NCBI RefSeq assembly: GCF_000020945.1
Contig: NC_011295.1
Coordinates: forward strand, 992,001-1,056,000
Direction of reading: 5' to 3'
DNA: 64,000 nt
Origin: Coprothermobacter proteolyticus DSM 5265
GTDB taxonomy: Bacteria; Coprothermobacterota; Coprothermobacteria; Coprothermobacterales; Coprothermobacteraceae
The notes under the pieces are model-generated. The model was not told the DNA's origin and made no database searches. It saw only the letters and a list, made by a program, of their open reading frames with translations. Below are positions 1-64,000 of this stretch, in pieces. Within the stretch, counting starts at the first letter, position 1. Each line of letters starts with the position of its first letter. Position numbers and translations under genes: made by a program.

Positions 1-305
1 TAGGCACCTAAGCCCATGATCTGAGCACCTTCCTTTTCAAGTAGCTTGCCGGCTTTTATTATCTGCTTTACTGCATACTCTTGGTCCTGCATCATCATTT
101 TTGGTGTCATGGGAACTACTGCAAACCAACCATCTACTTCTTTACCAGTAAGAGACCTTACTCCAGTAACATGAGAAGCTATGTACGGACTGGCATACTT
201 GCCTGCCCATTCCACGACGCTGTCTGGTAGGTATCTAGTAAATCCTATATGACTCTTTATGTCCTCGATGGACAATGGATGCAACACAAAACCAAATTTA
301 GCCAT
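1..305 (-). CDS. Acyl-ACP-reductase-like dehydrogenase (COG5322 type), N-terminal part
   Basis: This gene reads leftward from ATG at 305 and is cut by the window edge, leaving 101 codons. The protein starts MAKFGFVLHPLS and later has the string AVKQIIKAGKLLEKEGAQI followed by MGLGA. That matches the N-terminal part of long-chain acyl-ACP reductases and the 'predicted amino acid dehydrogenase' family, where an I-x-K-A-x-x-x-A helix precedes a G-L-G nucleotide-binding turn. A GGAGGTG ribosome site lies about 10 bases before the start. It follows another dehydrogenase-like gene (418-1323) on the same strand with a 112-base gap, so the two probably form one unit. The substrate cannot be told from this fragment. 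Family is fairly sure; function is not. Confidence 0.6.
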   Translation of the reverse strand, partial: MAKFGFVLHPLSIEDIKSHIGFTRYLPDSVVEWAGKYASPYIASHVTGVRSLTGKEVDGWFAVVPMTPKMMMQDQEYAVKQIIKAGKLLEKEGAQIMGLGA

Positions 306-417
306 GCAACTATTCCACCTCCGGCGCTATGGCCACAGCAAAAATAACTTTGCCGCGATTCATTCTTCATCTTTTCCATTGTTAATTCTTTTACCATATC
401 TGCGATATTTTAATACT

Positions 418-1323
418 TTAATCTTCGTTAAGAACTCGAATAGTGGGACCTAAGTTAAGTTGGGCTATCAGTTTTTCGTATTCTGGATAATGAGGAGGGG
501 TACCAGGTTTGCCCAGCAGAGCAGTGAAAACGCCCTCCAGAACATTGGTTCCAAAACTTCTTCCCTCGATAACAGGCGTGGTAGTTATAAGAAGCGAAAC
601 ACCACGCTTTTTAAGTTCCTCCACGTTCTCAGAAGTGGTTGTATTTGTCAAAATGATCTTGCCCCGCAAGTCCTCCGGCATGTACTTGTCAATGTAAAGA
701 TAGTCGCCTGCTATGACATCAGCTTGTTTAAAGTATTGTACAAACTTCGGAGTGCGCTCCAGTTGTTTTGATCCGGTAGGGTATAACACAGTAAAAGGTA
801 GATTTGCAGCTATGGGGAGTATGACAGATCCAAGAGCACGCAGGCTGCCAATGGAATGAAGTGGTATGGCTATGTTTAAGGCGAACATGAGGTCACCGAT
901 TATTAGCTTTCCGCCATTCTTACTAATGGCTTCCACCATACCCCAGCGGTCCACACCACTGGTTATGAAAAAGGTCATTCCAGGACGGAAAATTCCTCTG
1001 AAAAAAAGATCATCCACTACTTTCCTTTCCAAGGTATGTTTTAGCCCTGAGCCGTCTACCACGGGAGTTATCTTAGCTGCTTGTTTTAACTTCTTTGCAT
1101 CCCTGATAACGTAGCGCTTCTCACCCAACCACAGGTAAAGATCTATACCCCCCAAACCAATGGCGTCGACCTTCCCGTCGAGCTCTCCAATCTTCTGAAC
1201 AGCTTTTTGCATGTCACCATCGGTTCCCACACGCTCCAATATAAACTCTTCTCCCAAGAACACGGCTTGCGCTGTGCTATCTCTTTTGGAAGAACCCAAA
1301 CTAACCGAAACCACATGCTTCAC
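418..1323 (-). CDS. Quinate/shikimate 5-dehydrogenase-like protein
   Basis: The 301-residue protein begins at GTG 1323, eight or nine bases after a clear AAGGAGG site. The reading frame stays open further upstream but that part crosses the promoter, so I reject the longer form. The text VSVSLGSSKRD near the N-terminus, GLGGIDLYLW, a conserved VDGSGLKHTLER block, an ITSGVDRWGM nucleotide-binding-like segment and a C-terminal LITTTPVIEGRSFGTNVLEG block are typical of proteins labelled quinate 5-dehydrogenase in thermophilic Firmicutes-like bacteria. The true substrate is uncertain for the whole family. It is first in an operon with the acyl-ACP-reductase-like gene, which suggests the two act on related or coupled substrates. 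Confidence 0.65.
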   Translation of the reverse strand: MKHVVSVSLGSSKRDSTAQAVFLGEEFILERVGTDGDMQKAVQKIGELDGKVDAIGLGGIDLYLWLGEKRYVIRDAKKLKQAAKITPVVDGSGLKHTLERKVVDDLFFRGIFRPGMTFFITSGVDRWGMVEAISKNGGKLIIGDLMFALNIAIPLHSIGSLRALGSVILPIAANLPFTVLYPTGSKQLERTPKFVQYFKQADVIAGDYLYIDKYMPEDLRGKIILTNTTTSENVEELKKRGVSLLITTTPVIEGRSFGTNVLEGVFTALLGKPGTPPHYPEYEKLIAQLNLGPTIRVLNED

Positions 1324-1363
1324 AGCAGTAGCCTCCTTTTGTTTAAAAGAAATAGGCTTAAGT

Positions 1364-1391
1364 ATTATAAACCCTAAAGAGCCTGCTACAA
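1364..1391 (-). promoter_or_regulatory. Promoter of the quinate-dehydrogenase-like gene
   Basis: On the minus strand TTGTAG (1391-1386) and a perfect TATAAT (1369-1364) are separated by 16 bases. The transcript would carry a leader of about 35 bases containing the AAGGAGG site before GTG 1323. The region overlaps the start signals of the divergent amidohydrolase gene. Confidence 0.6.
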
Positions 1392-1398
1392 TTGTTTT
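1387..1398 (+). promoter_or_regulatory. -10 element placing the amidohydrolase start at +1
   Basis: TACAAT (1387-1392) is followed by six bases and then ATG 1399, so transcription would start at the start codon. No ribosome site precedes the ATG. I see no convincing -35. A second candidate, TTGTTT (1339-1344) with TATTAT (1363-1368) and an 18-base spacer, would give a leader of about 24 bases that also lacks a ribosome site. Confidence 0.5.
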
Positions 1399-2499
1399 AT
1401 GGAAAACAATCAAATGAAGTTTGCAGACCTTCACCTTCATGCGTGGACTTACAGCGCACTTAACCTGTTTCCAGACCTTTCCAAGTGTACTAGCTTCGAA
1501 GAAATAGAAGAAACGCTGAGAGCACATCCTTTGAACAATTGGTACGTTGGAGTCAGGTTTAATCAAGAGTTCCTAAAAGAGAAACAAATCCCGTCAAAAG
1601 CCATGCTCGATTCATGGTTCCCAGACCATCCTGCCCTTTTGGTGAGGACATGCCTTCACTTAGCAGTACTGAACACAAAAGCCATGGAACAGCTTGGGTT
1701 TAATGCACCTTCAGGCGTGCTCTTAGAGGAAGAAGTCTTTAATCTTATGGAGAAGTTTATTGAAGTAAATGCTATTCCAAAGCAGGAAGTGCTGGAAAAA
1801 GGTGTTCGTAGGCTCAGTGAATTTGGCATAACAAAGTTCGTTGACATGCATGTAACCAAAGAAAACGTGAGTCTTTTAGCTGGATTCCCCTTCTACACCT
1901 CAGATCCCGAGCTGTTAAGTGATGCTTTGGGACTAAAGGTATTTTTAGACGGTTCACTAGGAGCACGTACAGCTGCTTTAACAAAGGAATACAGTGATGA
2001 TCCACGAAATTATGGCAAGCTAAACCACACTGATGAAGAGCTTTTTTCCTTGGTGGAGCTAGCCCACAAGAAGGACAAACCAGTAGCACTACATGCCATC
2101 GGAGATAGAGCCATAGATCAAGCCTTAAGTGTACTAAAGAAATCAAGACACCCATTAGATAGAATAGAACACCTGCAAATAACACGTTTAGATCAGATAG
2201 AAGAGCTGGCCAAACTCGAGATAGCAGCATGCATACAACCCATTTTCTCAAAGGAACTCCCTTGGGCTACTGAGCGTGTGGGCAATCGGATTGAAACAAG
2301 CTATGCGTGGGGACTTATGAAGGATTATGGCGTAAAACTACTAGTGGGCAGTGACGCTCCTGTGGACGACGTGAGCCCTTTCGAAGCTGCTAAAGTGGTA
2401 GACGAACTTCAAGGCCCTCACCACTTGGATAAGGATTTTGTGCTGAAACTCTATTCGTCAGATAACTTCGATTTCTATGGGTGGGAAAGACAAACCTAA
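1399..2499 (+). CDS. Metal-dependent amidohydrolase (YtcJ-like)
   Basis: This 366-residue protein belongs to the amidohydrolase superfamily. The N-terminal DLHLHAW supplies the H-x-H metal ligands, the middle has VALHAIGDRAID and RIEHLQ with the further His ligands, and VGSDAPVDDVSPFEA near residue 320 gives the late catalytic Asp. This order is that of the YtcJ/COG1574 group, whose members hydrolyse C-N bonds of exo-enzyme type substrates; the family average is longer (about 500 residues), so this one has lost much of the beta-sandwich domain. I chose ATG 1399 because of the -10 spacing; ATG 1414 is an alternative. The 3' end overlaps the next gene by 23 bases. Substrate is unknown. Confidence 0.75.
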   Translation: MENNQMKFADLHLHAWTYSALNLFPDLSKCTSFEEIEETLRAHPLNNWYVGVRFNQEFLKEKQIPSKAMLDSWFPDHPALLVRTCLHLAVLNTKAMEQLGFNAPSGVLLEEEVFNLMEKFIEVNAIPKQEVLEKGVRRLSEFGITKFVDMHVTKENVSLLAGFPFYTSDPELLSDALGLKVFLDGSLGARTAALTKEYSDDPRNYGKLNHTDEELFSLVELAHKKDKPVALHAIGDRAIDQALSVLKKSRHPLDRIEHLQITRLDQIEELAKLEIAACIQPIFSKELPWATERVGNRIETSYAWGLMKDYGVKLLVGSDAPVDDVSPFEAAKVVDELQGPHHLDKDFVLKLYSSDNFDFYGWERQT

Positions 2500-3004
2500 C
2501 CCAAAGGTACAGCTTCTAATCTTCATAGTAAAGGCACTAACTTTAGCAATCTGGTTTGCTACATTGGTTAGCTTTCTTTTAGCAAAACCAGGTGCACAAA
2601 ACAAGAATGTACTTACTTACTTGCTTACAGGTAGTACTCAGCTAAAGCTCACCGAAATGGAAATGCTTCACATGCAAGATGTAAGAACCTGGTTTTTGGT
2701 GCTCGAGCTTGCATCATTTGTGTGGGTCATACCACAAGATGTCTACCCTGGACGAAGAACAAGCGTGATCATTTTATTGCTTACGCTGGGCTTTGTCACT
2801 ATTACCCTGCTACGTTTTGACACTGTCTGGAACTATATACATCATGTCCTATTTAGAAATCAGCTTTGGATTCTTCCTATCGATTCCTATCTTATTGAAC
2901 ATTTTTTTGACACATTTTTTCCAGCCGTGGTCTCAGGCTTTGGCATTTGGATTCTTCTTTGGTTAAAAACACTTCTACCTATCTCTGGCAATAGTAGAAT
3001 GTAA
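2477..3004 (+). CDS. Integral membrane protein, DUF1461/TIGR01906 type
   Basis: The 175-residue protein has four predicted membrane helices (near residues 11-36, 70-90, 95-115 and 147-168). The loop text YLLTGSTQLKLTEMEMLHM and the following DVRTWF resembles the conserved extracellular motif of the TIGR01906 integral membrane family, with E-x-x-H-M-x-D-V. No enzymatic role is established for that family. The gene starts inside the 3' end of the amidohydrolase gene, so it is translationally coupled. There is no strong ribosome site, in keeping with reinitiation. Confidence 0.6.
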   Translation: MGGKDKPNPKVQLLIFIVKALTLAIWFATLVSFLLAKPGAQNKNVLTYLLTGSTQLKLTEMEMLHMQDVRTWFLVLELASFVWVIPQDVYPGRRTSVIILLLTLGFVTITLLRFDTVWNYIHHVLFRNQLWILPIDSYLIEHFFDTFFPAVVSGFGIWILLWLKTLLPISGNSRM

Positions 3005-3023
3005 TCACCATGCCGGTGCAGGG

Positions 3024-4604
3024 GTGAGGAAACTGAAAAAACAATTCGCTTCGCGCTTTATGATCTCTTTTGCTGCTTTGCTAGTATTCTTCTTGTTTAT
3101 TGTGGCTAAACCCGCTTTTGGTATAACCATAGGCGTTCCTGACGAACTTTTAACAGGCTTACCGTTGGCCGAGCTGCACACTTTTGGCAAAGGCGTTCTA
3201 ACGTTGTTTGCCGGGTATACGGGCGTTGAACCAAACATAGTTGAAGAACCACTAGATCAGTTAATGCAACAGCTCATACAGGGTGATATTGATGCAGTAC
3301 TGAGCAGGCCCCGAACAGGTATTACAGAATCCGATGCTTATTTTGAAGGTTCCCCACTGGCTACAGTCTCTACAACCCTACCTGCTCACGGCGGCTTTAT
3401 TTGCTTGCCAACAACTTCAGAAAACTTAAGAATAGCCAAAAGCTTACAACTGGGGCTTTCAGCTACCTCTGCGTGCACAGCATCAATGGATGTGGAATTA
3501 ACTCTGGTCCCAGTTTACGCAAAGACTCAGCAAGGGATTCTCTTCCAAAACAAATTTGAAGAGTTCCTTGTTCGCAATTACGATGCTGTTTCATTGGTTG
3601 CCAAATCGGCGGGATTTACGCCTTTAAAACCTACTCTGGCAAACCTGTTCTGGAGCAGTCCGTGGTCATGGCTTCTTTTGTTTTTATCAGTGCTTCTTTT
3701 GTTCATACTGGGAGTCCTGCTTTTTGAGCTCAGGAAAGAAAACCGACATTACAAAGATGAAAATCGTTTGCAGCTTGAAAAACTGTCAACCGTGCAATCA
3801 CGACTACTTGATTTACAACATCAAATGAGAATCCTGGTTGATGATAATACTTTACTTACGGAACAGAAAGAAAAGTGGGCACAGGCACAAAAAGGCTTGG
3901 AGATTTACATAAGTGCGTTCAAAGAATTGCTTAAGCAGTTGGAAGTTTTAGGAAACATTGGAAAAGCAGATTCCTTATCTGCTGAATTCATTGATCAGAT
4001 GTGTAATAGGATGAAAACTTCCTTTTCAGCGAAAGAAGTAGCTCTTTACCTCTACAACCCAAAGGAATACAAGTACATTCTCGCTGGCGGACACGTAGAG
4101 GGCATCGAGCCAGTTTTAGCCATGACTGATCCCATGGTTTATGTTTCCTCCCAGCCAGGCAATGTGGTTGAGAAAAATGTTGCAGAAGAGAAAGTACTCA
4201 TAGGTACTTTGGGAAGTTTCGAAACCGAGAATGGCTTTGTCATAGTAAAGGATCCAGCCATTCCTAATCCAAATCAGCTACTTTCAGCGCTATGTAACAC
4301 ATTGTACTTGGTTATAGCCCTCCATAGGAGCAACTCCAGAGTCTCCAACATGGAACAAGCACTATCGCAGCTGGAGAAACTTGAAGGAGCAAGGGCACGT
4401 GAAGATTTCATCGCTACGCTTAACCATGCTGGATTCACCATAATTGAAGATTTATCAGATACAAACGTGGGCAACTTCAAGGGGCGCCTAATACATTTGG
4501 ATAGTGCCAAAATAGCATTGGTTGCCCCGGAGAATTGGCCAAATGAACTCGACTTCATACTACTGCACCTGGTAGAAGAGGCTTTATCGAATACAGCTGA
4601 GTAG
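3024..4604 (+). CDS. Membrane sensor-like protein: binding-protein domain, coiled coil, GAF-like domain
   Basis: I do not recognise this as a named family. The 526-residue protein has an N-terminal signal or anchor (residues 12-33), a periplasmic region of about 180 residues with the flavour of a solute-binding-protein domain (GVPDELLTGLPLAELHTFG, DQLMQQLIQGDIDAVLSRP), one membrane helix at 213-235, a long charged coiled coil at about 240-310, and a C-terminal cytoplasmic GAF-like alpha/beta domain. There is no histidine kinase, GGDEF or HD module, so its output would be by protein contact. Start is GTG 3024 with a weak AGGGG site; ATG 3060 is possible. It follows the DUF1461 gene by 19 bases. 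Confidence 0.5.
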   Translation: MRKLKKQFASRFMISFAALLVFFLFIVAKPAFGITIGVPDELLTGLPLAELHTFGKGVLTLFAGYTGVEPNIVEEPLDQLMQQLIQGDIDAVLSRPRTGITESDAYFEGSPLATVSTTLPAHGGFICLPTTSENLRIAKSLQLGLSATSACTASMDVELTLVPVYAKTQQGILFQNKFEEFLVRNYDAVSLVAKSAGFTPLKPTLANLFWSSPWSWLLLFLSVLLLFILGVLLFELRKENRHYKDENRLQLEKLSTVQSRLLDLQHQMRILVDDNTLLTEQKEKWAQAQKGLEIYISAFKELLKQLEVLGNIGKADSLSAEFIDQMCNRMKTSFSAKEVALYLYNPKEYKYILAGGHVEGIEPVLAMTDPMVYVSSQPGNVVEKNVAEEKVLIGTLGSFETENGFVIVKDPAIPNPNQLLSALCNTLYLVIALHRSNSRVSNMEQALSQLEKLEGARAREDFIATLNHAGFTIIEDLSDTNVGNFKGRLIHLDSAKIALVAPENWPNELDFILLHLVEEALSNTAE

Positions 4605-4892
4605 TTATGAAGATTAACTTTAAACTCTTTTCAGTTTTTCCACAACTGGTATTAGAAGGTTATAATAGGTGTTAATGTTTACAGAACAGTGGAATGAGTG
4701 TTGATGTTGTCAACATTTAATTCATTCGGAGATGCGAGAACAAGGAATAGAACGTATGCCAAGAAGGTATTACCTCTGCTGCAAAGCCACTGGTGGGTAA
4801 GCCCATAAACACTCAGAGGCATACGTGTGGTGCACAGCAATGCAAGGAAGAGAGGAAAAAAATAATGCCCGAAATTATAAAAAGGTGGTGCC
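4605..4892 (+). other. Structured 5' leader upstream of topB operon
   Basis: No gene fits here. TATAAT near 4662 could be a -10, giving a leader of about 220 bases. The leader holds an imperfect hairpin (GAATGA 4692-4697 with TCATTC 4722-4727; ATGTTG 4704-4709 with CAACAT 4711-4716). It also has a larger domain closed by CGTATGCC (4753-4760) and GGCATACG (4818-4825), with an inner CCTCTG/CAGAGG pair (4773-4778, 4814-4819) and a small TGGG-TAAG-CCCA hairpin. This does not match any riboswitch consensus I know well. A ribosome site AAGGTGG precedes topB. Confidence 0.4.
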
Positions 4893-6950
4893 ATGTCCAT
4901 ACTGATTGTTACTGAAAAACCTTCTGTGGCGCGTCAAATCGCGGCTGCACTGGGAAAACCTAAAAAAGAAGGAAATCATTTGGTAGTGGGTGAGTATGTC
5001 ATAGCCCATGCCATGGGACATTTGCTTCAGTTCGCATACCCGGAACATTATGGCGAGCGATATAAAAAGTGGCGCTTGGAAGATTTACCCATAATGCCAA
5101 AGGAAGATGAATGGCAACTAGTGCCCATCAGCAAAACAGCTGTTAAACAACTCGAAGAAATAAAGACGCTGTGGGCGAAAGCCGATATGGTTATAAGTGC
5201 AACTGACGCCGGACGGGAAGGAGAACTCATATTTCGCCTGATCCAGCAGTATGTGGGTATAGAAAAACCCATAAAGAGGCTATGGCTTCAATCCTTAACC
5301 AAAGAAACCATTAGAGAACAGATAAAGCAACTTCTGGATTTATCTGAACTTGATAATCTTTACGCCTCTGCTTTGGCTAGAGCAAAAGCCGACTGGCTCG
5401 TAGGTATAAATGCTTCAAGAGCTTTCACGGTGGTCTCCAAAAAAGAAGTGTTTTCCATTGGCAGGGTGCAAACGCCTACTTTGGCCATTCTAGTAGACAG
5501 GGAAAAAGAAATACAGAGCTTTGTACCCCGTATTTACTACAAGGTAAAAGTTCGTTTTGAAGTAGAAGGGAAAAGCTTCTGGGCAGAGAGTGTTAAGGAG
5601 TACGATCAAGAAGAAGCCGAAAAGCTTGCTGAAGAGCTAATAGGAAAAACTCTCATTGTTACTGAACAAACTGAAGAACAAGCAAAGATTAATCCACCTT
5701 TACTGCCTGATTTAGGCGATTTACAAAAATTCACTTCCAGATCGTTCAAATGGTCGGCTCAAAAAACGCTCAAAATATTGCAGAAGCTATACGAAAACGC
5801 TCTCATCACCTACCCTAGAACTGACTCACGCTACCTGCCTACGGACATGAAAAAGCAAGTGATAGGAACAGCGAATCAGCTGGAACCGTTATTTGCAAAA
5901 GGCAACTGGGAATACGTTAAAAAACTAAACAACCGTGGACGCATTTTTAACAACGCTCGAGTCACAGACCACTTCGCTATCATACCCACAGGAAAAATCA
6001 AAGAACTAAAAGGTGACGATGAAAAAATGTTTAACTACGTGGTAGATCGTTTCCTAGCTGCATTTTATCCACCAGCTCTAGAAACTCATCAAAAAACCGT
6101 ATTTAGCTATGGAAACCACCTCTTTGAATATGCAGCCGTCAGGGTCGATGACCCTTCTTGGTACACAATACTGGGTGGTAAAGAAAGTCAAGAACTGCTA
6201 CCAAAAATCGCCGAAGTTATGGTTTTGGAAACATCAGCAGAAAAAAGACAAACAAGGCCGGCACCCAGGTTTACAGACGGTATGCTCATAGCAGCCATGG
6301 AAACAGCTGGAAAACTAGTGGAATCAGAAGAATTGGCAGAAATACTAAAGGAAAAAGGCATCGGAACACCAGCCACACGCGCAGAAATCATAGAACGGCT
6401 CATAGAAATGGGTTATGTGCAAAGAAATGGACCTCAACTAATTCCCACCTCCAAGGGGATTATGTTAATCGATGCCCTGCGCGAAGTAAAACTTCAGAGC
6501 TTAACTGAACCTGAGTTAACTGGCGAGTGGGAACGGCGACTGGGTCTCATCGAAAAAGGAAAAGAGACACCTGAAAGCTTCATGTGGTCCATTGAAGAAT
6601 ATGTCAAGGACGTTGTGCAAACCTTGTCTAAGGAAGAAAGCTCAAAAACCTTGAAAAGCAAACAGAACATGCCCATTGCCAAGTGTCCCTTCTGTGATGG
6701 CTATATCTTGGAAGGCCAAAAATCGTATTATTGCAGCAACTGGAAAGAAGGCTGCAAATTCAGGGTGTGGAAGAACATGAACGGAGGAGTCATTACTGCT
6801 GACGATGTTAGACGCTTAGTCGCAGAAGGTAGGACAAGACTAAAACGGTTCAGGTCAAAAGCTGGTAAAGCCTATAGAGCTTTTGTTGTGCTAAAGGACG
6901 GAGAAGTGGTAATTGAATTCCCAACTAGGAAGAAAAAAGATGGTGAGTGA
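4893..6950 (+). CDS. topB: DNA topoisomerase III
   Basis: This type IA topoisomerase has 685 residues and relaxes or decatenates DNA by single-strand passage. The Toprim domain opens with ILIVTEKPSVARQIAAALG and carries SATDAGREGELIFRL. The active-site tyrosine sits in ALITYPRTDSRYLP, and SIGRVQTPTL is the conserved strand-gate motif. After about residue 590 comes a C-terminal zinc-ribbon-like segment with CPFC and CSNWKEGC, then a TopB-type tail. Length and motif order fit TopB rather than TopA. It is the first gene of an operon running through moaD, moaE and an HD protein, an unusual partnership. The start has AAGGTGG seven bases upstream. Confidence 0.9.
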   Translation: MSILIVTEKPSVARQIAAALGKPKKEGNHLVVGEYVIAHAMGHLLQFAYPEHYGERYKKWRLEDLPIMPKEDEWQLVPISKTAVKQLEEIKTLWAKADMVISATDAGREGELIFRLIQQYVGIEKPIKRLWLQSLTKETIREQIKQLLDLSELDNLYASALARAKADWLVGINASRAFTVVSKKEVFSIGRVQTPTLAILVDREKEIQSFVPRIYYKVKVRFEVEGKSFWAESVKEYDQEEAEKLAEELIGKTLIVTEQTEEQAKINPPLLPDLGDLQKFTSRSFKWSAQKTLKILQKLYENALITYPRTDSRYLPTDMKKQVIGTANQLEPLFAKGNWEYVKKLNNRGRIFNNARVTDHFAIIPTGKIKELKGDDEKMFNYVVDRFLAAFYPPALETHQKTVFSYGNHLFEYAAVRVDDPSWYTILGGKESQELLPKIAEVMVLETSAEKRQTRPAPRFTDGMLIAAMETAGKLVESEELAEILKEKGIGTPATRAEIIERLIEMGYVQRNGPQLIPTSKGIMLIDALREVKLQSLTEPELTGEWERRLGLIEKGKETPESFMWSIEEYVKDVVQTLSKEESSKTLKSKQNMPIAKCPFCDGYILEGQKSYYCSNWKEGCKFRVWKNMNGGVITADDVRRLVAEGRTRLKRFRSKAGKAYRAFVVLKDGEVVIEFPTRKKKDGE

Positions 6951-6954
6951 TGAG

Positions 6955-7170
6955 ATGGTAAAGGTGAAATTCTTTGGGAAATTTGCTGATTCACATGGAA
7001 CGGAGCTACTGCTAGAAAATGCTAAAGGGAAAACGATTCAGGAATTACTTATAGAATTAAATGTGGAAGGTGCTTATATGCTAGCCGTGAATGGAGCACT
7101 GGTTTCTTGCAATGTTACACTTGAAGACGGCGATGAATTGGCAGTTATGCCACCTGTGGGAGGTGGATAG
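6955..7170 (+). CDS. moaD: MoaD-like sulfur carrier, molybdopterin synthase small subunit
   Basis: This 71-residue ubiquitin-fold protein ends in VGGG, the double-glycine tail that is adenylated and thiocarboxylated to donate sulfur to molybdopterin. The body reads VKVKFFGKFADSHGTE at the start and LEDGDELAVMPPVGGG at the end, as in MoaD. It starts five bases after the topB stop, with GGTGA just upstream, and the moaE gene follows after one base. ATG 6940, which would overlap topB, is an alternative start. The product likely serves the Mo/W enzyme encoded at 59.6-61.4 kb, or a tungsten enzyme elsewhere. Confidence 0.85.
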   Translation: MVKVKFFGKFADSHGTELLLENAKGKTIQELLIELNVEGAYMLAVNGALVSCNVTLEDGDELAVMPPVGGG

Positions 7171-7171
7171 A

Positions 7172-7564
7172 TTGGAAAAAGCCATCATAACCAAGGACCC
7201 ATTAGCAGTGCCAACTATGGAAGATACAAACATGGGCTCTTTCATAGTTTTTCAAGGAAAGGTAAGAAACCATTCTGAGAATGGTGAAGTTCAAGCCATA
7301 GAGTATTCAGCATACGAAGAGTTAGCGCTTTCGCAACTGCGAAAAATTGTGCAGGAGACTGAAGAAAAATACAGCGTTACAGTGTACGCCGCGCACAGAA
7401 TTGGTAGATTGAATGTTGGAGAAACGGCTTTGGTTGTTGCAACACTTTCGTCCCACAGACAAGAGGGCTTCTTGGCAACCATGGAGATCATCGACCGTAT
7501 AAAAAAAGAGGTACCTATTTGGAAAAAAGAAATATTAACAGATGGGAGGGCGGTTTGGCTTTGA
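7172..7564 (+). CDS. moaE: Molybdopterin synthase catalytic subunit MoaE
   Basis: This 130-residue subunit converts precursor Z (cPMP) to molybdopterin using MoaD thiocarboxylate. Visible motifs are GSFIVFQGKVRNH near the N-terminus, AAHRIGRLNVGETAL, SSHRQEGF, and the C-terminal VPIWKKEIL with the two lysines needed for catalysis. The start is TTG 7172, chosen because GGAGGTGG ends six bases upstream and because the family begins near that point; an upstream ATG in frame would run through moaD. The last four bases (TTGA) overlap the start of the HD gene. Confidence 0.88.
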   Translation: MEKAIITKDPLAVPTMEDTNMGSFIVFQGKVRNHSENGEVQAIEYSAYEELALSQLRKIVQETEEKYSVTVYAAHRIGRLNVGETALVVATLSSHRQEGFLATMEIIDRIKKEVPIWKKEILTDGRAVWL

Positions 7565-8115
7565 TAACAAGGGAAGAAGCACTTCAAGAGGTAAGAAAAC
7601 ATATCAAGAACGAGAACATGATCAGACACATGCTAGCTACGGAAGCTGCCATGAAGAAGCTTGCTCAGTACTTTAATGAGGATGTAGAGTTGTGGGGACT
7701 GACAGGCTTGCTTCACGACATCGATACTGAAATCACCAACGAAGACCCCGTTGAACACAGTAAAGTGGGATACGACATGGCAAAAAATCTAGGCTTACCA
7801 GAAGAAGCCGCAAGAGCCATTTTAACTCACAACGAGGCACATGGTATTGAGCCCGATAGTTTGATGGGCAAGGTGTTAAAAGCCGTAGACCCATTGACAG
7901 GCCTGATCACGGCGGTAGCCTTAGTAATGCCTGACAAGAAGCTATCCAGTGTTACACCCGAAAGAGTGCTTAAAAGATTTAAAGAGAAACGTTTCGCTGC
8001 TGGGGCAAATCGAGAACAAATTGCCACATGCGAGGAGTTTGGCCTTAGTTTGGGAGAATTTGTGAGTCTGGTATTACAAGCAATGCAAGAAATATCTGAA
8101 GACCTGGGTTTGTAG
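7561..8115 (+). CDS. HD-domain (HDIG-type) hydrolase
   Basis: The 184-residue protein is an HD-superfamily metal phosphohydrolase-like protein. NMIRHMLATE and LWGLTGLLHDIDTE give the H...HD metal-binding pattern, and AILTHNEAHG provides the later ligand. Such short HDIG proteins are common and mostly of unknown substrate (nucleotides or phosphomonoesters). I start it at TTG 7561, which overlaps the moaE stop as TTGA and lies 10 bases from GGGAGGG; TTG 7555 is possible. It is fourth in the topB operon. Confidence 0.75.
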   Translation: MITREEALQEVRKHIKNENMIRHMLATEAAMKKLAQYFNEDVELWGLTGLLHDIDTEITNEDPVEHSKVGYDMAKNLGLPEEAARAILTHNEAHGIEPDSLMGKVLKAVDPLTGLITAVALVMPDKKLSSVTPERVLKRFKEKRFAAGANREQIATCEEFGLSLGEFVSLVLQAMQEISEDLGL

Positions 8116-8127
8116 AGGGAGGTAATT

Positions 8128-9330
8128 ATGAAGTCTAGAAGAACAATCATTGTCGTGATTTTGCTGGTTGCAATTGCCGTAACGTTAACAGTAGGCATCA
8201 TTTTGCACCAGAGCAAGAACGTTGTCACTGCTCAAGACCAAGAGAAAATCCTTAGCTCTTTGAAAGGGAATCTAACAGCAACGGTACCCATCAATGCTGT
8301 TACTGACCCAGACAAATCGGTGGTCCTAAAGGTAAGAGATGTTCTCTCCGAAGGAACTTCAACATCCTCTCTGGAAGAACTCACTGGCAGCCTAACAGTG
8401 GATGACATCTTGAATGGTCACCTGTATTTCTACAGCGCTATGATCACACCTTCAGCTGACAAAACCAGCCTGCAGAAAGAACTATCCAGCATGACTCTGA
8501 AAACACTTAAAGAGCCTACCTCAGCTGACAAAAACACATTGATGGCTTACTTAGTGGCACAAGAACGCCTGAGCAACCTTTATTACGCAATGCAGATACC
8601 CTACCCTTCAGACGTGTTGCAGTTCCTAAGTACGGCAACTGCTTCCACCGACATTCAGACCGCAGCAAGCGCTGTTGCAGTCATAAAAGCATATAACCAA
8701 GTGGTTGACATTTATGAAGAAGTCCTAGAAGGTATGGCAAAGCCAGGTGAAGCACTAGAAAAGATGGCCCAAACTGCAAGCAAAACCATCGCGTCACTTA
8801 CCGATACTTACCCGCCTTCAGCTAACACCACAGAGTTGCAGACTTCCATGCAGAATGAGATCATTAGCGACCCTTCAAAAGCCGTAAACATTCCTTGGCT
8901 TTTTAAGGCTGAACGGCAGTTTGTTTCCACAAACTTACATAGCGGCGGCAATATTTCCACTCTTCAGAAGATATTAGTAGCCGCAAAGTTCGATGCGGAT
9001 GCTGAACTATCCAAAGAGCTGGGAGATATGAGTGTCTTTACTGACCTTTCTTACACTGACCAAAATAGCGCGACGGTTTTAGTCACACTGAACGAACGAG
9101 ACTTAACTACCTTTGTTGAAAAGGTTCGCTCCGATATAGAGTCTTTAGCAAACGTGTCAAAAGACACACCTGTTTCTTCTATATCACATGATCTGTCTTT
9201 AAGATACATGAATGACATGGACACAATTACATCGAGCACAGGTTATGCGAACGCGATGACAGATCTCATGGTAATGATGGAAAACGCCCGTAAATGGAAT
9301 ACACTAATGGAGTGGTTAAGCAGTTTGTAA
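8128..9330 (+). CDS. Membrane-anchored protein of unknown function
   Basis: I do not recognise this 400-residue protein. It has a basic N-terminus followed by one strong hydrophobic helix (residues 7-27), probably an uncleaved anchor, and an extracytoplasmic part rich in Ser, Thr, Leu and Ala that is predicted mainly helical. There are no cysteines or obvious catalytic motifs. It has an excellent ribosome site (GGGAGGT, five bases before ATG) and ends the topB operon, just before a terminator. Confidence 0.6.
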   Translation: MKSRRTIIVVILLVAIAVTLTVGIILHQSKNVVTAQDQEKILSSLKGNLTATVPINAVTDPDKSVVLKVRDVLSEGTSTSSLEELTGSLTVDDILNGHLYFYSAMITPSADKTSLQKELSSMTLKTLKEPTSADKNTLMAYLVAQERLSNLYYAMQIPYPSDVLQFLSTATASTDIQTAASAVAVIKAYNQVVDIYEEVLEGMAKPGEALEKMAQTASKTIASLTDTYPPSANTTELQTSMQNEIISDPSKAVNIPWLFKAERQFVSTNLHSGGNISTLQKILVAAKFDADAELSKELGDMSVFTDLSYTDQNSATVLVTLNERDLTTFVEKVRSDIESLANVSKDTPVSSISHDLSLRYMNDMDTITSSTGYANAMTDLMVMMENARKWNTLMEWLSSL

Positions 9331-9370
9331 TAATAGTAGAAGTTTCTTACTCTAACAAGCCAACCAACAA

Positions 9371-9406
9371 AAAAGGAGCCGCCAAAAAAAGTCGGCTCCT
9401 TTTTTA
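9371..9406. terminator. Bidirectional intrinsic terminator
   Basis: GGAGCCG (9376-9382) pairs with CGGCTCC (9394-9400), flanked by A5 on the left and T6 on the right. It serves the plus-strand gene ending at 9330 and the minus-strand ABC operon ending at 9423. Confidence 0.9.
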
Positions 9407-9422
9407 CAAACTTGGTCACCCC

Positions 9423-11390
9423 TTACATGGCTTCGTCAACTAAAGCACCCATGAATTGGCTCATATAAAGGTTGTAATAGAACCCTTTCTTTTCCATGAG
9501 CTGTTTGTGATTACCTTGCTCCACTATCCTGCCATGATCCATAACCACAATGTTATCAGCCTCTCTAATAGTCGATAGTCTATGTGCAATGACAAAGCTG
9601 GTACGTCCTTTCATCAGGTTCTGCATAGCTTTCTGAATGAGCATTTCAGTTCTGGTGTCCACAGAGCTTGTAGCTTCATCCAAAATTAGAATTTTAGGAT
9701 CAGCTAAGAAGGCTCTTGCAATGGTTATGAGCTGCCTCTGCCCCTGAGAAATATTTGTAGCATCACCCGTTAGAACCGTATCATAACCATCAGGCAATGT
9801 CCTAACAAAATGGTCCACGTACGCCGCTTTTGCTGCAGCAATTATCTCTTCTTCGGTTGCATTCTCTTTGCCATAGGCAATGTTATCCCTTATGGTGCCA
9901 CTGAACAGCCACGTATCCTGGAGCACCATGCCAAAAATCTTGCGCAAGTCCCTTCGACGCATTTGCTTTATGTCCACCCCATCAATGGTGATCCTCCCAC
10001 TATTAACGTCATAGAATCTCATGAGAAGGTTCACCAATGTGGTCTTTCCAGCTCCGGTGGGCCCAACAATGGCTATCATATCTCCTGCTGGAACATCCAA
10101 ATTGAAGTCTTCAATCAATGGAACATTTGGATCATAGCTAAAATAGACGTGCTCGAAACGTACATTACCCTTTACGTCCTCTAAAACCACTGGATTGTCC
10201 ACATCAGGCACTTCTTCCTCCTCATCAAGTAGTTCAAAAACCCTTTCGGCTGAAGCTACTGTGGATTGAAGCACATTCATAATACTGGCAACTTGCACTA
10301 TGGGCTGAGTAAACTGTCTGGAGTACTGTATGAATGCTTGTACGTCACCCAAAGAGATTACTCCGTTTGCGACGTTAACTCCGCCCAAGACTGCAATAGC
10401 TACGTAGTTCAGGTTATTAACAAAGTTGATCACAGGATGAATCAAACCTGATATGAATTGCGCTTTAAAACTTGATTCATATAGTTTTTCATTCTGCTGA
10501 CGAAACCTTTCAAGAACATCTTTTTCTCGGTTAAAAGCTTTGACAAGGTTATGACCCGTAAACATTTCTTCCACATGAGCGTTAACTGCACCCGTACTAT
10601 TCCATTGTCTAATGAATTGTTTCTGAGACTGTCGAGCAATTAGAAGCGTTATTACTAGCGATACAGGTATGACTGCCAAAGATATCCAAGAAAGCAATGT
10701 ACTGATCTTGAACATCATAATAAGTACTCCTATTACGGTAACAATGGAGCTTAGCATTTGGGTTATTGTTTGCTGAAGCGTATGTGCAATGTTATCTACA
10801 TCGTTGGTAACTCTACTTAGGATGTCTCCATGAGGATGACTGTCATAGTATTTGAGCGGTAGCCTTTGTAGTTTTTGGTCCACATCGCGACGTAGCCTAT
10901 AAACTGTACGTTGAGAGACGCCAGCCATAATGTACTGCTGAAGCCATTGAAAGAGAGCAGCTAAAAGGTAAATCACAGCCAGGGTAAGCAAAATCTTACC
11001 GATGGCTGCGAAATCTACACCAGCACCTGGAACCAAATCCATGTTGGATATCATTTCAGCGAACTGATCTTGGCCACGAGCCTTAAGCATGGCAATTACT
11101 TGATCTTTGGTTACTCCAGCAGGAAGTTGTTTGCTTATGATCCCTTTGAACAACTCATTGGTGGCATTGCCGAGAATCCTTGGAGCATAAACGGTAAAAA
11201 CCACACTGGTTATGGTCAATATAACTACGATAATAAGTCTAATCATTTCGGGCTTAAAGTAGGCTAGTAAACGCTTAACTGTACCTGAAAAGTCCTTAGG
11301 CTTTTCTCCAGGCATCATACCACGCCTACCGCCTTGGCCCATCATACCGCGCGGTTGTGTGTCACTTGTAGGACGTTTTTCGTCGCTCAT
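9423..11390 (-). CDS. ABC exporter half-transporter, TM288-like
   Basis: This 655-residue fused permease-ATPase has a Gly/Met-rich N-terminal tail, six membrane helices, and a C-terminal ATPase with Walker A GPTGAGKTTL, signature ISQGQRQL and Walker B ILILDEATSSVD, which keeps the catalytic Glu. The SQGQ form of the signature is typical of the TM288 side of heterodimeric multidrug exporters. Its gene overlaps the partner (11387-13126) by four bases (ATGA), so both are made together. It should form the consensus ATP site of the heterodimer with its partner's signature. Likely substrates are lipophilic compounds, but none can be assigned. Confidence 0.88.
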   Translation of the reverse strand: MSDEKRPTSDTQPRGMMGQGGRRGMMPGEKPKDFSGTVKRLLAYFKPEMIRLIIVVILTITSVVFTVYAPRILGNATNELFKGIISKQLPAGVTKDQVIAMLKARGQDQFAEMISNMDLVPGAGVDFAAIGKILLTLAVIYLLAALFQWLQQYIMAGVSQRTVYRLRRDVDQKLQRLPLKYYDSHPHGDILSRVTNDVDNIAHTLQQTITQMLSSIVTVIGVLIMMFKISTLLSWISLAVIPVSLVITLLIARQSQKQFIRQWNSTGAVNAHVEEMFTGHNLVKAFNREKDVLERFRQQNEKLYESSFKAQFISGLIHPVINFVNNLNYVAIAVLGGVNVANGVISLGDVQAFIQYSRQFTQPIVQVASIMNVLQSTVASAERVFELLDEEEEVPDVDNPVVLEDVKGNVRFEHVYFSYDPNVPLIEDFNLDVPAGDMIAIVGPTGAGKTTLVNLLMRFYDVNSGRITIDGVDIKQMRRRDLRKIFGMVLQDTWLFSGTIRDNIAYGKENATEEEIIAAAKAAYVDHFVRTLPDGYDTVLTGDATNISQGQRQLITIARAFLADPKILILDEATSSVDTRTEMLIQKAMQNLMKGRTSFVIAHRLSTIREADNIVVMDHGRIVEQGNHKQLMEKKGFYYNLYMSQFMGALVDEAM

Positions 11391-13126
11391 GCTATTTCCT
11401 CCTTTGAAAGCTGTGAGTAAACAATTTCCTGGTATACCCTACAGGTCTTTAACAGTTCATCATGGGTTCCAATACCAGCGATGGTACCATCGTCGTTTAG
11501 GACAACAATCTTATCGGCATCCATGATACTGCTCACCCTCTGGGCAACTATTATCACTGTGGCATCTTTGAGTTCTTCTCGAAGAGCTGAACGGACTAGC
11601 GATTCGGTTTTGAAGTCTAAAGCGGAGAAACAATCATCAAATACATAAACGTCGGCTTTTTTAACCAAAGCTCTGGCAATGGAGAGCCTTTGACGTTGAC
11701 CGCCGGAAACGTTGGCACCAGCTTGATCAATGAAAGCTTGAAGCTGGCCAGGCATGTCCATGACGAATTCCTTAGCCTGAGCTATTTCCAAAGCATGCCA
11801 AAGCTCCTCGGTAGTTGCGTTTTCATTTCCCCATTTTAGGTTCTCTTCGACAGTACCTCTAAATAGGAAAGCTTTTTGTGGAACCAAGGATATTCTTGCT
11901 CGTAGGTCTTCCACAGGTATGTCGCGTATGTCAACGCCATCTAGCAAGATCTGACCATCAGTAACATCGTAAAAACGCGGAATCAAGTTGACTAGGGTAC
12001 TCTTACCAGCACCCGTACTTCCAACAATCGCAGTAAACTGACCTGGCTCTGCACTGAAACTTATATCCCTCAACACCGGTCTCTCTGCCCCTGGGTAGCG
12101 AAACTCCACGTCTTTGAACTCCAGTAGACCTTTGGAAAGTGGAACTTGGCTCACCTTCACATCTGGACCAGACTCAATAGAAGGGTTAGTTTCAAGCACA
12201 GACAGTATTCTTTCAGCGGAAGCCTCGGCACGTGGCACCATGATAAACATTCCCATGGCGACCATCACAGAAATCACGATTTGCATGACGTATGTCAGAA
12301 AAGCGGTCAAGTTGCCAATGGGCATAGCTCCGCTGTCAATGCGTATGCTACCGAACCAGACTATGGCAACCATGGCCAAATTCATGATGGCCATTAATGA
12401 TGGAATACCAAAAGCCATCAATCGGTTCACCTTTAATGTGGTCTGCATAAGGTCCTTATTTGCCTGATCAAACCGCCTCGCTTCGTAATCGTCTTTGACA
12501 AATGCCCGTATGACTCGTACACCCATGAGCTTTTCACGAAGTACTTGGTTAACACGATCTATTTTCTTCTGCACTGACCTAAAAAGAGGAGTAGCTATCC
12601 ATAGCATTATGCCGACTACAGCTCCCATCAGCGGAACAATGATAAGTATTGAATAAGAAAGTACTACGTCTTGCCTCAGAGCCATTATGATACTTCCAGC
12701 AGCCATAATCGGTGCAGTCACAATCATTGTGAGCCCGATCTGGACCATCATTTGAATTTGATGTACGTCGTTAGTATTCCGGGTTATGAGCGTTGGCACC
12801 CCGAATTTCTCTAGCTCAGCCTGTGAAAAACTTAAAACCTTTTCAAAAACTGCATTCCTTAAGTCACGGCCAAAACTCATAGCAGTTTTAGATGCAAAAT
12901 AAGTGGATATAACGGATACAATGATGACCAAGAATGTTGCTGCCAGCATTAATCCTCCTGTTTTCCATATGTAGTCCACATCCCCTTTAACAACGCCATT
13001 GTTTATAATGTCAGCATTTAAGTTTGGTAAATACAGGTTCATGACTGCTTGAAACGTAAGTAACAACACCACTAGCAGAACATATTTCCAATAGGGTTTC
13101 AAATACTCACTGAGCAGTTTTATCAT
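11387..13126 (-). CDS. ABC exporter half-transporter, TM287-like with degenerate Walker B
   Basis: This 579-residue exporter subunit has six membrane helices, Walker A GSTGAGKSTL, signature VSGGQRQRLSIARAL and Walker B VYVFDDCFSALD. The residue after the Walker B Asp is Asp, not the catalytic Glu, which marks the non-hydrolysing site of heterodimeric exporters such as TM287/288. I start it at ATG 13126 because GGAGG ends 11 bases upstream; a GTG at 13138 is in frame but lies within that ribosome site. It begins inside the 3' end of the MarR gene and overlaps the partner gene. Confidence 0.87.
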   Translation of the reverse strand: MIKLLSEYLKPYWKYVLLVVLLLTFQAVMNLYLPNLNADIINNGVVKGDVDYIWKTGGLMLAATFLVIIVSVISTYFASKTAMSFGRDLRNAVFEKVLSFSQAELEKFGVPTLITRNTNDVHQIQMMVQIGLTMIVTAPIMAAGSIIMALRQDVVLSYSILIIVPLMGAVVGIMLWIATPLFRSVQKKIDRVNQVLREKLMGVRVIRAFVKDDYEARRFDQANKDLMQTTLKVNRLMAFGIPSLMAIMNLAMVAIVWFGSIRIDSGAMPIGNLTAFLTYVMQIVISVMVAMGMFIMVPRAEASAERILSVLETNPSIESGPDVKVSQVPLSKGLLEFKDVEFRYPGAERPVLRDISFSAEPGQFTAIVGSTGAGKSTLVNLIPRFYDVTDGQILLDGVDIRDIPVEDLRARISLVPQKAFLFRGTVEENLKWGNENATTEELWHALEIAQAKEFVMDMPGQLQAFIDQAGANVSGGQRQRLSIARALVKKADVYVFDDCFSALDFKTESLVRSALREELKDATVIIVAQRVSSIMDADKIVVLNDDGTIAGIGTHDELLKTCRVYQEIVYSQLSKEEIA

Positions 13127-13637
13127 CTTTACTTGCACCTCCTAAATTGTTCAAGTGCCGCATCATGTTTTCAGTTATCTTGCTAAGCAGATCTATCAAA
13201 ACTTGTTTTTTCTCATCATCCAATCCTTCCAAGCTCACTTCACAGATTTCAGAGAAGATTTTATCGACATTTTCAGCTGCATTGACACCCTTTTCTGTGA
13301 GCTGGAGGCGCACAAACCGCTGATCTACCGAGTCAATCTTTTTTTCAACAAAACCAGCTTTTTCAAGACTTTTTAACATGTTAGCCACGGTGGGAGGAGC
13401 CACATGCAAACAATCAGCCAACTCTCGCTGACTTATTCCTGGCTTACGTGCAATAGCAGATACCGCCACGGCTTGTCCCGGGAAAAAGCCCTTCTGGGCT
13501 GTCATTCTAAAAACAAGCTGACCGTGAACTCTTATCAGTCTGAACAGGGCTCTGAAAACCTCCATAGAAGCGCTGTCTGTGCAAGCTAACAGCTCATTAG
13601 TCGACTTAGATGTCAAGTCGTTATTATCTTCCAACAC
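13107..13637 (-). CDS. MarR-family transcriptional regulator
   Basis: The 176-residue protein has the MarR winged-helix layout: a helical dimerisation N-terminus, GISQRELADCLHVAPPTVANMLKSLEKAGFVEKK as recognition helices, and a wing with D-Q-R-F-V-R (DSVDQRFVRLQLTEKG). The start is GTG 13637, seven bases after GGAGG. It leads the ABC exporter operon and probably represses it, since a palindrome overlaps its promoter. Ligands are unknown; by analogy these are small hydrophobic or phenolic compounds exported by the pump. Confidence 0.87.
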   Translation of the reverse strand: MLEDNNDLTSKSTNELLACTDSASMEVFRALFRLIRVHGQLVFRMTAQKGFFPGQAVAVSAIARKPGISQRELADCLHVAPPTVANMLKSLEKAGFVEKKIDSVDQRFVRLQLTEKGVNAAENVDKIFSEICEVSLEGLDDEKKQVLIDLLSKITENMMRHLNNLGGASKDDKTAQ

Positions 13638-13654
13638 TTTCCAACCTCCTTTTC

Positions 13655-13704
13655 GTATAAAATATGCCTTTATTAGTTAGCAAGCTAATAATTAGGTTGC
13701 TAAC
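13655..13704 (-). promoter_or_regulatory. MarR promoter with overlapping palindromic operator
   Basis: GTTAGCAA (13676-13683) and TTGCTAAC (13697-13704) are perfect 8-base arms around a 13-base centre. A nested TTAGC-AA-GCTAA overlaps the left arm. On the minus strand the left arm supplies a -35 (TTGCTA, 13683-13678), with TTATAC (13660-13655) 17 bases downstream. A dimer bound here would block RNA polymerase, giving autoregulation. Confidence 0.6.
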
Positions 13705-13852
13705 GTACGCCAAAGAATTATACATTAGCGTGGTCACGTAATCAAACACGCTACTTAAACAGCTCTTAAAACAGTTGGGATTACTTGAGGCTGTCCAACT
13801 TGATCTACGCCCATATGTTTCAGAGACGCGGTAATGATAATATGTTATTAAC

Positions 13853-15100
13853 ATGACTGAGTCGTTCAAAAGGACACGTAGCATTACTGTTGCTGCCGGA
13901 TTATCGGCTTATTTCTTTGTGTTCTTCGTACGGACTGCGTTAACCGTAGTTCAACCTGATTTGCAGTCTAGTTTTGGCTTGACTGCTTCTCAGTTTTCTC
14001 TCCTAGCCTCTTTGTACTTCTACACATATGCACTCATGCAAGTTCCTGCTGGTGTACTCATAGACTATTGGGGACCAAGAAAGTCTATTTCCTTGGCAAT
14101 GATTTTAGCTTCCGTCGGATCTTGGATTTTTGCTTCTGCACCCAGTTTCTTGGTCTTGCTATGGGGTAGGTTTATTTCCGCCCTTGGAGTGTCGCCCGTC
14201 TACATAGCCGTTCTAAAACTAAACAGTTCATGGTTCTTACCTGTGGAATTCATAGCACTAACAGGCATTACTACTTTCATAGGCAACTTGGGAGCGCTGG
14301 TTTCTTCAGGTCCTCTGGCAGTACTTGTTTCCAAGGTAGGTTGGAGGAACTCCTTCTATGCTGTGGGCGTGATAACAGCCATCATAAGCGTGGCAGCTTT
14401 TTTCCTTATTAAAGACAAACCTTCATTAGTTGGTTTTGAAGACTTAAAAGAAGAGACACAGCTTACTTGGAAAGAGACCTTGGAAGGCCTAAAAAAGGTT
14501 CTGCGAAACCGCCAAATTTGGTTTCCAACACTCATTTATTTCTTTTCTTTGGCGCCCATAATGACATTGCAGGCAGCTTGGGGTGTGCCCATGGTCCAAA
14601 ACTTGGCACACGCAGGCAAGATAAGCGCAAGCTATTCTGTAATGCTAATAGCGATTGGGTTCATGACCGCCGCTCTGCTTTCAGGCTTGTTGACAGCTAG
14701 AATGGGTGAATTCAAGTTCGCGAAAATCTTTTTAGGAATGAACATGATATTAATGTTTTCATTACTCACCGCCAGCATGTGGCCTTTTTGGTGCTATCCC
14801 CTATGGTTTTTCTTATCGGGATTCACTTCTGCTGGTTACATGCCCGTATGGAATTGGGGTAAGGAAATAGCCGGTACCAAGTTCTCTGGTATAGGTATGG
14901 CCTTAGTAAACGGAGGCGGCTTCTTAGGAGCAGCTTTTGGCCAGCTCTTTTATGGTGTTGTCCTTGATCTGCTAGCGTGGGAACAACAACCCGTATTAGC
15001 TTTCAATATGAGCAATTTGCTGCTGGCACTTTCATCGGTTCTGGCTTTTATGTCGCTTGTCCTGTTTGAAAGTGCTCAACGTTCAAAAAGGAGGCTATAG
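13853..15100 (+). CDS. MFS transporter
   Basis: This 415-residue protein has 12 predicted membrane helices. The loop between helices 2 and 3 reads GVLIDYWGPRKSISL, a good match to the major facilitator G-x-x-x-D-x-x-G-x-R motif, and the sixth-seventh helix loop is charged (KDKPSLVGFEDLKEETQ). It looks most like general anion or organophosphate type MFS proteins, but I cannot name a substrate. TATGTT lies six bases before the ATG with no ribosome site, so the mRNA may be leaderless. It is divergent from the marR-ABC operon across a 215-base spacer that holds the MarR operator, so it might share that control. Confidence 0.8.
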   Translation: MTESFKRTRSITVAAGLSAYFFVFFVRTALTVVQPDLQSSFGLTASQFSLLASLYFYTYALMQVPAGVLIDYWGPRKSISLAMILASVGSWIFASAPSFLVLLWGRFISALGVSPVYIAVLKLNSSWFLPVEFIALTGITTFIGNLGALVSSGPLAVLVSKVGWRNSFYAVGVITAIISVAAFFLIKDKPSLVGFEDLKEETQLTWKETLEGLKKVLRNRQIWFPTLIYFFSLAPIMTLQAAWGVPMVQNLAHAGKISASYSVMLIAIGFMTAALLSGLLTARMGEFKFAKIFLGMNMILMFSLLTASMWPFWCYPLWFFLSGFTSAGYMPVWNWGKEIAGTKFSGIGMALVNGGGFLGAAFGQLFYGVVLDLLAWEQQPVLAFNMSNLLLALSSVLAFMSLVLFESAQRSKRRL

Positions 15101-15109
15101 AATAGAATT

Positions 15110-15793
15110 ATGGCTGGTCCAAATCACATCGGATTCATAGTAGATGGAAACAGACGCTGGGCAAAAGAACATGGATTGCCCACGTTTCAAGGTCATGAAG
15201 TTGGTTTCAATAAGGTGCTCCTTGTAACTGACTGTTTGTTAAATACTGACGTCAAGCAAGTCACTTACTACCTTTTCAGCACAGAAAACTGGAAACGAAC
15301 ACAGGAAGAAGTTAGTTATTTGATGAACTTAGGAGTCAGAATGGTAGAAGCCATTCTGGAACCATGGGCCAAGAAAAACATAAGAGTGCGCCACATCGGC
15401 GAAAAGGATGGGCTTCCACTTAGTGTTCAAAAAGCTGTTCAAAGAATGGAAGAAAGAACCAAAAGTAACACTGGCCTCTTAGTGAATCTGGCCATAAACT
15501 ATGGCGGTAAGCTAGAAATAGTTCAGGCGGTAAACGCCTTATTGCAGCAAAAGGAAGGTTTACATCAGATCAGTGAAAAAGACATTGATGAACATTTGTA
15601 TAACCCTGATTCCAACCCAGTGGATGTGATTGTACGTACCAGCGGTGAACAGAGAATATCTAATTTCCTACTTTGGCAATCAGCATATGCCGAACTGATC
15701 TTCCTGAGTAAATACTGGCCTGACATAGAAGAAAGTGATGTGCATTATGTGCTCGAAGAGTTCAATAGGAGGCAAAGAAGGTTCGGCGCGTGA
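15110..15793 (+). CDS. uppS: Cis-prenyltransferase (undecaprenyl diphosphate synthase family)
   Basis: This 227-residue enzyme of the UppS family adds isoprene units in cis to make the polyprenyl carrier for cell-wall synthesis. Motifs are HIGFIVDGNRRWAKE (catalytic Asp), YLFSTENWKR, LAINYGG, and IVRTSGEQRISNFLLWQ with the diphosphate-binding Arg. The first motif has DGNRRWA where typical bacterial UppS has DGNGRWA. It starts nine bases after the MFS gene. TAGAAT lies six bases before ATG 15110, while an AAGGAGG is 15 bases away, too far for normal use. The gene overlaps parA by one base (TGATG). Confidence 0.85.
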   Translation: MAGPNHIGFIVDGNRRWAKEHGLPTFQGHEVGFNKVLLVTDCLLNTDVKQVTYYLFSTENWKRTQEEVSYLMNLGVRMVEAILEPWAKKNIRVRHIGEKDGLPLSVQKAVQRMEERTKSNTGLLVNLAINYGGKLEIVQAVNALLQQKEGLHQISEKDIDEHLYNPDSNPVDVIVRTSGEQRISNFLLWQSAYAELIFLSKYWPDIEESDVHYVLEEFNRRQRRFGA

Positions 15794-16557
15794 TGATTAT
15801 ATCCGTAGCTAACCAAAAAGGTGGAGTGGGCAAAACCACCACCGCATTGAACTTGGCTTTTGTTTATTCCCAAAACAGAAAAATTTTGCTGGTGGACATG
15901 GATGCACAAGGTAATGCCACCACTGGCTTAGGAGTAACAAAAAACGAACTCAAAACAACCACCTATGACGTTCTCATAAACGATGCGTCTCCCAGAGAAG
16001 CTGCTATGATGGTTCGAAAAAACCTCTACTTGCTTCCAGCAAACCTGGATCTAGCAGGTGCTGAGGTAGAGCTAGTAAACGTTTTGAGTAGAGAAACCAG
16101 GTTAAAGGGCGCACTGGAACCTTTAAAAGAAGACTTCGACATGATAATAATAGATACACCACCTTCTCTGGGACTATTAACGGTGAACGCGTTGGTTTCT
16201 TCTGATTGGGTATTGGTACCCATTCAGTGTGAATTTTTCGCTTTAGAAGGTGTGGGTCAGCTACTGAAGACGGTTAACCTCGTCAAGAAGTACTTAAATG
16301 CAAATCTGGATGTTTTGGGATTCTTGCTAACCATGTATGACAGGAGAACTAGACTGAGTCAGGAAGTAGAAGCTGAACTCAGAGCCTATTTTAAGGATAA
16401 AGTCTTCAAAACAGTTATACCGAGAAGTACTCGAGTGGCGGAAGCCCCAAGTTACGGCCAAAGCATTCTGGAATACGACAGGCGTTCTCCGGCAGCAAGA
16501 GCATATAATGACTTAGTAGAGGAGATAGAGGAGCGTGTCCAAAAACAAACTTGGTAA
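15793..16557 (+). CDS. parA: Chromosome-partitioning ATPase ParA/Soj
   Basis: This 254-residue Walker-type ATPase partners ParB in chromosome segregation. It has the deviant Walker A NQKGGVGKTTTALNLA, the switch LLVDMDAQGNATTGLG, and IIIDTPPSLGLLTVNAL. These are the chromosomal Soj/ParA signatures and there is no N-terminal DNA-binding extension. The start ATG 15793 overlaps the uppS stop; GTG 15790 is in frame directly before. parB follows with a 23-base overlap. Chromosomal parAB beside uppS is unusual, since it often lies near gidB/rsmG. Confidence 0.9.
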   Translation: MIISVANQKGGVGKTTTALNLAFVYSQNRKILLVDMDAQGNATTGLGVTKNELKTTTYDVLINDASPREAAMMVRKNLYLLPANLDLAGAEVELVNVLSRETRLKGALEPLKEDFDMIIIDTPPSLGLLTVNALVSSDWVLVPIQCEFFALEGVGQLLKTVNLVKKYLNANLDVLGFLLTMYDRRTRLSQEVEAELRAYFKDKVFKTVIPRSTRVAEAPSYGQSILEYDRRSPAARAYNDLVEEIEERVQKQTW

Positions 16558-17374
16558 GGGGCTAAATGCACTTCTTGGGGACAATTTACTGGGTGAAGAA
16601 ATACTCCAGCTGGATCCTAGCTTAATTACAACATCTCCATTCCAGCCCCGATCCGCGGTTGACGATGACGATATTGACGATTTAGCAGAATCTTTGAAGA
16701 AAACTGGTGTCCTGCAACCCATCTTGGTACGAGGTTCTGGGGACAAATACGAACTCATAGCAGGTGAAAGGCGCTGGAGAGCAGCCATAAAAGCCGGATT
16801 GGAAAAAGTCCCAGTTATAGTAAAGAACGTTGCCGATGAGCAAGCCATGATTATGGCCTTGGTTGAAAACCTTCAAAGAAAGGATCTCAATCCTATTGAG
16901 GTGGCGCGTGCTTGCAAGCAGATTATTGACAGTACTGGTATGACCCAAGAAGAACTAGCCGAAGTGCTGGGCATGAGCAGATCAAATTTTACAAACCTAC
17001 TAAGGCTTTTGGATCTGCCAGAAGAGGTTCAAACTCTCATACAAAAAGGCGACATCACAGTAGGACATGCTAAAGTTTTACTTAGTTTGAAAGACGGAGA
17101 TGAAACTCTTAAGCTAGCAAAAGTCGTGGCTCAAAGGAATTTATCAGTCAGAGAGCTGGAGCAACTTTGCAAAACTTCTAAGAAAGACAACACTTCCAAG
17201 AATAGTATGGACCCCCATGTAAAGAAGCTTAAGCAGGTTTTTGCCGAAATAAAGAGCATACCAGTTAAGGTGTCCAAGAATAAAAGTGGCTATTCTGTAA
17301 CCATTAGCTTTTCGAACCCTGATAAAGCTGTCCAGCTGGCTGAATATTTGAAGCAATGGGAAACGTTACAGTAG
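16535..17374 (+). CDS. parB: Chromosome-partitioning protein ParB/Spo0J
   Basis: The 279-residue protein opens with KLGKGLNALLGD, the ParA-stimulating tail of Spo0J proteins. The ParB N domain carries the CTP-binding block GERRWRAAIKAG and LVENLQRKDLNPIE. The helix-turn-helix follows (MTQEELAEVLGMSRSNFTNLLRLLDLP), and the last 80 residues are the dimerisation domain. Start GTG 16535 is preceded by GAGGAG and lies inside parA. I saw no perfect parS-like 16-mer in the window. Confidence 0.9.
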   Translation: MSKNKLGKGLNALLGDNLLGEEILQLDPSLITTSPFQPRSAVDDDDIDDLAESLKKTGVLQPILVRGSGDKYELIAGERRWRAAIKAGLEKVPVIVKNVADEQAMIMALVENLQRKDLNPIEVARACKQIIDSTGMTQEELAEVLGMSRSNFTNLLRLLDLPEEVQTLIQKGDITVGHAKVLLSLKDGDETLKLAKVVAQRNLSVRELEQLCKTSKKDNTSKNSMDPHVKKLKQVFAEIKSIPVKVSKNKSGYSVTISFSNPDKAVQLAEYLKQWETLQ

Positions 17375-18090
17375 TATTGGTTGACATTGGTAACACCAGA
17401 ACAAAACTAGCCTTCAGCGATGGTGAGAGCCTATTAAGCGTGACAGAGCTTCCCACAGGCGAATTTGACTCACATTTACTTAGTAAACCCATGGACGCAT
17501 GGGTGCTTAGTTCTGTGGTACCTGCTGTGGGAACAATGTGGACAGAACTGCTTTCAAGAAAAGCTCCAGGACTGACCCTAAAAGAAGTTGATAATTTCGA
17601 TATTATCTTCGACGTAAGGAGGAAAGCAGAAGTTGGTGAAGATCGCCTAGCAGACATTGAAGGCGCTTTCTACTTAGGATTAAAACCTCCTTTTATTACT
17701 ATTGACTTTGGTACTGCCAGCGTTATAAACTTGGTCACGCCACAACATGAGTTTGTCGGGGGTGTAATTGGACCAGGCGTCATGTCATCATATGAATGCC
17801 TAACTTCTAAAGCGGCTTTGTTAAAAGAGGTGCCTCTGGATGTGCCGGAAGACCTTATCGGCCGTGACACAAAGACAAATCTGGAATCCGGGTTTATTCT
17901 TGGTTTCGCCTTCTGGGCAGAAGGTTTTTATGCCAGGCTTAAAAAGCAATACCCTGATTTATCAGCGGTGCTAACAGGTGGCGCAGCTAAAATCATTCAC
18001 CAAGTGATTGATTTCCCTGCACAGTACGAACCGCATTTGAGCCTATTGGGATTACTCCGTGTCCTTGAACTGAACAAACACTTGTTATAG
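17356..18090 (+). CDS. coaX: Type III pantothenate kinase
   Basis: This 244-residue enzyme phosphorylates pantothenate in the first step of coenzyme A synthesis. The ASKHA-fold phosphate motifs are visible: VDIGNTRTKLAF at the N-terminus, ITIDFGTASVINLV in the middle with the catalytic Asp, GGVIGPGV, and a C-terminal LTGGAA adenosine motif. Type III enzymes are feedback-insensitive and need a monovalent cation. The ATG lies within parB (19-base overlap), so translation is coupled. The last bases hold the promoter for glgD. Confidence 0.85.
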   Translation: MGNVTVVLVDIGNTRTKLAFSDGESLLSVTELPTGEFDSHLLSKPMDAWVLSSVVPAVGTMWTELLSRKAPGLTLKEVDNFDIIFDVRRKAEVGEDRLADIEGAFYLGLKPPFITIDFGTASVINLVTPQHEFVGGVIGPGVMSSYECLTSKAALLKEVPLDVPEDLIGRDTKTNLESGFILGFAFWAEGFYARLKKQYPDLSAVLTGGAAKIIHQVIDFPAQYEPHLSLLGLLRVLELNKHLL

Positions 18091-18093
18091 AAT
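18065..18093 (+). promoter_or_regulatory. Internal promoter for glgD-glgC
   Basis: TTGAAC (18065-18070), a 17-base spacer and TAGAAT (18088-18093) lie in the 3' end of coaX. The predicted transcription start coincides with ATG 18100, six bases after the -10, and there is no ribosome site. The uppS start has the same TAGAAT plus AGAA(T/A)T layout. Confidence 0.6.
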
Positions 18094-18099
18094 AGAAAT

Positions 18100-19068
18100 A
18101 TGGAGGCTTTTGGATTCATATTTGCTCATGATTGGATTCATTCTTTAGACCCCTTAACCTTAGTACGGCCAGCCGCCTCTTTGCCAGTACTCGGGAAATA
18201 CAGAGCTATTGATTTTTCCTTGTCCAGCTTTGTGAGAGCGGGTATTGTGCGTATTGGTGTTAGTTTAGATACTGAAGCAGTATCTCTGCTGGATCATCTT
18301 CGCATTGCTTCCCAATGGGACTTGGATAAAAAAGAAGGCGGTCTTTTCATTTTGCCTGGCAAGTACTTAGGTACATTGGATGCCCTGTTCAAGAACACTA
18401 CTTTTCTAAGAAGAGCTAATGAAGAACTTGCCATAATTGCATGGGGAGATTGTGTTTATAATATCGATTTTCATGAGCTCATGCGTTATCACATTGATAA
18501 GGCTGCTGATATAACATTCATTGGAGACCCCGAAGACCCCTACATATTTGTCATAAACAAGTTTCTTCTCCTGGAAATACTCTTTGCTTACAAAGACCTT
18601 AGAGACTTCTGGCGTGATGCTGTGGCAAGCATAAGGAGCGATTTACGGATTGAACAGTTTGCAACTGATATTCCCATGTACAAATTATCTGATGGCTTAG
18701 AAACCTTCTACAGACTTCACATGGATGCTCTCGATCTTAATGTATACAAAGCTTTAACTCAGAACATGATCTTGACAAAACTTCGTGATTTTCCCCCAGC
18801 AAAGTTTTCCACTACATGCCGTATTACTGACAGTATCGTTTCTGATGGCTGCATTATTGGAGGGCATGTGATTCACAGCGTAGTTGGTAGAAACTCCATC
18901 ATACGTGCTGGAGCTTATGTTGAGAACTCCATACTCATGCAGGACGTCGTGGTGGAAGAAGGAGCACGTTTGATCAACGTAATCGCTGACAGATATACGG
19001 TGTTTAGGGCTAATCGCGAGGTTATAAGTAGCGAATTAACGGTAATACCCAGGGAGCATGTCATATGA
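18100..19068 (+). CDS. glgD: Glucose-1-phosphate adenylyltransferase regulatory-type subunit GlgD
   Basis: The 322-residue protein has the nucleotidyltransferase fold of ADP-glucose pyrophosphorylase but lacks the catalytic G-G-x-G-x-R-L loop, reading FAHDWIHSLDPLTLVRPAAS instead. That is the mark of the GlgD subunit found with GlgC in Firmicutes. It keeps PVLGKYRAIDFSLSSFVRAGI, and the C-terminal third is a left-handed beta-helix (IIGGHVIHSVVGRNSIIRAG). It is shorter than the usual 370 or so residues. It overlaps glgC by four bases. GlgD presumably modulates GlgC in a heterotetramer. Confidence 0.85.
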   Translation: MEAFGFIFAHDWIHSLDPLTLVRPAASLPVLGKYRAIDFSLSSFVRAGIVRIGVSLDTEAVSLLDHLRIASQWDLDKKEGGLFILPGKYLGTLDALFKNTTFLRRANEELAIIAWGDCVYNIDFHELMRYHIDKAADITFIGDPEDPYIFVINKFLLLEILFAYKDLRDFWRDAVASIRSDLRIEQFATDIPMYKLSDGLETFYRLHMDALDLNVYKALTQNMILTKLRDFPPAKFSTTCRITDSIVSDGCIIGGHVIHSVVGRNSIIRAGAYVENSILMQDVVVEEGARLINVIADRYTVFRANREVISSELTVIPREHVI

Positions 19069-20297
19069 AAGTATTAGCACTCATACTTGCAGGAGGAACA
19101 GGTACAAGATTAGGCGTACTTACTGAAACCTTGGCAAAACCATCGGTATATTTCGGCGGCAAGTATAGAATCATCGATTTCGCTTTATCAAACTGCGCCC
19201 ACTCTCAACTGGAAGGCATAGCAATTCTTCCACAGTACAGGCCTGTGGAACTGATTAGCCACGTAGCCATGGGCAGACCGTGGGATTTTGTTAGAAGAAC
19301 GTCTTACTTCGCAGTGCTTCCCCCTCACAAAGAGTGGTATCAAGGTACAGCGGATGCAGTTTTTCAGAACATTGAATACATTGATTACCTCAAACCTGAT
19401 ACGGTACTCGTATTGTCAGCGGATCATGTGTATTTGATGGATTACAGACCTTTGCTCAAATATATGGATTTGAAGAACGCTCGTGCAGTTTTAGCAGCAA
19501 CGACGGTTCCTTGGGAAGAAGCAAGCAGATACGGTACTGTGATTACCGATGAACACGAGCGCATCATGGAGTTTCAGGAAAAACCAGCAGAACCAAAATC
19601 GAATTTAGTGAATATGGGTATATACGCCTTCAAGTGGCATTACCTTAGAGACCTTTTACTAGAAGACAGTGTTAGAGAAGAATCCAGCCATGATTTTGGG
19701 GCTGACATATGGCCACGCGTTGTTGGCTCAGGCGAACCAGCCTATGCCTATAGGTTCGATGGGTATTGGCTTGATGTAGGTACAATAAAGTCTTTCTGGG
19801 AAGGTCACATGGATTTAGTTGCTCCATTCCCCAGGCTTAATTTGTACGATCCGCGATGGAAGATTTACACCAATCCGGCGGACCTTCCTTCCCCCATTTT
19901 CCTCGGATCTGGGAGTGCTAGAAGTGCATTGGTAAGCGAAGGCAGCGTTGTAAAAGGCAACCTTTTACGCTCTGTAGTGGGACTTCAAACTTTCATAGAT
20001 GACGATGCCGAAGTAGTGGAAAGTGTCATAGGTCCAAGAAGTTACGTTGGTAAAGGTGCTAAGTTGTATAGAGTGATTACTGGAGAATCTGTTTGCATCG
20101 AAGAGGGCGTTGTTATTGGAGAAGGAGAAGATCTGCCAAACGAAGTAGCTCCCCAGATTTACACAGATGGAATAACAGTAATTGGCAGGAACGCCAGTAT
20201 TGTAAAAGGCAGTCATTTGGGAAGACAAGTAGCAGTTCAGGAAGGCGCTGTGGTCAATGGAGTCTATGGCAGCGGGGCATTCATCTACCGGCAATGA
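19065..20297 (+). CDS. glgC: Glucose-1-phosphate adenylyltransferase GlgC
   Basis: This 410-residue enzyme makes ADP-glucose from glucose-1-phosphate and ATP for glycogen synthesis. It has ALILAGGTGTRLGVLT at the N-terminus, KPSVYFGGKYRIIDFALSNC, a QGTADAVFQN block, a VLSADHVYLMDY catalytic region, FQEKPAEPKSNLVNMGIY with the substrate-binding Lys, and DGYWLDVGTIKSFWE. The C-terminus is a beta-helix with hexapeptide repeats. It is coupled to glgD by ATGA-type overlap. A glycogen synthase or branching gene is not in this window, but a GH13 enzyme is at 57.8-59.6 kb. Confidence 0.93.
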   Translation: MKVLALILAGGTGTRLGVLTETLAKPSVYFGGKYRIIDFALSNCAHSQLEGIAILPQYRPVELISHVAMGRPWDFVRRTSYFAVLPPHKEWYQGTADAVFQNIEYIDYLKPDTVLVLSADHVYLMDYRPLLKYMDLKNARAVLAATTVPWEEASRYGTVITDEHERIMEFQEKPAEPKSNLVNMGIYAFKWHYLRDLLLEDSVREESSHDFGADIWPRVVGSGEPAYAYRFDGYWLDVGTIKSFWEGHMDLVAPFPRLNLYDPRWKIYTNPADLPSPIFLGSGSARSALVSEGSVVKGNLLRSVVGLQTFIDDDAEVVESVIGPRSYVGKGAKLYRVITGESVCIEEGVVIGEGEDLPNEVAPQIYTDGITVIGRNASIVKGSHLGRQVAVQEGAVVNGVYGSGAFIYRQ

Positions 20298-21558
20298 AAA
20301 CAGCGGCACACAATTGATAAATTTCTCATCAGACGACCGCTGGTTCATGGATGGAGATATTTTCTTTGCTTTTACCGGCGCACACTTTGATGCTCGCACC
20401 CTCATACCAGAGCTTAAAAACAAGGCAAAACTCATCATAACGGAGAAAGAAGCCACAGGATCTAACGTCATATATCGTCCTGATGCTCGTCAAATCTACA
20501 AGAAATTCATAAAGGCAGGAGCAAAAGTTTATCCTTTGCATGTTCTTGGCATTACAGGTACCAAAGGTAAGAGCACCATTGCATGGTGGTTATCCTCTTT
20601 GCTGGGATTTGGCTATATGGGAACACTTGGCATAAGAGCTAAGGATGTTAAATTTGTCTTGCCTACCACGACTACGGGTGCTGATGCTTTGTTTAACACT
20701 TATCGAAGGACTGGAGAAGATCACTGGGTAGTGGAACTCTCTTCCATTGGTTTGGCAGAAGACAGGCTTCCACTGCCGCTGGAGGGTCTAGTATGGACCA
20801 CATTTGAACCAGAACACATGGACTATCACAAAACCACATACGCATACTTCTTGGCTAAGAAAAAAGCCTTTTCTTACCTAAAAAAAGGTACTTTCGCGTT
20901 ACTAGGACAAAACGTGCCACAAGCTGACATTGGTACACCTTACTTAACTCTGAGGTATGGTGATACTGGCAACTTCTACATTTTGGACAGAAGAGAATAC
21001 GAATGGGAACAAGAAGTGAAAATTTACACACCTCAAGGACCCTCTGTGGTACATATCCCCATGCCTGGGAAAGTTTTTGCTCACGACGCTGTGGGCACCG
21101 TGGCAGCGGCTTTTCTTTGGAAAGGTACTAAACTAGAAGGTGAATTTCCTTCCGTTCCGGTTCGTATGAACCACGTCATCATAAATGGTATCGAAATGGT
21201 CATAGATTTTGCTCACACGCCAGAGAGCATAGATGCATGTTTGCAAACAGTTGCCCAGCGCTGGGGTAATGATTTTGTGGTCATACACGGAGCTACCGGT
21301 TACGAACCGCAAAACAAGAGCTACGAAATCATAAAAGTTATAAACCGGTATGGCATCCCAGGAGCAGCTTCCATCATAAAGTCCCTTGACCAGCGCCAAT
21401 CTGAAGAAACGCTGAGAAGGTATGAAAACGCTGGTTTCATAACAGGAAGTAGCACCGAAGTATTTCAGCTCTGCAGTAAGAAGTTCAAGAAATGGGTCAT
21501 CGTGGGAATGAGAGATGCCTACGACAGGCTAAAGGAGGCTGGTATTTATGGAACTTGA
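20257..21558 (+). CDS. MurE-like Mur ligase family protein
   Basis: This 433-residue ATP-dependent Mur-ligase-fold protein resembles MurE. It has an N-terminal DGDIFFAFTGAHFDA substrate-binding domain, ATP loop GITGTKGKSTIAWWL, VVELSSIGL, EHMDYHKTTYAYFLAKKKAF with the carbamylatable Lys, and IDFAHTPESIDACL. The usual C-terminal D-N-P-R amino-acid motif and the G-G-D-R-D-x-x-K-R segment of MurE are absent; HGATGYEPQNKSYE stands in their place. So the added amino acid, or even the role in peptidoglycan, is uncertain. The start overlaps glgC by 41 bases; a later TTG at 20315 is possible. It may be the organism's MurE or a paralogue with another substrate. Confidence 0.7.
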   Translation: MESMAAGHSSTGNENSGTQLINFSSDDRWFMDGDIFFAFTGAHFDARTLIPELKNKAKLIITEKEATGSNVIYRPDARQIYKKFIKAGAKVYPLHVLGITGTKGKSTIAWWLSSLLGFGYMGTLGIRAKDVKFVLPTTTTGADALFNTYRRTGEDHWVVELSSIGLAEDRLPLPLEGLVWTTFEPEHMDYHKTTYAYFLAKKKAFSYLKKGTFALLGQNVPQADIGTPYLTLRYGDTGNFYILDRREYEWEQEVKIYTPQGPSVVHIPMPGKVFAHDAVGTVAAAFLWKGTKLEGEFPSVPVRMNHVIINGIEMVIDFAHTPESIDACLQTVAQRWGNDFVVIHGATGYEPQNKSYEIIKVINRYGIPGAASIIKSLDQRQSEETLRRYENAGFITGSSTEVFQLCSKKFKKWVIVGMRDAYDRLKEAGIYGT

Positions 21559-22033
21559 GAAAGCCATTAGTGCAGTTCAGTATGCCCTGGAGATGGAAAA
21601 AGAAGGCGTACGTTTCTATGGTGAAAAAGCAGATGAAGCAACTACTCCTTCTGTAAAAGACCTGTTCACTGGACTAAAACGCATGGAGGAAAATCATGTT
21701 GATTATTTGTCCAAGGTATTGGGACATCTGAAAGATGAGAATACCTTCCTCGACGAAATGCCCCCTGAAGAAACACCTTTCGAAAGATTGAAAGCAGAAG
21801 AATCAGAGTTTAACTTTGGCGAAATAGCGGCATTGAGAATGGCTATGCTGCTGGAACATGACTTTGCTCAGTTTTACAAGAAAGCTGCCGAGCATACCGA
21901 TGATGACATAGGCAAACAGATTTACTTGAAGCTAGCAAAGTGGGAAGAGGAACATGAGGCAGCTATCCGTAATGAGCTGGATAACCTGATGAAGGAGCAT
22001 TGGTATGATATGGGTTTTTCTCCCCTTCTATGA
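21548..22033 (+). CDS. Ferritin-like / rubrerythrin-type di-iron protein
   Basis: The 161-residue protein is a four-helix bundle of the rubrerythrin ferritin-like type. Ligand pairs are visible: ALEMEKEGVRFYGE, RMEENHVDYL (E-x-x-H), AMLLEHDFAQFYK and AKWEEEHEAAI (E-x-x-H). No rubredoxin-type C-x-x-C domain follows, so it is the diiron domain alone. Such proteins detoxify peroxide or store iron in anaerobes. A strong AAGGAGG ribosome site sits 11 bases before the ATG. It is last in the plus-strand operon and its end overlaps the converging gene by six bases. Confidence 0.75.
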   Translation: MELEKAISAVQYALEMEKEGVRFYGEKADEATTPSVKDLFTGLKRMEENHVDYLSKVLGHLKDENTFLDEMPPEETPFERLKAEESEFNFGEIAALRMAMLLEHDFAQFYKKAAEHTDDDIGKQIYLKLAKWEEEHEAAIRNELDNLMKEHWYDMGFSPLL

Positions 22034-22405
22034 TGAAGACGTGCCCAAAAATCTACTAAGGATGCGATAGGAAAACAACCCCAGCAGTGCAGTAATAAGT
22101 GCTGCCATCAAGAACCACATCTTATGAGGAGTCGAAAGCACCAAAGTAAGGTAGAAGAGTGTTTCTAGAAAAGAGGAAACCATGAAGTGTGCAGTTACGA
22201 AGTACGGTTTGCCAAAATCTGCTAAAGCAGCTATGTAAAGCAAAACGAAAACAACCTGTATAACAAGGTCAATCCAATTTCCAGCTAAGAACCACAGTGA
22301 TGCCACACTTACTATTAGGCAAACAATAAGTAAGACAGGTAGTAAGCCCCAATGCTGACTAGGTACGCCACTATTAGCTGAACTAGTAGCTGAACTACGG
22401 TCCAT
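22028..22405 (-). CDS. Small membrane protein downstream of feoB
   Basis: I do not recognise this 125-residue protein. After a polar N-terminus of about 20 residues it has four closely spaced hydrophobic helices (about 20-41, 45-62, 70-90 and 93-115). Its ATG lies inside the last 90 bases of feoB in another frame and is preceded there by GGAGGTAGG, about 10 bases upstream, a better ribosome site than most in the window. It may be an accessory to the iron transporter, but that is only position-based inference. Confidence 0.45.
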   Translation of the reverse strand: MDRSSATSSANSGVPSQHWGLLPVLLIVCLIVSVASLWFLAGNWIDLVIQVVFVLLYIAALADFGKPYFVTAHFMVSSFLETLFYLTLVLSTPHKMWFLMAALITALLGLFSYRILSRFLGTSSS

Positions 22406-24273
22406 TTCACTCCTACCTCCTTTCTTAGAGCTGCCAGAGTGGCAATACAGGGTACATAAAGCACAAAAAACACCATAAAAGCGATCCCTGAAGGTACACT
22501 AAAAGCACCTGAAAGCGTAGAAACCAATGCAGAGCCACTAGCTTGATACAATTGGCCTAATGATGAAAGCACCGCTTCCTTCGCTGCTAAGCCCATGAGC
22601 AACGCCGACGACATTTGCCAGTTGAAACCGAGCGGCTTAAAAACTGTCTGGCTTAAAAACATCCCGATACGAGCAACGTAACTTTGGGACAAGTCTTCTC
22701 CCAAAGGAAAAGTAAGCAATATCCAGAATACAACGGTTGCCAGTAGAACAACGGTAAACGCTTTATGGAGAAAATCCTTTGTTCGAAACCAAGCCAGTTT
22801 AGTAGTCATCTTTAAGGATGGCATCCTATAGGGCGGCATCTCTAAGGCGAAAAACGTGGGCATGCGCTTGAAGGCCACACTTCTAAATGCAAATGCCAGT
22901 AGCAAACTGAAGAAAACAGACAATACGTAGCAGAAAAGCACAACGCCTAATGCACGAGGTCCAAAAAGAGCAGCCCCGAGAACCGTAAGGACTGGTAGAC
23001 GTGCATTACAGGGAATCAGCGGTATAACCATGGACGCAATCTTTCGCTCTACTGGATCATCTATGGCTCGAGTAGAAAGTATGGCGGGCACATTGCAGCC
23101 AAACCCAAGTATGAGAGAAATGAAGGATTTGCCGCTTAATCCGAAGCGGGACAATGGCCTGTCCATGATTAGTGAAGCACGCGCCATGTAACCAGAATTC
23201 TCTAGTAACCCAACCGTAAAAAACATTACGAATACCAAAGGAACAAAAGAAATAACGTTCCCCACTCCACCGAACAAAGCATTTTGTATGAAGTCTTTTA
23301 TCAACCCAGAGGGCAAATAAGCTGTTACCACGGCTGATAGCCAAGAAATGGCTTCTGCTACTAAATCTGTTAGTGGTTGCCCCACAGCAAAGATTATCTT
23401 GAAGAGCAGGTAAAGGATAATAACAAACGTGGGTATACCAACCAAGGGATGAAGTAACACATGATCTAGCATATCGGACCATTTCCACTTTTCGGGTAAT
23501 TTTTTCATAACAACCGTAGCGATTTGATGAGCTTTTCGATAGCGTTCCATGGCGATATGTTCTTGAGGATGAAGCCCGTCCAGATGACCCATTATCTCGT
23601 CCATGTCAGTTTGCTCATTGGAAATAGTGCTTATAGCTTCGAAACGTCCTAAACTATCTTTGTTCTGCAAGGTAGCTATGAGGTTCTCCAAAGAACGATT
23701 AAATGGAACTAGCTTTGGGACACGTGCGTTTTTCAAAGCCTGCTTCAATCCGTCAATGTTGATCCCCTTTAGTGCGGAAATCAGCACAACTGGGAGTCCC
23801 AGCTCTTCGGACAACTTCTCGGCATCAACAGTTGCTCCAGACTTCTCCAACTCATCAATGAAGTTCAAAGCAACCACTAAAGGCTTCTGTAAGTCCAAAA
23901 GTTCCAAGGTAAGCATGAGGGAACGCTCCAAAGACGTTGAATCCACCACATTTAAGATGACATCGTATTCTTGTGATAACAAAAAACTACTGGTGACTTG
24001 TTCGTCAGCGTTTTTGCCCAATAAAGAATAACTACCAGGTAAGTCTACTACTTCCCATATTTCACCGTTCACTTTCCACTGAGCCATTTTCACATCCACG
24101 GTAACTCCTGGCCAATTTCCCACATGAACGCTCATGCCCGTGATCAAATTGAACAGCGTGGATTTTCCACAATTGGGGTTGCCAACAAGTACAATCCTTT
24201 TTATACCTGAACTTACCTTAGCATCGGCATTCAGCGTATCGTCACCAGAGGCATCATGACAAGACATCGACAT
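22315..24273 (-). CDS. feoB: Ferrous iron transport protein FeoB
   Basis: This 652-residue transporter takes up Fe2+ across the inner membrane. The N-terminal G domain has GNPNCGKSTLFN (G1), the switch region GNWPGVTVDVK, DLPGSYSL (G3) and NFIDEL as the G4 variant of NxxD. A helical domain follows, then eight or more membrane helices containing GFGCNVPAILSTRAI and a later LPVLTVLGAALFG gate. ATG 24273 has GGAGG 12 bases upstream; longer in-frame text lies within feoA. It overlaps feoA by 20 bases. The G4 Asn-x-x-Asp variant NFID differs from the commoner NxxDE and may be normal for the clade. Confidence 0.93.
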   Translation of the reverse strand: MSMSCHDASGDDTLNADAKVSSGIKRIVLVGNPNCGKSTLFNLITGMSVHVGNWPGVTVDVKMAQWKVNGEIWEVVDLPGSYSLLGKNADEQVTSSFLLSQEYDVILNVVDSTSLERSLMLTLELLDLQKPLVVALNFIDELEKSGATVDAEKLSEELGLPVVLISALKGINIDGLKQALKNARVPKLVPFNRSLENLIATLQNKDSLGRFEAISTISNEQTDMDEIMGHLDGLHPQEHIAMERYRKAHQIATVVMKKLPEKWKWSDMLDHVLLHPLVGIPTFVIILYLLFKIIFAVGQPLTDLVAEAISWLSAVVTAYLPSGLIKDFIQNALFGGVGNVISFVPLVFVMFFTVGLLENSGYMARASLIMDRPLSRFGLSGKSFISLILGFGCNVPAILSTRAIDDPVERKIASMVIPLIPCNARLPVLTVLGAALFGPRALGVVLFCYVLSVFFSLLLAFAFRSVAFKRMPTFFALEMPPYRMPSLKMTTKLAWFRTKDFLHKAFTVVLLATVVFWILLTFPLGEDLSQSYVARIGMFLSQTVFKPLGFNWQMSSALLMGLAAKEAVLSSLGQLYQASGSALVSTLSGAFSVPSGIAFMVFFVLYVPCIATLAALRKEVGVKWTVVQLLVQLIVAYLVSIGAYYLSYLLFA

Positions 24274-24496
24274 GAATCCAATGAGCCTCCTTACGTGAAA
24301 GTGCAAGCCTTTGAGTTAGGAACTCCACAACTACGGGTCCTCCAAGAGGAGTCTTTTTTACAACTGTGACCGTAATGCCTGGTAGCAGGCCAAGCTCTAA
24401 GATGCGCTCTCTGAACCACTTAGGACCAACTATGGACCTGACTTTCGCCGTAGTTCCTTCCCTTAGATCACTAAGGTGAACATTCAATGTTTGCAC
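24254..24496 (-). CDS. feoA: FeoA, SH3-like partner of FeoB
   Basis: This 80-residue SH3-like protein supports FeoB-dependent iron uptake. It reads LSDLREGTTAKVRSIVG, then ERILELGLLPGITVTVVKKTPLGGPVVVE, with the FeoA core L-G-L-x-P-G-x-x-V. I set the start at GTG 24496, which is exactly where transcription should begin (TTGACA-18-TATAGT, six bases before); the longer frame reaching TTG 24532 would include the -35 and is rejected. TTG 24487 is another option. A DtxR-type regulator at 43.5 kb could control it, but I see no convincing operator here. Confidence 0.85.
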   Translation of the reverse strand: MQTLNVHLSDLREGTTAKVRSIVGPKWFRERILELGLLPGITVTVVKKTPLGGPVVVEFLTQRLALSRKEAHWIHVDVLS

Positions 24497-24532
24497 AGTA
24501 AAACTATAGCATGTCTCTGTTTTACCTGTCAA
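24496..24532 (-). promoter_or_regulatory. feoAB promoter, consensus -35 and near-consensus -10
   Basis: TTGACA (24532-24527), an 18-base spacer, TATAGT (24508-24503), then six bases to the GTG of feoA at 24496. This is the best sigma-70-type promoter in the window and implies a leaderless mRNA. Confidence 0.75.
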
Positions 24533-24605
24533 TAAGGTAAAATTGTGTTCATGGAGAAAACAAACGTCCGCCTATTCGGTAGAAGGCACAACGAGGTGTG
24601 CAAAA

Positions 24606-26216
24606 GTGCGTAAAATCCTTTCTATATTGCTGATACTTGTTTTACTTTCAGTGGGTACGGTGCAAGGAGAAACCTGGTCTTCCGCCCTGATTGTAACTCA
24701 AATCAATGCGAAACAACTTTACATAGTAACCAACAGTTTCACATCATACAAGTTGGATGGAAATACTGTCACATTCTCCAGTAAATGGAACGGTGGCTCT
24801 ATGGAAACTGGAGTTTTCCAAGTCACAGCAAACCCGTGGCTTTCTGTAAAGAGCTCCACTCCATTTACTATTAAGATGCTTTCACCAAGAGAGTTCTTGA
24901 TTAGTGCCATAGATGAAAGCGCTGTTGTTTTACCAAATGTGGACGTGGACGTCCACACAACCACCGAAGTAATCACTCCTACCTTACCTGAAACACCAAC
25001 CTTGCCTGAAACTCCTACCTTACCTGAGACCCCGACTTTACCGGAAACCCCGACGGAGGTAGTCCCCACGCCATCAGTAGTTACACCTTCCATTCAACCC
25101 GGGACAGGGCTATATGATCCCCAAACCCTTCAGCTTGCCATTCAGTTTCGACTCGATAAAATCAACAGACAAGTGCCAGCTGCTACAGTAGTTGAGATTA
25201 GCACAGCAGTGAGTCGTTGGGCAAATTACTTCAACTTAGATCCTTTCTTGGTTATTGGCCTAATAGAAATGGAAAGCGGTTTCAATCCCAACGTAGTTAG
25301 TACTTCCTCTGCAGTGGGGCTGATGCAAATTCTGGAATCCAATTTTTACAACTATGCCGCTCAATTAGGTGTTAAGAGTGACCCATTTGATGTAGACAGC
25401 AATGTTGCTGTAGGCTGTAAGATGCTTTCTAACAGCATGACCATATGGCAACGACCTTTCATGGCGTTAAGATCATATTTGTTAGGCTCCACGGGTCTTA
25501 TGAACAGTATTCTTGCCGGTAATGACGCTGCTGACAGTAACGGCACTCGGTCAATAAACTATGCCAATGTGGTTCTCAACATACGTAACTCGATTTACCA
25601 GTACTTCAACTTGACTCCTCCAAAAGAGCAGTATGTGGTGGTTTTGGATCCAGGACATGGCGGATACAACCCTGGTAATGGTATGTACAACATGGGCGCT
25701 ATAGGGCTTAACGGCATATATGAAAGTGAAGTTGTACTGGACATATCCCTAAAAGTTGCTGACATTCTCAGGAGTAATGGCGTTACGGTCCAACTTACCA
25801 GAACAAGAGAAAGGGATAAATCGAATCCGTACGATTTGGAGGATCGCTTAAGATTAGCAGAGAATTTCAAACCCAACCTTCTTTTGAGCATTCATGCTAA
25901 CTCGTTTACCTCCTCCACCGCTAATGGTGTGGAGACCTATTGGCGCACTTGGCAGTCTAAATGGTTTGCCACAACCGTTCATAATGCTTACTTGAAGCAG
26001 GCTCAACTCAGAGACAGAGGAGTAAAACAGGATACCACACTGTTTATCCTGAAAGGCACATCGTATCCATCAGCCATGATAGAAGTTGGGTTCATAACTA
26101 ATCCGGTAGACTACGCCCTTTTGTCAACGCCAGAAGGCAGAACAAAAGCCGCTCAAGGAATTGCAAAAGGCATTTTGGAATTTATGGGAATCGATGTTAA
26201 ACCACTAGATCGCTAA
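24606..26216 (+). CDS. Two-domain peptidoglycan hydrolase: lytic transglycosylase plus N-acetylmuramoyl-L-alanine amidase
   Basis: The 536-residue exported protein combines two wall-cutting enzymes. A signal peptide (residues 2-21, ending GTVQG) is followed by a beta-rich N-domain, a Pro-Glu-Thr linker of four TLPETP repeats, an SLT/GH23 domain with catalytic Glu in EMESGFNPNVVS and SSAVGLMQI, and a C-terminal zinc amidase_3 domain with VLDPGHGGYNPG (His ligand), an ESEVVLD Glu, SIHANSF and the catalytic Glu in MIEVGFITN. GTG 24606 is chosen because GAGGTG lies about seven bases upstream and it directly precedes the signal peptide. Cutting both glycan and stem peptide would release naked strands. 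Confidence 0.88.
   Translation: MRKILSILLILVLLSVGTVQGETWSSALIVTQINAKQLYIVTNSFTSYKLDGNTVTFSSKWNGGSMETGVFQVTANPWLSVKSSTPFTIKMLSPREFLISAIDESAVVLPNVDVDVHTTTEVITPTLPETPTLPETPTLPETPTLPETPTEVVPTPSVVTPSIQPGTGLYDPQTLQLAIQFRLDKINRQVPAATVVEISTAVSRWANYFNLDPFLVIGLIEMESGFNPNVVSTSSAVGLMQILESNFYNYAAQLGVKSDPFDVDSNVAVGCKMLSNSMTIWQRPFMALRSYLLGSTGLMNSILAGNDAADSNGTRSINYANVVLNIRNSIYQYFNLTPPKEQYVVVLDPGHGGYNPGNGMYNMGAIGLNGIYESEVVLDISLKVADILRSNGVTVQLTRTRERDKSNPYDLEDRLRLAENFKPNLLLSIHANSFTSSTANGVETYWRTWQSKWFATTVHNAYLKQAQLRDRGVKQDTTLFILKGTSYPSAMIEVGFITNPVDYALLSTPEGRTKAAQGIAKGILEFMGIDVKPLDR
24981..25052 (+). repeat. Four 18-base repeats encoding TLPETP
   Basis: Four tandem 18-base units encode residues 126-149 of the processed reading frame (TLPETP four times). 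Synonymous differences between units (CCTGAA, CCTGAG, CCGGAA) show the protein repeat is kept while the DNA has diverged. It is an extended linker between the N-domain and the transglycosylase. Confidence 0.9.
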
Positions 26217-26838
26217 AGGGATTCCAATAGCCCTTTACCACTAAGAAAAACTCCTTGTCAGCACTGATCTGCTGAATCGGTTGAGCTACTACATTGGAGA
26301 TGGGTGGTACAGCATATTCTGACCAAAAAACATGTTCAAGTTCCCACTGGAACCCCTTTTCTGAAAGCACCGCAGCCCCAGTAGGCAGCACTGAGATGAC
26401 CCTGCCAACCGGCAGATGCAAAGTAAAATTCCTGCCGAACACAATTGTTTCGTTAATACCATAGGCTACTGCAGGTTTATTAAATGAATACGCGATTTTT
26501 AACAAAGCTAAATTCCCAAGCAGGTGGTCTATTTCCTTTCCCCAAGTACCGATGAAAACAACAGGCACGCTTTCACTAAGCTGCAACGCTCTCTCGCCAT
26601 CTGTAAAATCTTTATCGGGGTAACTTATCAGCATAGGGACTTTTAGAGCGAAGACCTCTCCAAGGTAAGGACCGATGGAATCTAGATCGCCAATTACCAT
26701 GTTTGGTTTTATACCAGCCTTAAGAAGGTGCCGGGTGCCACCATCCACACCCAGCACCTGACTAAAGCCAAAGTTTTCATGAAGAAATTCGAATAATTCA
26801 GGCTCCACGCATCCGTTTAGGCTAATCAGAGTTGACAT
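26197..26838 (-). CDS. Thiamine pyrophosphokinase
   Basis: The 213-residue protein converts thiamine to thiamine pyrophosphate with ATP. It shows the TPK core: VLGVDGGTRHLLKAGIKPNMVIGDLDSI, then YPDKDFTDGERALQL with the acidic metal-binding residues, and GTWGKEIDHLLGNLALL. The C-terminal beta domain (HLPVGRVISVLPTG) carries the thiamine-contact region. It overlaps the thiT gene by 17 bases and shares its TPP riboswitch, so salvage of external thiamine is controlled as one unit. Its 3' end overlaps the convergent hydrolase gene by 20 bases. Confidence 0.87.
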   Translation of the reverse strand: MSTLISLNGCVEPELFEFLHENFGFSQVLGVDGGTRHLLKAGIKPNMVIGDLDSIGPYLGEVFALKVPMLISYPDKDFTDGERALQLSESVPVVFIGTWGKEIDHLLGNLALLKIAYSFNKPAVAYGINETIVFGRNFTLHLPVGRVISVLPTGAAVLSEKGFQWELEHVFWSEYAVPPISNVVAQPIQQISADKEFFLVVKGYWNPFSDLVV

Positions 26839-27631
26839 TCGCAGCCTTCTCCAGAGGTGGCCAAATAATCAGAATAACTACCAAAGCCAGTAACGTAGAA
26901 GGAGCAACTACCAAGAAATTAACTATTAAGGAATAAACCCACGGATTCATTCCTTCGGGAGCATACTGGCTAAAGAACACGTAGCCACTTAAAAAGTGGC
27001 TTAGGAAGCGTCCTGCACCCCCTAACAACGCACCAAGCTCCACTGGTATGGCATAAGTTCTTTTCCATGAACCATAACCAATCGCAAGAAATGCAATCAC
27101 ACTAGAAGCAAGAACTACATAACCACCAACGGGAAAAAACTGTGCCTTGCTCTTTAAATCTTGAAGTTCTTCTTCTAGTTGTGGTTTTTCATCAGGGCTG
27201 GCTACTAAGAGCTGCTGCTCCAATTGCGCTATCTGCGTCTTAACTTCTGCGGTGCTCACCATGGTGTAGTGGAAAATTATCACTCCACTCACTAAAACGG
27301 CAATGGCCAAAAGAATACTAACAACGCGATTCACACGTAAATTCTTTACCAAACCAGCAAGCCCGATCAAACCGAATGCAATGGGATAATCCAGCAAATA
27401 CTGAAGTGGATGAAGCACGAACATGTCTTGTAAGCTGTGAAGAAAACCATAAGCCATGCCTACTACAATACCTGGACCTACTCCCCATCTAAGAGCAAAG
27501 ACGAGAAGTGGAAGCATCTGCAGGGAAATCGAACCACCTTGTGGCAACTGGCCCACATTAAAGTACCACAATGCCAATGCTAAACCAACCATGATGCCGG
27601 CTTCCGCCAGCATGCGAGTGTTTTTAAACAT
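26822..27631 (-). CDS. thiT: ThiT-type thiamine transporter (ECF S component) with a helical insertion
   Basis: This 269-residue membrane protein fits the ECF substrate-binding subunit for thiamine. Hallmarks are the start MLAEAGIMVGLALALWYF, GGSISLQMLPLLVFALRWG and the C-terminal GGAGRFLSHFLSGYVFF, which form the thiamine site in ThiT. The usual length is about 180-200 residues. Here residues 126-164 insert a Gln/Glu/Leu-rich coiled-coil-like segment (TQIAQLEQQLLVASPDEKPQ and on) between membrane helices. It is placed directly after a TPP riboswitch, which confirms the substrate. It would need a shared EcfAA'T module encoded elsewhere. Confidence 0.85.
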   Translation of the reverse strand: MFKNTRMLAEAGIMVGLALALWYFNVGQLPQGGSISLQMLPLLVFALRWGVGPGIVVGMAYGFLHSLQDMFVLHPLQYLLDYPIAFGLIGLAGLVKNLRVNRVVSILLAIAVLVSGVIIFHYTMVSTAEVKTQIAQLEQQLLVASPDEKPQLEEELQDLKSKAQFFPVGGYVVLASSVIAFLAIGYGSWKRTYAIPVELGALLGGAGRFLSHFLSGYVFFSQYAPEGMNPWVYSLIVNFLVVAPSTLLALVVILIIWPPLEKAANVNSD

Positions 27632-27638
27632 TCAAACC

Positions 27639-27735
27639 AAACCTCCCTCCGCCGGTATTACCCGGATCAGGTTCCTAGGGTCGGCAGCTCACAGCTACCC
27701 TCTCAGCCCCTCGCCGACAGGGACTCCCCTGGTCC
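27639..27735 (-). promoter_or_regulatory. TPP (THI-box) riboswitch
   Basis: On the minus strand the conserved parts appear in order: GGGG, the P3 stem around GTCGGCGAGGGG, CTGAGAGGGTAGC, ACCCTAGGAACCTGATCCG and GGTAATACCGGCGGAGGG. The closing P1 is GGACC (27735-27731) with GGTTT (27643-27639), so the 3' strand of P1 overlaps the AGGGAGG ribosome site of thiT. That suggests translational control by thiamine pyrophosphate. Upstream, TACAAT could be the -10, and GTACAA/TTGTAC (27737-27754) is a small hairpin near the transcript start. Confidence 0.93.
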
Positions 27736-27769
27736 TGTACAACCCCTATTGTACTACTAATAAGGCGTA

Positions 27770-28561
27770 TTAGAGAAAATACATCACCAGTAACAGCGCC
27801 CCAAGCACTACACGATAGATGATGAAAGGCTTATAACTCCTTTTGCTAACAAACTGCAAGAATGGTTTAACTACTAAGTACGCACTCAAAAAGGAAAATA
27901 AACAGCCCACTAATAGCACAGCCCACTCCTGCATGGTGAAAGAGAATCCTGATTTTAACAGCTCATACCCACCAGCAGCTAGCAAAGTTGGTGCACCAAG
28001 CAAGAAGGAAAACTGAGCAGCTGTTTCCCTTGTAAGACCAGAAAGCATGCCACCACCGATACTTGCTGCCGACCTGCTAAAACCGGGAAAATAGGAAAGC
28101 AGCTGGAATAAACCGATTTTTAGCGCCGTAAGAGCATTTATGCTCCCCACTTTATGCACTGTTCCTGAGCTGTTCCTCTCTGCATACCAAAGGAACAGAG
28201 CACCCAAGATAAGTGCAATTGACACAGTCAAGACGGAAAAAAGATACGTCTGAATAACATCACCAAAGGTAGCCCCAACAATGATGGCAGGGATTATGGC
28301 TACAATGATGTTTCTGTAGTTTATAAGCACATGCTGTTTTTCCTTTGAATTAAAAACATTGTACTCATTCCAAAAAAGCATTACCACTGCCAAAATAGCT
28401 CCCATCTGCACGATGACATCGAAAGACGCATTGAATGGTTCGGGAAAACGAATCCATTGATTGACAATGATGAGATGACCTGTTGATGATACAGGTAAAA
28501 ACTCAGTCACACCTTCAACTACACCTAGCGCTGCAGCTTTCAAAAGAGACAAATAAAACAT
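27770..28561 (-). CDS. uppP: Undecaprenyl-diphosphatase UppP/BacA
   Basis: This 263-residue membrane enzyme dephosphorylates undecaprenyl diphosphate to recycle the lipid carrier. Motifs are GVVEGVTEFLPVSSTGHLI near the N-terminus (the E-x-x-x-E and P-x-S-S-x-x-H segments) and GFSRSAASIGGGMLSGLTRETAAQFSFLL in the second half, with Arg and Ser of the active site. Eight or so membrane helices are visible. The ribosome site AGGAGGTGTTTGTTTA precedes the ATG. It is third in the dnaE-rsmG-uppP operon. Confidence 0.92.
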   Translation of the reverse strand: MFYLSLLKAAALGVVEGVTEFLPVSSTGHLIIVNQWIRFPEPFNASFDVIVQMGAILAVVMLFWNEYNVFNSKEKQHVLINYRNIIVAIIPAIIVGATFGDVIQTYLFSVLTVSIALILGALFLWYAERNSSGTVHKVGSINALTALKIGLFQLLSYFPGFSRSAASIGGGMLSGLTRETAAQFSFLLGAPTLLAAGGYELLKSGFSFTMQEWAVLLVGCLFSFLSAYLVVKPFLQFVSKRSYKPFIIYRVVLGALLLVMYFL

Positions 28562-28575
28562 TAAACAAACACCTC

Positions 28576-29208
28576 CTACAAAGGCCTTTTTTCTGGGATC
28601 CCTGCTTTACGTGGAAAACCATGTGGAGTTGGAGCTTCTTTACTAAGCACTACAAGAGTTCTAAAACGGTCATCCAAAAAATAATCATGATTTTCTTTGA
28701 AGGCCAATCTCAACTTAGCCAAGGCATTCTGTGCAGTGCGTAGCTCCTCAACCCAAGACGGACCCTTCCAAAGCACTGCCATGCCGCCAACCTTCAAAGG
28801 TGCAGCCACGTATTCTGCCAAAATTCTGATCTCTGCCACAGCCCTGCTAATGGCAAAGTCGTACTCCTCACGATGAACTTTTCCGAAATCTTCTATGCGC
28901 TCATGCAAGACCTGTACATTTGTTAATCCGAGAGCAGATGTGATTTCCGTCAAGAATTTACAAGATTTTTGCGAGCTGTCCACCAAAGTGAATTGCACAT
29001 CTCTTAATACGATTGCCAATACGATTCCGGGTAAACCGCCTCCTGGTCCAATGTCTAGAACCCTACCACGAAGCTCCACGTGATTTAACACAGCTAAACT
29101 GTCTTCGATACCGAAAGTCCACAAATCCTCTGGAGTCCGGTAACCATGTAAATAATCTGTTAACCAAAGCTTTGAAGCAAACTGTTTAAGGTGTTCCTCC
29201 TGACTCAT
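28576..29208 (-). CDS. rsmG: 16S rRNA (guanine-N7)-methyltransferase RsmG (GidB)
   Basis: This 210-residue SAM-dependent enzyme methylates G527 of 16S rRNA. The Rossmann-fold motif VLDIGPGGGLPGIVLAI is followed by FTLVDSSQKSCKFL, an acidic motif II, and YDFAISRAVAEIRILAEYVAAPLKVGG, all characteristic. The start overlaps the dnaE stop by four bases. RsmG is often placed with parAB or trmE; here it is separated from parAB by about 12 kb. Confidence 0.92.
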   Translation of the reverse strand: MSQEEHLKQFASKLWLTDYLHGYRTPEDLWTFGIEDSLAVLNHVELRGRVLDIGPGGGLPGIVLAIVLRDVQFTLVDSSQKSCKFLTEITSALGLTNVQVLHERIEDFGKVHREEYDFAISRAVAEIRILAEYVAAPLKVGGMAVLWKGPSWVEELRTAQNALAKLRLAFKENHDYFLDDRFRTLVVLSKEAPTPHGFPRKAGIPEKRPL

Positions 29209-32200
29209 CCACCAAAGCTCCGGAACGATACATTCATGGGGTTGAAAAGGCTAAAAAGTGCTTCTTGAAGTTCAGCAGTGAAAGAAACCCAATAGCTGTT
29301 TGGTAACAAAACACGGTAAATGGATCCATCCAAATGGACTGTAAATTCAACGGGGGTCGGTCCTTTATGCTGCTTCAAAAGAACCTTTAGTTTCTTAAGT
29401 TTTTCCACCGACACTTGTTCCGACCTCAGGACAATGCGCAAAACACCTTTACCATCGAGCTCTTTGAGTTTATCATCTAGTTCACTAAGCGGAGAAAACG
29501 AGATCAGTGACTCAGCGATGAGGCGACTCTTCTCGTCTTCAGATTCTACGCGGGCACTTAATGTAATAATGCCAGGTTTTGAAATGATTGGCTTAAAAGC
29601 ATCGAATTTTTGTGGCAACACTGTTACTTCTACTTGCGACGTTAAGTCCTCCAGGGTGAATGTCATGTATTGATTGTTGTTTCTACTCTTTCTCACCCTG
29701 GTGCTGGAAACGAAGCCTCCAACTTGTACCAAGCCATCTATTTCTCCCACTGAATCCAGAGCAGTCAAGTTTTGATTACTCAGAATAGCCATGTACCGCT
29801 CTAAAGGATGCGTAGTGATATAAAGCCCCAAATATTCACGCTCGTCTTCCATGGGATCTAAGGATAAGTCGTCGTTCGAAGTGTCCTCAATTTGGAAAAG
29901 AGTTTGAGTAGTTATCCCGGTAGAAAGCTGACGCAGTAAACTTTTCCGATCGCCCAAACTATCAAAAGCCCCAGCCCTAATAAGGCTTTCGGTTACCTTC
30001 TTATTTACCACACGATCATTCACACGGAGCAAAAAATCTTGAAAAGAGCTAAATGGTCCTCCTGTTGCTCTGGTCTTCAGAATTTCTTCCACCGCTGCTA
30101 AGCCCACGTTTTTAATACCAAGCAAACCAAAACGTATTTCGTTTTCACCTTCCGGAATGAAGTAATGCTCCGATTTGTTCACATCAGGAGGTAGTATTTT
30201 TATGCCTAACCTCCGTGCTTCAGATATGTAAACTTTGAGCTTTTCCGTGTTGTCCACAAAACTTGCCAGAAGAGCTGCAAAGTACTCTGTAGGATAGTAA
30301 GACTTTAACCAAGCTGTGTAGTAAGTCACATGGGCATAGGCTGCTGAATGGGACTTATTGAATCCGTATTCGGCAAAATGTACTATGGTCTCGTAAATCT
30401 TTTCAACAGTTTCTCTGGCATATCCTCGTTGCACACCGCGGCTTACGAAATCTTCTCGTAACTTAAGTATTTCTTCTTCTTTTTTCTTACTAATAGCTCT
30501 ACGCAGGACGTCAGCTTCGCCTAAAGAATAACCTGCTATGACTGAAGCAATTTGCATTATTTGTTCCTGATAGACGATAATACCGTATGTCTCTTCCAAA
30601 ATGGGCTTCAGGTCGTCGTGAAAGTAGTCCACGGGTTCCCTGCCGTGTTTCCTATCCACATAAGACTTAACCCCACCACTGCCCAATGTACCTGGCCTGT
30701 ATAAAGCCTCAGCAGCTATGATCTCTTCAAATCTCGTGGGTTTAAGATCTTTTAGGAAGGAACGGAATCCAGAACTTTCCAGCTGAAACACTGCCACTGT
30801 TTCTCCAGCTGAAAGCATCTCGTAAACTTTCGAATCATCTTTGGAAAGTTTATTAAGGTCTACATCTATGCCATAGCGCTCCTTTATCCACCTAAGTGCG
30901 TCGCTAATCACAGTCATGTTCCTAAGACCAAGGAAATCCATCTTAAGCAAGCCCAGTTTCTCCACATCGTCTTTTGCTAGTTGAGTGGTCACATTGATGC
31001 CAGCTTCATCTGAGGAAGCCTGCAAAGCCACGTATTCGTAAAGGGGCTTGTCAGCGATCACCACACCAGCAGCATGAGTGGAAGCATGTCTTGGAAGACC
31101 TTCTACCTGTTTTGCAATCTCTAAAACTCTTGCTAGGTCTGGGTTTTGACTTATGAGATTTTTAACATCGTCTAGTTTCTCTGCGTGCGCCAATTCCATG
31201 TTTTGAGGAATACTTTTTGAAAGCCGGTCCACCAATGCTAGAGGCACACCAAGAACTCTCCCCACATCTCTTATGGCGGCACGGGCAGCCAAGGTACCAA
31301 ACGTCGCTATCTGTGCCACGTTCTCCTCACCGTATTTATTCCTGACATACCTAAGGACTTCATCGCGCCTGCGAGCGCAGAAGTCTACGTCAATATCAGG
31401 CATGGAGATGCGCTCTGGGTTCAAGAATCTTTCAAAAAGAAGACCATACTGCAGGGGATCCACATCAGTTATACCGGTCAGGTAAGCTACTAAGGAACCT
31501 GCAGCACTGCCTCGTCCAGGCCCCACTGGAATACCTTGGGATTTTGCCCAGTTTATGTAATCCTGCACGATGAGGAAATAGCCAGCAAATCCCATTTTTT
31601 CAATAACTGAAAGCTCATATTCCATCCGATCCAAAACTTCTTTACTGGGGTTATCGCCGTACCTCTTGAGCAGTCCATCTTGAGTAAGCTTTCTTAAATA
31701 GGAATTCTCCGTATAACCTTCAGGCACGGAGAATTTTGGTAAATGTTGCTCGCCTAGCGGCAACATGAAATCCACCATCTCAGCAATGGCAAGCGAATTA
31801 AGCAGTGCTTCAGGAGTTTCAGAAAAACGTTCCCACATCTCGTCGGCTGACTTTAAGTACATTTGGTCAGTCTCATACTTGAATCTGTTAGGATCGTTTA
31901 AAGTGGCACCAGTGGCAATTGCCATGAGCACATCTTGTATGGAGTACTCTTCAGGTCTACCATAGTGCACATCATTTGTAACCAGGAGCGGAATACCGGT
32001 TCGCTTTGAAAGCTCGACAATGGCCTTGTTAACTCGCTGCTGATCTGCCAAATTGTGGTCCATTATTTCCAAATAAAAGTTGCCTTTGCCGAAAATGTCT
32101 TGGTAGCGCCCCGCTAGCTCCAGAGCTTTTTTCTCGTCACCCTCAAGTAGAGCACGGGGTATTGCTCCAGCTAAACAAGCAGAGGAAGCTATAAGACCTT

Positions 32201-32591
32201 CATGGTATTGCTCTAAAAGCTCCCAATCAAATCTGGGTCTGTAGTAAAAGCCTTCTAAATAGGCTTTCGTAAGCAATATGTTCAAGTTTCTAAAGCCAAG
32301 GGCGTTTTTAACAAGTAAAACGAGGTGAAATGGTTCTTTATCCTTATTGCCTTCTCGTTTCTTTCTATCCCGTTGCGCTTGATAACCTTCAACCCCAACG
32401 ATCGGCTTTATTCCCAACCTTTGAGCTTCACTGACGAACTCTACCAACCCATAAGTAACTCCATGGTCAGTTATGGCTATCGCTGGCATGCCAAGATCTT
32501 TAGCCCTCTGCACTAACTTTTTAGGCAGAGTAACACCATCCAGAAGAGAATAAGCACTGTGAACATGCAAGTGTACAAACTGATTTGCCAT
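29205..32591 (-). CDS. dnaE: DNA polymerase III alpha subunit (DnaE type)
   Basis: The 1128-residue replicative polymerase has an N-terminal PHP domain (FVHLHVHSAYSLLDGV, AITDHGVTYG), the polymerase active site with MPDIDVDFCARRRDEVL around residue 394, and GPGRGSAAGSLVAYL just before it. Fingers, tandem helix-hairpin-helix and OB-fold (VQVGGFVSSTRVRKSRNN) parts follow in the DnaE order. There is no internal 3'-5' exonuclease insertion, so this is DnaE not PolC. Length is slightly short of E. coli DnaE. TATAAT lies 10 bases before the ATG and shares a palindrome with the divergent response-regulator promoter. No ribosome site is seen. Confidence 0.95.
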   Translation of the reverse strand: MANQFVHLHVHSAYSLLDGVTLPKKLVQRAKDLGMPAIAITDHGVTYGLVEFVSEAQRLGIKPIVGVEGYQAQRDRKKREGNKDKEPFHLVLLVKNALGFRNLNILLTKAYLEGFYYRPRFDWELLEQYHEGLIASSACLAGAIPRALLEGDEKKALELAGRYQDIFGKGNFYLEIMDHNLADQQRVNKAIVELSKRTGIPLLVTNDVHYGRPEEYSIQDVLMAIATGATLNDPNRFKYETDQMYLKSADEMWERFSETPEALLNSLAIAEMVDFMLPLGEQHLPKFSVPEGYTENSYLRKLTQDGLLKRYGDNPSKEVLDRMEYELSVIEKMGFAGYFLIVQDYINWAKSQGIPVGPGRGSAAGSLVAYLTGITDVDPLQYGLLFERFLNPERISMPDIDVDFCARRRDEVLRYVRNKYGEENVAQIATFGTLAARAAIRDVGRVLGVPLALVDRLSKSIPQNMELAHAEKLDDVKNLISQNPDLARVLEIAKQVEGLPRHASTHAAGVVIADKPLYEYVALQASSDEAGINVTTQLAKDDVEKLGLLKMDFLGLRNMTVISDALRWIKERYGIDVDLNKLSKDDSKVYEMLSAGETVAVFQLESSGFRSFLKDLKPTRFEEIIAAEALYRPGTLGSGGVKSYVDRKHGREPVDYFHDDLKPILEETYGIIVYQEQIMQIASVIAGYSLGEADVLRRAISKKKEEEILKLREDFVSRGVQRGYARETVEKIYETIVHFAEYGFNKSHSAAYAHVTYYTAWLKSYYPTEYFAALLASFVDNTEKLKVYISEARRLGIKILPPDVNKSEHYFIPEGENEIRFGLLGIKNVGLAAVEEILKTRATGGPFSSFQDFLLRVNDRVVNKKVTESLIRAGAFDSLGDRKSLLRQLSTGITTQTLFQIEDTSNDDLSLDPMEDEREYLGLYITTHPLERYMAILSNQNLTALDSVGEIDGLVQVGGFVSSTRVRKSRNNNQYMTFTLEDLTSQVEVTVLPQKFDAFKPIISKPGIITLSARVESEDEKSRLIAESLISFSPLSELDDKLKELDGKGVLRIVLRSEQVSVEKLKKLKVLLKQHKGPTPVEFTVHLDGSIYRVLLPNSYWVSFTAELQEALFSLFNPMNVSFRSFGG

Positions 32592-32600
32592 ACCAACGTT

Positions 32601-32610
32601 TATTATAATA
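32601..32610. promoter_or_regulatory. Palindromic shared -10 for dnaE and the pho regulator
   Basis: The ten bases TATTATAATA read the same on both strands, so TATAAT is present rightward (32604-32609, six bases before ATG 32616) and leftward (32607-32602, ten bases before the dnaE ATG at 32591). The two polymerases cannot bind at once. -35 elements are weak on both sides. Confidence 0.55.
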
Positions 32611-32615
32611 GAGTT

Positions 32616-33257
32616 ATGGGTGGGAAGCTTAAAATTATCCTTGTAGAAGACGATGTTTCTTTTGCTGAGCTGCTTGCCAACCGTTTAGAAGAATTCGGCT
32701 TCCAAGTCGAACATTATGAAGATGGGGCCTCTTTTTTGGATTTGAAACCATCGGGACATTTGATTCTTCTTGATCTCATGCTTCCGAATCTAGACGGATT
32801 CAGAGTTCTAGAAGTTTTGAGACACCGAAAAGACAGAACACCGGTCATTGTAGTTTCTGCTCGCAGCGCAGAAGAAGATGTGGTAAAAGCGTTGGAGCTT
32901 GGAGCTGCTGATTACGTATTTAAACCAATTAGAATGAAAGAGCTAATCGCACGTATAAACCGACTATTAATGGAAGAAGCCAAAGATGCTCCAGAGGCTA
33001 AGGTGGAAAACCACTTTCTTATCACTACAGAGGGACAACGTGTTGAGCTTACAGCAACCGAAGCGCGTTTGCTGCAGCTCCTTCTTGAAAACCCCGGCCA
33101 AGTTTTTAGTCGCGAGGAACTGCTCGAAGGCATAAGTGAGAAGGCTGAAACCCCCAAGGCTGTTGACGTACACATACACAACCTTAAGAAGAAAGCACCC
33201 TGGCTAAAAGAGAAAATCAGGGCCATAAGGGCATTAGGATATGTTTACCAGCCGTGA
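32616..33257 (+). CDS. OmpR/PhoB-type response regulator
   Basis: The 213-residue regulator has a receiver domain with VEDDVSFAELL (acidic pocket), phospho-accepting Asp in LILLDLMLPNLDGFRVL and the conserved Lys in YVFKPIRMKEL. A winged helix of OmpR type follows (VELTATEARLLQLLLENPGQ, VDVHIHNLKKK). ATG 32616 is selected since the -10 is six bases upstream and the domain begins directly after. It is the first gene of the phosphate operon and likely plays the PhoB role. It overlaps the kinase gene by 17 bases. Confidence 0.85.
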   Translation: MGGKLKIILVEDDVSFAELLANRLEEFGFQVEHYEDGASFLDLKPSGHLILLDLMLPNLDGFRVLEVLRHRKDRTPVIVVSARSAEEDVVKALELGAADYVFKPIRMKELIARINRLLMEEAKDAPEAKVENHFLITTEGQRVELTATEARLLQLLLENPGQVFSREELLEGISEKAETPKAVDVHIHNLKKKAPWLKEKIRAIRALGYVYQP

Positions 33258-34113
33258 CATACAAATACTCGAACGCTTAGGTATGGCAGCTTTTGTTATT
33301 GACAGCGACAATGTGGTATTGGCCACTAAGCAAATATCAGAACTTCCTTTTTTTTCTTTTGTGCCTGATGCTCCAATTTCTGTAAACGTTAGGCGCACTG
33401 ACATTAGAGAAGCTCTTCTAACGCGTGATTCATTTGCTATCATGAGCCCCACCAGAGAACGCAACTTTCAAGTAGATCGCTTCACAGAAGAAAACACCCT
33501 AATCGTGGTGCGTGAAACAACGTCTAAAGTTGAGCAAACGGAGCAAGTAAACATACTCATATACCATGTGGTGCATGAAATCAGAAATGCTCTGAACAAT
33601 CTTTCATTATCGCTGGACTATCTTAATGAACCATACATGTCAAAGGTTGAAGAAAGTATTGATAGGTTGGATAGGCTTTCTCAGCAGCTTACAGATTTCG
33701 CAAGTCTGAGTCAGTTAGAGCCAGAAGATGTTCACCTTGATGAAGTAGCAGAATACATAAAGGGAGTATTTGATGTCCCAGTAATTATGCAGCGTGAAGG
33801 AACGTGGACAGTAAACAAGAAATTGCTTCTCATGGCTATTAAAAATCTCCTTGACAACGCAGTTACCTACGGAGAAGATCCCGTGGTCTTCATCGATGAG
33901 CACCAGATAAGCGTAGAAGACCATGGGCCCGGATTACCACCACAGGTACTGGATAGGCTTTTCACACCTTTTAACACCACTAAGAGTGTTGGGCTGGGTT
34001 TGTTTATAGCTAAGAAAGCATGCGAATTAAACAACTTAACCCTTGATTACAAGCCGAACGTACCCCACGGTGCCATCTTTACCATTTCTTTACCAATGGT
34101 TCCTAGAATGTAG
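33241..34113 (+). CDS. Cytoplasmic sensor histidine kinase, PhoR-like
   Basis: This 290-residue kinase has a short N-terminal PAS-like domain, H-box YHVVHEIRNALNNLSLSLDYL, N-box MAIKNLLDNAVTYG, G1 VEDHGPGLPP, F-box FTPFNTTK and G2 GLGLFIAKKAC. There are no membrane helices, so it is cytoplasmic and must sense through PstSCAB/PhoU or an internal signal. Position between the regulator and pstS supports a PhoR role. Start is ATG 33241, overlapping the regulator gene, with AGG nearby. Confidence 0.83.
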   Translation: MFTSRDIQILERLGMAAFVIDSDNVVLATKQISELPFFSFVPDAPISVNVRRTDIREALLTRDSFAIMSPTRERNFQVDRFTEENTLIVVRETTSKVEQTEQVNILIYHVVHEIRNALNNLSLSLDYLNEPYMSKVEESIDRLDRLSQQLTDFASLSQLEPEDVHLDEVAEYIKGVFDVPVIMQREGTWTVNKKLLLMAIKNLLDNAVTYGEDPVVFIDEHQISVEDHGPGLPPQVLDRLFTPFNTTKSVGLGLFIAKKACELNNLTLDYKPNVPHGAIFTISLPMVPRM

Positions 34114-34142
34114 TTAGTTACACAAATAAAGGAGGGAAATAC

Positions 34143-35051
34143 ATGAGAAGAAGGTACGTTAGCGTTGTAGGGTTTATACTTGTAGCAGCGCTGCTTTTAG
34201 CAGGATGTACTACACAACCTGAGAATGCTGGGAATACAGAAAGTAAAAGCATCGTGATAAAGGGCTCAGACACAGAGGTAAACATGGTGCAAGCGCTCGC
34301 AGAAGAATTTCGTAATCAACATCCAGACATAACCATTTCTGTTTCCGGAGGTGGAAGCGGCTCAGGTATAGCTGCTTTAATCAACGGTGAAATAGACATT
34401 GCAAATTCCTCTAGAGAGATTTCTCAGGAAGAACTAGATCAGGCAAAAGCAAATAACATTGAAATAGGAACATTCATTGACGCAAGAGATGGCATAACTG
34501 TTATTGTCCACCAGAATAACCCTGTTGAGAAACTCACTTTGGATCAAATTGGGAAAATATATCGTGGAGAAATAACGAACTGGAAAGAAGTCGGTGGAAA
34601 AGATATGCCGATAACATTGTATGGACGCCAGAGCAACAGTGGTACATTCACATTTTTCAGGGATGTAGCTGTCAAAGGAGATTATGCCTCTAGCATGAGA
34701 TCCATGAACGGTAACAGCGATATTATAAATGCCGTAGCTCAGGATGAAACGGCCATAGGATACGTAGGTGTGGGATATTTCAAACAGGCTCAGAACCAAG
34801 TAAAACAAGTTTTGGTTTCCACTGATGGCAACAACTACTACAGCTCCACTGACCTTCAAGCTATTGATCAAAAACTATATCCGTTGGCCAGACCATTGTA
34901 CCAGTATGTTAAAATGCCCCTAACACAGGCTGTAAAAGATTTCCTATCCTTTGAAATTAGCGAGGAAGGTCAAGCCATTGTGGAAGAAAACGGATTCTAC
35001 CCCATTGGACCTGAGGAGAGAGCTATCAGTGAGGCATTACTCAACCAATAG
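34143..35051 (+). CDS. pstS: Phosphate-binding lipoprotein PstS
   Basis: This 302-residue binding protein captures phosphate for the PstCAB transporter. The lipobox VAALLLAGCTT anchors it. Phosphate-contact loops are recognisable: VIKGSDTEVNMVQALAEEF, VSGGGSGSGIAALINGEIDIANSSRE, and LYGRQSNSGTFTFFRD. It has a strong AAGGAGGGA ribosome site 6-7 bases before the ATG. The pstC gene begins inside its last 23 bases. Confidence 0.93.
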   Translation: MRRRYVSVVGFILVAALLLAGCTTQPENAGNTESKSIVIKGSDTEVNMVQALAEEFRNQHPDITISVSGGGSGSGIAALINGEIDIANSSREISQEELDQAKANNIEIGTFIDARDGITVIVHQNNPVEKLTLDQIGKIYRGEITNWKEVGGKDMPITLYGRQSNSGTFTFFRDVAVKGDYASSMRSMNGNSDIINAVAQDETAIGYVGVGYFKQAQNQVKQVLVSTDGNNYYSSTDLQAIDQKLYPLARPLYQYVKMPLTQAVKDFLSFEISEEGQAIVEENGFYPIGPEERAISEALLNQ

Positions 35052-35919
35052 TCGTGCGGAAAAAGTATTCAGATTTGCCAGCACCGCAGCTGCGGTGCTG
35101 GCAAGTTTTACTGTGGCCCTCATAATCTTCTTTATGTGCATGCCAGCACTTAAGGCGTTAAGCCAAGTTCCTTTAAGCGCTTTTTTTAGTACTACATGGA
35201 ATCCCAGAGGTTATTCAGGAAGCAGCTGGGGCATTCTTCCCTTCATAGCCGGGTCCCTTTGGACCACCGTAATTGCCTTGGTAATATCCGTGCCACTCTC
35301 ATTCTTGGCAGCTGTTTTTTCCAGCCAGTTCATGTCGAAAGCACTACGTTCTGCTACAGATGTCTTCTTTAGCCTATTGGCTGGAATCCCGTCTGTAATC
35401 ATGGGATTTCTCGCACTGACCGCTATTGCCCCACTAATCGCTAAGGTATTCCACCTTAGTAGCGGTTTAACCATGCTCAACGGTGGAATAACATTGGCCA
35501 TTATGGTCTTACCTACCATGGTAAGCGTATTAAGCGATGCTTTCCAAAACATCCCTGAGATTTACAAAGAAGGAGCGTTAGCGCTTGGAGCTTCTAAATG
35601 GCAGGCTGCCATAGGAGTTTTGTTTCAATTTGTTAAACCCGCTTTTATTTCCAGCGTCTTACTTAGTTTTGGCAGAGCCATTGGTGAAACAATGGCAGTG
35701 ATTATGGCTGTTGGGAACGTCGCAATGGTACCTAAAAGTCCCCTACAGCCTGGCGAGACAATGACAGGTGTCCTAGCCATAGAAATGCCTGAAACCGTAG
35801 CTGGCTCAACACACTACAATGTTTTGTTTTTAATTGGTTTGATACTTCTCTTGATTGCACTTCTGGTAAACTATCTTTCTGGCCTCATAACGTCTAAAGT
35901 TAGGGTGAAGATCCAATGA
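35029..35919 (+). CDS. pstC: Phosphate ABC transporter permease PstC
   Basis: This 296-residue permease has six membrane helices and the EAA-type loop YKEGALALGASKWQAAIGVLF. The frame is open upstream through pstS; I chose GTG 35029 because GGAG lies 10 bases before it and only a short polar tail precedes the first helix (FASTAAAVLASFTVALIIFF). A perfect 26-base palindrome (35077-35102) lies within the codons for that first helix, followed by a T-rich stretch. pstA overlaps its end by four bases. Confidence 0.9.
   Translation: MRHYSTNSRAEKVFRFASTAAAVLASFTVALIIFFMCMPALKALSQVPLSAFFSTTWNPRGYSGSSWGILPFIAGSLWTTVIALVISVPLSFLAAVFSSQFMSKALRSATDVFFSLLAGIPSVIMGFLALTAIAPLIAKVFHLSSGLTMLNGGITLAIMVLPTMVSVLSDAFQNIPEIYKEGALALGASKWQAAIGVLFQFVKPAFISSVLLSFGRAIGETMAVIMAVGNVAMVPKSPLQPGETMTGVLAIEMPETVAGSTHYNVLFLIGLILLLIALLVNYLSGLITSKVRVKIQ
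35077..35107 (+). terminator. Terminator-like hairpin inside the start of pstC
   Basis: GCCAGCACCGCAG (35077-35089) and CTGCGGTGCTGGC (35090-35102) form a perfect 26-base palindrome, followed by AAGTTTTA. It lies 26 bases after the pstS stop and 48 bases into pstC. It could partly terminate pst mRNA or protect the pstS 3' end, giving more PstS than membrane subunits. The central GCAGCTGC must form the loop, so the stem is about 11 pairs. Confidence 0.5.
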
Positions 35920-36758
35920 GGAAGACATCAGATTCAGCCTGGGTTGTAGTTAGCGGAGTTGCATATTTTTCTGCAGTCATTTTTGTTATTTGGGTCGCTG
36001 TTCACCTTTACATACTCTCAGAAGGAAAGCTGTCTTTAGAGTTTCTGTTTACCAACCCCACTAATGGTATGACAGCTGGCGGTGTATTTGCACCACTCTT
36101 CGGTTCTCTTTACTTGGCCCTTTGGGTTTTAGTTATATCAACTCCCTTAGGTGTGCTTGCTGGTGTCTATTTCGCCGAATTTGCACCTGATAACACTTTG
36201 ACTCGCTTGCTTAGAAGTTCAATAAGGACATTAAGCGGCGTACCTGCCATTGTATTTGGTTTGTTCGGCCTAGCTTTCTTCGTCCGTCTTATGAACTTAA
36301 GACTTTCTCTTTTATCTTCAGCGCTTACACTTTCTGTGATGAATCTACCTGTAATCATTACCACAACCGAAGAAGCACTACGCCTGGTTCCCAATGCCCA
36401 GAAAGAGGCAGCAATAGCGTTGGGTGCAAATGCTTGGGAGGTTTGGAGAGACGTTTCATTTAAGTACGCCTCAGGTGGTATGCTTTCTGGTCTCTTTTTA
36501 GCATTGAGTAGAGCACTCGGCGAAACAGCGCCCATACTTTTAACTGGAGTGGTGTTTTACCAACCCACTGTGACTCTTGACCCGAGCAAGAGTTTTATGG
36601 CACTGCCGTATCACATCTTTATTTTGGCAACACAGCACAGCAAATTTGCTGAAGTTTTGCCTATTGCTGCTGCTTCCGGGTTTATTTTGCTCATCATAGT
36701 TTTGCTGATTAGAATACTTGCTTACATTTACAGTAGGAGGATTCAACGATGGCTTTGA
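35916..36758 (+). CDS. pstA: Phosphate ABC transporter permease PstA
   Basis: This 280-residue permease has six membrane helices and EAA-type loop text [57 protein letters not shown] is characteristic of PstA. It pairs with PstC to form the phosphate channel. It begins with an ATGA overlap at the end of pstC, and its 3' end overlaps the pstB start by 10 bases. Confidence 0.92.
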
Positions 36759-37498
36759 AAATTGAAGCGCGCGACGTGAGTGTTTATTTCGGAAACGCCC
36801 AAATACTGCACAACGTAAACTTGGGCATAGAGGAAAAAACAGTAACTGCCATCATAGGCCCCTCAGGATGCGGGAAAACCACGTTCCTTAGAACACTTAA
36901 TAGGTTAAACGACCTATCTCCGGACTTTAGGATGGAAGGTGAAATCCTTTTAGGCGGTGAAAACATCTACCAGATGGACCCCATTATTCTGAGACGCCGC
37001 GTGGGTATGGTTTTTCAAAAACCAAACCCCTTCCCTATGAGCATTTTCGACAACGTGGCTTATGGTCTTCGCTTACAGGGCATAAAGGATAAGCGCCTCC
37101 TGCAAGAGAAGGTCAAAACAGCCTTAATAGCAGCTGGATTGTGGGAGGAAGTACAAAACAGACTAAGCAGTAACGCCTTCGACTTGTCAGGAGGACAGCA
37201 ACAACGACTGTGTATTGCAAGAGCCATTGCTGTGGATCCTGAGGTCTTACTGATGGACGAACCAACCAGCGCTCTGGATCCTGCAGCTACATCACGAGTA
37301 GAAGAACTCATTCTGGAATTAAAGAAGAACTATACCATAGTCTTAGTTACTCATAACATGTACCAAGCAGCTCGCGTTTCCGACTTTACGGCCTTTTTCC
37401 TAAGTGGTTATCTAGTAGAATTCAACAAGACAGACATCATTTTCACAAATCCTAAAGACGAGAGAACTCAAAGGTACGTAACAGGTAAATTCGGCTAG
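36749..37498 (+). CDS. pstB: Phosphate ABC transporter ATPase PstB
   Basis: The 249-residue ATPase energises phosphate uptake. Walker A is [20 protein letters not shown], whose NRLND tail is diagnostic for PstB. The signature is [14 protein letters not shown], Walker [14 protein letters not shown], and the switch His is in [15 protein letters not shown]. The AGGAGG ribosome site, six to seven bases before ATG, lies in the end of pstA. phoU follows after 13 bases. Confidence 0.95.
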
Positions 37499-37511
37499 GA
37501 GGCTGATTGCC

Positions 37512-38180
37512 ATGCTAAATGAAAGAGTATCAGAGATAAACAGCTTACTTTCTGAAATGGGAGGATTAGTTGAAGACGCCATAGTAAAAGCAATAAGAAC
37601 TATGGTGGAGAAAGATCCTACCGATGCTGATCAAATTATAGAGGACTTGGAGCCACGGATAAACGAACTCGAAAAGCGCATAGATGAAGAATGTTTGATA
37701 ACCTTAGCCAGATATCAGCCTGTCGCCCACGACCTTAGACGCGTCGTAGCAGTACTGAAAATTGACAAAGATCTAGAGCGCATGGGAGATCATTGTGAGA
37801 ACATTGCTCGGCGGGCAAAAGAGATCATAAAAGAGCCCCTACTGAAGCCTCTCATCGATTTACCACGCATGGCTGAAACAGCTCAGGAAATCACTAAGGA
37901 AGCTCTGGATAGCTTCTTTAAAGAAGACACGCATCTTGCAAGACAAGCCATCGAGAAAGATGTCTTGGTGGATCAGCTCCAGGAGCAGATAATTAGGGAG
38001 CTCATGTCATACATATTGGCAGACCCGAGGAACATAAACAAAGCACTAGACCTCATATTCACTAGCAAGGATCTAGAACGCATTTCCGATTTGGCCACCA
38101 ACATTGCTGAAGAAACCTTCTTCCTAGTAGAAGGCAGTGACATAAGGCACATGGGGCCAAAAGACCAAAGAAAAGAATGA
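37512..38180 (+). CDS. phoU: Phosphate signalling protein PhoU
   Basis: The 222-residue all-helical protein has two PhoU repeats. Each carries the metal-binding E-R-x-x-D motif: DKDLERMGDHCENIARRAKE in the first and SKDLERISDLATNIAEE in the second. PhoU links PstSCAB to the PhoR kinase to repress the regulon when phosphate is plentiful. TAGGAGGCTG precedes its ATG. It ends the operon, 22 bases from the converging murB gene, with no obvious terminator between. Confidence 0.93.
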   Translation: MLNERVSEINSLLSEMGGLVEDAIVKAIRTMVEKDPTDADQIIEDLEPRINELEKRIDEECLITLARYQPVAHDLRRVVAVLKIDKDLERMGDHCENIARRAKEIIKEPLLKPLIDLPRMAETAQEITKEALDSFFKEDTHLARQAIEKDVLVDQLQEQIIRELMSYILADPRNINKALDLIFTSKDLERISDLATNIAEETFFLVEGSDIRHMGPKDQRKE

Positions 38181-38202
38181 GAATTTGTAGAACTGATCAT
38201 TT

Positions 38203-39045
38203 TTAGAGAATGACTATCTCCGGCTCCAGCCAAATGCCAAAACGGTTGTAAACCCGTGCTTGTCCCAATTTAATGAGACCTAGAACGTCCTCTCGGGTAG
38301 CACTTCCTAAGTTTATTATGAAGTTGGCATGTTTCGTAGAAAACATGGCATCGCCTATGCGGTAGCCAGCCAACCCAACTTCTGTCAGCAGTTCCCAAGC
38401 TTTGTATTCCTTGGAATTCTTGAATGTACTGCCTAAGCTTGGATATTCAACTGGATGTCTTCTCTTTCTGTATTCAATATTGCTTAGAATCTGCGATCTA
38501 ACATCTTGCTTATCTTGAAGTTTGTAGTAGAGAAAAGCATCAACAACAAACTTTACACCAAGCTTATCCAAATGGCTGTTACGGTATTCAGCATCCACAT
38601 CCCCAGGCTTTAACCATATTACTTCTCCTGTGGAGGTAATAGCTCTAATTTGGTAAATCTGGTTCCAGACATGCCTGCCAAAGGCACCTCCATTCATCCA
38701 TACCAGCCCACCTAAGGTGCCCGGAATACCTGCCATAAAATCCAGTCCACCTAAGCCTTCTTCCATGGCATACTGAAGCAAATCACTGAGCCTTGTTCCA
38801 CTAGATACATGAACTAGTCCTTCACTGTGCTCGATAACTGGTTCGTGGTCAACATTTAAGAACGCTTCTTCGAGCTTATTTGGAAGAAGTAGCTTTGAGC
38901 AATTGCCTAAAATCACCTTGTTTACCACGAAGGTGGGGTTATCCAGAATCTCGAGGGAGTTGTCTACGGACCAAACCCATGATTCTGGACCAATCTTTAT
39001 GTGTGAAAACTCTTTAAGGTTTATCTCAGTTCTTGTTATGGCCAT
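38203..39045 (-). CDS. murB: UDP-N-acetylenolpyruvoylglucosamine reductase MurB
   Basis: The 280-residue flavoenzyme reduces UDP-GlcNAc-enolpyruvate to UDP-MurNAc in peptidoglycan synthesis. FAD-binding text LGGLDFMAGIPGTLGGLVWMNGGAFG is the family hallmark, and YRKRRHPVEYPSLGSTFKNS carries the catalytic Ser region with the type II spacing; HANFIINLGSAT is near the C-terminus with the catalytic Glu (EPEIVIL) at the very end. It starts within a perfect 22-base palindrome and has TAGAAT seven bases before the ATG with no ribosome site, so it is probably leaderless. Confidence 0.92.
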   Translation of the reverse strand: MAITRTEINLKEFSHIKIGPESWVWSVDNSLEILDNPTFVVNKVILGNCSKLLLPNKLEEAFLNVDHEPVIEHSEGLVHVSSGTRLSDLLQYAMEEGLGGLDFMAGIPGTLGGLVWMNGGAFGRHVWNQIYQIRAITSTGEVIWLKPGDVDAEYRNSHLDKLGVKFVVDAFLYYKLQDKQDVRSQILSNIEYRKRRHPVEYPSLGSTFKNSKEYKAWELLTEVGLAGYRIGDAMFSTKHANFIINLGSATREDVLGLIKLGQARVYNRFGIWLEPEIVIL

Positions 39046-39063
39046 GTAGAATATTCTACATGG
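39042..39063. promoter_or_regulatory. Perfect 22-base palindrome over the murB start
   Basis: CCATGTAGAAT (39042-39052) and ATTCTACATGG (39053-39063) are exact inverted halves with no spacer. It includes the murB start codon and its TAGAAT -10 on the minus strand, and the mirrored TAGAAT on the plus strand. It may be an operator, or a hairpin at the mRNA start. Confidence 0.55.
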
Positions 39064-39094
39064 TTCCGAGTGTATCTAATGTTAGAATTATTTT

Positions 39095-39838
39095 ATGAAG
39101 AAAATCCTTATTTCGTTTTTTTTCGTGTTTTTGCTGATGGTGCAACCTGTTAAAGCGCAGCCACTGGTTCACTTGGCCTTTTTGATCATACCAGAGACTA
39201 CTACTGCTACTACGAATATGAATATGAACAATACTCCTCCACCATCGTCCTCGGGCGTGATATTCGTCGATCAGAGCAAGCCTTTCACCATTACTGTAGA
39301 TGATGGATACTCCCGTCCAGCCTTAAAGAAGCTAATCACCCTTAAGAAACAATATGGCGCGTCTTTTACATGTTTGTTATTCCCGTATGGAGCGGCTCTG
39401 AAAGACAACGAAGATCTCTTTGCGCAACTGATTAACTTAGGGTGCGAGGTACACAACCACACATATCATCATATTTACTTCAGAAACACCACTGCTGAGC
39501 AGCAAAAAGAAGAGATCCTCTCTACTGACCAAGCAATAGAACATGTTTATAAACTTGCTAAACAAAAAAGACCTAACATCAAGTATTTCAGACCACCGGG
39601 CGGTTTCTATGACCTAAACACTATAAGGATTTGCAAGGAAAACGGTTATAGGATCATGCTTTGGAACGTCATAACAGAACCTAACGGTAAAAACTTGTCA
39701 GTTGATGAACGAGCAAGGTATATTTACAGCGCCCCAAAGGGGAGTATCATACTACTACACTCCAAAGAGCGGGACATGGACGCCTTAAGCAAAGCATTGC
39801 CCGTATTACTTAAACACTATGGAATACCAGCCCACTGA
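39095..39838 (+). CDS. Secreted polysaccharide deacetylase (NodB family)
   Basis: The 247-residue protein has a signal peptide (MKKILISFFFVFLLMVQPV KA at 1-22 approximately) and a NodB domain. Motif 1 is TITVDDGYSRPAL, with the Asp-Asp pair; motif 2 is CEVHNHTYHH with the H-x-x-x-H zinc ligands; FRPPGGFYD is motif 3; and ILLHS is the C-terminal His motif. Such enzymes remove acetyl groups from peptidoglycan or other GlcNAc polymers. TAGAAT six bases before the ATG and no ribosome site suggest a leaderless mRNA. The FAD reductase gene overlaps its end by 20 bases. Confidence 0.85.
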   Translation: MKKILISFFFVFLLMVQPVKAQPLVHLAFLIIPETTTATTNMNMNNTPPPSSSGVIFVDQSKPFTITVDDGYSRPALKKLITLKKQYGASFTCLLFPYGAALKDNEDLFAQLINLGCEVHNHTYHHIYFRNTTAEQQKEEILSTDQAIEHVYKLAKQKRPNIKYFRPPGGFYDLNTIRICKENGYRIMLWNVITEPNGKNLSVDERARYIYSAPKGSIILLHSKERDMDALSKALPVLLKHYGIPAH

Positions 39839-40931
39839 TAGCACTGATCTGCTTATTGTTGGTGCCAGCTTTAGCGGGTTAACCTTGGCTTACTCAGTGC
39901 ACAACCCAGGCCTAAGGTCGCTCATAGTCGAGAGGAAACGTCGTCTATGGAGCCCATCCACGGGTCTAATTACACCTCCCACCCTAAAGCTGCTTGAACA
40001 AGTGTTTCCCTTTGGCATACCCATTATAAGGGCTTTCACCTCTATGAAAGTGATTTTCAAAGATGTTGGAGAAGTGCTGCTGAGTTCAAGAGAACCTTTC
40101 TTATTCTTGCTAGATAAGGATTCTTTCTTTTCGGCAGCCGAGGAGCATCTGCCTTCTTCTTTTACATTGGCTTTGGGATGCTCTTTTGTGAAAACCGAAA
40201 ACAAGACTGCCAAAGTCCAAACACATTATACAGAGACGACCATACGCTATGATCTGTTGGTCGGTGCAGATGGCGCGCTATCCAAGGTAGCAAAATCGTC
40301 TGGATTACCGCTAGTTAAAGAGTGGTTATACGGCTATGAATGGAAGATTAGCCGACCAGCAGAGGATGATTTTATAACCTTCGTAGTCGACCCTACCGTT
40401 TCGAGAGCTTATGGTATATGGATGTTTCCAGTAAATGGGGGTGTAAGGATAGGCTTAGCATCCAAAAAACCTCTTAGAAAAATAGATGTTCAAAGCATAA
40501 TGAAACAGTACTTTTCCTTTGACGGACCTCTGCTCGATTACAAAGGAGGGGCAATTCCTATCTCCGGGCCAGTTAGAGCACCTTTCAAAGAGGATGTCAT
40601 CCTATTGGGTGATGCTGCAGGATTATGTGGACCATTCCTTGGCGATGGCATACAAACAGCTGTAAAATCTGGGATTGCAGCTGCTAGGGCTGTGGAGCAG
40701 CCAAATGTAGGACCTTCTTACGTGGAACTGCTTAAAAAGACCGAAGTAACTAAATATCTAAAACAACAAGCCTTGCTGAGAAGTATTTGGGATAGATTTG
40801 TGTCCAAGAACACTTTGAAACGCTTATACAAGTTTACCTTGCGAAATCAAGATCATCTATTGGACGATCTGACAACTATCAAAGAAGACCCCTCGAGCTT
40901 TCTCCAGATAGCAAGAAAATTCTTTGGTTAG
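39819..40931 (+). CDS. FAD-dependent reductase, geranylgeranyl-reductase-like
   Basis: The 370-residue flavoprotein starts with the dinucleotide motif LLIVGASFSGLTLAYSV, has YDLLVGADGALSKVAKSSG and the distal FAD motif VILLGDAAGLCGPFLGDGIQTA. These are the hallmarks of the geranylgeranyl reductase/para-hydroxybenzoate hydroxylase family, whose members reduce polyprenyl lipids or hydroxylate aromatics. Its neighbours (PlsY-like and a carotenoid-type GT2) suggest a lipid or polyprenyl substrate. Nothing distinguishes the exact reaction. It overlaps the deacetylase gene. Confidence 0.7.
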   Translation: MEYQPTDSTDLLIVGASFSGLTLAYSVHNPGLRSLIVERKRRLWSPSTGLITPPTLKLLEQVFPFGIPIIRAFTSMKVIFKDVGEVLLSSREPFLFLLDKDSFFSAAEEHLPSSFTLALGCSFVKTENKTAKVQTHYTETTIRYDLLVGADGALSKVAKSSGLPLVKEWLYGYEWKISRPAEDDFITFVVDPTVSRAYGIWMFPVNGGVRIGLASKKPLRKIDVQSIMKQYFSFDGPLLDYKGGAIPISGPVRAPFKEDVILLGDAAGLCGPFLGDGIQTAVKSGIAAARAVEQPNVGPSYVELLKKTEVTKYLKQQALLRSIWDRFVSKNTLKRLYKFTLRNQDHLLDDLTTIKEDPSSFLQIARKFFG

Positions 40932-41101
40932 TTTTTTTATGTTTTTCGGTTAAGCAGCTTTGCCATAATACAACATCATTGCAGCAACTGCAATAAGAAC
41001 AAAAACAACGTATTCACAATTGATTGAATTCCACTTAGCGCATGTAAAGTCGCTTAGTCTGCCCTGCTGCCAGTGGTTAATTTGTTAGAATAAAAACAAC
41101 C

Positions 41102-41683
41102 ATGATAAACATAATTTTGTTTCTACTTTGTTTTTGGTGCGGTGCAGTACCTTTCTCTTACCTTATAGGATTACTGTTCGGCAAAGACGTGAGAGATTTT
41201 GGCCAAGATCACAACCCAGGGCCTACCAACAGTTTCAAAGCGGGAGGGGTCGCATTAGGAATTCCGTCTTTAGTATTGGACTTCTTAAAGGGAGCTATTC
41301 CTGTATTCATGTTAACCAGCACATATGATCTTTCGCCTGTCGCATTTGTCCTTGTGTGTATCGCTCCTGTAGTTGGACACATATTTACTCCACTGCTTAA
41401 GTTTAAGGGCGGAAAAGGCATAACAACTACTTTCGGGATATGGTCTGGTTTGATGCTGTGGGAAGTACCTGTTTTCTTGGGCTCTTTCTTTACTCTTTCC
41501 ATAATTCTAAAACACTTCTCCAAAGGCTCTACTAATAACGACAAACTAACTGTGGTTATTGCCTCTCTCATGTTACCCCTCGTTGTTTTTCTTACATTTC
41601 ACAACCACAAGCTTTTTGCCCTAGCTGTGATCAATTCTATATTGCTTATTGCAGCTCAGTTCAGAGAAGTGTTTGGTATATGA
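41102..41683 (+). CDS. PlsY-like glycerol-3-phosphate acyltransferase
   Basis: The 193-residue integral membrane protein has about six helices and the PlsY layout: GAVPFSYLIG at the start, DHNPGPTNSFKAGG as the first conserved loop, and GHIFTPLLKFKGGKGITTTFG as the second phosphate-binding loop. In standard PlsY the first loop reads S-G-N-x-G-A-T-N, so the Asp-His-Asn-Pro-Gly-Pro version is divergent. The usual reaction is acyl-phosphate plus glycerol-3-phosphate. A TAGAAT -10 lies 10 bases before the ATG and no ribosome site is seen. The GT2 gene overlaps by four bases. It could be a specialised paralogue. Confidence 0.75.
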   Translation: MINIILFLLCFWCGAVPFSYLIGLLFGKDVRDFGQDHNPGPTNSFKAGGVALGIPSLVLDFLKGAIPVFMLTSTYDLSPVAFVLVCIAPVVGHIFTPLLKFKGGKGITTTFGIWSGLMLWEVPVFLGSFFTLSIILKHFSKGSTNNDKLTVVIASLMLPLVVFLTFHNHKLFALAVINSILLIAAQFREVFGI

Positions 41684-42795
41684 TGAGAGGCCTTTTCATA
41701 TTTGTTTTGTATCAGTTCCTAAACAGCATAGTAAACGGTTTCCTAATTAGAATCCCAAGACAGCAGGAAGACACCGTTGGCACACCAAGAGTTTCGGTTC
41801 TGGTCCCGGCTAGAAACGAAGAAGAAAACATTGGTCAATGTGTGCAATCGCTTTTAATGCAGGATTACCCTAACTATGAAATCGTGGTATTGAATGACAG
41901 CTCAGAGGACGGAACAACCACAGTGCTAAAAAACATAAACAGCGAAAAGCTTAAGGTCATAGAATCAAAAGATGTTCTCCCAGAGGGTTGGACTGGAAAG
42001 AATTGGGCTTGTTACAGGTTGTTTCTGAATTCTACGGGAGAAATCGTCATCTTTACCGACGCTGACACTATTCACTCTTCGAACATGATCAGTACAATGG
42101 TACAAGAGATGGAACGACGGAATCTGAGCTTCGCATCAGGGATACCAAGAGAACTCATCACGACCTTTGGTGAACGAATTACCGTACCGTTCATGAACTA
42201 CAGTATAGTTTCCATTTTCCCTATTTTTCTTAGCTACTTGTCACCAGTTTTCAACATGTTTAGTGTGGCTAATGGCCAGTTTATGACGTTCAAAAGATGC
42301 GCTTACGAGCAGATAGGCGGCCATGCTGCCGTAAAGGAAGAGATCGTAGAAGACATCGAGTTATCCAAACTTGTCTGCAAGCATGGGATGAAGGTAGGCA
42401 TGTATAACCTGTCAAACTTAGTTTCTTGCCGTATGTACCGAGGCTTTAGAGAAGCATTCAAAGGCCTGTCCAATAGTTATTTCGCTTTGTCTGGAATGAG
42501 GATAATTCCTTCACTGTTTGTGTGGACATGGATGTTAATAGTTGGAATTTACCCTTTGTTCTCATTGTTAGAGCCAGCACACAGGCTTTTAGCCTTGGAG
42601 ACAATTTGCATGACCATGCTCATCTGGTATGAAACATCTCTCAACTACAAACTCCCAAGGCACATCGTTTTTTATTATCCTTTGATTAGCTTAGTCAATT
42701 CTCTTATAGGATTTCACTCAATAATCGAAGGGCTCCGAAGAAACACCTCTTGGAAAGGAAGAACAATAAGCGTGAAAAAGCCTAGGTGGTTCTGA
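41680..42795 (+). CDS. Membrane glycosyltransferase family 2 protein
   Basis: The 371-residue protein has one N-terminal hydrophobic segment, a GT-A domain (VSVLVPARNEEENIGQCVQSLL, YEIVVLNDSSEDGT, VIFTDADTIH with the D-x-D), a KEEIVEDIELSKLV acceptor-site block, and C-terminal membrane helices. LPEGWTGKNWACYR is characteristic of CrtQ-like glycosyltransferases that glycosylate carotenoid or polyprenyl acids. It is coupled to the PlsY-like gene, and this fits glycosylation of a lipid. The operon ends at the terminator at 42837. Confidence 0.75.
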   Translation: MMRGLFIFVLYQFLNSIVNGFLIRIPRQQEDTVGTPRVSVLVPARNEEENIGQCVQSLLMQDYPNYEIVVLNDSSEDGTTTVLKNINSEKLKVIESKDVLPEGWTGKNWACYRLFLNSTGEIVIFTDADTIHSSNMISTMVQEMERRNLSFASGIPRELITTFGERITVPFMNYSIVSIFPIFLSYLSPVFNMFSVANGQFMTFKRCAYEQIGGHAAVKEEIVEDIELSKLVCKHGMKVGMYNLSNLVSCRMYRGFREAFKGLSNSYFALSGMRIIPSLFVWTWMLIVGIYPLFSLLEPAHRLLALETICMTMLIWYETSLNYKLPRHIVFYYPLISLVNSLIGFHSIIEGLRRNTSWKGRTISVKKPRWF

Positions 42796-42836
42796 GGATA
42801 ATGCAGTTGTAAATGGTCCCCTCTTACTTACCAATA

Positions 42837-42870
42837 AAGAAGCCCCACACCGAAGTATGTGGGGCTTCTT
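42837..42870. terminator. Bidirectional intrinsic terminator
   Basis: AAGAAGCCCCACA (42837-42849) pairs exactly with TGTGGGGCTTCTT (42858-42870) across an eight-base loop. It closes the plus-strand GT2 operon and the minus-strand csp gene that ends at 42898. Confidence 0.92.
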
Positions 42871-42897
42871 CTTAGGTTGCTCAGACTATCTCGATGT

Positions 42898-43101
42898 CTA
42901 CTTTTTTACGACTTTGGCTGCCTGAGGACCTTTTGGACCATTAACGATTTCAAATTCGACCTTATCGCCTTGGTCCAGTGACTTGAATCCGTTTCCTTCA
43001 ATTGCTGAGAAGTGAACGAAAACGTCTCCTTCACCATCATCGCGGGTAATGAACCCGTAGCCCTTCTTCGCGTCAAACCACTTAACTGTTCCTGTGTACA
43101 T
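42898..43101 (-). CDS. Cold-shock protein, downstream copy
   Basis: The 67-residue OB-fold RNA-binding protein has RNP1 KGYGFITRD and RNP2 DVFVHFSAI, the CspA hallmarks. ATG 43101 is chosen from ACAGGAGGTACAAAG just upstream; upstream in-frame codons are leader. It is nearly the same as the second csp gene (43225-43428), differing mainly in the second half ([20 protein letters not shown]). It likely acts as an RNA chaperone. It has its own promoter and a 5' hairpin. Confidence 0.95.
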
Positions 43102-43124
43102 CTTTGTACCTCCTGTAACGTTTA

Positions 43125-43156
43125 CCCCTTCATACGTAGGGGCTGAGCATATTATA
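43125..43156 (-). promoter_or_regulatory. csp promoter and 5'-terminal leader hairpin (first copy)
   Basis: TATAAT (43156-43151) should start transcription near 43144. Directly after it the RNA has CCCCT (43142-43138) and AGGGG (43129-43125) able to pair, so the mRNA would begin with a hairpin. TTGTTT 18 bases before the -10 is the possible -35. Confidence 0.6.
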
Positions 43157-43169
43157 TAACAACACATAA

Positions 43170-43200
43170 TAAAAAAACAAGGGCGGCCTACGCCGCCCTT
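43170..43200 (-). terminator. Intrinsic terminator of the upstream csp gene
   Basis: On the minus strand AAGGGCGGC (43200-43192) pairs with GCCGCCCTT (43187-43179) around a tetraloop, followed by GTTTTTTT. It separates the two csp transcripts; the U-run also carries the -35 region of the next csp promoter. Confidence 0.9.
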
Positions 43201-43224
43201 TCGAGCTTCTATCGTTGCAAATGT

Positions 43225-43428
43225 TTATTTCTTTACAACGTGAGCTGCTTGAGGCCCCTTAGCGCCTCTGGAAACTTCGAATTCAACCTTTTCGCCTTCA
43301 TTAAGCGTCTTAAAGCCATCGCCTTCAATTGCTGAGAAGTGAACAAAAACGTCTCCTTCACCATCGTCGCGGGTAATGAACCCATAACCTTTCTGAGCAT
43401 CAAACCACTTAACTGTTCCTGCGTACAT
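43225..43428 (-). CDS. Cold-shock protein, upstream copy
   Basis: The 67-residue CspA-family protein has KGYGFITRD and [12 protein letters not shown]-binding motifs. The start ATG 43428 follows AGAGGTAAGAAA. Only some 12 residues differ from its neighbour (such as Gln for Lys before KGYGF, and [13 protein letters not shown] at the end). The pair is a tandem duplication with DNA still closely similar in the first half. Each copy has its own promoter and hairpin, so they are separately expressed, probably for different temperatures or growth phases. Confidence 0.95.
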
Positions 43429-43448
43429 TTTCTTACCTCTTCTTTCTT

Positions 43449-43476
43449 CCCCTATTTTAGGGGCAATCTCATTATA
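43449..43476 (-). promoter_or_regulatory. csp promoter and 5'-terminal leader hairpin (second copy)
   Basis: TATAAT (43476-43471) predicts a start near 43464. The mRNA then begins with CCCCTA-AAA-TAGGGG (43463-43449). This is the same CCCCT/AGGGG design as the other csp leader, though loop and flanks differ. Confidence 0.6.
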
Positions 43477-43523
43477 CACCTCGCAGACATTAAAGCAAGA
43501 GTATTTGCTAAAATGTATTTAAC

Positions 43524-43937
43524 ATGGTGGAAGACACAGCACCCACACAACGAGAAGAAGATATCATAGAAGCTATTTATCGCAACCCACACAGGGACCA
43601 AGGTGTTACTGTTTCCGAACTATGTAAAGCTTTGGTGTTGGCAAAACCAACGGTTAGCTTAATGGTAAAAAAGCTGCAGGAAAAAGGGCTAGTTACAAGA
43701 GAACCTTACAAAAAGATTTTCCTAACTAAGCAGGGTACTGAAAAGGCAAAAGCCATCTTAAGGAGACATGAAGCAATAAAAGAAATACTCATTAAGAGCG
43801 GTACCCCTGAGGATATTGCAGAACTGGATGCCTGCAAAATGGAACATTTTCTACACACTGAAACGCTAGAAGCTCTTATGAACTCCCTTTTCGATCCCAA
43901 GGAGAAAGAAAGACATAATAAAAAACAGCCGATATAA
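43524..43937 (+). CDS. DtxR/MntR-type metal-dependent regulator
   Basis: The 137-residue protein has a winged helix (VTVSELCKALVLAKPTVSLMVKKLQEKGLV) followed by the DtxR dimer domain, with DIAELDACKMEHFLHTETLEAL, where the A-C-x-x-E-H string gives metal ligands. No C-terminal SH3 domain is present, as in MntR. It would sense Fe2+ or Mn2+ and might control feoAB, but no shared operator was found. TAAAAT nine bases before the ATG and the absence of a ribosome site suggest a leaderless or very short leader mRNA. Its 3' end overlaps the broken MFS gene. Confidence 0.82.
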   Translation: MVEDTAPTQREEDIIEAIYRNPHRDQGVTVSELCKALVLAKPTVSLMVKKLQEKGLVTREPYKKIFLTKQGTEKAKAILRRHEAIKEILIKSGTPEDIAELDACKMEHFLHTETLEALMNSLFDPKEKERHNKKQPI

Positions 43938-45110
43938 AATACAGAACCATGGCTGCATAGAAAGAGTAGGAATACCCTCTGTATTGAATTATGTAACCAG
44001 CGATTAGCGAACCCTAACGCACGTGATAGATTGTCCCCCATGCTCATAAGCCCGTTGGTTATAGTTCTAAAATGCACAGGCGTTATTCTCCATATTAAAC
44101 TGCTGAGAAACCGGTGTAGACATGTTCATGAGGGCTTGCCTAATAAGAAAAGATGGTATAGCGTATGCCAGAGAACCGGCTTTTGCGAGAATAAACATGA
44201 ACGGCAAAGAGAAAAGCTCTGTGATTACTACTGTACGTACCTTGCCGAGGCGTCTCACTACTAGTGGAACTAATAACATTCCAGCCGCCGTGGCCAACTG
44301 ACCAAGAGTGTAGATGAGCCCAATCTGAGGACCGGGTAAAGTGAAAATATCCTTAAAGTAGAGATTCATGAATGGAATAATCAAACTTGCGCCGAGACCA
44401 ACTAAAGTTCTTGGTACAATGAGCACGATAAGTAAAGGCGTAAACCCACGAAGGCTCCCAAGTCGCTCTCTGGTGAAAGGATTGCTCAGTGATATTCGCA
44501 ATGAAGTATGCACCTTTAAGGTTACGATCACCATGCCCAAGGAAGCACACAAAACACCAGTCCACATGATTCCCCTATAAAGGGCAATAGGATCTCTTAC
44601 ACCCAGGAAACCAGAGATAAATGTGAGAAAAGAACCACCAGCAAAAGCAAAGGTGTGTAATGCATTGTTCAAGGAAAAAAGTTCATTCCTGTACTCCTCT
44701 TTGGTGTGGTCCATAATAAAAGGGGAAATTCCTATCATGAACAAAGCATCTGCCGTCCCCAAAAGCCCCCCTAATAATACCAACATGGGAACTGACTTTG
44801 TTAGGAGGATTAAAACCTGGACTGCGACAGCAAGGCCCATGGCAGTTAGAAAGTTATAGCGGTAACCTATTCTGTTTATTATCAGGGCAGCTGGTATGGT
44901 CATTAACACGGACCCAAATGAACGTGCACTTAGCACCGTGCCAATCACAGACTGAGTAAAACCAATTTCAGATAAGTACAAGTTAAAAACTGTGAAGTAA
45001 AACGAAAAACCCATGAAATACAAAAAACTAGCAACAGAAAACCATAGCAGCGGCGCAGGATTCTCTGTTAGCGCTGTTCTGTATCTTCTTAGGGCGGCGA
45101 TAATTTGCAT
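43876..45110 (-). pseudogene. MFS transporter broken by two frameshifts
   Basis: The intact frame runs from ATG 45110 to a stop at 44067 and ends abruptly in ENNACAF after ten helices. In the next frame the text continues as TPVHFRTITNGLMSMGDNLSRALG, and in the third frame as SLIAGYIIQYRGYSYSFYAAMVLYFISAVFYY to a stop at 43876. Together these give the last two helices of a normal 12-helix MFS protein. One extra base is needed near 44083 and one at the GGG around 44013. Either the gene is decaying or the sequence has two errors. TATAAT lies seven bases before the ATG. The restored 3' end would overlap the DtxR gene by about 60 bases. Confidence 0.75.
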
Positions 45111-45163
45111 TAACCTTATTATACATTTCATATTTGATCAACCATGGTGTAAAATGTAAAAGT

Positions 45164-45179
45164 GAATGTATAAATATTC
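45164..45179. promoter_or_regulatory. Possible ARG-box-like inverted repeat
   Basis: GAAT (45164-45167) and ATTC (45176-45179) flank an AT-rich centre just upstream of argR, over a possible -10 (TATAAA). The spacing is wider than the classical ARG box, so this is only suggestive of autoregulation. Confidence 0.3.
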
Positions 45180-45198
45180 CTAATATAGGAGGTACACC

Positions 45199-45669
45199 AT
45201 GGAACGGAGCAAGAGAACTACAGCGGAAAGACTTAAGACGCTTCGAGAGATCATCAAGACAGAACCTACATCTACCCAGCAGGAGTTAGTGGAGAAATTA
45301 AAGCAAGCTGGGTTTAAAGTCACCCAAAGTACAGTATCAAGGGACCTCAAAAAAATAGGAGCAATGAAAGTATTCTTACCTGATGGTACCTACGAGTATA
45401 CCTTGCCTGAGGCAACCTCACTGACTATTGACGAACGCATTGTAACCATTGTAAAGAAAAGTATTTTGGACATGCAGTACCGCTCCCCCATATTGGTTAT
45501 AAAAACGGTACCCGGTACAGCAAGAAGCGTAGCGCGTGCTATAGATTCCTTGCAGCTAAAGAAAGCCATTGGGAGCATAGCTGGTGATGATACGGTCTTT
45601 GTTCTTGCTCAAGATGATGTAGGAGCGTTCGAGATAAAGGAGAAATTGCATGATATAATGGAAAAGTAG
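45199..45669 (+). CDS. argR: Arginine repressor ArgR/AhrC
   Basis: The 156-residue protein has the ArgR winged helix (STQQELVEKLKQAGFKVTQSTVSRDLKKIGAMKV) and the C-terminal hexamerisation and arginine-binding domain, with PGTARSVARAID and GSIAGDDTVFVLAQD containing the G-D-D arginine contact. It regulates arginine metabolism. TAGGAGGTACACC is a full ribosome site. It lies alone between the MFS pseudogene and the EF-G-like gene; no arg biosynthesis genes are in the window. Confidence 0.93.
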   Translation: MERSKRTTAERLKTLREIIKTEPTSTQQELVEKLKQAGFKVTQSTVSRDLKKIGAMKVFLPDGTYEYTLPEATSLTIDERIVTIVKKSILDMQYRSPILVIKTVPGTARSVARAIDSLQLKKAIGSIAGDDTVFVLAQDDVGAFEIKEKLHDIMEK

Positions 45670-45709
45670 AATGTGTTAACAAAGCCTTAAAAAATGGAGG
45701 TTTTCCGGT

Positions 45710-47698
45710 ATGGGGTTATCTGAAAAAACGATTACTGTTGCTGTAGTGGGGTCAGTAAAGAGTGGTAAAACAACTCTTGTAGAGAACCTATTAGCAAAGG
45801 CAGGGGTGATCGACAAACCAGGCAAGGTCGAGTCGAAAAACACTGTGAGCGACTTTGATCCCTTTGAACAGGAGAGACAGATTTCCATCAACCTGACAGT
45901 GGAACCACTAGTTTGGAAAAATGTAAAAATCAATTTTTTAGATACACCAGGTTTCTTGGACTTCAAAATGGATTCCATGTCAGCAATCAAGTTTTCTGAC
46001 GCAGTCCTATTCGTGGTGGACGGTTCATCTGACATCGGTGTTACTACAGAAATGCTTTGGGATTATTACCTAAACCTTGAACAAAAGAAACCGGCATTAT
46101 TTTTCCTAAATAAGATGGATAAGGCCGAGGCAGATCAAAGTAGAGTAGTTGATCAAATACGTTCACTACTCTCCAATAGAGCTGCACCTTTATCTGTACA
46201 CGCTAATGATAAAGTTGTTAGCGTCTTCGACGACTTATCAGGCTTACCAGAGGAATTGAGAAACGCTGCAGCTGAGTACAAAGAAATGGTTCTAGATGCA
46301 GTGGCAGAAGCTGATGATGTTGTATTAGAAAAGTACTTGTCCGGAGAAGAGATTACCCAGGAGGAGCTTAGCAGGTGCTTCAAGAGTGCCATGGCAAACG
46401 GAAATTTCTTCCCAATAATGGCAGGCTCATGCATCAATGATAGCGGCCTAGAGAATGTTCTGGATTTCCTTTCAGAGAATGTATCTCCTCTACCTGTGTC
46501 TGATTTTCCTAATGCTGACACCGTGGGCATAGTCCTGAAAACTTATATGGACCCTTATGTGGGTCGCATAAGCGTTATAAAGATGCTGAAGGGATCACTA
46601 ACTACGGGATCTCAGCTCTGGAATCCAGACACAGAACAGTTGATAACCATACCCAAGGTTTCATTCATCGTGGGTAAGAAAATAGTCGATGCAGAAACAG
46701 TTGCGGCTCCCGACATCGGCGCCATAGTTAAGGTAGAGGAATTGGCAACTAACTCTGTACTCTGTACACCCAACGTGAAAGTGGATGTACCACGCCTTGA
46801 TGTACCACAACCACTTCTTCCAAAAGCCATTGAACCTAAAACAAAATCAGACCAGGAGAAGTTGCTAAGTAGCTTACATAAGATACAAACAGAAGATCCT
46901 TCCTTCATAGTTTTCTACGATCGCGAAATGAAGCAAACAGTTATCGAAGTTCAAGGAGAAATGCAGTTGAACGCAATATTAGGAAAACTACATGATCGCT
47001 ATCACGTTGAAGTGACTTTGGCACCACGAGAAGTACCTTATAGAGAAACCATAAAAGGGCGAGCGCAAGCCCAGGGTAGATACGTAAAGCAAACGGGCGG
47101 TCACGGCCAGTACGGAGTAGTGTTCATAGAAATTTGGCCTACTGAAAGATCAGCTGGCTACGAATTTGAAGATGCCATTTTTGGAGGAGCCATACCCAAC
47201 AACTACATACCTTCGGTAGATAAAGGCATACGTGAGCGTATGAGCAAAGGCGTTATTGCCGGATACCCCGTTGTTGATGTACACGTAAAGTTGTTCGACG
47301 GAAAGTACCACCCAGTAGATTCTTCAGATATGGCTTTCCAAATTGCTGGATCTTTAGCATTCCAAGAAGCTTTCATGAACGCAAAGCCCATTCTTCTGGA
47401 ACCCATTTACAAAATCACCATTAAAGTTCCAGAGGAATTGGTAGGTGACATAATGGGTGACATAAATGCTCGCAGAGGTAGAGTCCTTGGAATCAGTGCT
47501 GAAGGAAAATGGCAAGTCATCACCGCTGAAGTGCCTTACGCAGAGATTATTGAGTATGCTAAAGATTTTATGTCCATTACCGGAGGGCGTGGCATCTACA
47601 ACACGGAATTTGTACGTTACGAAGAAGTACCACCCAACATTGCTGAACAAATCATCGAAAAGCGGAAAGCCATATTAGAAAAAGAAAAAGCAGAATAA
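45710..47698 (+). CDS. Non-canonical EF-G-like GTPase (EF-G2 type)
   Basis: The 662-residue protein has the EF-G domain order: G domain with GSVKSGKTTLVENLL (P-loop), ERQISINLTV (switch I), DTPGFLDFKMD (switch II) and LNKMDKA; then domains II-V, with GHGQYGVVFIEIWP in IV and MGDINARRGRVLGI in V. The switch II His of canonical EF-G (DTPGHVDF) is Phe here, and switch I lacks the GIT form. That is seen in the EF-G2/FusA2 branch, whose role is unclear. It should bind GTP, but hydrolysis by the usual His mechanism is doubtful. A GGAGG site precedes the ATG by about 12 bases. Confidence 0.85.
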   Translation: MGLSEKTITVAVVGSVKSGKTTLVENLLAKAGVIDKPGKVESKNTVSDFDPFEQERQISINLTVEPLVWKNVKINFLDTPGFLDFKMDSMSAIKFSDAVLFVVDGSSDIGVTTEMLWDYYLNLEQKKPALFFLNKMDKAEADQSRVVDQIRSLLSNRAAPLSVHANDKVVSVFDDLSGLPEELRNAAAEYKEMVLDAVAEADDVVLEKYLSGEEITQEELSRCFKSAMANGNFFPIMAGSCINDSGLENVLDFLSENVSPLPVSDFPNADTVGIVLKTYMDPYVGRISVIKMLKGSLTTGSQLWNPDTEQLITIPKVSFIVGKKIVDAETVAAPDIGAIVKVEELATNSVLCTPNVKVDVPRLDVPQPLLPKAIEPKTKSDQEKLLSSLHKIQTEDPSFIVFYDREMKQTVIEVQGEMQLNAILGKLHDRYHVEVTLAPREVPYRETIKGRAQAQGRYVKQTGGHGQYGVVFIEIWPTERSAGYEFEDAIFGGAIPNNYIPSVDKGIRERMSKGVIAGYPVVDVHVKLFDGKYHPVDSSDMAFQIAGSLAFQEAFMNAKPILLEPIYKITIKVPEELVGDIMGDINARRGRVLGISAEGKWQVITAEVPYAEIIEYAKDFMSITGGRGIYNTEFVRYEEVPPNIAEQIIEKRKAILEKEKAE

Positions 47699-47726
47699 AA
47701 GGTTTTTCACCAAAAAAGTAAACCCG

Positions 47727-47760
47727 TACCCGTATACCCCGTGGGGTATACGGGTATAAT
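47727..47760 (+). promoter_or_regulatory. CsoR/CstR-type palindromic operator at the disulfide oxidoreductase promoter
   Basis: TACCCGTATACCCC (47727-47740) and GGGGTATACGGGTA (47743-47756) are perfect 14-base arms around GT. The right arm runs into TATAAT (47755-47760), so a bound repressor would cover the -10. The core TATACCCC-GT-GGGGTATA closely resembles the palindrome at the csoR-type gene (51242-51266). Confidence 0.65.
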
Positions 47761-47794
47761 AATTTACGGAGTTATTAAAGTAGGAGGTGCCTGC

Positions 47795-48496
47795 ATGGCA
47801 ATTTTGAAAGAATCTGACAAAAAAGAGGTCCAAAAAAGACTCGCTGTCATGAACAAAACAGTAAAGGTAATTACATTTTTACCTGAAAGTGATATTATCG
47901 TGCCCGGACGTCGTGAATGTATGTACTGCAACGAAGTAAAAGAACTTATGTCAGATCTTGTGGCTACAACTGATAAACTTTCCTTAGTTTTGATCGACCC
48001 ACTAAAGCAACCTGAAACTGCTCAAGAATACGGCCTAAAGAAAGATTCGCTCGGTTTCATGTACCCAGCGATAACATTCTCTGTCTTGGAAGATGATGGA
48101 CAAGAAAAACACTACAACATTTGGTTCTATGGCATTCCTGCCGGATACGAGTTTGCAACACTTCTGGACGACATCATACTGCTTTCAACAGGTAATGTGA
48201 AACTTAATAAAGCTTTGCTACCTCAACTGGCTGCCATAAACACTAAGGTTACAATGGATGTGTTCGTAACACCTACGTGCCCCTATTGCCCCAAAGCAGT
48301 CTTCACAGCTCACCAGTTTGCTTATTTCAACCCAAATTTCACAGGAAATATGATAGAAGCCAGCGAGTTTGAAGAACTTACAAACCGCTGGAACGTCTAC
48401 GGTGTTCCAAAGACTGTCATAAACGAAAAAATAGAGGTGGAAGGTGCCGTACCAGAGAACCTGATGCTTGACTACGTCAAAAACGCACTACTCTGA
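47795..48496 (+). CDS. Protein disulfide oxidoreductase, two thioredoxin folds
   Basis: The 233-residue protein (glutaredoxin-like PDO family) has two thioredoxin domains with CMYC at 42-45 and CPYC at 162-165. PDO proteins are typical of thermophiles, where they make, reduce or shuffle disulfides in cytoplasmic proteins, often with thioredoxin reductase. ATG 47795 follows AGGAGGTGCC. The promoter overlaps a perfect palindromic operator, so expression is presumably induced by thiol, persulfide or metal stress. A terminator follows at 48526. Confidence 0.88.
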   Translation: MAILKESDKKEVQKRLAVMNKTVKVITFLPESDIIVPGRRECMYCNEVKELMSDLVATTDKLSLVLIDPLKQPETAQEYGLKKDSLGFMYPAITFSVLEDDGQEKHYNIWFYGIPAGYEFATLLDDIILLSTGNVKLNKALLPQLAAINTKVTMDVFVTPTCPYCPKAVFTAHQFAYFNPNFTGNMIEASEFEELTNRWNVYGVPKTVINEKIEVEGAVPENLMLDYVKNALL

Positions 48497-48525
48497 ATAA
48501 CAACAAGAAACATTAAGAATATAAG

Positions 48526-48557
48526 AAGGCTCCCAGTTTGCTTCTGGGAGCCTTTTT
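48526..48557. terminator. Bidirectional intrinsic terminator
   Basis: AAGGCTCCCAG (48526-48536) pairs with CTGGGAGCCTT (48544-48554) over a seven-base loop, followed by T-rich text on the right and A-rich on the left. It serves the disulfide oxidoreductase gene and the converging flavodoxin-like operon. Confidence 0.9.
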
Positions 48558-48572
48558 ATATTCCTGTGATCA

Positions 48573-49082
48573 TTAGCACTGACGAGCTATTTCTTTTATG
48601 CGGTTAGATAATGTCCAAACCTTCTCGGTGTCTACATTGTCCACTGAATGAGGATCCTCACCCATGATTTGAAACAGTTCTTGAATATTTGACTTTTCTT
48701 CTTCGGTAAGCTGATCTAGATCTACAGCCCCTGGGAAATTGGCAAGAGCCAAAGGAGGCCTATCAAATAGACCCAAGTACTGTCGGACATAGATGGGTCC
48801 GCCTATTTTTCCACCATTCCATGTTCTCTCGTCTTCGATGAGACTGATAGCCACACCGGCCCACATTCTTCCATAAAGATCACTTCTGTGTGTCTGTATA
48901 AACTCCAACATGTCTGGATTTAATTTGTGATTGTACACCCCGGCAACGAAGACAATGGCATCTCCCCAAAAAGACTCCACTTGTTCCACCGATTGAGCTT
49001 CACCATCAAGTGCTTCAGCAATGGCTTCAGCATAACGCTTTGAAGCTCCATGCCTGCTAACATAAATCACCTGTACCTGCAT
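48573..49082 (-). CDS. Flavodoxin-fold protein
   Basis: The 169-residue protein has a flavodoxin-like fold, with the FMN loop seen as YVSRHGASKRYAEAIAEAL and later GDAIVFVAGVYNHKLNPDML and WAGVAISLIEDERTW. It resembles the HemG/flavodoxin_5 group. It may donate electrons to the sulfur or Fe-S proteins encoded just upstream (49085 on), with which it shares an operon with a two-base gap. The first P-loop residue run differs from the S/T-x-T-G-N-T of classical flavodoxin, so FMN binding should be tested. Confidence 0.7.
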   Translation of the reverse strand: MQVQVIYVSRHGASKRYAEAIAEALDGEAQSVEQVESFWGDAIVFVAGVYNHKLNPDMLEFIQTHRSDLYGRMWAGVAISLIEDERTWNGGKIGGPIYVRQYLGLFDRPPLALANFPGAVDLDQLTEEEKSNIQELFQIMGEDPHSVDNVDTEKVWTLSNRIKEIARQC

Positions 49083-49084
49083 CT

Positions 49085-49729
49085 CTAAAGATCACCCCTT
49101 CCCTGATTTACTACTTCAATGTCTTTTACTCCGGGCAAGTCAGAGACTTTTTCTTTTATCTCATCGATAATTTCCTGCAAATAGGGATCATCGTGAGCAA
49201 AGGAGATTTCTATTCTGACTTTCCCATCGTCAACTCCAATGTATTTTACACGCTTCAAAGACACTATGTCCAAACCCTGAGGCGGGTAAATCACATGGTA
49301 AAGTTCCTCCCGCACTAAATCGGAGCTAAGTTCTTCTTCAGGAAGACGACCCGTTTTTCTAAGATAGTCCTTGATAGCCGCTCTTAAACCGTCCACAGCA
49401 AGCACTGAACAATGGTACTTAACAGGAGGAAGTCCTCCAAGTTCCTGGACTGCCTCTGTCCACTTGATGGACAGTGCTTCTTCTAAGGTCTTCCCTTTCG
49501 CCAAATCAGTAACAATGGAAGCTGTAGCTATGTTGCTGGCACAACCGTAAGATTCAAATTTTATGTCCTCGATGACATCGTTGTTTATCTTCAAATAAAT
49601 GGCTATCTGATCCCCACATGCGGGGCTTCCCACAAGAGCTTCCGCATCAGGATTTTCTATAACCCCTTGGTTATGTGGGTTTTTAAAATGTTCAATTACT
49701 TTAGGATTGTATTTTATCGACATGCTCAA
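49085..49729 (-). CDS. IscU-type Fe-S scaffold fused to a MIP18/SufT-like domain
   Basis: The 214-residue protein has an N-terminal IscU domain with the three scaffold cysteines at C38 (SPACGDQIAI), C63 (YGCASNIA) and C107 (YHCSVLAVDGL), and a C-terminal MIP18/DUF59 domain at about 136-211 (LVREELYHVIYPPQGLDIVSLKRVKYIG). MIP18-family proteins (PaaD, SufT) help Fe-S maturation. I do not recall seeing IscU and MIP18 fused; the fusion suggests assembly and transfer in one polypeptide. It follows the NifS-like gene immediately. Confidence 0.8.
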   Translation of the reverse strand: MSMSIKYNPKVIEHFKNPHNQGVIENPDAEALVGSPACGDQIAIYLKINNDVIEDIKFESYGCASNIATASIVTDLAKGKTLEEALSIKWTEAVQELGGLPPVKYHCSVLAVDGLRAAIKDYLRKTGRLPEEELSSDLVREELYHVIYPPQGLDIVSLKRVKYIGVDDGKVRIEISFAHDDPYLQEIIDEIKEKVSDLPGVKDIEVVNQGRGDL

Positions 49730-49730
49730 A

Positions 49731-50915
49731 TCACTCCTTATAAACCTTTGGTGCTAACGGACTAATCTTGCGAAGCTTTGCCACAATACCTGGAATTACT
49801 TCCAAGAATTTGTCTACTTCTTCATCAGTGGTGGTCCACGTAAAGGTCATCCTGATGGCACCGTGAGCCCTTTCATAGTCTCCGTACATGGCAAGTATGA
49901 CGTGGTTTGCCTCTAAGAATGGATTTGCACAGGCGGAGCCAGTATCCACCGTTATATCTTCCATATCCAGGTACATCTCCACTGATTCGCCTTCCACATA
50001 TCTAAAGGTGAGACAGACATTGCTAGGCGACCTTAAGTCCCCCTCAGGACCGTTTAGCAATGTTTCTGGAACCAGTTCCATGGTTTCATTGATCAAACGA
50101 TTGCGTATGTGTTTCATGTGTTCTATCTTCTGTTCCAATCCGTCTTGCATAAGCTCCAATGCTTTTGCAGCACCCACAATGGATGGCACGTCAGGGGTAC
50201 CAGGGACAATTCTCGAATAAGCCTGACTACCGTATATGGGACCTTTTACAGGTACGCCTTTTTTCACCCACAAGGCCGTGACACCTTTTGGACCATGTAT
50301 TCTTTCTATGCTGGCCGTAATAATGTCAGCATAGGGTGCTAAAGCAAGATCTGCCAATCTTCCCAAAGCCCAGGTCAAATCATAATGAATAAGCACTTCT
50401 GGGTTTACGTCCCTAATAATCTTACTAATATCCTTAACCGGTTGAATAGTACCTACCATGTAGTTCACAGCAGCCATGGTTACAAGCACTGTGTCTTTTC
50501 CAAGACTCTCACTTAGCGCATCTAAATCCACTAAGCCGTTTGAATCCACCGGTAAGTAAGTAACCTTGATTTTCCCGAGCTTCTCAAGTTGCTTCACCAA
50601 ATCCATGGTAGTTCCGTGTTCAATAGACGTTGTTATGACGTGGGGAACCGTACCACTTTCAACGTTATTAAGTACACCCTGGATGGCAATGTTATTGGCC
50701 ACAGCGTGGCTGGGTGCAAAGTGAACCTCGTCAGGTTTTCCTCCAAAGAACTTTGCGTAAGCCATCTGGCTGTTCTCAATAGCTTCTGCTGCCGTAGTTC
50801 CGGTATAGGTAAAGGAAGACGGGGCCCAGTACTTCTCGGTCCACCATGGTATCATTTCATCAATAACACTTTTATCCACATAAGTGGATCTGCAGTGGTC
50901 AAAATAAGCTCTCAC
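49731..50915 (-). CDS. NifS/IscS-like class V aminotransferase without the PLP lysine
   Basis: The 394-residue protein is full-length NifS/IscS in layout, with IEH (H100, PLP-stacking His), HYD (D179, pyridine-N Asp), and the persulfide-carrying Cys in DTGSACANP (C329). The PLP-lysine site, normally S-x-H-K, reads SIERIHGPKG, so the lysine position is Arg (R205) and the His is Glu. The usual Gln after the Asp is also absent (D-L-T-W). Without the Schiff-base lysine it cannot be a normal cysteine desulfurase; the Archaeoglobus fulgidus IscS is a known comparable case. GTG 50915 is chosen from AGAGAGGAG about 11 bases upstream and family N-terminus. Confidence 0.8.
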   Translation of the reverse strand: MRAYFDHCRSTYVDKSVIDEMIPWWTEKYWAPSSFTYTGTTAAEAIENSQMAYAKFFGGKPDEVHFAPSHAVANNIAIQGVLNNVESGTVPHVITTSIEHGTTMDLVKQLEKLGKIKVTYLPVDSNGLVDLDALSESLGKDTVLVTMAAVNYMVGTIQPVKDISKIIRDVNPEVLIHYDLTWALGRLADLALAPYADIITASIERIHGPKGVTALWVKKGVPVKGPIYGSQAYSRIVPGTPDVPSIVGAAKALELMQDGLEQKIEHMKHIRNRLINETMELVPETLLNGPEGDLRSPSNVCLTFRYVEGESVEMYLDMEDITVDTGSACANPFLEANHVILAMYGDYERAHGAIRMTFTWTTTDEEVDKFLEVIPGIVAKLRKISPLAPKVYKE

Positions 50916-50954
50916 CTGCTCATACACTCCTCTCTGATTTACATACACATTGTT

Positions 50955-51221
50955 TTACTTACTTGTTTTTTCAATCAGGACCTGCAAAGCTTTTGATAGT
51001 TCTTCGCTGCCCTTCTCGGGTAAGCATTTAGCCATACGGTCTCGGACCATAAGAGAAACTATTTTCTTCATAAGCCCCTGCACAGCAGCAATTTGAGTAG
51101 CGACCTCAGTGCAGCAAACACCATCAGAAAGCATGCGTTCCACCGCAGAAAGTTGCCCTACAGCTGTTTTAACCATTTGAAGTACTTCATCTCCATAAGC
51201 AGGTCCGTCATTTGTTTTCAT
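50955..51221 (-). CDS. CsoR/CstR-family repressor
   Basis: The 88-residue all-helical repressor belongs to the CsoR family. Its metal triad C-H-C reads Cys36 (with Cys37 adjacent), Arg62 in place of His, and Cys66 (VRDRMAKCL). Loss of His and retention of two Cys is the pattern of CstR, which senses persulfides rather than Cu(I). It is the first gene of an operon with the NifS-like, IscU-MIP18 and flavodoxin proteins, and its promoter has a perfect palindrome. A GGTGAT site is the likely ribosome site. Identity to CstR is inferred, not proven. Confidence 0.78.
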   Translation of the reverse strand: MKTNDGPAYGDEVLQMVKTAVGQLSAVERMLSDGVCCTEVATQIAAVQGLMKKIVSLMVRDRMAKCLPEKGSEELSKALQVLIEKTSK

Positions 51222-51241
51222 AGAAGCATCACCAAAAATAT

Positions 51242-51266
51242 TATACCCCCCATGGAGGGGGGTATA
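51242..51266 (-). promoter_or_regulatory. Operator-promoter of the CsoR/CstR-type gene
   Basis: TATACCCCCC (51242-51251) and GGGGGGTATA (51257-51266) are perfect 10-base arms with a five-base centre. On the minus strand the operator runs into TATAAT as the -10. The candidate -35, GTATAT, is 18 bases upstream. This C/G-tract palindrome is the form used by CsoR/CstR-family repressors. Confidence 0.75.
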
Positions 51267-51300
51267 TACAACAGATGAGCGCTGTTTAAACTCCAGATTA

Positions 51301-51879
51301 CTAACTAACTTGGTAGCCTAAATCAAAAGCCTTTAAGTTGTTTTCGAGGTCTCTTGGCAGCACTTCTTCAAGCGCTTTTTCAATGACTTCTTTGGGAAGT
51401 AAGAATGACAGTACAGAAGCAGACTTTCCCAGCATGACACTGTTCACGTAAATGGTACTTCCCAGGCTCTTTGCCAAGGCCGTAGCATCAAACATATGAC
51501 AAGGCCCAAACTCCTCTAGGTTTTTGCGAATCTCTTCTAACGACGGATAGACAGTGCTACCCAGGTTTGCCGATACAGGAACCATCTTAGCCTCGTTCAC
51601 TATGAATGTGGTACCTTTTTTAGCATAGTTTATGTAGCGAATGGCTTCTAGTGGCTCAAAAGAGAGAAGCAAATCTGCAGTACCCTCTGGTACTGTGGAG
51701 GCAACAGGATTTTCCGAAATACGAACAAAACCAATAACTGAGCCCCCTCTTTGAGCTAAACCGTGAATTTCACCCACTGCGGCATAGTAGCCTGCCATCA
51801 TTGCGGCTTTTCCCAAAACCTTCGCGGCAGTAAGTATGCCTTGACCACCTACGCCAGTTAAAACAATGTTGTATACCAC
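51301..51879 (-). CDS. iorB: Indolepyruvate:ferredoxin oxidoreductase beta subunit
   Basis: The 192-residue gamma/beta-type subunit reads NIVLTGVGGQGILTAAKVLGKAA at its start and EIHGLAQRGGSVIGFVRI, the hallmark of IorB and related 2-oxoacid oxidoreductases. It transfers the acyl-CoA-forming electrons to ferredoxin in aromatic amino acid degradation. GTG 51879 is selected because GAGG lies eight bases upstream; GTG 51888 is also possible. It overlaps iorA by about 22 bases. Confidence 0.9.
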   Translation of the reverse strand: MVYNIVLTGVGGQGILTAAKVLGKAAMMAGYYAAVGEIHGLAQRGGSVIGFVRISENPVASTVPEGTADLLLSFEPLEAIRYINYAKKGTTFIVNEAKMVPVSANLGSTVYPSLEEIRKNLEEFGPCHMFDATALAKSLGSTIYVNSVMLGKSASVLSFLLPKEVIEKALEEVLPRDLENNLKAFDLGYQVS

Positions 51880-53774
51880 TGCTGCCACCTCGCTCTCGAT
51901 TCGTCACTCACAACATCAAAGTTCTTCTCCCCTTCAATGCTCTTCTCGTAAATGGCATTGTAAGGGCACACTTGTGCGCAGGCAGAACAACCCGCACAAA
52001 GATCTTCGTCAATGGAAACTTTCTTTTTGTCTCGGTCGAAAACCAAGGCTGGGCAACCCAGCAGGTTCACACACACCCTACACCCAGTACATTTTTCTTC
52101 TTCTACTGCGTACAGAGGAGCACGTTCTCCTCTTCTTTGAAGTTGCCTCTGCCTTAGCAGTGCACATGGCTGTTTAGCCACAATAACAGCCACGGTATAT
52201 TCGTTTGCTTCCTTAATAGCCTCTTCCAAAGCCTGTAAATCGTATGGATCCACAGATTTTACATAATCAACACCCAGCCCACGAGCTACCTGCTCTATAT
52301 CCAAGTGAGCACCAATGTCACCAGAAGCTGTTATACCCGTAGATGGGTTAGGTTGATGGCCTGTCATAGCTGTGATACGGTTATCCAATACGATGAGTGT
52401 GAGTTTGCTCCTGTTATATACTGCGTTCACCAAAGCAGGCAAACCCGTATGGAAAAATGTGCTGTCACCTATGGTAGAAATGACCCTTTCCTCCTGAGCC
52501 TTTGCCATACCGCTCCCCAAGCCTACCGATGCGCCCATAGCAATACATGTATCAATAGCTTTTAATGGATCCAATGCACCTAAGGTATAACAACCAATGT
52601 CTGAGGGTTTAACAGATTTCCTTTCCGTTTTCTTAACCATGTAAAAAACGTTTCTATGCGCACAGCCTGGACAAAGCACTGGAGGTCGAGGAGGAAGTGA
52701 AGGCACCTGAGCTATTTGTGGCTCTGTCACTGGTAGGTTCAGAATCCTTTCTAGAGCATTGCGGACTTTCCAGTAATTAAGCTCGTCAACTCTGGGGAGC
52801 ACGTCTTTCCCATGCACCGGCACGCTCAACCCTGCTTCGTAAAGTATTGCTTTGATCATTTCTTCCAAAAATGGTTCTAGCTCCTCTACCACCAGCAAGA
52901 CATCCAACTGTTTGGCAAACTCAACTATCAATTCTTTATCCAGCGGATAAACCATGCCCAGTTTAAGTATGTTTAACTGGGTGCCTAAGTCACGTTCCGC
53001 TTCCTTTACATAGAGATACTCCACGCCCTGTGTGATTACGCCAACTTTACCTGACCCTTCTAACCTATTGAGCTCATGGTTACGTGAAAAACTGATAGCT
53101 TGGTCCAACCGCTGCAGCACTTTAGGATGATTTTTCTTGGCGTTGGCTGGTAAACTTACGAACCTGACAATGTCGGGCTTAAAAGTTCCCTTCCTCCGGT
53201 TTCCTTGCCTAACGTTTTCACCTAACGAGGAAAACGTTACAGGACTTCGCGTATGACTAACTCGGGTTGTACTCCTTAGAAGAACCGGTGCACCAATCGA
53301 TTCACTAAGTTCGAAAGCTATCTTAGTAAAATCTTTAGCCTCCTGAGGATCTGAAGGAACAAGTACAGGAACTCCTGCGAATTTGCCGAAAATTCGGTTA
53401 TCTTGCTCGTTTTGTGAACTCCACATTCCTGGATCGTCAGCGGTCAAAATCACTAAGCCTGCTACCGCTCCCTGATAGGCAAGCGACATGAACGTATCTG
53501 CTGCAACATTAAGCCCTACATGTTTCATGGTTGCCATGGCTCTTAGGTTTGACCACGAAAAAGCCGTAGCCACTTCCAGGGCAACCTTTTCATTTGTAGA
53601 GTATTCCACATATACACCCGTCTCCTTCGCATATTTGCTCAACGTCTCGGTGACCTCTGTGGAAGGAGTTCCCGGATAAGCGGCTACGCATGCTACATCC
53701 GCTTCCAAAGCCCCCCTAGCAATGGCTTCATTACCTAACAAAAGATCAGAGCCCGTTTCATCTAGAAATGACAT
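51858..53774 (-). CDS. iorA: Indolepyruvate:ferredoxin oxidoreductase alpha subunit
   Basis: This 638-residue subunit binds TPP and Fe-S clusters and oxidises aryl pyruvates to aryl-acetyl-CoA. The N-terminal pyrimidine-binding part (AAYPGTPSTEVTETL), the TPP motif GDSTFFHTGLPALVNAVYN, and two C-terminal [4Fe-4S] ferredoxin motifs (CTGCRVCVNLLGC and CAGCSACAQVCPYN) are seen in the family order. CPGCAHRNVFY is also typical. ATG 53774 follows GGAGGTGAACTTA. It indicates peptide and amino acid fermentation. Confidence 0.95.
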   Translation of the reverse strand: MSFLDETGSDLLLGNEAIARGALEADVACVAAYPGTPSTEVTETLSKYAKETGVYVEYSTNEKVALEVATAFSWSNLRAMATMKHVGLNVAADTFMSLAYQGAVAGLVILTADDPGMWSSQNEQDNRIFGKFAGVPVLVPSDPQEAKDFTKIAFELSESIGAPVLLRSTTRVSHTRSPVTFSSLGENVRQGNRRKGTFKPDIVRFVSLPANAKKNHPKVLQRLDQAISFSRNHELNRLEGSGKVGVITQGVEYLYVKEAERDLGTQLNILKLGMVYPLDKELIVEFAKQLDVLLVVEELEPFLEEMIKAILYEAGLSVPVHGKDVLPRVDELNYWKVRNALERILNLPVTEPQIAQVPSLPPRPPVLCPGCAHRNVFYMVKKTERKSVKPSDIGCYTLGALDPLKAIDTCIAMGASVGLGSGMAKAQEERVISTIGDSTFFHTGLPALVNAVYNRSKLTLIVLDNRITAMTGHQPNPSTGITASGDIGAHLDIEQVARGLGVDYVKSVDPYDLQALEEAIKEANEYTVAVIVAKQPCALLRQRQLQRRGERAPLYAVEEEKCTGCRVCVNLLGCPALVFDRDKKKVSIDEDLCAGCSACAQVCPYNAIYEKSIEGEKNFDVVSDESRARWQQWYTTLF

Positions 53775-53870
53775 TAAGTTCACCTCCACTTAACATTGTA
53801 CTACCCTTTCTTCGGCGTGTTAGAATCTAAAGTAGTTAATATAACCACCAATCAAAATAAGGAGGTACTA

Positions 53871-55529
53871 ATGCAGCCACTGCAATATATTGGGCTCGCT
53901 CTTGGTGGCCTTTCTGTTTTCTTGTATGGTTTGCTTGCCTTCAGCGACTATTTAAAAGAATTAGCAGGCATTCGCCTAAGAACCATCATCACTCGAATTA
54001 GCGGAACAACTTGGAAAGCACTATTAACGGGTTTGATCGTAACCGCTCTCTGGCAGTCTTCTTCGGTAACAACAGTAGTTGCAGTTGCGTTGGTAAATGC
54101 GGGTATGCTACCATTTGAAGCCGCTCTAGGTTTGATTTTTGGGGCCAATATCGGAACTACTATTACTGCTCAAATAGTTGCCTTCAACATAACACAGTGG
54201 GGTTTGTTCATTCTTCCCATAGGTTTGATAACGTATTTGGTTGGCAAGAAGAAAAGAGCAAAGACTATTGGTCTATCGATTTTTTCTTTTGGACTCCTTT
54301 TATCAGGTCTATGGTTAATGGAACTAGGGCTTAGCCCATTAAAGGAATCTGCTTATCTGCAAAGTCTTTTAGTAGCGTTTAGTACTAAACCTTGGCTGGG
54401 TATATTAGCTGGTGCAGTATTTACTGGCATCATACAATCATCATCTGCGACAACATCACTAGTTGTGGCGATGGCACGTCAAGGATTAATGACGTTCGGC
54501 GCAGCAGTACCATTAGTACTGGGCGCAAATGTCGGTACCACCGTAACCGCTCTTTTGGCTTCTATTGGAACCAAACTAAGTGCTAGAAGAACGGCTGTGG
54601 CTCACCTGCTCTTCAACCTTGTCGGTGTCATCTTGATATATCCTTTTCTTGTTACAGGAATTTACCAAAACGCCGTAATAAGCATTTCTGAAATTTTCGG
54701 CGATGTTTCCTTACCACGCCTCATAGCAAATTCCCATACTTTGTTCAACGTCGTCTGGGCTTTGTTTTGGGCTTTCCAGGTAAATAACTTCGCTAAGCTC
54801 GTAAAGTGGCTAGTTAAAGGTGAGGAAAAGATTTTCACAAAGCCCGAGTATTTGCACGCAAACTTGTTGTCTGCTCCTTCTTTGGCTTTAGATGCTCTTA
54901 GAAGTACCTTAAAATACATGGCTGATGTGAGTATTAGCATGCTGAACTCTGTTGTCGAAATGATTCTCAAGGAAGAAAAGTATAATGGTGAAGAAATTTG
55001 GAATATGGAGAACTTAGTTGACGACCTTTACAGTGATGGCCTGCAGTATGCAAACAAACTAGCACAGACATCCTTGTCAGAAGAAGAAGTGGCATACTTA
55101 GCTGCCATTGTTCACAGCATGGACGATGTGGAAAGATGGGGCGACCACGCGACTAACTTGATAGAGTTCGCTGAATTCGTGTACGAAAATGATGTGCACT
55201 TTAGCCCCAAAGGTCAAGAATCCTTAAAACAGCTTTTTGGTCTAGTAAAGGCTAATTTGGACAGAGCACAACAGGTAATTGACAACGGTTTCTCAGAAAG
55301 CATTTTAGAACTTACGGTCCTTACCGAAGAACAGATTGATGCTTTAGTCAAGGAACTCAGAAACGAAAGAACCGAGCGCTTAATTCAAGGCGAAGTTTCT
55401 GTAAGTGCTGCAGTTATTTACGTGGACATTTTAACCAACTTAGAGCGTGTGGCTGACCATTGCCTTAATGTAGTGCAGAATTTTTCACGTATCCATGGAG
55501 AGAAGGTGAGCGATGAACGACGTCAATAA
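53871..55529 (+). CDS. Na+/phosphate cotransporter with PhoU-like C-terminal domain
   Basis: The 552-residue protein has a membrane half with the duplicated PNaS/NptA motif: LWQSSSVTTVVAVALVNAG and TGIIQSSSATTSLVVAMAR, each with the Q-S-S-S core that binds Na+ and phosphate. Residues after about 350 are a helical PhoU-like domain with two repeats (MENLVDDLYSDG, DDVERWGDHATNLIEFAE, LTNLERVADHC). Such proteins take up or export phosphate. AAGGAGGTACTA precedes ATG 53871. The next small gene overlaps the end by 17 bases. Confidence 0.88.
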   Translation: MQPLQYIGLALGGLSVFLYGLLAFSDYLKELAGIRLRTIITRISGTTWKALLTGLIVTALWQSSSVTTVVAVALVNAGMLPFEAALGLIFGANIGTTITAQIVAFNITQWGLFILPIGLITYLVGKKKRAKTIGLSIFSFGLLLSGLWLMELGLSPLKESAYLQSLLVAFSTKPWLGILAGAVFTGIIQSSSATTSLVVAMARQGLMTFGAAVPLVLGANVGTTVTALLASIGTKLSARRTAVAHLLFNLVGVILIYPFLVTGIYQNAVISISEIFGDVSLPRLIANSHTLFNVVWALFWAFQVNNFAKLVKWLVKGEEKIFTKPEYLHANLLSAPSLALDALRSTLKYMADVSISMLNSVVEMILKEEKYNGEEIWNMENLVDDLYSDGLQYANKLAQTSLSEEEVAYLAAIVHSMDDVERWGDHATNLIEFAEFVYENDVHFSPKGQESLKQLFGLVKANLDRAQQVIDNGFSESILELTVLTEEQIDALVKELRNERTERLIQGEVSVSAAVIYVDILTNLERVADHCLNVVQNFSRIHGEKVSDERRQ

Positions 55530-55752
55530 AGAACTTCGGAAGCAAGCCGCACTTCTGCTCAAGGTTCTTGGAATAATGATTGTATTCCCAGGATTTCTGA
55601 TAACAGCGGCGCTAGCCATATTTGTGCCGCCAACGAACGAAGGCAAATATGCTAACGCTTTTGTAAGCTTAATACTATTTGTAATACTCTTCGCCCTGTT
55701 ACAAGATGAAATATTCGCTTTTATCCGTAAGCTATTTGGGAAGAAGAGCTAG
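55513..55752 (+). CDS. Small two-helix membrane protein
   Basis: I do not recognise this 79-residue protein. It has two hydrophobic helices (about 15-37 and 47-66), a polar N-terminus and a basic C-terminus. It begins inside the Na/Pi cotransporter gene, with AAGGTGAGCG before the ATG, so it is coupled to it. It may be a helper for the transporter. Its end overlaps the converging PfpI-type gene by 21 bases. Confidence 0.5.
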   Translation: MNDVNKELRKQAALLLKVLGIMIVFPGFLITAALAIFVPPTNEGKYANAFVSLILFVILFALLQDEIFAFIRKLFGKKS

Positions 55753-56241
55753 TAAAGCTGGAAGATTGAACGGTAAATCATCGGGAACTCGGCTACTAAC
55801 AATGTTCTTATCCACCACCACTGGTTGGTTAACCCAGATGGCACCTGCGTTTTCCAAGTCGTCTTTTATGGCAGATACTGAAGTCATAGTTACTCCCTCA
55901 ACTACTTTCGCTGAGATGAGCACTTGAGGTCCATGACAAATAGTTCCAATAGGTCTACCCAACTTGTAGAATGCTGAAACGAATTCCTTGACCTCGTCAA
56001 AGCGGCGAAGGCGATCGGGGGCATGCCCGCCCGGAATATAAAGCCCAACAAATTCTTCTGGCTTGTGTTTTGCCAAAGTTTCAGTTATCTGAAAATACAA
56101 GCCATTCTTTCCCTTCGCTAATTTGGGCTCAACACCTAGCACTACTGGCTCAAAGTTGTCTTCCTGCACCCTGAAATAAGGATAAAAGAACTCCAGGTCC
56201 TCAAAACCATCATCCAGCAATATGGCTATTTTCCCTGCCAT
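55732..56241 (-). CDS. DJ-1/PfpI-family protein
   Basis: The 169-residue protein has the DJ-1/PfpI alpha/beta fold. AILLDDGFEDLEFFYPYFR carries the conserved Glu, and TICHGPQVLISAKV carries the nucleophilic Cys with His in C-H-G-P-Q. PGGHAPDRLRRF is also a family block. Members are peptidases, glyoxalases, deglycases or stress chaperones, and these cannot be told apart here. AAAGGAGG is its ribosome site. It precedes no tight operon partner. Confidence 0.82.
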   Translation of the reverse strand: MAGKIAILLDDGFEDLEFFYPYFRVQEDNFEPVVLGVEPKLAKGKNGLYFQITETLAKHKPEEFVGLYIPGGHAPDRLRRFDEVKEFVSAFYKLGRPIGTICHGPQVLISAKVVEGVTMTSVSAIKDDLENAGAIWVNQPVVVDKNIVSSRVPDDLPFNLPALLALLPK

Positions 56242-56270
56242 GTGTGAACCTCCTTTCTTCTCAACTTAAG

Positions 56271-56645
56271 TTACTCACTTCTCTGCGCAACTAGCTCCAT
56301 CTCAAAAAAAGCATTCATGGGCAATCCTGCTACCTGTATCATACTCCTAGCTGGTAAATCATTTCCAAAAAAGGCTGCATAGCGCTCATTAAGCTTTGCA
56401 GCATACGACATGTCTTTCATAAAAACCGTGGTTTTCACAACTGCATCTTTCGCAATACCTAAGGCCTTCAGCAATTCATTAACGTTAGCAAACATTTGTG
56501 AAAGTTGCAAATCAGGATCTTCTGGTAACGTTCCATCAGGTTTTGCACCCAACAGACCACTAACAAAAACAAGATTGCCACTTTCTACAGCATGGACATA
56601 GGGGCCTGTAGGTTTGAAAATCCCATCTACTACGTACCTTTTCAC
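56271..56645 (-). CDS. RidA-family protein
   Basis: The 124-residue protein reads FKPTGPYVHAVESGNLVFVSGLLG, DPDLQLSQMFANVNELLKALG, VKTTVFMKDM, and LPARSMIQVAGLPMNAFFEMELVAQR, which is the YjgF/RidA signature with the catalytic Arg. RidA clears reactive enamine or imine intermediates formed by PLP enzymes. GTG 56645 is chosen because AAAGGGG lies about eight bases upstream; GTG 56654 is an alternative. It lies 29 bases from the PfpI gene. Confidence 0.88.
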   Translation of the reverse strand: MKRYVVDGIFKPTGPYVHAVESGNLVFVSGLLGAKPDGTLPEDPDLQLSQMFANVNELLKALGIAKDAVVKTTVFMKDMSYAAKLNERYAAFFGNDLPARSMIQVAGLPMNAFFEMELVAQRSE

Positions 56646-56681
56646 AAGCATCACCCCTTTACTAAACTTTAAAATCCAAAC

Positions 56682-57779
56682 TTACTGTCGTGACTCGGCC
56701 AATAGCCTATATAAATGCAAACTGAACCACATCAACACTGACGAAAGCAAGAACAAGACTATTGGTCCTGTATTATAAATGTACCCACCTACAGCCGAAG
56801 CTAAACTGTTAAAGGCAGCAATAGTGGCCGTAAGGAGAGCAAAACCAATGTATGAGTAATCCTTAGGAACACGATGCGACACACCGCTGGTTATCAGCGA
56901 ATACGTGTTCATGAAAGCGCCTCTAAAGAAAAACGCTACCCACAAAAACCACCTATTACTGATGAGAAGCATCGTTCCCAAGATGCCGCACCAAACGGAT
57001 ATCCTAAGTATGATGGAACGATGGGACACACGCACAGCCAAATAGGCTAGAAGTACCGCTCCAATGGCAGAAATACTTCCCAAAAGCCCAAGCATGGTAC
57101 CTGAAAGAGCAAAACGTTCCTTCGCATACAATGGGGCATAAGGTACAGTGATCATCATGGCAAAACTCATCACAGCCGCCCATAGCAAAGCTTGATAATA
57201 TGAACGATCTTTTGGAAGCATCAGACTTTTCTTCTTTGGCTCATCCTTTTTCAGAAAAGCCAGAGGAACCGCAGAAAAAACAAAAGAGATCGCTGTTACA
57301 ATCATCAATAATTCATATCCACCAATATCTTTAAGCACACCTCCCACAAAAGGGCCTACCATCATCCCAATACTGTAAGTACTTGATGTATACATGCTTC
57401 CTTTCATAAACTCATCACCAAGTTCGTCTAGAAAGTATGAGTTTATCAGTGGACTGGAATAACTGCTTATGAACCCAAAAAGCGCACAACCGAGGTAAAT
57501 AGTCCAATCGCTGCTGCCAAAAGCCCAGAGCAGTGGAGCAATAGCACTACCACCCCAACTGAGCATAAACAAAGGTTTCTTAGGGAAATGGTTACCCATC
57601 CAAGCACCTATAAAATAGCTAAGCACCGCAGTAGCACTTATGAGCCCGTTAGCCAAACCAACTTGCCCAGGATCACCCAACTTATACAGCAGAAATACTG
57701 GCCACTGAGTAGTGTACAGCCCAATGGAAAACCCCCAAAGCAAGTATCCCATCCCAAGGGCTTTTAGTTCTCTACTCAT
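56682..57779 (-). CDS. MFS-type transporter coupled to a GH13 enzyme
   Basis: The 365-residue protein has about 12 membrane helices. Its helix 2-3 loop reads YFIGAWMGNHFPKKPLFML, and a later loop has YLAVRVSHRSIILR, both in MFS style. ATG 57779 overlaps the end of the GH13 gene by eight bases and the longer frame would run through that gene. Location with an alpha-amylase-family enzyme suggests a sugar or oligosaccharide substrate, but this is positional inference. Confidence 0.72.
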   Translation of the reverse strand: MSRELKALGMGYLLWGFSIGLYTTQWPVFLLYKLGDPGQVGLANGLISATAVLSYFIGAWMGNHFPKKPLFMLSWGGSAIAPLLWAFGSSDWTIYLGCALFGFISSYSSPLINSYFLDELGDEFMKGSMYTSSTYSIGMMVGPFVGGVLKDIGGYELLMIVTAISFVFSAVPLAFLKKDEPKKKSLMLPKDRSYYQALLWAAVMSFAMMITVPYAPLYAKERFALSGTMLGLLGSISAIGAVLLAYLAVRVSHRSIILRISVWCGILGTMLLISNRWFLWVAFFFRGAFMNTYSLITSGVSHRVPKDYSYIGFALLTATIAAFNSLASAVGGYIYNTGPIVLFLLSSVLMWFSLHLYRLLAESRQ

Positions 57780-59595
57780 GTTTGAATAGCGCAACTCCGT
57801 CGGTTTGAAGTGTATCCAAAACTGCGGTTCCCACACACAGTAAGGGTGCTTCCGTATAACTTATGGGTTTTTCCGTGTTGTTCCATACAAACATTGCACC
57901 TTTGTGTTTCACCATTAATGGTTCGTTGCTACAGATTTTAGCCATGGCATCGTAATGTGTAACCCTGAGTCTGTTAAGTTTACCAATTATGTACGTTAGA
58001 TCCTTCTCGCTATCCCAGTGAAGTGCGTAGTGGTCAAAAAAACTAAGCTTACCGTAGAATTCGTCATCTCTTGGAAGCACCCACTTATCGTCGAAGGTTG
58101 CATCCAAACCTAAATTCATGGGCTGTTTCTCCAAGAGTTCCAACCCGGCGTTTACAACAAAATAGCTGTTGGGGAGAAAGGCAGACATTACCAAACGCTG
58201 CAGTGCTTCATGATACGGCAGTCTACCAAAAATCCTTGGTGTGTCAGGTGTCTCCACAGCTGCCCACAAAGGCAAAACCCTTCTTGTACTATCAGTAAAA
58301 AGTTCTACGATCTTTTCTCGACGTGGCAACATCCACCAACTATTACCTATAATTGCTCCATAATTTGACTCTTTAGCCCTAACATCACCCTCAGGATTAA
58401 GTTCTTCAGCAATGAGCATGAAATCAGCCTTCATCTTAAGGGCTTTTTCCATCATTCGCTGCTCTAGTTCTTTGGGCAAAGCATGACCCATATCAATGCG
58501 TGCACCGTCAATGTCAAATCTCTCAATGTAGTACGCAATAATGCCTGATAAATAGTCCCAAAGTTCGCCGTTTGGTTTCGAACCAGGGAAGCGACTTGCT
58601 TTAATAACGTCAAAAAGCACGTAAGGTGGCTGATCATCCCCCACAAAGGGTTTTGCTACATCGGGATGGTCCAAGAATAGACGATAGAACGTTACATCGT
58701 CCCACGTTGGCTGAGGATCATTAAGCCAATCGCTAAACCCTGGAGGAGTTATGACGCCGAAGGTTTTCACCAGCTCGGGAAGAAAATCCTTTCCCCTGTT
58801 AGCTTTAACAAAGTTATCCCATTTTTCCGGCTCAGTATAGGAAGGGGACCACCGAAAACAGCTAAGAAAGTTCCTTACATCCTGGCGCTGATACAAGTAG
58901 GCCATATCCTCATCGGATAACTGCCTAAAACCCAGTTCAGGCGCTTTGGGTGGAGCATATTTCCCTACACTGGCAACATCAACCCAGTAGAACCACTCGG
59001 GATGCTCCAAGATAAGATCGCTGTCACGGGCACCAGTTCTTGGAACAAAATCCAAGATTACTTTCATCCCTATGCGGTGGCAGAACTCGACGAAAGCACC
59101 AAAAAGCTCTTCTGCACTCAAATCCAGTAATGGATCTGCTAAGTAATCAGCTATGCGCAGTGGATCACTCACAGCATACGGAGACCCCACAGTTCCTTTC
59201 TTGAACCTATCACTGTGCATACTAACCGGTAATAAATACATAGTGTCAAAATGCATTCGTTTAGCATGAAGAGCAACAGCCATCATCTTTAGGAATGTAC
59301 CTGATTCCCTATATCCTAGAGGATCTTCCGGTTCAAAAAGACCAAAGCCTTTATGGTTGTAAGCACTTGTGGTTCGTGGAAATGCAACGTAAATACTATC
59401 TGACTTCACGGAAAAGCTGTACGCATCAAGGTCGTTAAGCATTTCCTCAAAGAACTCATATGGGTCAACTTTGAACCTTACACCATCAAAACAAACACGC
59501 CCTTTGTAACCACAAGGCATCCAATGCTTGGGTATGTGGTAGTTTACTCCCGCTCTTTTGTCCCTTAACTCATTTTTGACTTTTTCCAAGTACAC
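57772..59595 (-). CDS. GH13 alpha-amylase-family glycoside hydrolase
   Basis: The 607-residue protein shows the GH13 TIM-barrel order: MKVILDFVPR (region I variant), FDIDGARIDMGHALP (region II, nucleophile Asp), FMLIAEELNPEG (region III, acid Glu) and ETPDTPRIF in place of the usual H-D of region IV. It resembles intracellular maltosyltransferase-like or amylase-type members; no signal peptide is seen. GTG 59595 is preceded by AAGGAG; the molybdoenzyme gene ends three bases before it. With GlgC and GlgD elsewhere in the window it fits alpha-glucan metabolism. Substrate is unknown. Confidence 0.75.
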   Translation of the reverse strand: MYLEKVKNELRDKRAGVNYHIPKHWMPCGYKGRVCFDGVRFKVDPYEFFEEMLNDLDAYSFSVKSDSIYVAFPRTTSAYNHKGFGLFEPEDPLGYRESGTFLKMMAVALHAKRMHFDTMYLLPVSMHSDRFKKGTVGSPYAVSDPLRIADYLADPLLDLSAEELFGAFVEFCHRIGMKVILDFVPRTGARDSDLILEHPEWFYWVDVASVGKYAPPKAPELGFRQLSDEDMAYLYQRQDVRNFLSCFRWSPSYTEPEKWDNFVKANRGKDFLPELVKTFGVITPPGFSDWLNDPQPTWDDVTFYRLFLDHPDVAKPFVGDDQPPYVLFDVIKASRFPGSKPNGELWDYLSGIIAYYIERFDIDGARIDMGHALPKELEQRMMEKALKMKADFMLIAEELNPEGDVRAKESNYGAIIGNSWWMLPRREKIVELFTDSTRRVLPLWAAVETPDTPRIFGRLPYHEALQRLVMSAFLPNSYFVVNAGLELLEKQPMNLGLDATFDDKWVLPRDDEFYGKLSFFDHYALHWDSEKDLTYIIGKLNRLRVTHYDAMAKICSNEPLMVKHKGAMFVWNNTEKPISYTEAPLLCVGTAVLDTLQTDGVALFKHE

Positions 59596-59598
59596 GCC

Positions 59599-61383
59599 CT
59601 ATTCTCCTTTCTCAATGTTCACAAAAGTCCACATAATCTGTGATCCCCCACTATATTCTTGCAGAGTAGGTTCTACTAAGTCATTCACATTTGGCTTCTC
59701 CGCATCAGCCCAGAACCCATGCTCCAAACGCACAACTCCAGGTGGCACTTTGTCTGTCACTTTACACACTACCTCAAGAGATCCCCTATTGTTTTTAATG
59801 TTAACTTGTTCTTTGTTGCTTATGGACAACTTTTGAGCATCTTTAGGATTTATCTCCAGTAGCGGCACTTCCTTAAGCACATTAGCGTACTGACTATGAA
59901 TCCTTAACCTGCCAACTGGAGTCAGTAACATATAGCTTCCCTCTGCTGTCTTATATGAAGAGTGCCTGATCTGGGCAATTTCAGGCCAATTTACCGGACC
60001 TGGTTTTGCTGGATCAGGGAGTCTGTAAATTTTGTGCTCTTTCATAAATTCGTAGTCGATGCCCAGATTTCTCAAAGCACCGTTAATGACTTCCCTATCA
60101 GTTTCATAAAGTTCACTTTGCTCCAGCTTTAATTGACGTGCCAATTCTCTTGCAAGCTCCATATTGCTCATAGCATCTGGAGGAGGCTCCAAACCCTTTT
60201 CGTTAAACGCCAAGAACCGATGACCGTAGGAAGCAACCAGATCTTCAAACTCCAAGTAATGCTTCGCTGGCAAAACTACATCCGCTACTTGAGCTGATTC
60301 TGTCATAAACATGTCGTGCACTATGACCGTATTCCTGCTGTTTTGAAATGTTTCTACGAGTTGTCGACGACCTGGAAGCGTGTTTACAGGATTGGCATTC
60401 AAAACCAAAAATGTGGCATCTGTTACATCTTTTAATTGCTTGCTTAACAGTGTCCAGTTTAGGGTTTCTTTGCTTGGTTCCTGACCTTTAAGCCTTATAT
60501 AATCAACATCTATCCCATGATAAGGCCTATCAAAGTAGAAGCGGTCAGATTGATCAATTACGCTGAGAATAGAAGCTACAAGACGCACTGCCATGGCACC
60601 GTTCCACTGCCGCTGAAAGCCATAGCCTATAAAAACAAATGGACGACTGCTATTCGCAAGCTTAGAAGCTAACAAGTGAGCCGTTTCGCTACTAACACCT
60701 GATATGTGCTCCAAATTGCCAAAGTCATCAACACAAAAAGGTACCTCGTATCCCATAGCGTCCAGTTCTCTGAGTATTTGAAGTGATAACGCTACGTCAC
60801 CTCCAGGGTTTACTGGAACATGGAAAAATGATTCTGCTGTTGGTGTTTTGACTGGATCGATGACAAAGACTTCACCAGCCTGTTTAGCCCAGGTGTAAGC
60901 ATGAATGGAAGAGTACGCCACATTGGCTCCCCAGATGATCACAAAATCACTGTCCTTTATAGCATCTATGTCACAACCCCATATGGAACCAACACCATCC
61001 ATCAGAGCAACATCGCCGGCAGTGGAGCAAATGTCCCAAACCAGCTCAGGTGCGCCCAGCCTTCTTAGCAGACGCTGGTGGAAAAACCTTGAAAGTAAGC
61101 CCATATGTCCTGAATAGTCAATTCGATAAACTTTGTTCGAAGAGAGTTTCTCAGCTGCTATGCTTATAGCCTTATCGATGGAAATCTTTTCAAACCCTTT
61201 CTTCGTTCTTACCAGCGCCTTTGTAATCCTCTCCGGATAACTTACTTGCCTCAAACTAAGAGCGGCTTTGCCGCAAGTGAATCCCGAGGTAAAAGGATGA
61301 TTTGAGTCACCGACTAATCTTCCGTATTGAAGAACCATGCCGCAGGAATCATAGCAGTCTCGCGGACAGACATGATAGCTCAT
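59599..61383 (-). CDS. Molybdopterin oxidoreductase, DMSO-reductase family
   Basis: The 594-residue catalytic subunit has the N-terminal [4Fe-4S] motif in HVCPRDCYDSC, with the fourth Cys in GFTCGKA, then WDICSTAG and FVIIWGANVAYSSIHAYTWA, and C-terminal LEHGFWADAEKPNVNDLVEPTLQEYSGG of the MopB domain. It should bind Mo or W bis-pyranopterin and transfer two electrons to or from an unidentified substrate. No TAT signal is present, so it is cytoplasmic. ATG 61383 is selected since it directly precedes the cluster and has TATCAT seven bases before it. MoaD/MoaE at 7 kb supply the cofactor path. Confidence 0.85.
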   Translation of the reverse strand: MSYHVCPRDCYDSCGMVLQYGRLVGDSNHPFTSGFTCGKAALSLRQVSYPERITKALVRTKKGFEKISIDKAISIAAEKLSSNKVYRIDYSGHMGLLSRFFHQRLLRRLGAPELVWDICSTAGDVALMDGVGSIWGCDIDAIKDSDFVIIWGANVAYSSIHAYTWAKQAGEVFVIDPVKTPTAESFFHVPVNPGGDVALSLQILRELDAMGYEVPFCVDDFGNLEHISGVSSETAHLLASKLANSSRPFVFIGYGFQRQWNGAMAVRLVASILSVIDQSDRFYFDRPYHGIDVDYIRLKGQEPSKETLNWTLLSKQLKDVTDATFLVLNANPVNTLPGRRQLVETFQNSRNTVIVHDMFMTESAQVADVVLPAKHYLEFEDLVASYGHRFLAFNEKGLEPPPDAMSNMELARELARQLKLEQSELYETDREVINGALRNLGIDYEFMKEHKIYRLPDPAKPGPVNWPEIAQIRHSSYKTAEGSYMLLTPVGRLRIHSQYANVLKEVPLLEINPKDAQKLSISNKEQVNIKNNRGSLEVVCKVTDKVPPGVVRLEHGFWADAEKPNVNDLVEPTLQEYSGGSQIMWTFVNIEKGE

Positions 61384-61390
61384 ACCACAT

Positions 61391-61417
61391 ATGATAGCAA
61401 AAGACCGCACCGAACAA
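61391..61417 (-). promoter_or_regulatory. Probable promoter of the molybdoenzyme operon
   Basis: TTGTTC (61417-61412) and TATCAT (61396-61391) are 15 bases apart on the minus strand. The -10 ends seven bases before ATG 61383, and no ribosome site is visible. This implies a leaderless transcript for the molybdoenzyme-GH13-MFS operon. Confidence 0.45.
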
Positions 61418-61530
61418 AGCCACCGCTCGCAGCGAATATTCGCCCCTTGATAGCGGCTTTTCCATATATCTCTGTGCATAGAGAACGAACAGTATTAAAA
61501 TGTAAACAAGATAGGGAGGTGTTTATCGGT

Positions 61531-62415
61531 ATGTTGAGGGGCATCATAGTGCCGTTAGTAAGTTCATTTAATGAGGATTTCTCTCTGGATTTGCAGAGTA
61601 TGAGAGCCCATATACAATATCTTCTCAGCCAAGGAGTGAATGGTATTTTCGTGAACGCATCGACTTCAGAGTTTTTTTCCATGTCTCCTGACGAACAAAT
61701 ACAGATAATGAGATTGGCGGCAGAGGAGTTGGAAGACGCTTCAAGTGCTTTGGTTACGGGTGTAACGAGCAACAATACTGAACATTCAGTTAAACTGGCA
61801 AAAATAGCTCAAGAAATGAACTTTGATGCAGTAGTTGCAGCTCCTCCATATTACGGTGCGTTCGGTGAAGAAGCCCTGTATCAACACTTTAAAGCCATTG
61901 CAGAAGGAAGTCGGCTACCCTTAATTTTGTACGATATTCCAAGTGCTACTGGCAACCCCTTGCCTCCCAGTCTGGTAGAAAAGCTCGCTAAAGAAAACCT
62001 GGCAGCCGGCATAAAGGTTACCAGAGATAGCCTTACCTATTTACTGGACATCCTTGCTATTAAGGAAAAGTACCCTTCTTTTTCGGTACTGGTGGGTTTT
62101 GACCATTATTTGCCCACGAATCTACTACTCGGGGGAGATGGCGGCATTGTAGCCGGTGCAAACGTAATTCCATCAGTTTATTTAGCACTCATGAGAGCTT
62201 ACGAGCAAGGAGACATGGAAGCCTTCGCTGGCTTTGCCAAACAAATAGCTGTTTTTAGCATGATATACAGCCGTTGTAACTCATTTGCGGGAGCTATTAA
62301 AGCTGCTGCGCAGTGGTTTCAACTTCCTGTAAATCTTCCGTGCAGACCACCCTTACTAACAGACGAGCCAGCTAAAGTGGAAGAAATTCTTTTGCGTGCG
62401 GAGCTGATTAAGTAA
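61531..62415 (+). CDS. DapA-family (class I) aldolase/lyase
   Basis: The 294-residue TIM-barrel protein has the dihydrodipicolinate synthase/N-acetylneuraminate lyase fold. The Schiff-base Lys lies in AAGIKVTRDSL and the catalytic Tyr in LILYDIPSATGN. The first motif reads NASTSEF instead of the G-T-T-G-E of typical DapA, so it is more likely a 2-keto-3-deoxy-sugar acid aldolase or a related lyase than DapA. ATG 61531 follows GGGAGG by about 11 bases. It is divergent from the molybdoenzyme operon and stands alone. Confidence 0.78.
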   Translation: MLRGIIVPLVSSFNEDFSLDLQSMRAHIQYLLSQGVNGIFVNASTSEFFSMSPDEQIQIMRLAAEELEDASSALVTGVTSNNTEHSVKLAKIAQEMNFDAVVAAPPYYGAFGEEALYQHFKAIAEGSRLPLILYDIPSATGNPLPPSLVEKLAKENLAAGIKVTRDSLTYLLDILAIKEKYPSFSVLVGFDHYLPTNLLLGGDGGIVAGANVIPSVYLALMRAYEQGDMEAFAGFAKQIAVFSMIYSRCNSFAGAIKAAAQWFQLPVNLPCRPPLLTDEPAKVEEILLRAELIK

Positions 62416-62463
62416 GCAGTATCTCCCGCTCTAGCAACATTCAGCAATAATTAGCTTGAATAG

Positions 62464-63513
62464 CTAGACAAAAGCTTCTGCAGCTCTATTAAAGAAAAGC
62501 CAGTTCTTCACTGTGATTTTATTTGGTTCTATATTCAAAAAAGCGTTACCTTCAGCTTGGCTGAGTATTATGCCCCACGCCCTTTCACCAAAACGTTTTT
62601 CCACATCCTCTTTTCTAATACCTTCACTAAGAAGCCTTAGGTTCATGATGGCATATTCTGAAAGCTGCTCTTCCCAAGATAAGGCCACATACTCCTCATA
62701 TGTGGGTTCACCAAGCTTAGCACTTTCCACATAAAGCCTTAGATTTGACACCCATTTATACCTTACACCATTTACGTACCCTGCAGCCGAAGGTCCTAAA
62801 GCGTAGTACTCCTCGTCGTGCCAGTAGATTTTGTTGTGAAGACATTGGTGCCCCGGTCTGGCATAGTTTGAAATCTCGTAGTGTTCATAACCGTGCTCCG
62901 TAAGGAATTTCTCCACCATGAGTAACAAGTCAGCATCGTCCCAATCCCACCCGCGGTAATACCCCCAAAATGGGGTTCCCTCATGCACTTCCAAAGGATA
63001 TACAGAAATATGCGGTACACCAAGCGCAACCACAGAAATCAAATCCCGCAAGACCTCGTCACGGGTTTGACCTGGTACACCCACCATAAGATCCACACTT
63101 ACATCCCAATGACTTAGTAAATCCAGCAGTTTTTCATAATCAAGCTTGTCACGCCCCAGTGTCTTAAGTACAGAGTCTGAAAAAGACTGCACACCCACTG
63201 AAAGGCGTGTAAAGTGCGCAAGCAAAGGAAAATTCTCCTTCTTCACGTCTTCTGGGTTGAGTTCGATGGTCCTTTCCCTTGCTTCGGGTAAGTTTTGGAG
63301 TATTCTTTCCCACCTGGACTGCCCTAAAACCAAAGGCGTTCCTCCACCAACATAAAGCGTATCCAGTTTTGTCGGGAGTTGCCTAAGCTGATAGACTATC
63401 ACATCAGTGAATGTGTCCAGCCACGTTTCTGGAGCATTGGAAATACTGTAATAATCACAGAATGGGCATTTTCTGTAGCAGAAAGGAATATGAAGATAGA
63501 GGCCTTTGTTCAT
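62464..63513 (-). CDS. hemW: HemW-like radical SAM protein
   Basis: The 349-residue protein is a radical SAM enzyme with the cluster in CYRKCPFCDYYS (C-x3-C-x2-C) and LYVGGGTPLVL, ELNPEDV, LSVGVQSFSDSVLKTLGR and VDLMVGVPGQT. These are HemW/HemN-like blocks; HemW moves haem to proteins and is not coproporphyrinogen oxidase. YEISNYARPGHQCLHNKIYW is diagnostic of the HemW branch. It starts at ATG 63513, overlapping the lepA stop (TAATG). Confidence 0.9.
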   Translation of the reverse strand: MNKGLYLHIPFCYRKCPFCDYYSISNAPETWLDTFTDVIVYQLRQLPTKLDTLYVGGGTPLVLGQSRWERILQNLPEARERTIELNPEDVKKENFPLLAHFTRLSVGVQSFSDSVLKTLGRDKLDYEKLLDLLSHWDVSVDLMVGVPGQTRDEVLRDLISVVALGVPHISVYPLEVHEGTPFWGYYRGWDWDDADLLLMVEKFLTEHGYEHYEISNYARPGHQCLHNKIYWHDEEYYALGPSAAGYVNGVRYKWVSNLRLYVESAKLGEPTYEEYVALSWEEQLSEYAIMNLRLLSEGIRKEDVEKRFGERAWGIILSQAEGNAFLNIEPNKITVKNWLFFNRAAEAFV

Positions 63514-64000
63514 TACTCAGTATCAGCCTTAAGCACCGACAAGAATGCTTCTTGTGGTATGTCCACCTGATTGAACTGTCTCATGCGCTTCTTTCCAGCC
63601 TTCTGTTTTTCTAGAAGTTTCTTCTTTCTACTAACATCTCCTCCGTAGCACTTTGCTAAAACGTCCTTACGAAGCGGTTTTATGGTCTCACGGGCAACTA
63701 TTCTGCCCCCTGCTTTTACCTGAATTACAACTTCCACCAGCTGCTTTGGTATGGTATGTTTCAAGTTTGACGCTACTTGCCTAGCAACCCTTAGTACTTC
63801 ACTCTTTGGAGCAAGCAACGTAAGGGCATCTAGTTTTTTACCGTTAATAAAAACCTCTATTTTGTCGACATCGGCTTCCTTGAAACCAATGTGCTCATAG
63901 TCAAAAGACGCATATCCACGTGTTACGCTCTTTAGTTGATCGTAAAAATCAGTTATGATTTCTGCAAAGGGTAAATCGTATTCGAGTAAAACACGCTGCT
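63513..64000 (-). CDS. lepA: Elongation factor 4 (LepA), C-terminal part
   Basis: The frame is open from the window edge and ends at 63513, giving the last 161 codons. It reads LPFAEIITDFYDQLKSVTRGYASFDYE, then the very characteristic RKDVLAKCYGGDVSRKKKLLEKQKAGKKRM and a FNQVDIPQEAFLSVLK end of LepA. LepA is a ribosome back-translocation or assembly GTPase. The gene is complete beyond the window presumably. It is coupled to hemW. Confidence 0.95.
   Translation of the reverse strand, partial: QRVLLEYDLPFAEIITDFYDQLKSVTRGYASFDYEHIGFKEADVDKIEVFINGKKLDALTLLAPKSEVLRVARQVASNLKHTIPKQLVEVVIQVKAGGRIVARETIKPLRKDVLAKCYGGDVSRKKKLLEKQKAGKKRMRQFNQVDIPQEAFLSVLKADTE

Follow-up and report, generated by a model that had tools for sequence, protein, structure and literature searches.

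Three look-alike palindromes in the genome of Coprothermobacter proteolyticus DSM 5265, placed before an Fe-S assembly operon headed by the CsoR-family gene csoRa, before a protein disulfide oxidoreductase (PDO) gene and before a small heat-shock protein (Hsp20) gene, are best read from their sequence as putative CsoR-family type 2 operators lying over promoter cores, each having the two short G/C tracts and the AT-rich TAC/GTA inverted repeats of that operator type. We put at roughly one half the probability that CsoRa represses the csoRa operon, PDO and Hsp20 through these operators and is released by reactive sulfur or disulfide stress. Because look-alike candidate sites for a thiol-sensing repressor sit on their promoters, the Fe-S-assembly, disulfide-exchange and heat-shock genes probably respond jointly to sulfur or disulfide stress. 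The operator type is ordinary, but the regulon is unusual in that a CsoR-type repressor heads the sole operon for an IscU/NifU-type scaffold.

The stretch of DNA analysed (the window; 64,000 nucleotides) contains the PDO gene at 47795-48496 on the plus strand, whose product carries CMYC and CPYC motifs and matches PF13192 and, above cut-off, TIGR02187 (E 1.3e-66). Convergent with it on the minus strand runs an operon that begins with csoRa (50955-51221), encoding an 88-residue DUF156/CsoR-family repressor (PF02583, E 4.2e-15) with Cys36-Cys37 and Cys66, and continues with an iscS/nifS-type cysteine desulfurase gene (49731-50948, start codon uncertain; PF00266, with TIGR03402 as the best match, below its equivalog cut-off), an IscU/NifU-type scaffold gene with a C-terminal FeS_assembly_P domain (49085-49729; PF01592 and PF01883) and, last, a gene for a flavodoxin-domain protein (48573-49082; PF12724, E 1.9e-30). 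The scaffold is the only NifU_N protein of the whole genome (one match). Besides csoRa the operon holds iscS, iscU and the flavodoxin-domain gene, and no rhodanese, sulfite export, SQR or persulfide-dioxygenase gene. The order PDO > < flavodoxin-iscU-iscS-csoRa is common to all four genomes with csoRa (G000, G001, G003 and G004).

The PDO operator (47727-47756) is a perfect 30-bp dyad, TACCCGTATACCCC-GT-GGGGTATACGGGTA, whose 14-bp arms match throughout on direct reading of the sequence; the core, TATACCCCGTGGGGTATA, occupies 47733-47750, and a C4-N2-G4 centre is nested within outer TACCCG/CGGGTA half-sites, the four nested half-sites giving TAC-Xn-GTA spacings of 8, 16 and 24. A TATAAT -10 hexamer on the plus strand (47755-47760), invariant in the four aligned genomes, overlaps the right outer half-site, and the PDO ATG at 47795 lies downstream of both. 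The csoRa operator (51242-51266; like the PDO operator, assigned to neither strand) is a 25-bp dyad, TATACCCCCC-ATGGA-GGGGGGTATA, with arms invariant in 4/4 genomes, a C6-N5-G6 architecture and a TAC-Xn-GTA spacing of 15. It overlaps the minus-strand TATAAT of the operon (51240-51245; likewise invariant in 4/4), and the ATG of csoRa starts at 51221 on that strand. Hexamer and operator overlap in 4/4 genomes at csoRa and in 4/4 at PDO. An earlier note on this DNA was therefore right to place two palindromes here, with a common TATACCC...GGGTATA core and each running into a TATAAT -10; its term 'near-identical' holds for that core and is otherwise loose, given C4-N2-G4 with nested outer half-sites at one and C6-N5-G6 at the other. 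In the alignment of four genomes the PDO dyad shows symmetric double substitutions at two of its 14 paired positions, with a covariation score reached in 25 of 500 shuffles, a weak signal from four sequences only.

The core is rare. The pattern TATACCCN{0,12}GGGTATA (TATACCC-N0-12-GGGTATA) occurs at three places in the 1.42-Mb genome, all of which precede genes, against none for a reversed-pattern control; it was absent from all 20 third-order-Markov genomes generated at a length of 1,424,912 bp, and 100 dinucleotide-shuffled versions of the window contained no TATACCCN{2,10}GGGTATA. Two of the three places fall inside the window, which bears out the note's claim that no other gene there has the palindrome; the genome scan that it had proposed recovered this pair and enlarged the set with a third site elsewhere in the genome (G000:C1:385494-385512), about 55 bp upstream of the Hsp20 gene. 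The csoRa and PDO sites each stand before orthologous genes in 4/4 of the genomes with csoRa, and the Hsp20 site is kept in 4/4 Coprothermobacter genomes (G000-G003) and degenerate in G004. Genome-wide near-matches to the operator are at chance level: with up to three mismatches, TATACCCCNNGGGGTATA gave 3 matches versus 7 for the control in G000, 1 versus 6 in G001 and 5 versus 3 in G004. Two inexact near-matches in G000 were rejected as extra regulon members, both lying within open frames, and the four inexact ones of G004 fell in the csoRb promoter, upstream of an ORF (335435) and, twice, within ORFs. The looser pattern TACCCN{0,14}GGGTA proved useless alone as a regulon finder (23 matches in G000, control 22). 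ATACCN{1,14}GGTAT gave 20 versus 16 in G000 and 35 versus 53 in G001; its follow-up was restricted to matches with ATACCC/GGGTAT, which in G001 were the three orthologous sites and one inside an open frame (453384).

CsoRa belongs to the DUF156/CsoR-RcnR superfamily (PF02583, scoring 56.3 bits where the cut-off is 22.8). The ligand set of copper CsoR is Cys-His-Cys, represented by C36, H61 and C65 of M. tuberculosis CsoR. In alignments, C37 and C66 of CsoRa match C36 and C65 of that protein and, together with Cys36, are invariant in 4/4 genomes, and the His61 position holds Arg62 in three of the four and Ser in one, which departs from copper CsoR. Since this histidine is absent, the two family-position cysteines characteristic of CstR are kept and a vicinal cysteine is added, our best guess is that CsoRa is a persulfide/disulfide sensor. 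Its helix 1 lacks the RLXR motif and reads Met16-Val-Lys-Thr19, with both arginines missing; Thr at the place of the second arginine is also found in the M. tuberculosis protein 2hh7 by alignment, and the helix-2 glutamine (Q81 of S. lividans CsoR) corresponds to Q43, invariant in 7/7 aligned Coprothermobacteraceae proteins. For RLXR mutants of S. lividans CsoR, weakened DNA binding is reported for R54A and abolished binding for R57A. A CsoRa profile matched in 38 of 386 genomes at E <= 1e-6, reaching about 1e-48 or better in four Coprothermobacteraceae genomes only (next best 4.7e-12), and in the loci examined, from part of the 38 genomes, neither IscS nor IscU was found beside other CsoRa-like regulators.

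From these features we infer DNA binding, which repressor acts at PDO and Hsp20, what its effector is and in which direction the genes respond. A reduced CsoR-family repressor bound to the palindrome would cover the -35 to -10 region and keep RNA polymerase off. This repressor would most likely be CsoRa, whose gene stands first in the isc operon, with its own operon (iscS, iscU and flavodoxin), the convergent neighbour PDO and the distant Hsp20 gene as its predicted targets. Reactive sulfur (persulfide or polysulfide) or disulfide stress would join Cys37 to Cys66 of the other subunit, as in CstR, upon which CsoRa would leave the DNA, and its release would provide more sulfur-mobilising and Fe-S assembly machinery, more disulfide-exchange capacity and more anti-aggregation chaperone.

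The earlier note had proposed one probable repressor for both window sites. Operators of CsoR-family type on the promoter cores, their conservation across relatives and the CsoR/CstR-type gene heading one operon speak for this; the presence of two DUF156 (CsoR-family) genes in the genome, csoRa and csoRb (G000:C1:1142716), the unlike spacings, the CsoRa protein without RLXR arginines and an X8 site at csoRb of G004 limit it, so that one repressor acting on the csoRa and PDO sites is no more than likely. It is possible, if on the doubtful side, that the sites are split, CsoRa binding its own C6-N5-G6 (X15) operator only and CsoRb the X8/X9 sites of PDO and Hsp20, the resemblance of the palindromes then being family likeness rather than the mark of one regulon. 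CsoRb does keep the second RLXR arginine (Asn11-Leu-Arg-Arg14) and the copper-site His, the Hsp20 spacing is TAC-X9-GTA in 4/4 Coprothermobacter genomes (G000-G003), and in G004, from a related genus, the csoRb promoter itself carries a PDO-like TTACCCCGTGGGGTATAAT with X8, whereas in G000-G003, the four Coprothermobacter genomes, the promoter of csoRb has no such palindrome. In other bacteria, X8 or X9 was seen at all six DUF156 genes that combine Arg or Lys at the place of the second RLXR arginine with a nearby TAC/GTA site (L030, L105, L107, L157, L165 and L167), in a small survey in which only 7 of 52 loci (34 + 18) had a site by the chosen criteria; the 18 were plasmid-borne CsoR genes hand-picked among 80 of the records matched (302 and 326), and three of them had such a site. 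The seventh, an apparent X15 match at locus L100 for a Thr-type protein, was rejected, as it sits in a longer, different 33-bp dyad. The split also has to contend with PDO adjoining the csoRa operon in 4/4 genomes and with the outer PDO half-sites, which yield X16 pairs as well, near the X15 of csoRa. Counted against CsoRa as the common repressor were the missing RLXR arginines, the unlike spacings, the candidate CsoRb, the degenerate Hsp20 site of G004 and the chance-level near-matches.

That the effector is a metal, copper, and not reactive sulfur appears improbable. Copper is the signal for well-known CsoR proteins and has Fe-S enzymes among its targets, and the vicinal Cys36-Cys37 with Cys66 could bind Cu(I), but the copper-CsoR His is missing in 4/4 CsoRa proteins, and the best heavy-metal ATPase gene of the genome (1125589) has no such palindrome upstream, the only TACCC/GGGTA match within its 8 kb lying about 2 kb downstream of the gene. 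We consider it very improbable that the palindromes are RNA hairpins at which transcripts of iorB and the upstream EF-G-like gene end by intrinsic termination: although the csoRa dyad is followed on the minus strand by ATATTTTTGG, called terminator-like, and the PDO dyad folds as RNA at -26.4 kcal/mol (z -3.07), with symmetric substitutions that suit a hairpin and a protein dyad equally, neither the PDO nor the Hsp20 site has a T run after it, and each palindrome either precedes or overlaps a -10-like hexamer of its own and would therefore be absent from a transcript starting there. An operator-promoter is suggested by the recurrence of one word ahead of three unrelated genes, one of them about 650 kb distant, and by an invariant GGGTATAAT at two of the three sites.

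If CsoRa controls these promoters, sulfur-donor status and not cluster status would set Fe-S assembly in this thermophile, and Fe-S assembly would gain a link with both disulfide exchange and protein folding. A further question is how the two CsoR paralogues pair with the two operator-spacing classes in one small genome. The usual descriptions of Fe-S assembly operons place them under IscR or comparable regulators that sense Fe-S clusters, IscR being an Rrf2-family Fe-S protein whose gene heads the iscSU operon. CsoRa is like IscR in the position of its gene and unlike it in being a DUF156 protein, with PF02583 as its sole Pfam match and no Rrf2 domain; no Rrf2 (PF02082) protein scored above cut-off in the genome (best match 19.4 bits, cut-off 30). 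We suggest only tentatively that in Coprothermobacteraceae a vicinal-Cys CsoR-family repressor has replaced IscR, ties the scaffold operon to the reactive-sulfur supply and co-regulates PDO and a small heat-shock protein, by means of an unusual, long-spaced X15/X16 operator and a helix 1 lacking the customary arginines. Among the titles and abstract openings listed, with subscription literature mostly outside coverage, there was no published account of a CsoR/CstR-type regulon with these genes.

The published CsoR consensus operator of S. lividans is ATATACCCCTNAGGGGTATAT, a type 2 operator whose TAC/GTA dyad around C and G tracts resembles the sites described here, with exactly the TAC-X9-GTA spacing of the Hsp20 site (PMC3902906). 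The csoRa site, X15 with C6/G6, and the PDO site, with four nested half-sites at X8/X16/X24, of which the X8 core comes close to X9, depart from it, and the genes predicted to be controlled here are not those of copper efflux. The persulfide-sensing repressors CstR and YrkD of S. aureus, E. faecalis and B. licheniformis are like CsoRa in belonging to DUF156, in their two family-position cysteines, through which CstR works, in having no copper His and in heading a sulfur-gene operon; they govern rhodaneses, SQR and persulfide dioxygenase in place of cysteine desulfurase, IscU, flavodoxin, PDO and Hsp20, and CsoRa differs from them by its extra vicinal Cys36 and missing RLXR arginines (PMC9405070, PMC9918477). 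TTHA1953 of Thermus thermophilus differs in its operator, TACNNTACNNNNGTANNGTA without C/G tracts, in controlling sox genes and in being encoded far from its targets, and resembles the proposed system in that a CsoR-family repressor under redox control by two cysteines acts on sulfur genes, among them one for the thioredoxin-like SoxW, through an operator of repeated TAC/GTA half-sites (PMC10318464).

Direct reading of the sequence confirmed both of the palindromes that the earlier note had placed in the window. The one at 47727-47756, a perfect 30-bp dyad (TACCCGTATACCCC-GT-GGGGTATACGGGTA), runs into a TATAAT hexamer at 47755-47760; 38 bp further on is the ATG start codon of the gene for a protein disulfide oxidoreductase (PDO; TIGR02187, E 1.3e-66). 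The other, at 51242-51266 (TATACCCCCC-ATGGA-GGGGGGTATA), has TATAAT as its minus-strand end and lies 20 bp upstream of the ATG of csoRa, a DUF156 gene (PF02583, E 4.2e-15) that is followed, almost without gaps, by genes for a cysteine desulfurase, an IscU/NifU scaffold and a flavodoxin-domain protein. The pattern TATACCCN{2,10}GGGTATA matched in none of 100 shuffles of the window. The genome scan that the note had asked for, run with TATACCCN{0,12}GGGTATA over the single 1,424,912-bp contig, returned three places, compared with none for the reversed control and none in 20 simulated genomes of third-order composition (model fitted to the window plus ten further stretches). Besides the PDO and csoRa sites it revealed a third palindrome (TATACCCCCATCGGGTATA; G000:C1:385494-385512 in the window's own genome, L021:4494-4512 in the fetched locus), located about 55 bp upstream of the ATG of a 152-aa Hsp20-family protein (PF00011, E 9.4e-20), so that the pair belongs to a set of three. 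The original observation is correct, and stronger than a sequence-only reader could know.

In PMC3902906, type 2 operators of the CsoR family are described as AT-rich inverted repeats enclosing two short G/C tracts, with a TAC/GTA dyad; TAC-X9-GTA (nine bases between the two) is common among them, and the consensus of Streptomyces lividans CsoR is ATATACCCCTNAGGGGTATAT. The corresponding spacing is X9 at the Hsp20 site, X8 in the PDO core and X15 at csoRa, while the outer PDO half-sites give X16 twice, plus X24. Based on this type, the position over the promoter core and the adjoining DUF156 gene, the palindromes are best read as putative CsoR-family operators. Comparable TACCC/GGGTA sites occur near some DUF156 genes in other bacteria. 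Near-perfect TACCCCC/GGGGGTA dyads at DUF156 loci of other genomes (L108:1040-1054, L030:1369-1383, L028:2254-2267) would be useful to a wider survey of operator spacing. Another genus of the family (G004) carries an intergenic AATACCCCTTAGGGTATT at G004:C1:335435-335452 (L154:1501-1518), about 90 bp upstream of a 231-aa ORF, possibly a further operator of that genus.

A profile search of the phylum genomes detected csoRa in three Coprothermobacter genomes (G000, G001, G003) and G004, with no match in the fourth Coprothermobacter genome (G002, 78% complete) or four more distant phylum members. In all four csoRa-bearing genomes the arms TATACCCCCC/GGGGGGTATA are identical, the last TATA opening a TATAAT; the PDO site retains its outer and inner half-sites and overlapping TATAAT; and PDO faces flavodoxin-iscU-iscS-csoRa in the same order. 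The Hsp20 site is retained in G000-G003 with constant spacing and a variable centre (one flanking base differs in G002) and is degenerate in G004. The strict pattern had no match in G002, G006, G007 or G008, and G005 has one TATACCCGGGTATA match. In the sister family (G005, G006) iscS-iscU occurs without a csoRa match; different inverted repeats, ATACAGGGGGCATACATATGCCCCCTGTAT and ATACGGGAGACATGTATGTGTCTCCCGTAT, lie upstream of iscS there (L131, start 4120; L132) and are candidates for a terminator or another operator.

Two of the 14 pairs of the PDO dyad are altered on both sides and none on one side alone, a pattern that is equally compatible with a hairpin and with a protein dyad and, with four sequences, is only suggestive. 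The PDO dyad also has a strong RNA fold, and the csoRa dyad receives a terminator-like score because of ATATTTTTGG behind it, but a T run is absent at the PDO and Hsp20 sites and each of the three sites is placed on its own -10-like hexamer or upstream of it, making it very improbable that the palindromes are RNA hairpins or terminators. For the operators, a single repressor is likely on prediction, and we put the probability that CsoRa would act on all three at about 0.5. A second gene of the DUF156 type, csoRb (G000:C1:1142716-1142943; PF02583, E 4.1e-22), is present in the genome, and CsoRa might instead bind its own operator only, leaving the PDO and Hsp20 sites to CsoRb, which we consider rather unlikely. 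In S. lividans CsoR, DNA binding is lost in the R57A and Q81A mutants and reduced in R54A; the residues aligned with R54, R57 and Q81 are Met16, Thr19 and Gln43 in CsoRa, and Asn11, Arg14 and the conserved Gln in CsoRb, so that CsoRa lacks both arginines and CsoRb keeps Arg14. Thr nevertheless occupies the second arginine position in 2hh7, the M. tuberculosis protein, as well. The csoRb promoter of G004 itself bears TTACCCCGTGGGGTATAAT, the core also present at PDO (PDO-like operator GTTACCCCGTGGGGTATA; minus strand, L151:1501-1518, G004:C1:9594-9611); a csoRb promoter palindrome of this type is absent in G000-G003. In a small survey of operator spacing (52 loci, 45 without a site by the criteria used), the spacing was X8 or X9 at all six DUF156 genes that combine Arg/Lys at the second position with a recognisable site, which would make CsoRb a better match than CsoRa for the PDO core and the Hsp20 site. 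Against such a division, the csoRa operon adjoins PDO, X16 half-site pairs exist within the PDO site, and the GGGTATAAT layout is common to the sites. The C-terminal cysteine of CsoRb lies two residues before the family position in G000 (QHICQR); G001 has both positions and G004 the usual one.

PDO deals with disulfides and Hsp20 with unfolded protein, and it is plausible that isc, PDO and Hsp20 respond jointly to stress from polysulfide or disulfides. A simple copper regulon is disfavoured, the genome's best heavy-metal ATPase gene having no such site upstream. The operon's IscU is the sole protein of the genome in a search for NifU_N (SufB-type systems fall outside it), and no Rrf2 protein above the family cut-off was found in seven of the eight phylum genomes searched (the exception is G008), which together suggest that sulfur status, instead of IscR, may control the isc operon that csoRa heads.

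CsoRa can be aligned with solved CsoR-family proteins: Cys37 and Cys66 match Cys36 and Cys65 of 2hh7, and the position of 2hh7 His61 is Arg62 in CsoRa and Ser in the G004 orthologue. An extra cysteine, Cys36, directly precedes the family's first (Cys37), and all three cysteines are invariant among four CsoRa orthologues. On the Priestia filamentosa plasmid pBEH3 (L167), TACCCTGCGGGGTA follows a CsoR-family gene, about +412 from the csoR start, with DsrE-like and rhodanese genes beyond it in a YrkD/CstR-like layout. Among the literature matches listed, we found no account of an isc/PDO/Hsp20 regulon under a CsoR-type repressor. With two cysteines and no histidine, CsoRa matches the CstR pattern, and our best guess is that it would be a reactive-sulfur or disulfide sensor; in CstR, according to PMC9918477 and PMC9405070, sulfur bridges link the cysteines of neighbouring subunits and its promoters are derepressed. 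The element type is ordinary; the unusual variant is the predicted regulon, in which a CsoR-type, CstR-like repressor would govern isc, PDO and Hsp20.

Follow-up and report, generated by a model that had tools for sequence, protein, structure and literature searches.

In the 64,000-nucleotide stretch of DNA that we analysed (the window), from the heat-loving anaerobe Coprothermobacter proteolyticus, we find an IscS/NifS-type class V protein in which arginine stands at the site of the PLP lysine and in which, as read from an alignment, the loss extends past that lysine to nearly the whole PLP pocket. With slightly better than even confidence, and by analogy with Archaeoglobus fulgidus, we propose that this is a PLP-less IscS acting as a co-scaffold for IscU, to which it would lend a cysteine for clusters built from sulfide; within this proposal we infer the absence of PLP, sulfide as the donor and the ligand role of Cys329. 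Lysine-less IscS is already known from A. fulgidus, and the Arg form described here is a variant of that kind. The gene and its neighbours are listed in Table 1.

Table 1. The iscS(Arg) gene, its site residues and the adjoining genes, in window coordinates.
Feature	Position	Strand	Details
IscS/NifS-type class V protein, Arg205 at the PLP-lysine site	49731..50915	-	394 aa, GTG start
Glu204 (50306-50304) and Arg205 (50303-50301, AGA)	50301..50306	-	canonical His-Lys position, from alignment
Cys329, persulfide or ligand cysteine, in loop DTGSACANPFLEANH	49929..49931	-	invariant, 61/61 aligned rows
IscU scaffold (NifU_N) with C-terminal FeS_assembly_P domain (DUF59/MIP18-like)	49085..49723	-	Pfam 146 and 37 bits
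Flavodoxin-domain protein, final gene of the cluster	48573..49082	-	Flavodoxin_5 106.6 bits
CsoR-family repressor	50955..51221	-	Pfam Trns_repr_metal 56.3 bits
iorB (51301-51888) and iorA (51858-53789), indolepyruvate:ferredoxin oxidoreductase subunits	51301..53789	-	upstream neighbours

The GTG start codon lies at 50915, whereas the longer mechanical open reading frame begins at 50948; the shorter form is supported by an orthologue (L012) with stop codons immediately ahead of VRAYFDH. With this numbering, the positions that a first-pass annotation of the same DNA had given for E204-R205, C329, H100 and D179 are confirmed. So is the glutamine it had reported missing after Asp179: the D+3 position is Trp182, and Gln occupies it in 44 of the 44 Lys-type proteins of our 61-row alignment. 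The further claim that no normal internal aldimine could form holds as far as the residue at the lysine site can indicate. Among the features of an active IscS/NifS cysteine desulfurase, the fold and the mobile-loop Cys (C329 in GSACAN) are present but the PLP lysine is not. Pfam Aminotran_5 matches the protein at 165.5 bits, the best NCBIfam match is NifS (TIGR03402) at 320.9 bits, below the cut-off of 530.75, and the AF2 model has a normal fold with a pLDDT of 92.6.

The arginine is shared by related genomes. SIERIHGPKG or SVERIHGPKG occurs in three others (G003, G001 and G004, with 91%, 83% and 73% identity to the window protein), which we group with the window's own genome (G000) as the first family, and a sister family of the same order, at about 50% identity, has DAHRIHGPKN or DAHRIHGPRN in two genomes. 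Only the first family has Glu in place of His; its sister retains that His and is without His100. The Glu-Arg codons of the four first-family genomes are GAAAGA, GAAAGG, GAAAGG and GAACGC, and dN/dS is 0.036 for the pair G000-G003 and 0.053 for G005-G006: the window gene and its orthologues are under purifying selection. That the arginine reflects a sequencing error, or the gene a decaying pseudogene, has a negligible probability, and we found no point in its favour; six orthologues with Arg, three distinct Arg codons, dN/dS of about 0.04-0.05 and a confident predicted fold all speak against it, and we regard it as ruled out by the orthologues, the codon variety and dN/dS. A chance motif was likewise rejected, Lys standing at the site in 78 of the 80 best loci, with Asp in L116 and Gln in L109 as the exceptions.

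To gauge how far the loss extends, we took as near-invariant the columns of the 61-protein alignment in which at least 95% of the 44 Lys-type rows share one residue (58 columns), and used the Lys-type proteins, each row left out in turn, as controls. The window protein has lost 20 of the 58, compared with a mean of 1.5 and a maximum of 5 in the controls. Losses amount to 23 in both G004 and G005, 10 in A. fulgidus IscS, 11 in an archaeal relative, L116, and 6-9 in a second bacterial lysine-less lineage. Taking the PLP-contact and pocket roles of residues to be those of E. coli IscS, the phosphate and ring contacts (Thr, His, Gln, Thr') are not kept (T71A, H204E, Q182W), and to the changes in the first-pass annotation we add T67A, E72V, N152Y, G230S, R237V and others. 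T240 is present in the window protein and gone from G004 and the sister family. Arg355, which binds the cysteine carboxylate in active IscS, is retained in the window protein, and D179, H100, N151 and Arg355 are retained across the first family.

The Cys loop is kept to a far greater degree. Between the two families, segment 321-345 is 84% identical, compared with 38% around the lysine site and 35-43% in each of three further segments from the middle of the protein, and C329 with its loop GSACANPFL is invariant. The pocket differs from one family to the other (Glu-Arg versus His-Arg, His100 versus Ala, Trp182 versus Arg), as would be expected of a site freed from its old constraint. A purely regulatory or structural role, in which the protein would stabilise IscU and C329 would have no chemical function, would agree with the degenerate active site and the co-encoding with IscU; we consider it highly improbable in view of a cysteine and loop that stay invariant across two families so divergent elsewhere.

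The gene iscU sits 7 bp downstream of iscS(Arg). Its product retains the scaffold site of three Cys and an Asp (in SPACGD, GCAS and HCSV) as well as the LPPVK motif. The fusion of IscU to FeS_assembly_P is common to both families, and the Cys that a SufT-type protein should have appears to be missing from the FeS_assembly_P domain. The first-family order is iorA, iorB, CsoR-family gene, iscS(Arg), iscU and flavodoxin: both the ior order and the flavodoxin gene after iscU recur in G001, G003 and G004, and the CsoR-family gene precedes iscS in G001 and G003, only matching C-terminal sequence being seen in G004. IOR_alpha scores 779.6 bits, over its cut-off, and IOR_beta 186.8 bits, slightly under. 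The flavodoxin-domain protein is a possible electron donor. A gene for a protein disulfide oxidoreductase, on the opposite strand at 47741-48496, adjoins the cluster in every first-family genome seen.

The CsoR-family repressor has the conserved Cys and has Arg at the position of the His in copper-type CsoR; the nearest solved chain, 7mq1_A, is likewise without that His. It resembles the persulfide-sensing CstR, and it may function in the same way. This resemblance touches on the main rival to a co-scaffold, namely a persulfide relay in which Cys329 would not generate persulfide itself but would accept sulfane sulfur (from thiosulfate, polysulfide, a rhodanese or the other desulfurase of the cell) and pass it to IscU. 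The CstR-like Cys pattern directly upstream is a hint in that direction, and a relay would also be consistent with the Cys loop and C329 being the best-kept part of the protein, with the thiosulfate reduction of C. proteolyticus, and with the presence in the window's genome of L001 (G000:C1:209400-210494), a Lys- and Cys-bearing class V desulfurase-like gene that adjoins a YedF/TusA-like gene. G001 carries a comparable gene. In these two genomes, persulfide could thus come from outside the protein, which counts against a co-scaffold fed by sulfide. A ligand role for the cysteine, however, would explain the kept loop equally well, and no counterpart of L001 or other desulfurase homologue was found in G004-G006, so that the donor there would have to be non-cysteine sulfur. 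On balance we think a relay unlikely, while giving it more weight than the other alternatives to a co-scaffold.

The view that the protein serves as a co-scaffold draws on the lost pocket beside the kept Cys loop, on the purifying selection and on the shared operon with IscU, and also on the wider gene content of the phylum. SufB/D (PF01458) was found in 0 of 9 phylum genomes, with 14 of 14 positive controls recovered; an A-type carrier (PF01521) was found in none of the 9, and an Nfu domain (PF01106) in none of the first- and sister-family genomes. IscU (NifU_N) was found in six genomes, each with a single copy adjoining iscS(Arg), and both families have a minimal IscS-IscU pair without SUF, A-type or Nfu genes. 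In G004, G005 and G006, no second class V protein scored above 34 bits and no canonical IscS, SufS or relative was seen, absences that are not absolute at completeness values of 95%, 93% and 87%, respectively. All three genomes encode MnmA, and the MnmA proteins read have a CxxC motif and belong to the C-type class. Thiolases of this group have been discussed as [4Fe-4S]-dependent, and as possibly sulfide-fed in methanogens that have no desulfurases (PMC10067955). In G007 and G008, which represent another family of the same phylum, Lys-type class V desulfurase-like genes are present, and neither SufB/D nor IscU was matched; G008 has an Nfu-domain gene.

The closest structural counterpart is the A. 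fulgidus protein, which the first-pass annotation had named as a known lysine-less case. By sequence, the top PDB matches are the IscS and IscS-IscU structures of A. fulgidus, and the best fold match (Foldseek) is 4eb7_A, from the IscS-IscU complex, with TM 0.91/0.95. Both proteins (4eb5/4eb7/4hvk for A. fulgidus) have the Type I IscS fold, have lost the PLP lysine and the Gln, keep the Cys, and are paired with an IscU bearing, here, three Cys and an Asp. They differ in that A. fulgidus, an archaeon, has Asp199 where Arg stands here, has a mostly intact pocket, and has Leu in place of the substrate Arg that is kept here. A. fulgidus IscS is described as having no desulfurase activity and as contributing one of its cysteines, as a ligand, to the [2Fe-2S] cluster that forms on IscU (PMC7585200; Pagnier 2015 as cited in PMC8617193). 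Methanosarcina acetivorans IscS1 is also without the PLP lysine (PMC7585200), and a MIS (MisS/MisU) system is named in PMC12442378. The likeness here lies in an IscS-IscU pair without accessory factors and in the lysine missing from IscS1; unlike the Coprothermobacter genomes, where no SufB/D was found, M. acetivorans possesses, besides IscS1, the proven desulfurase IscS2 together with IscS3 and SufBC homologues. The NifS-like protein 1ecx and canonical NifS/IscS share the fold (TM 0.90) and the Cys loop with the window protein, and differ in having the PLP lysine, the Gln, the His and the phosphate-site residues.

Retention of D179, H100, N151 and the substrate Arg355 in the first family might instead point to PLP bound non-covalently, with slow desulfuration or another PLP reaction for which Arg205 or His100 would supply the acid-base function, the more so as A. 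fulgidus IscS, with Asp at the site, folds like the active enzymes. We judge this improbable. T67, E72, N152, Q182, H204, G230 and R237 are gone, H100 and T240 are gone from the sister family as well, and A. fulgidus IscS, whose pocket is far better kept, is reported to be inactive (PMC7585200). Arg355, which the other two lysine-less lineages do not keep, suggests that a ligand may still bind, and this counts against the co-scaffold proposal. Of the roles raised in the first-pass annotation, an assembly platform or persulfide carrier stands as a possibility as far as comparison of residues can take it, while nothing supports a different cofactor.

What leads us to favour a PLP-free IscS that works with sulfide as a cluster-ligand partner is the combination of the A. 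fulgidus precedent with two further observations: H2S allows E. coli that has no IscS to resume anaerobic cluster assembly, in an IscU-dependent manner (PMC13015791), and C. proteolyticus forms sulfide by reducing thiosulfate (PMC10356935). Under this model, the protein would descend from a cysteine desulfurase that lost its PLP enzyme function and became permanently paired with the IscU of the adjacent gene. The dimer would hold IscU, and the mobile loop would bring Cys329 to the IscU site as a fourth cysteine ligand for the nascent [2Fe-2S] cluster, in the manner described for A. fulgidus. The sulfur source would be free sulfide, expected to be plentiful in thiosulfate-reducing, protein-fermenting anaerobes, and IscS(Arg) with IscU(-DUF59) would constitute the main, perhaps the only, de novo Fe-S assembly machine of the cell.

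In the textbook scheme, bacteria begin to assemble an Fe-S cluster by having a PLP enzyme desulfurate cysteine. The order described here, in whose genomes no SUF genes were found, appears to rely on an IscS that no longer has a PLP site and whose IscU-facing Cys loop is frozen. It is conceivable, though we hold it with somewhat less than even confidence, that the Coprothermobacter order has abandoned cysteine desulfuration for Fe-S assembly altogether, with the PLP-free IscS and IscU-DUF59 as its sole machine on inorganic sulfide, and with even tRNA thiolation by C-type MnmA run on sulfide in those lineages where there is no canonical desulfurase. If confirmed, this would separate the two roles of IscS, as sulfur donor and as cluster-building partner, and would allow the second to be studied alone in a bacterium. 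It would also support the view that building Fe-S clusters from sulfide is a strategy still in use among sulfide-rich anaerobes, with a bearing on how clusters were made before oxygen.

The suggestion in the first-pass annotation that the protein is one of a larger set of IscS proteins without the lysine is supported by the sequences: the lysine is also missing from a second bacterial lineage, which has Arg, Ser or Gln there, and from an archaeal one (Asp). A reading of this motif across 386 genomes, with family codes up to f258, found lysine-less IscS in family f14 and in G265 (Arg), and in G123 (Ser). Arg is present in all 26 near-full f14 copies read besides L025. The Arg-motif pattern in 12 genomes also returned false candidates: L184, L185 and L189 are unrelated frames, and L178 carries Ser, the pattern MGN covering AGY as well. 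IscU adjoins the lysine-less IscS in f14 and G123. SufB/D was found in none of the 30 f14 genomes searched and is present in G265, and none was seen in G123 at 85% completeness. The f14 genomes searched also encode a second homologue, of Lys type in the three copies read, and in retaining it alongside the lysine-less copy they differ from the window's group.

In a tree built without the pocket columns, the best topology has three lysine-less clades, comprising the window's order (100/100), A. fulgidus with L116 (99/96) and the second bacterial lineage of f14, G265, G123 and L109 (99/99). A. fulgidus IscS does not group with the window protein, yet a single origin of lysine-less IscS is not rejected (p-AU 0.286). 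The second bacterial lineage resembles the window protein in its replaced Lys and kept Cys, and differs in its separate clade, its fewer lost columns and its loss of Arg355. In both it and the archaeal pair, the substrate Arg is lost and the PLP pocket mostly retained, the reverse of the window's group. A claim of linked loss of Lys and Gln was considered and dropped: the two losses co-occur in all lysine-less lineages except L109, but the tree yields only 2-3 independent pairs, too small a number to test the link. L109 itself (bacterium SZUA-191, 560-1702) has Ser-Gln for His-Lys, retains the Gln at D+3 and groups with the second lysine-less lineage; it may represent either a recent loss of the lysine or a sequencing error. 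By eye, the lysine-less IscS of G265 (L199, 6258-9450) adjoins a likely ATP sulfurylase gene, and that of the archaeal L116 (4506-6593) lies behind a DsrE-like gene.
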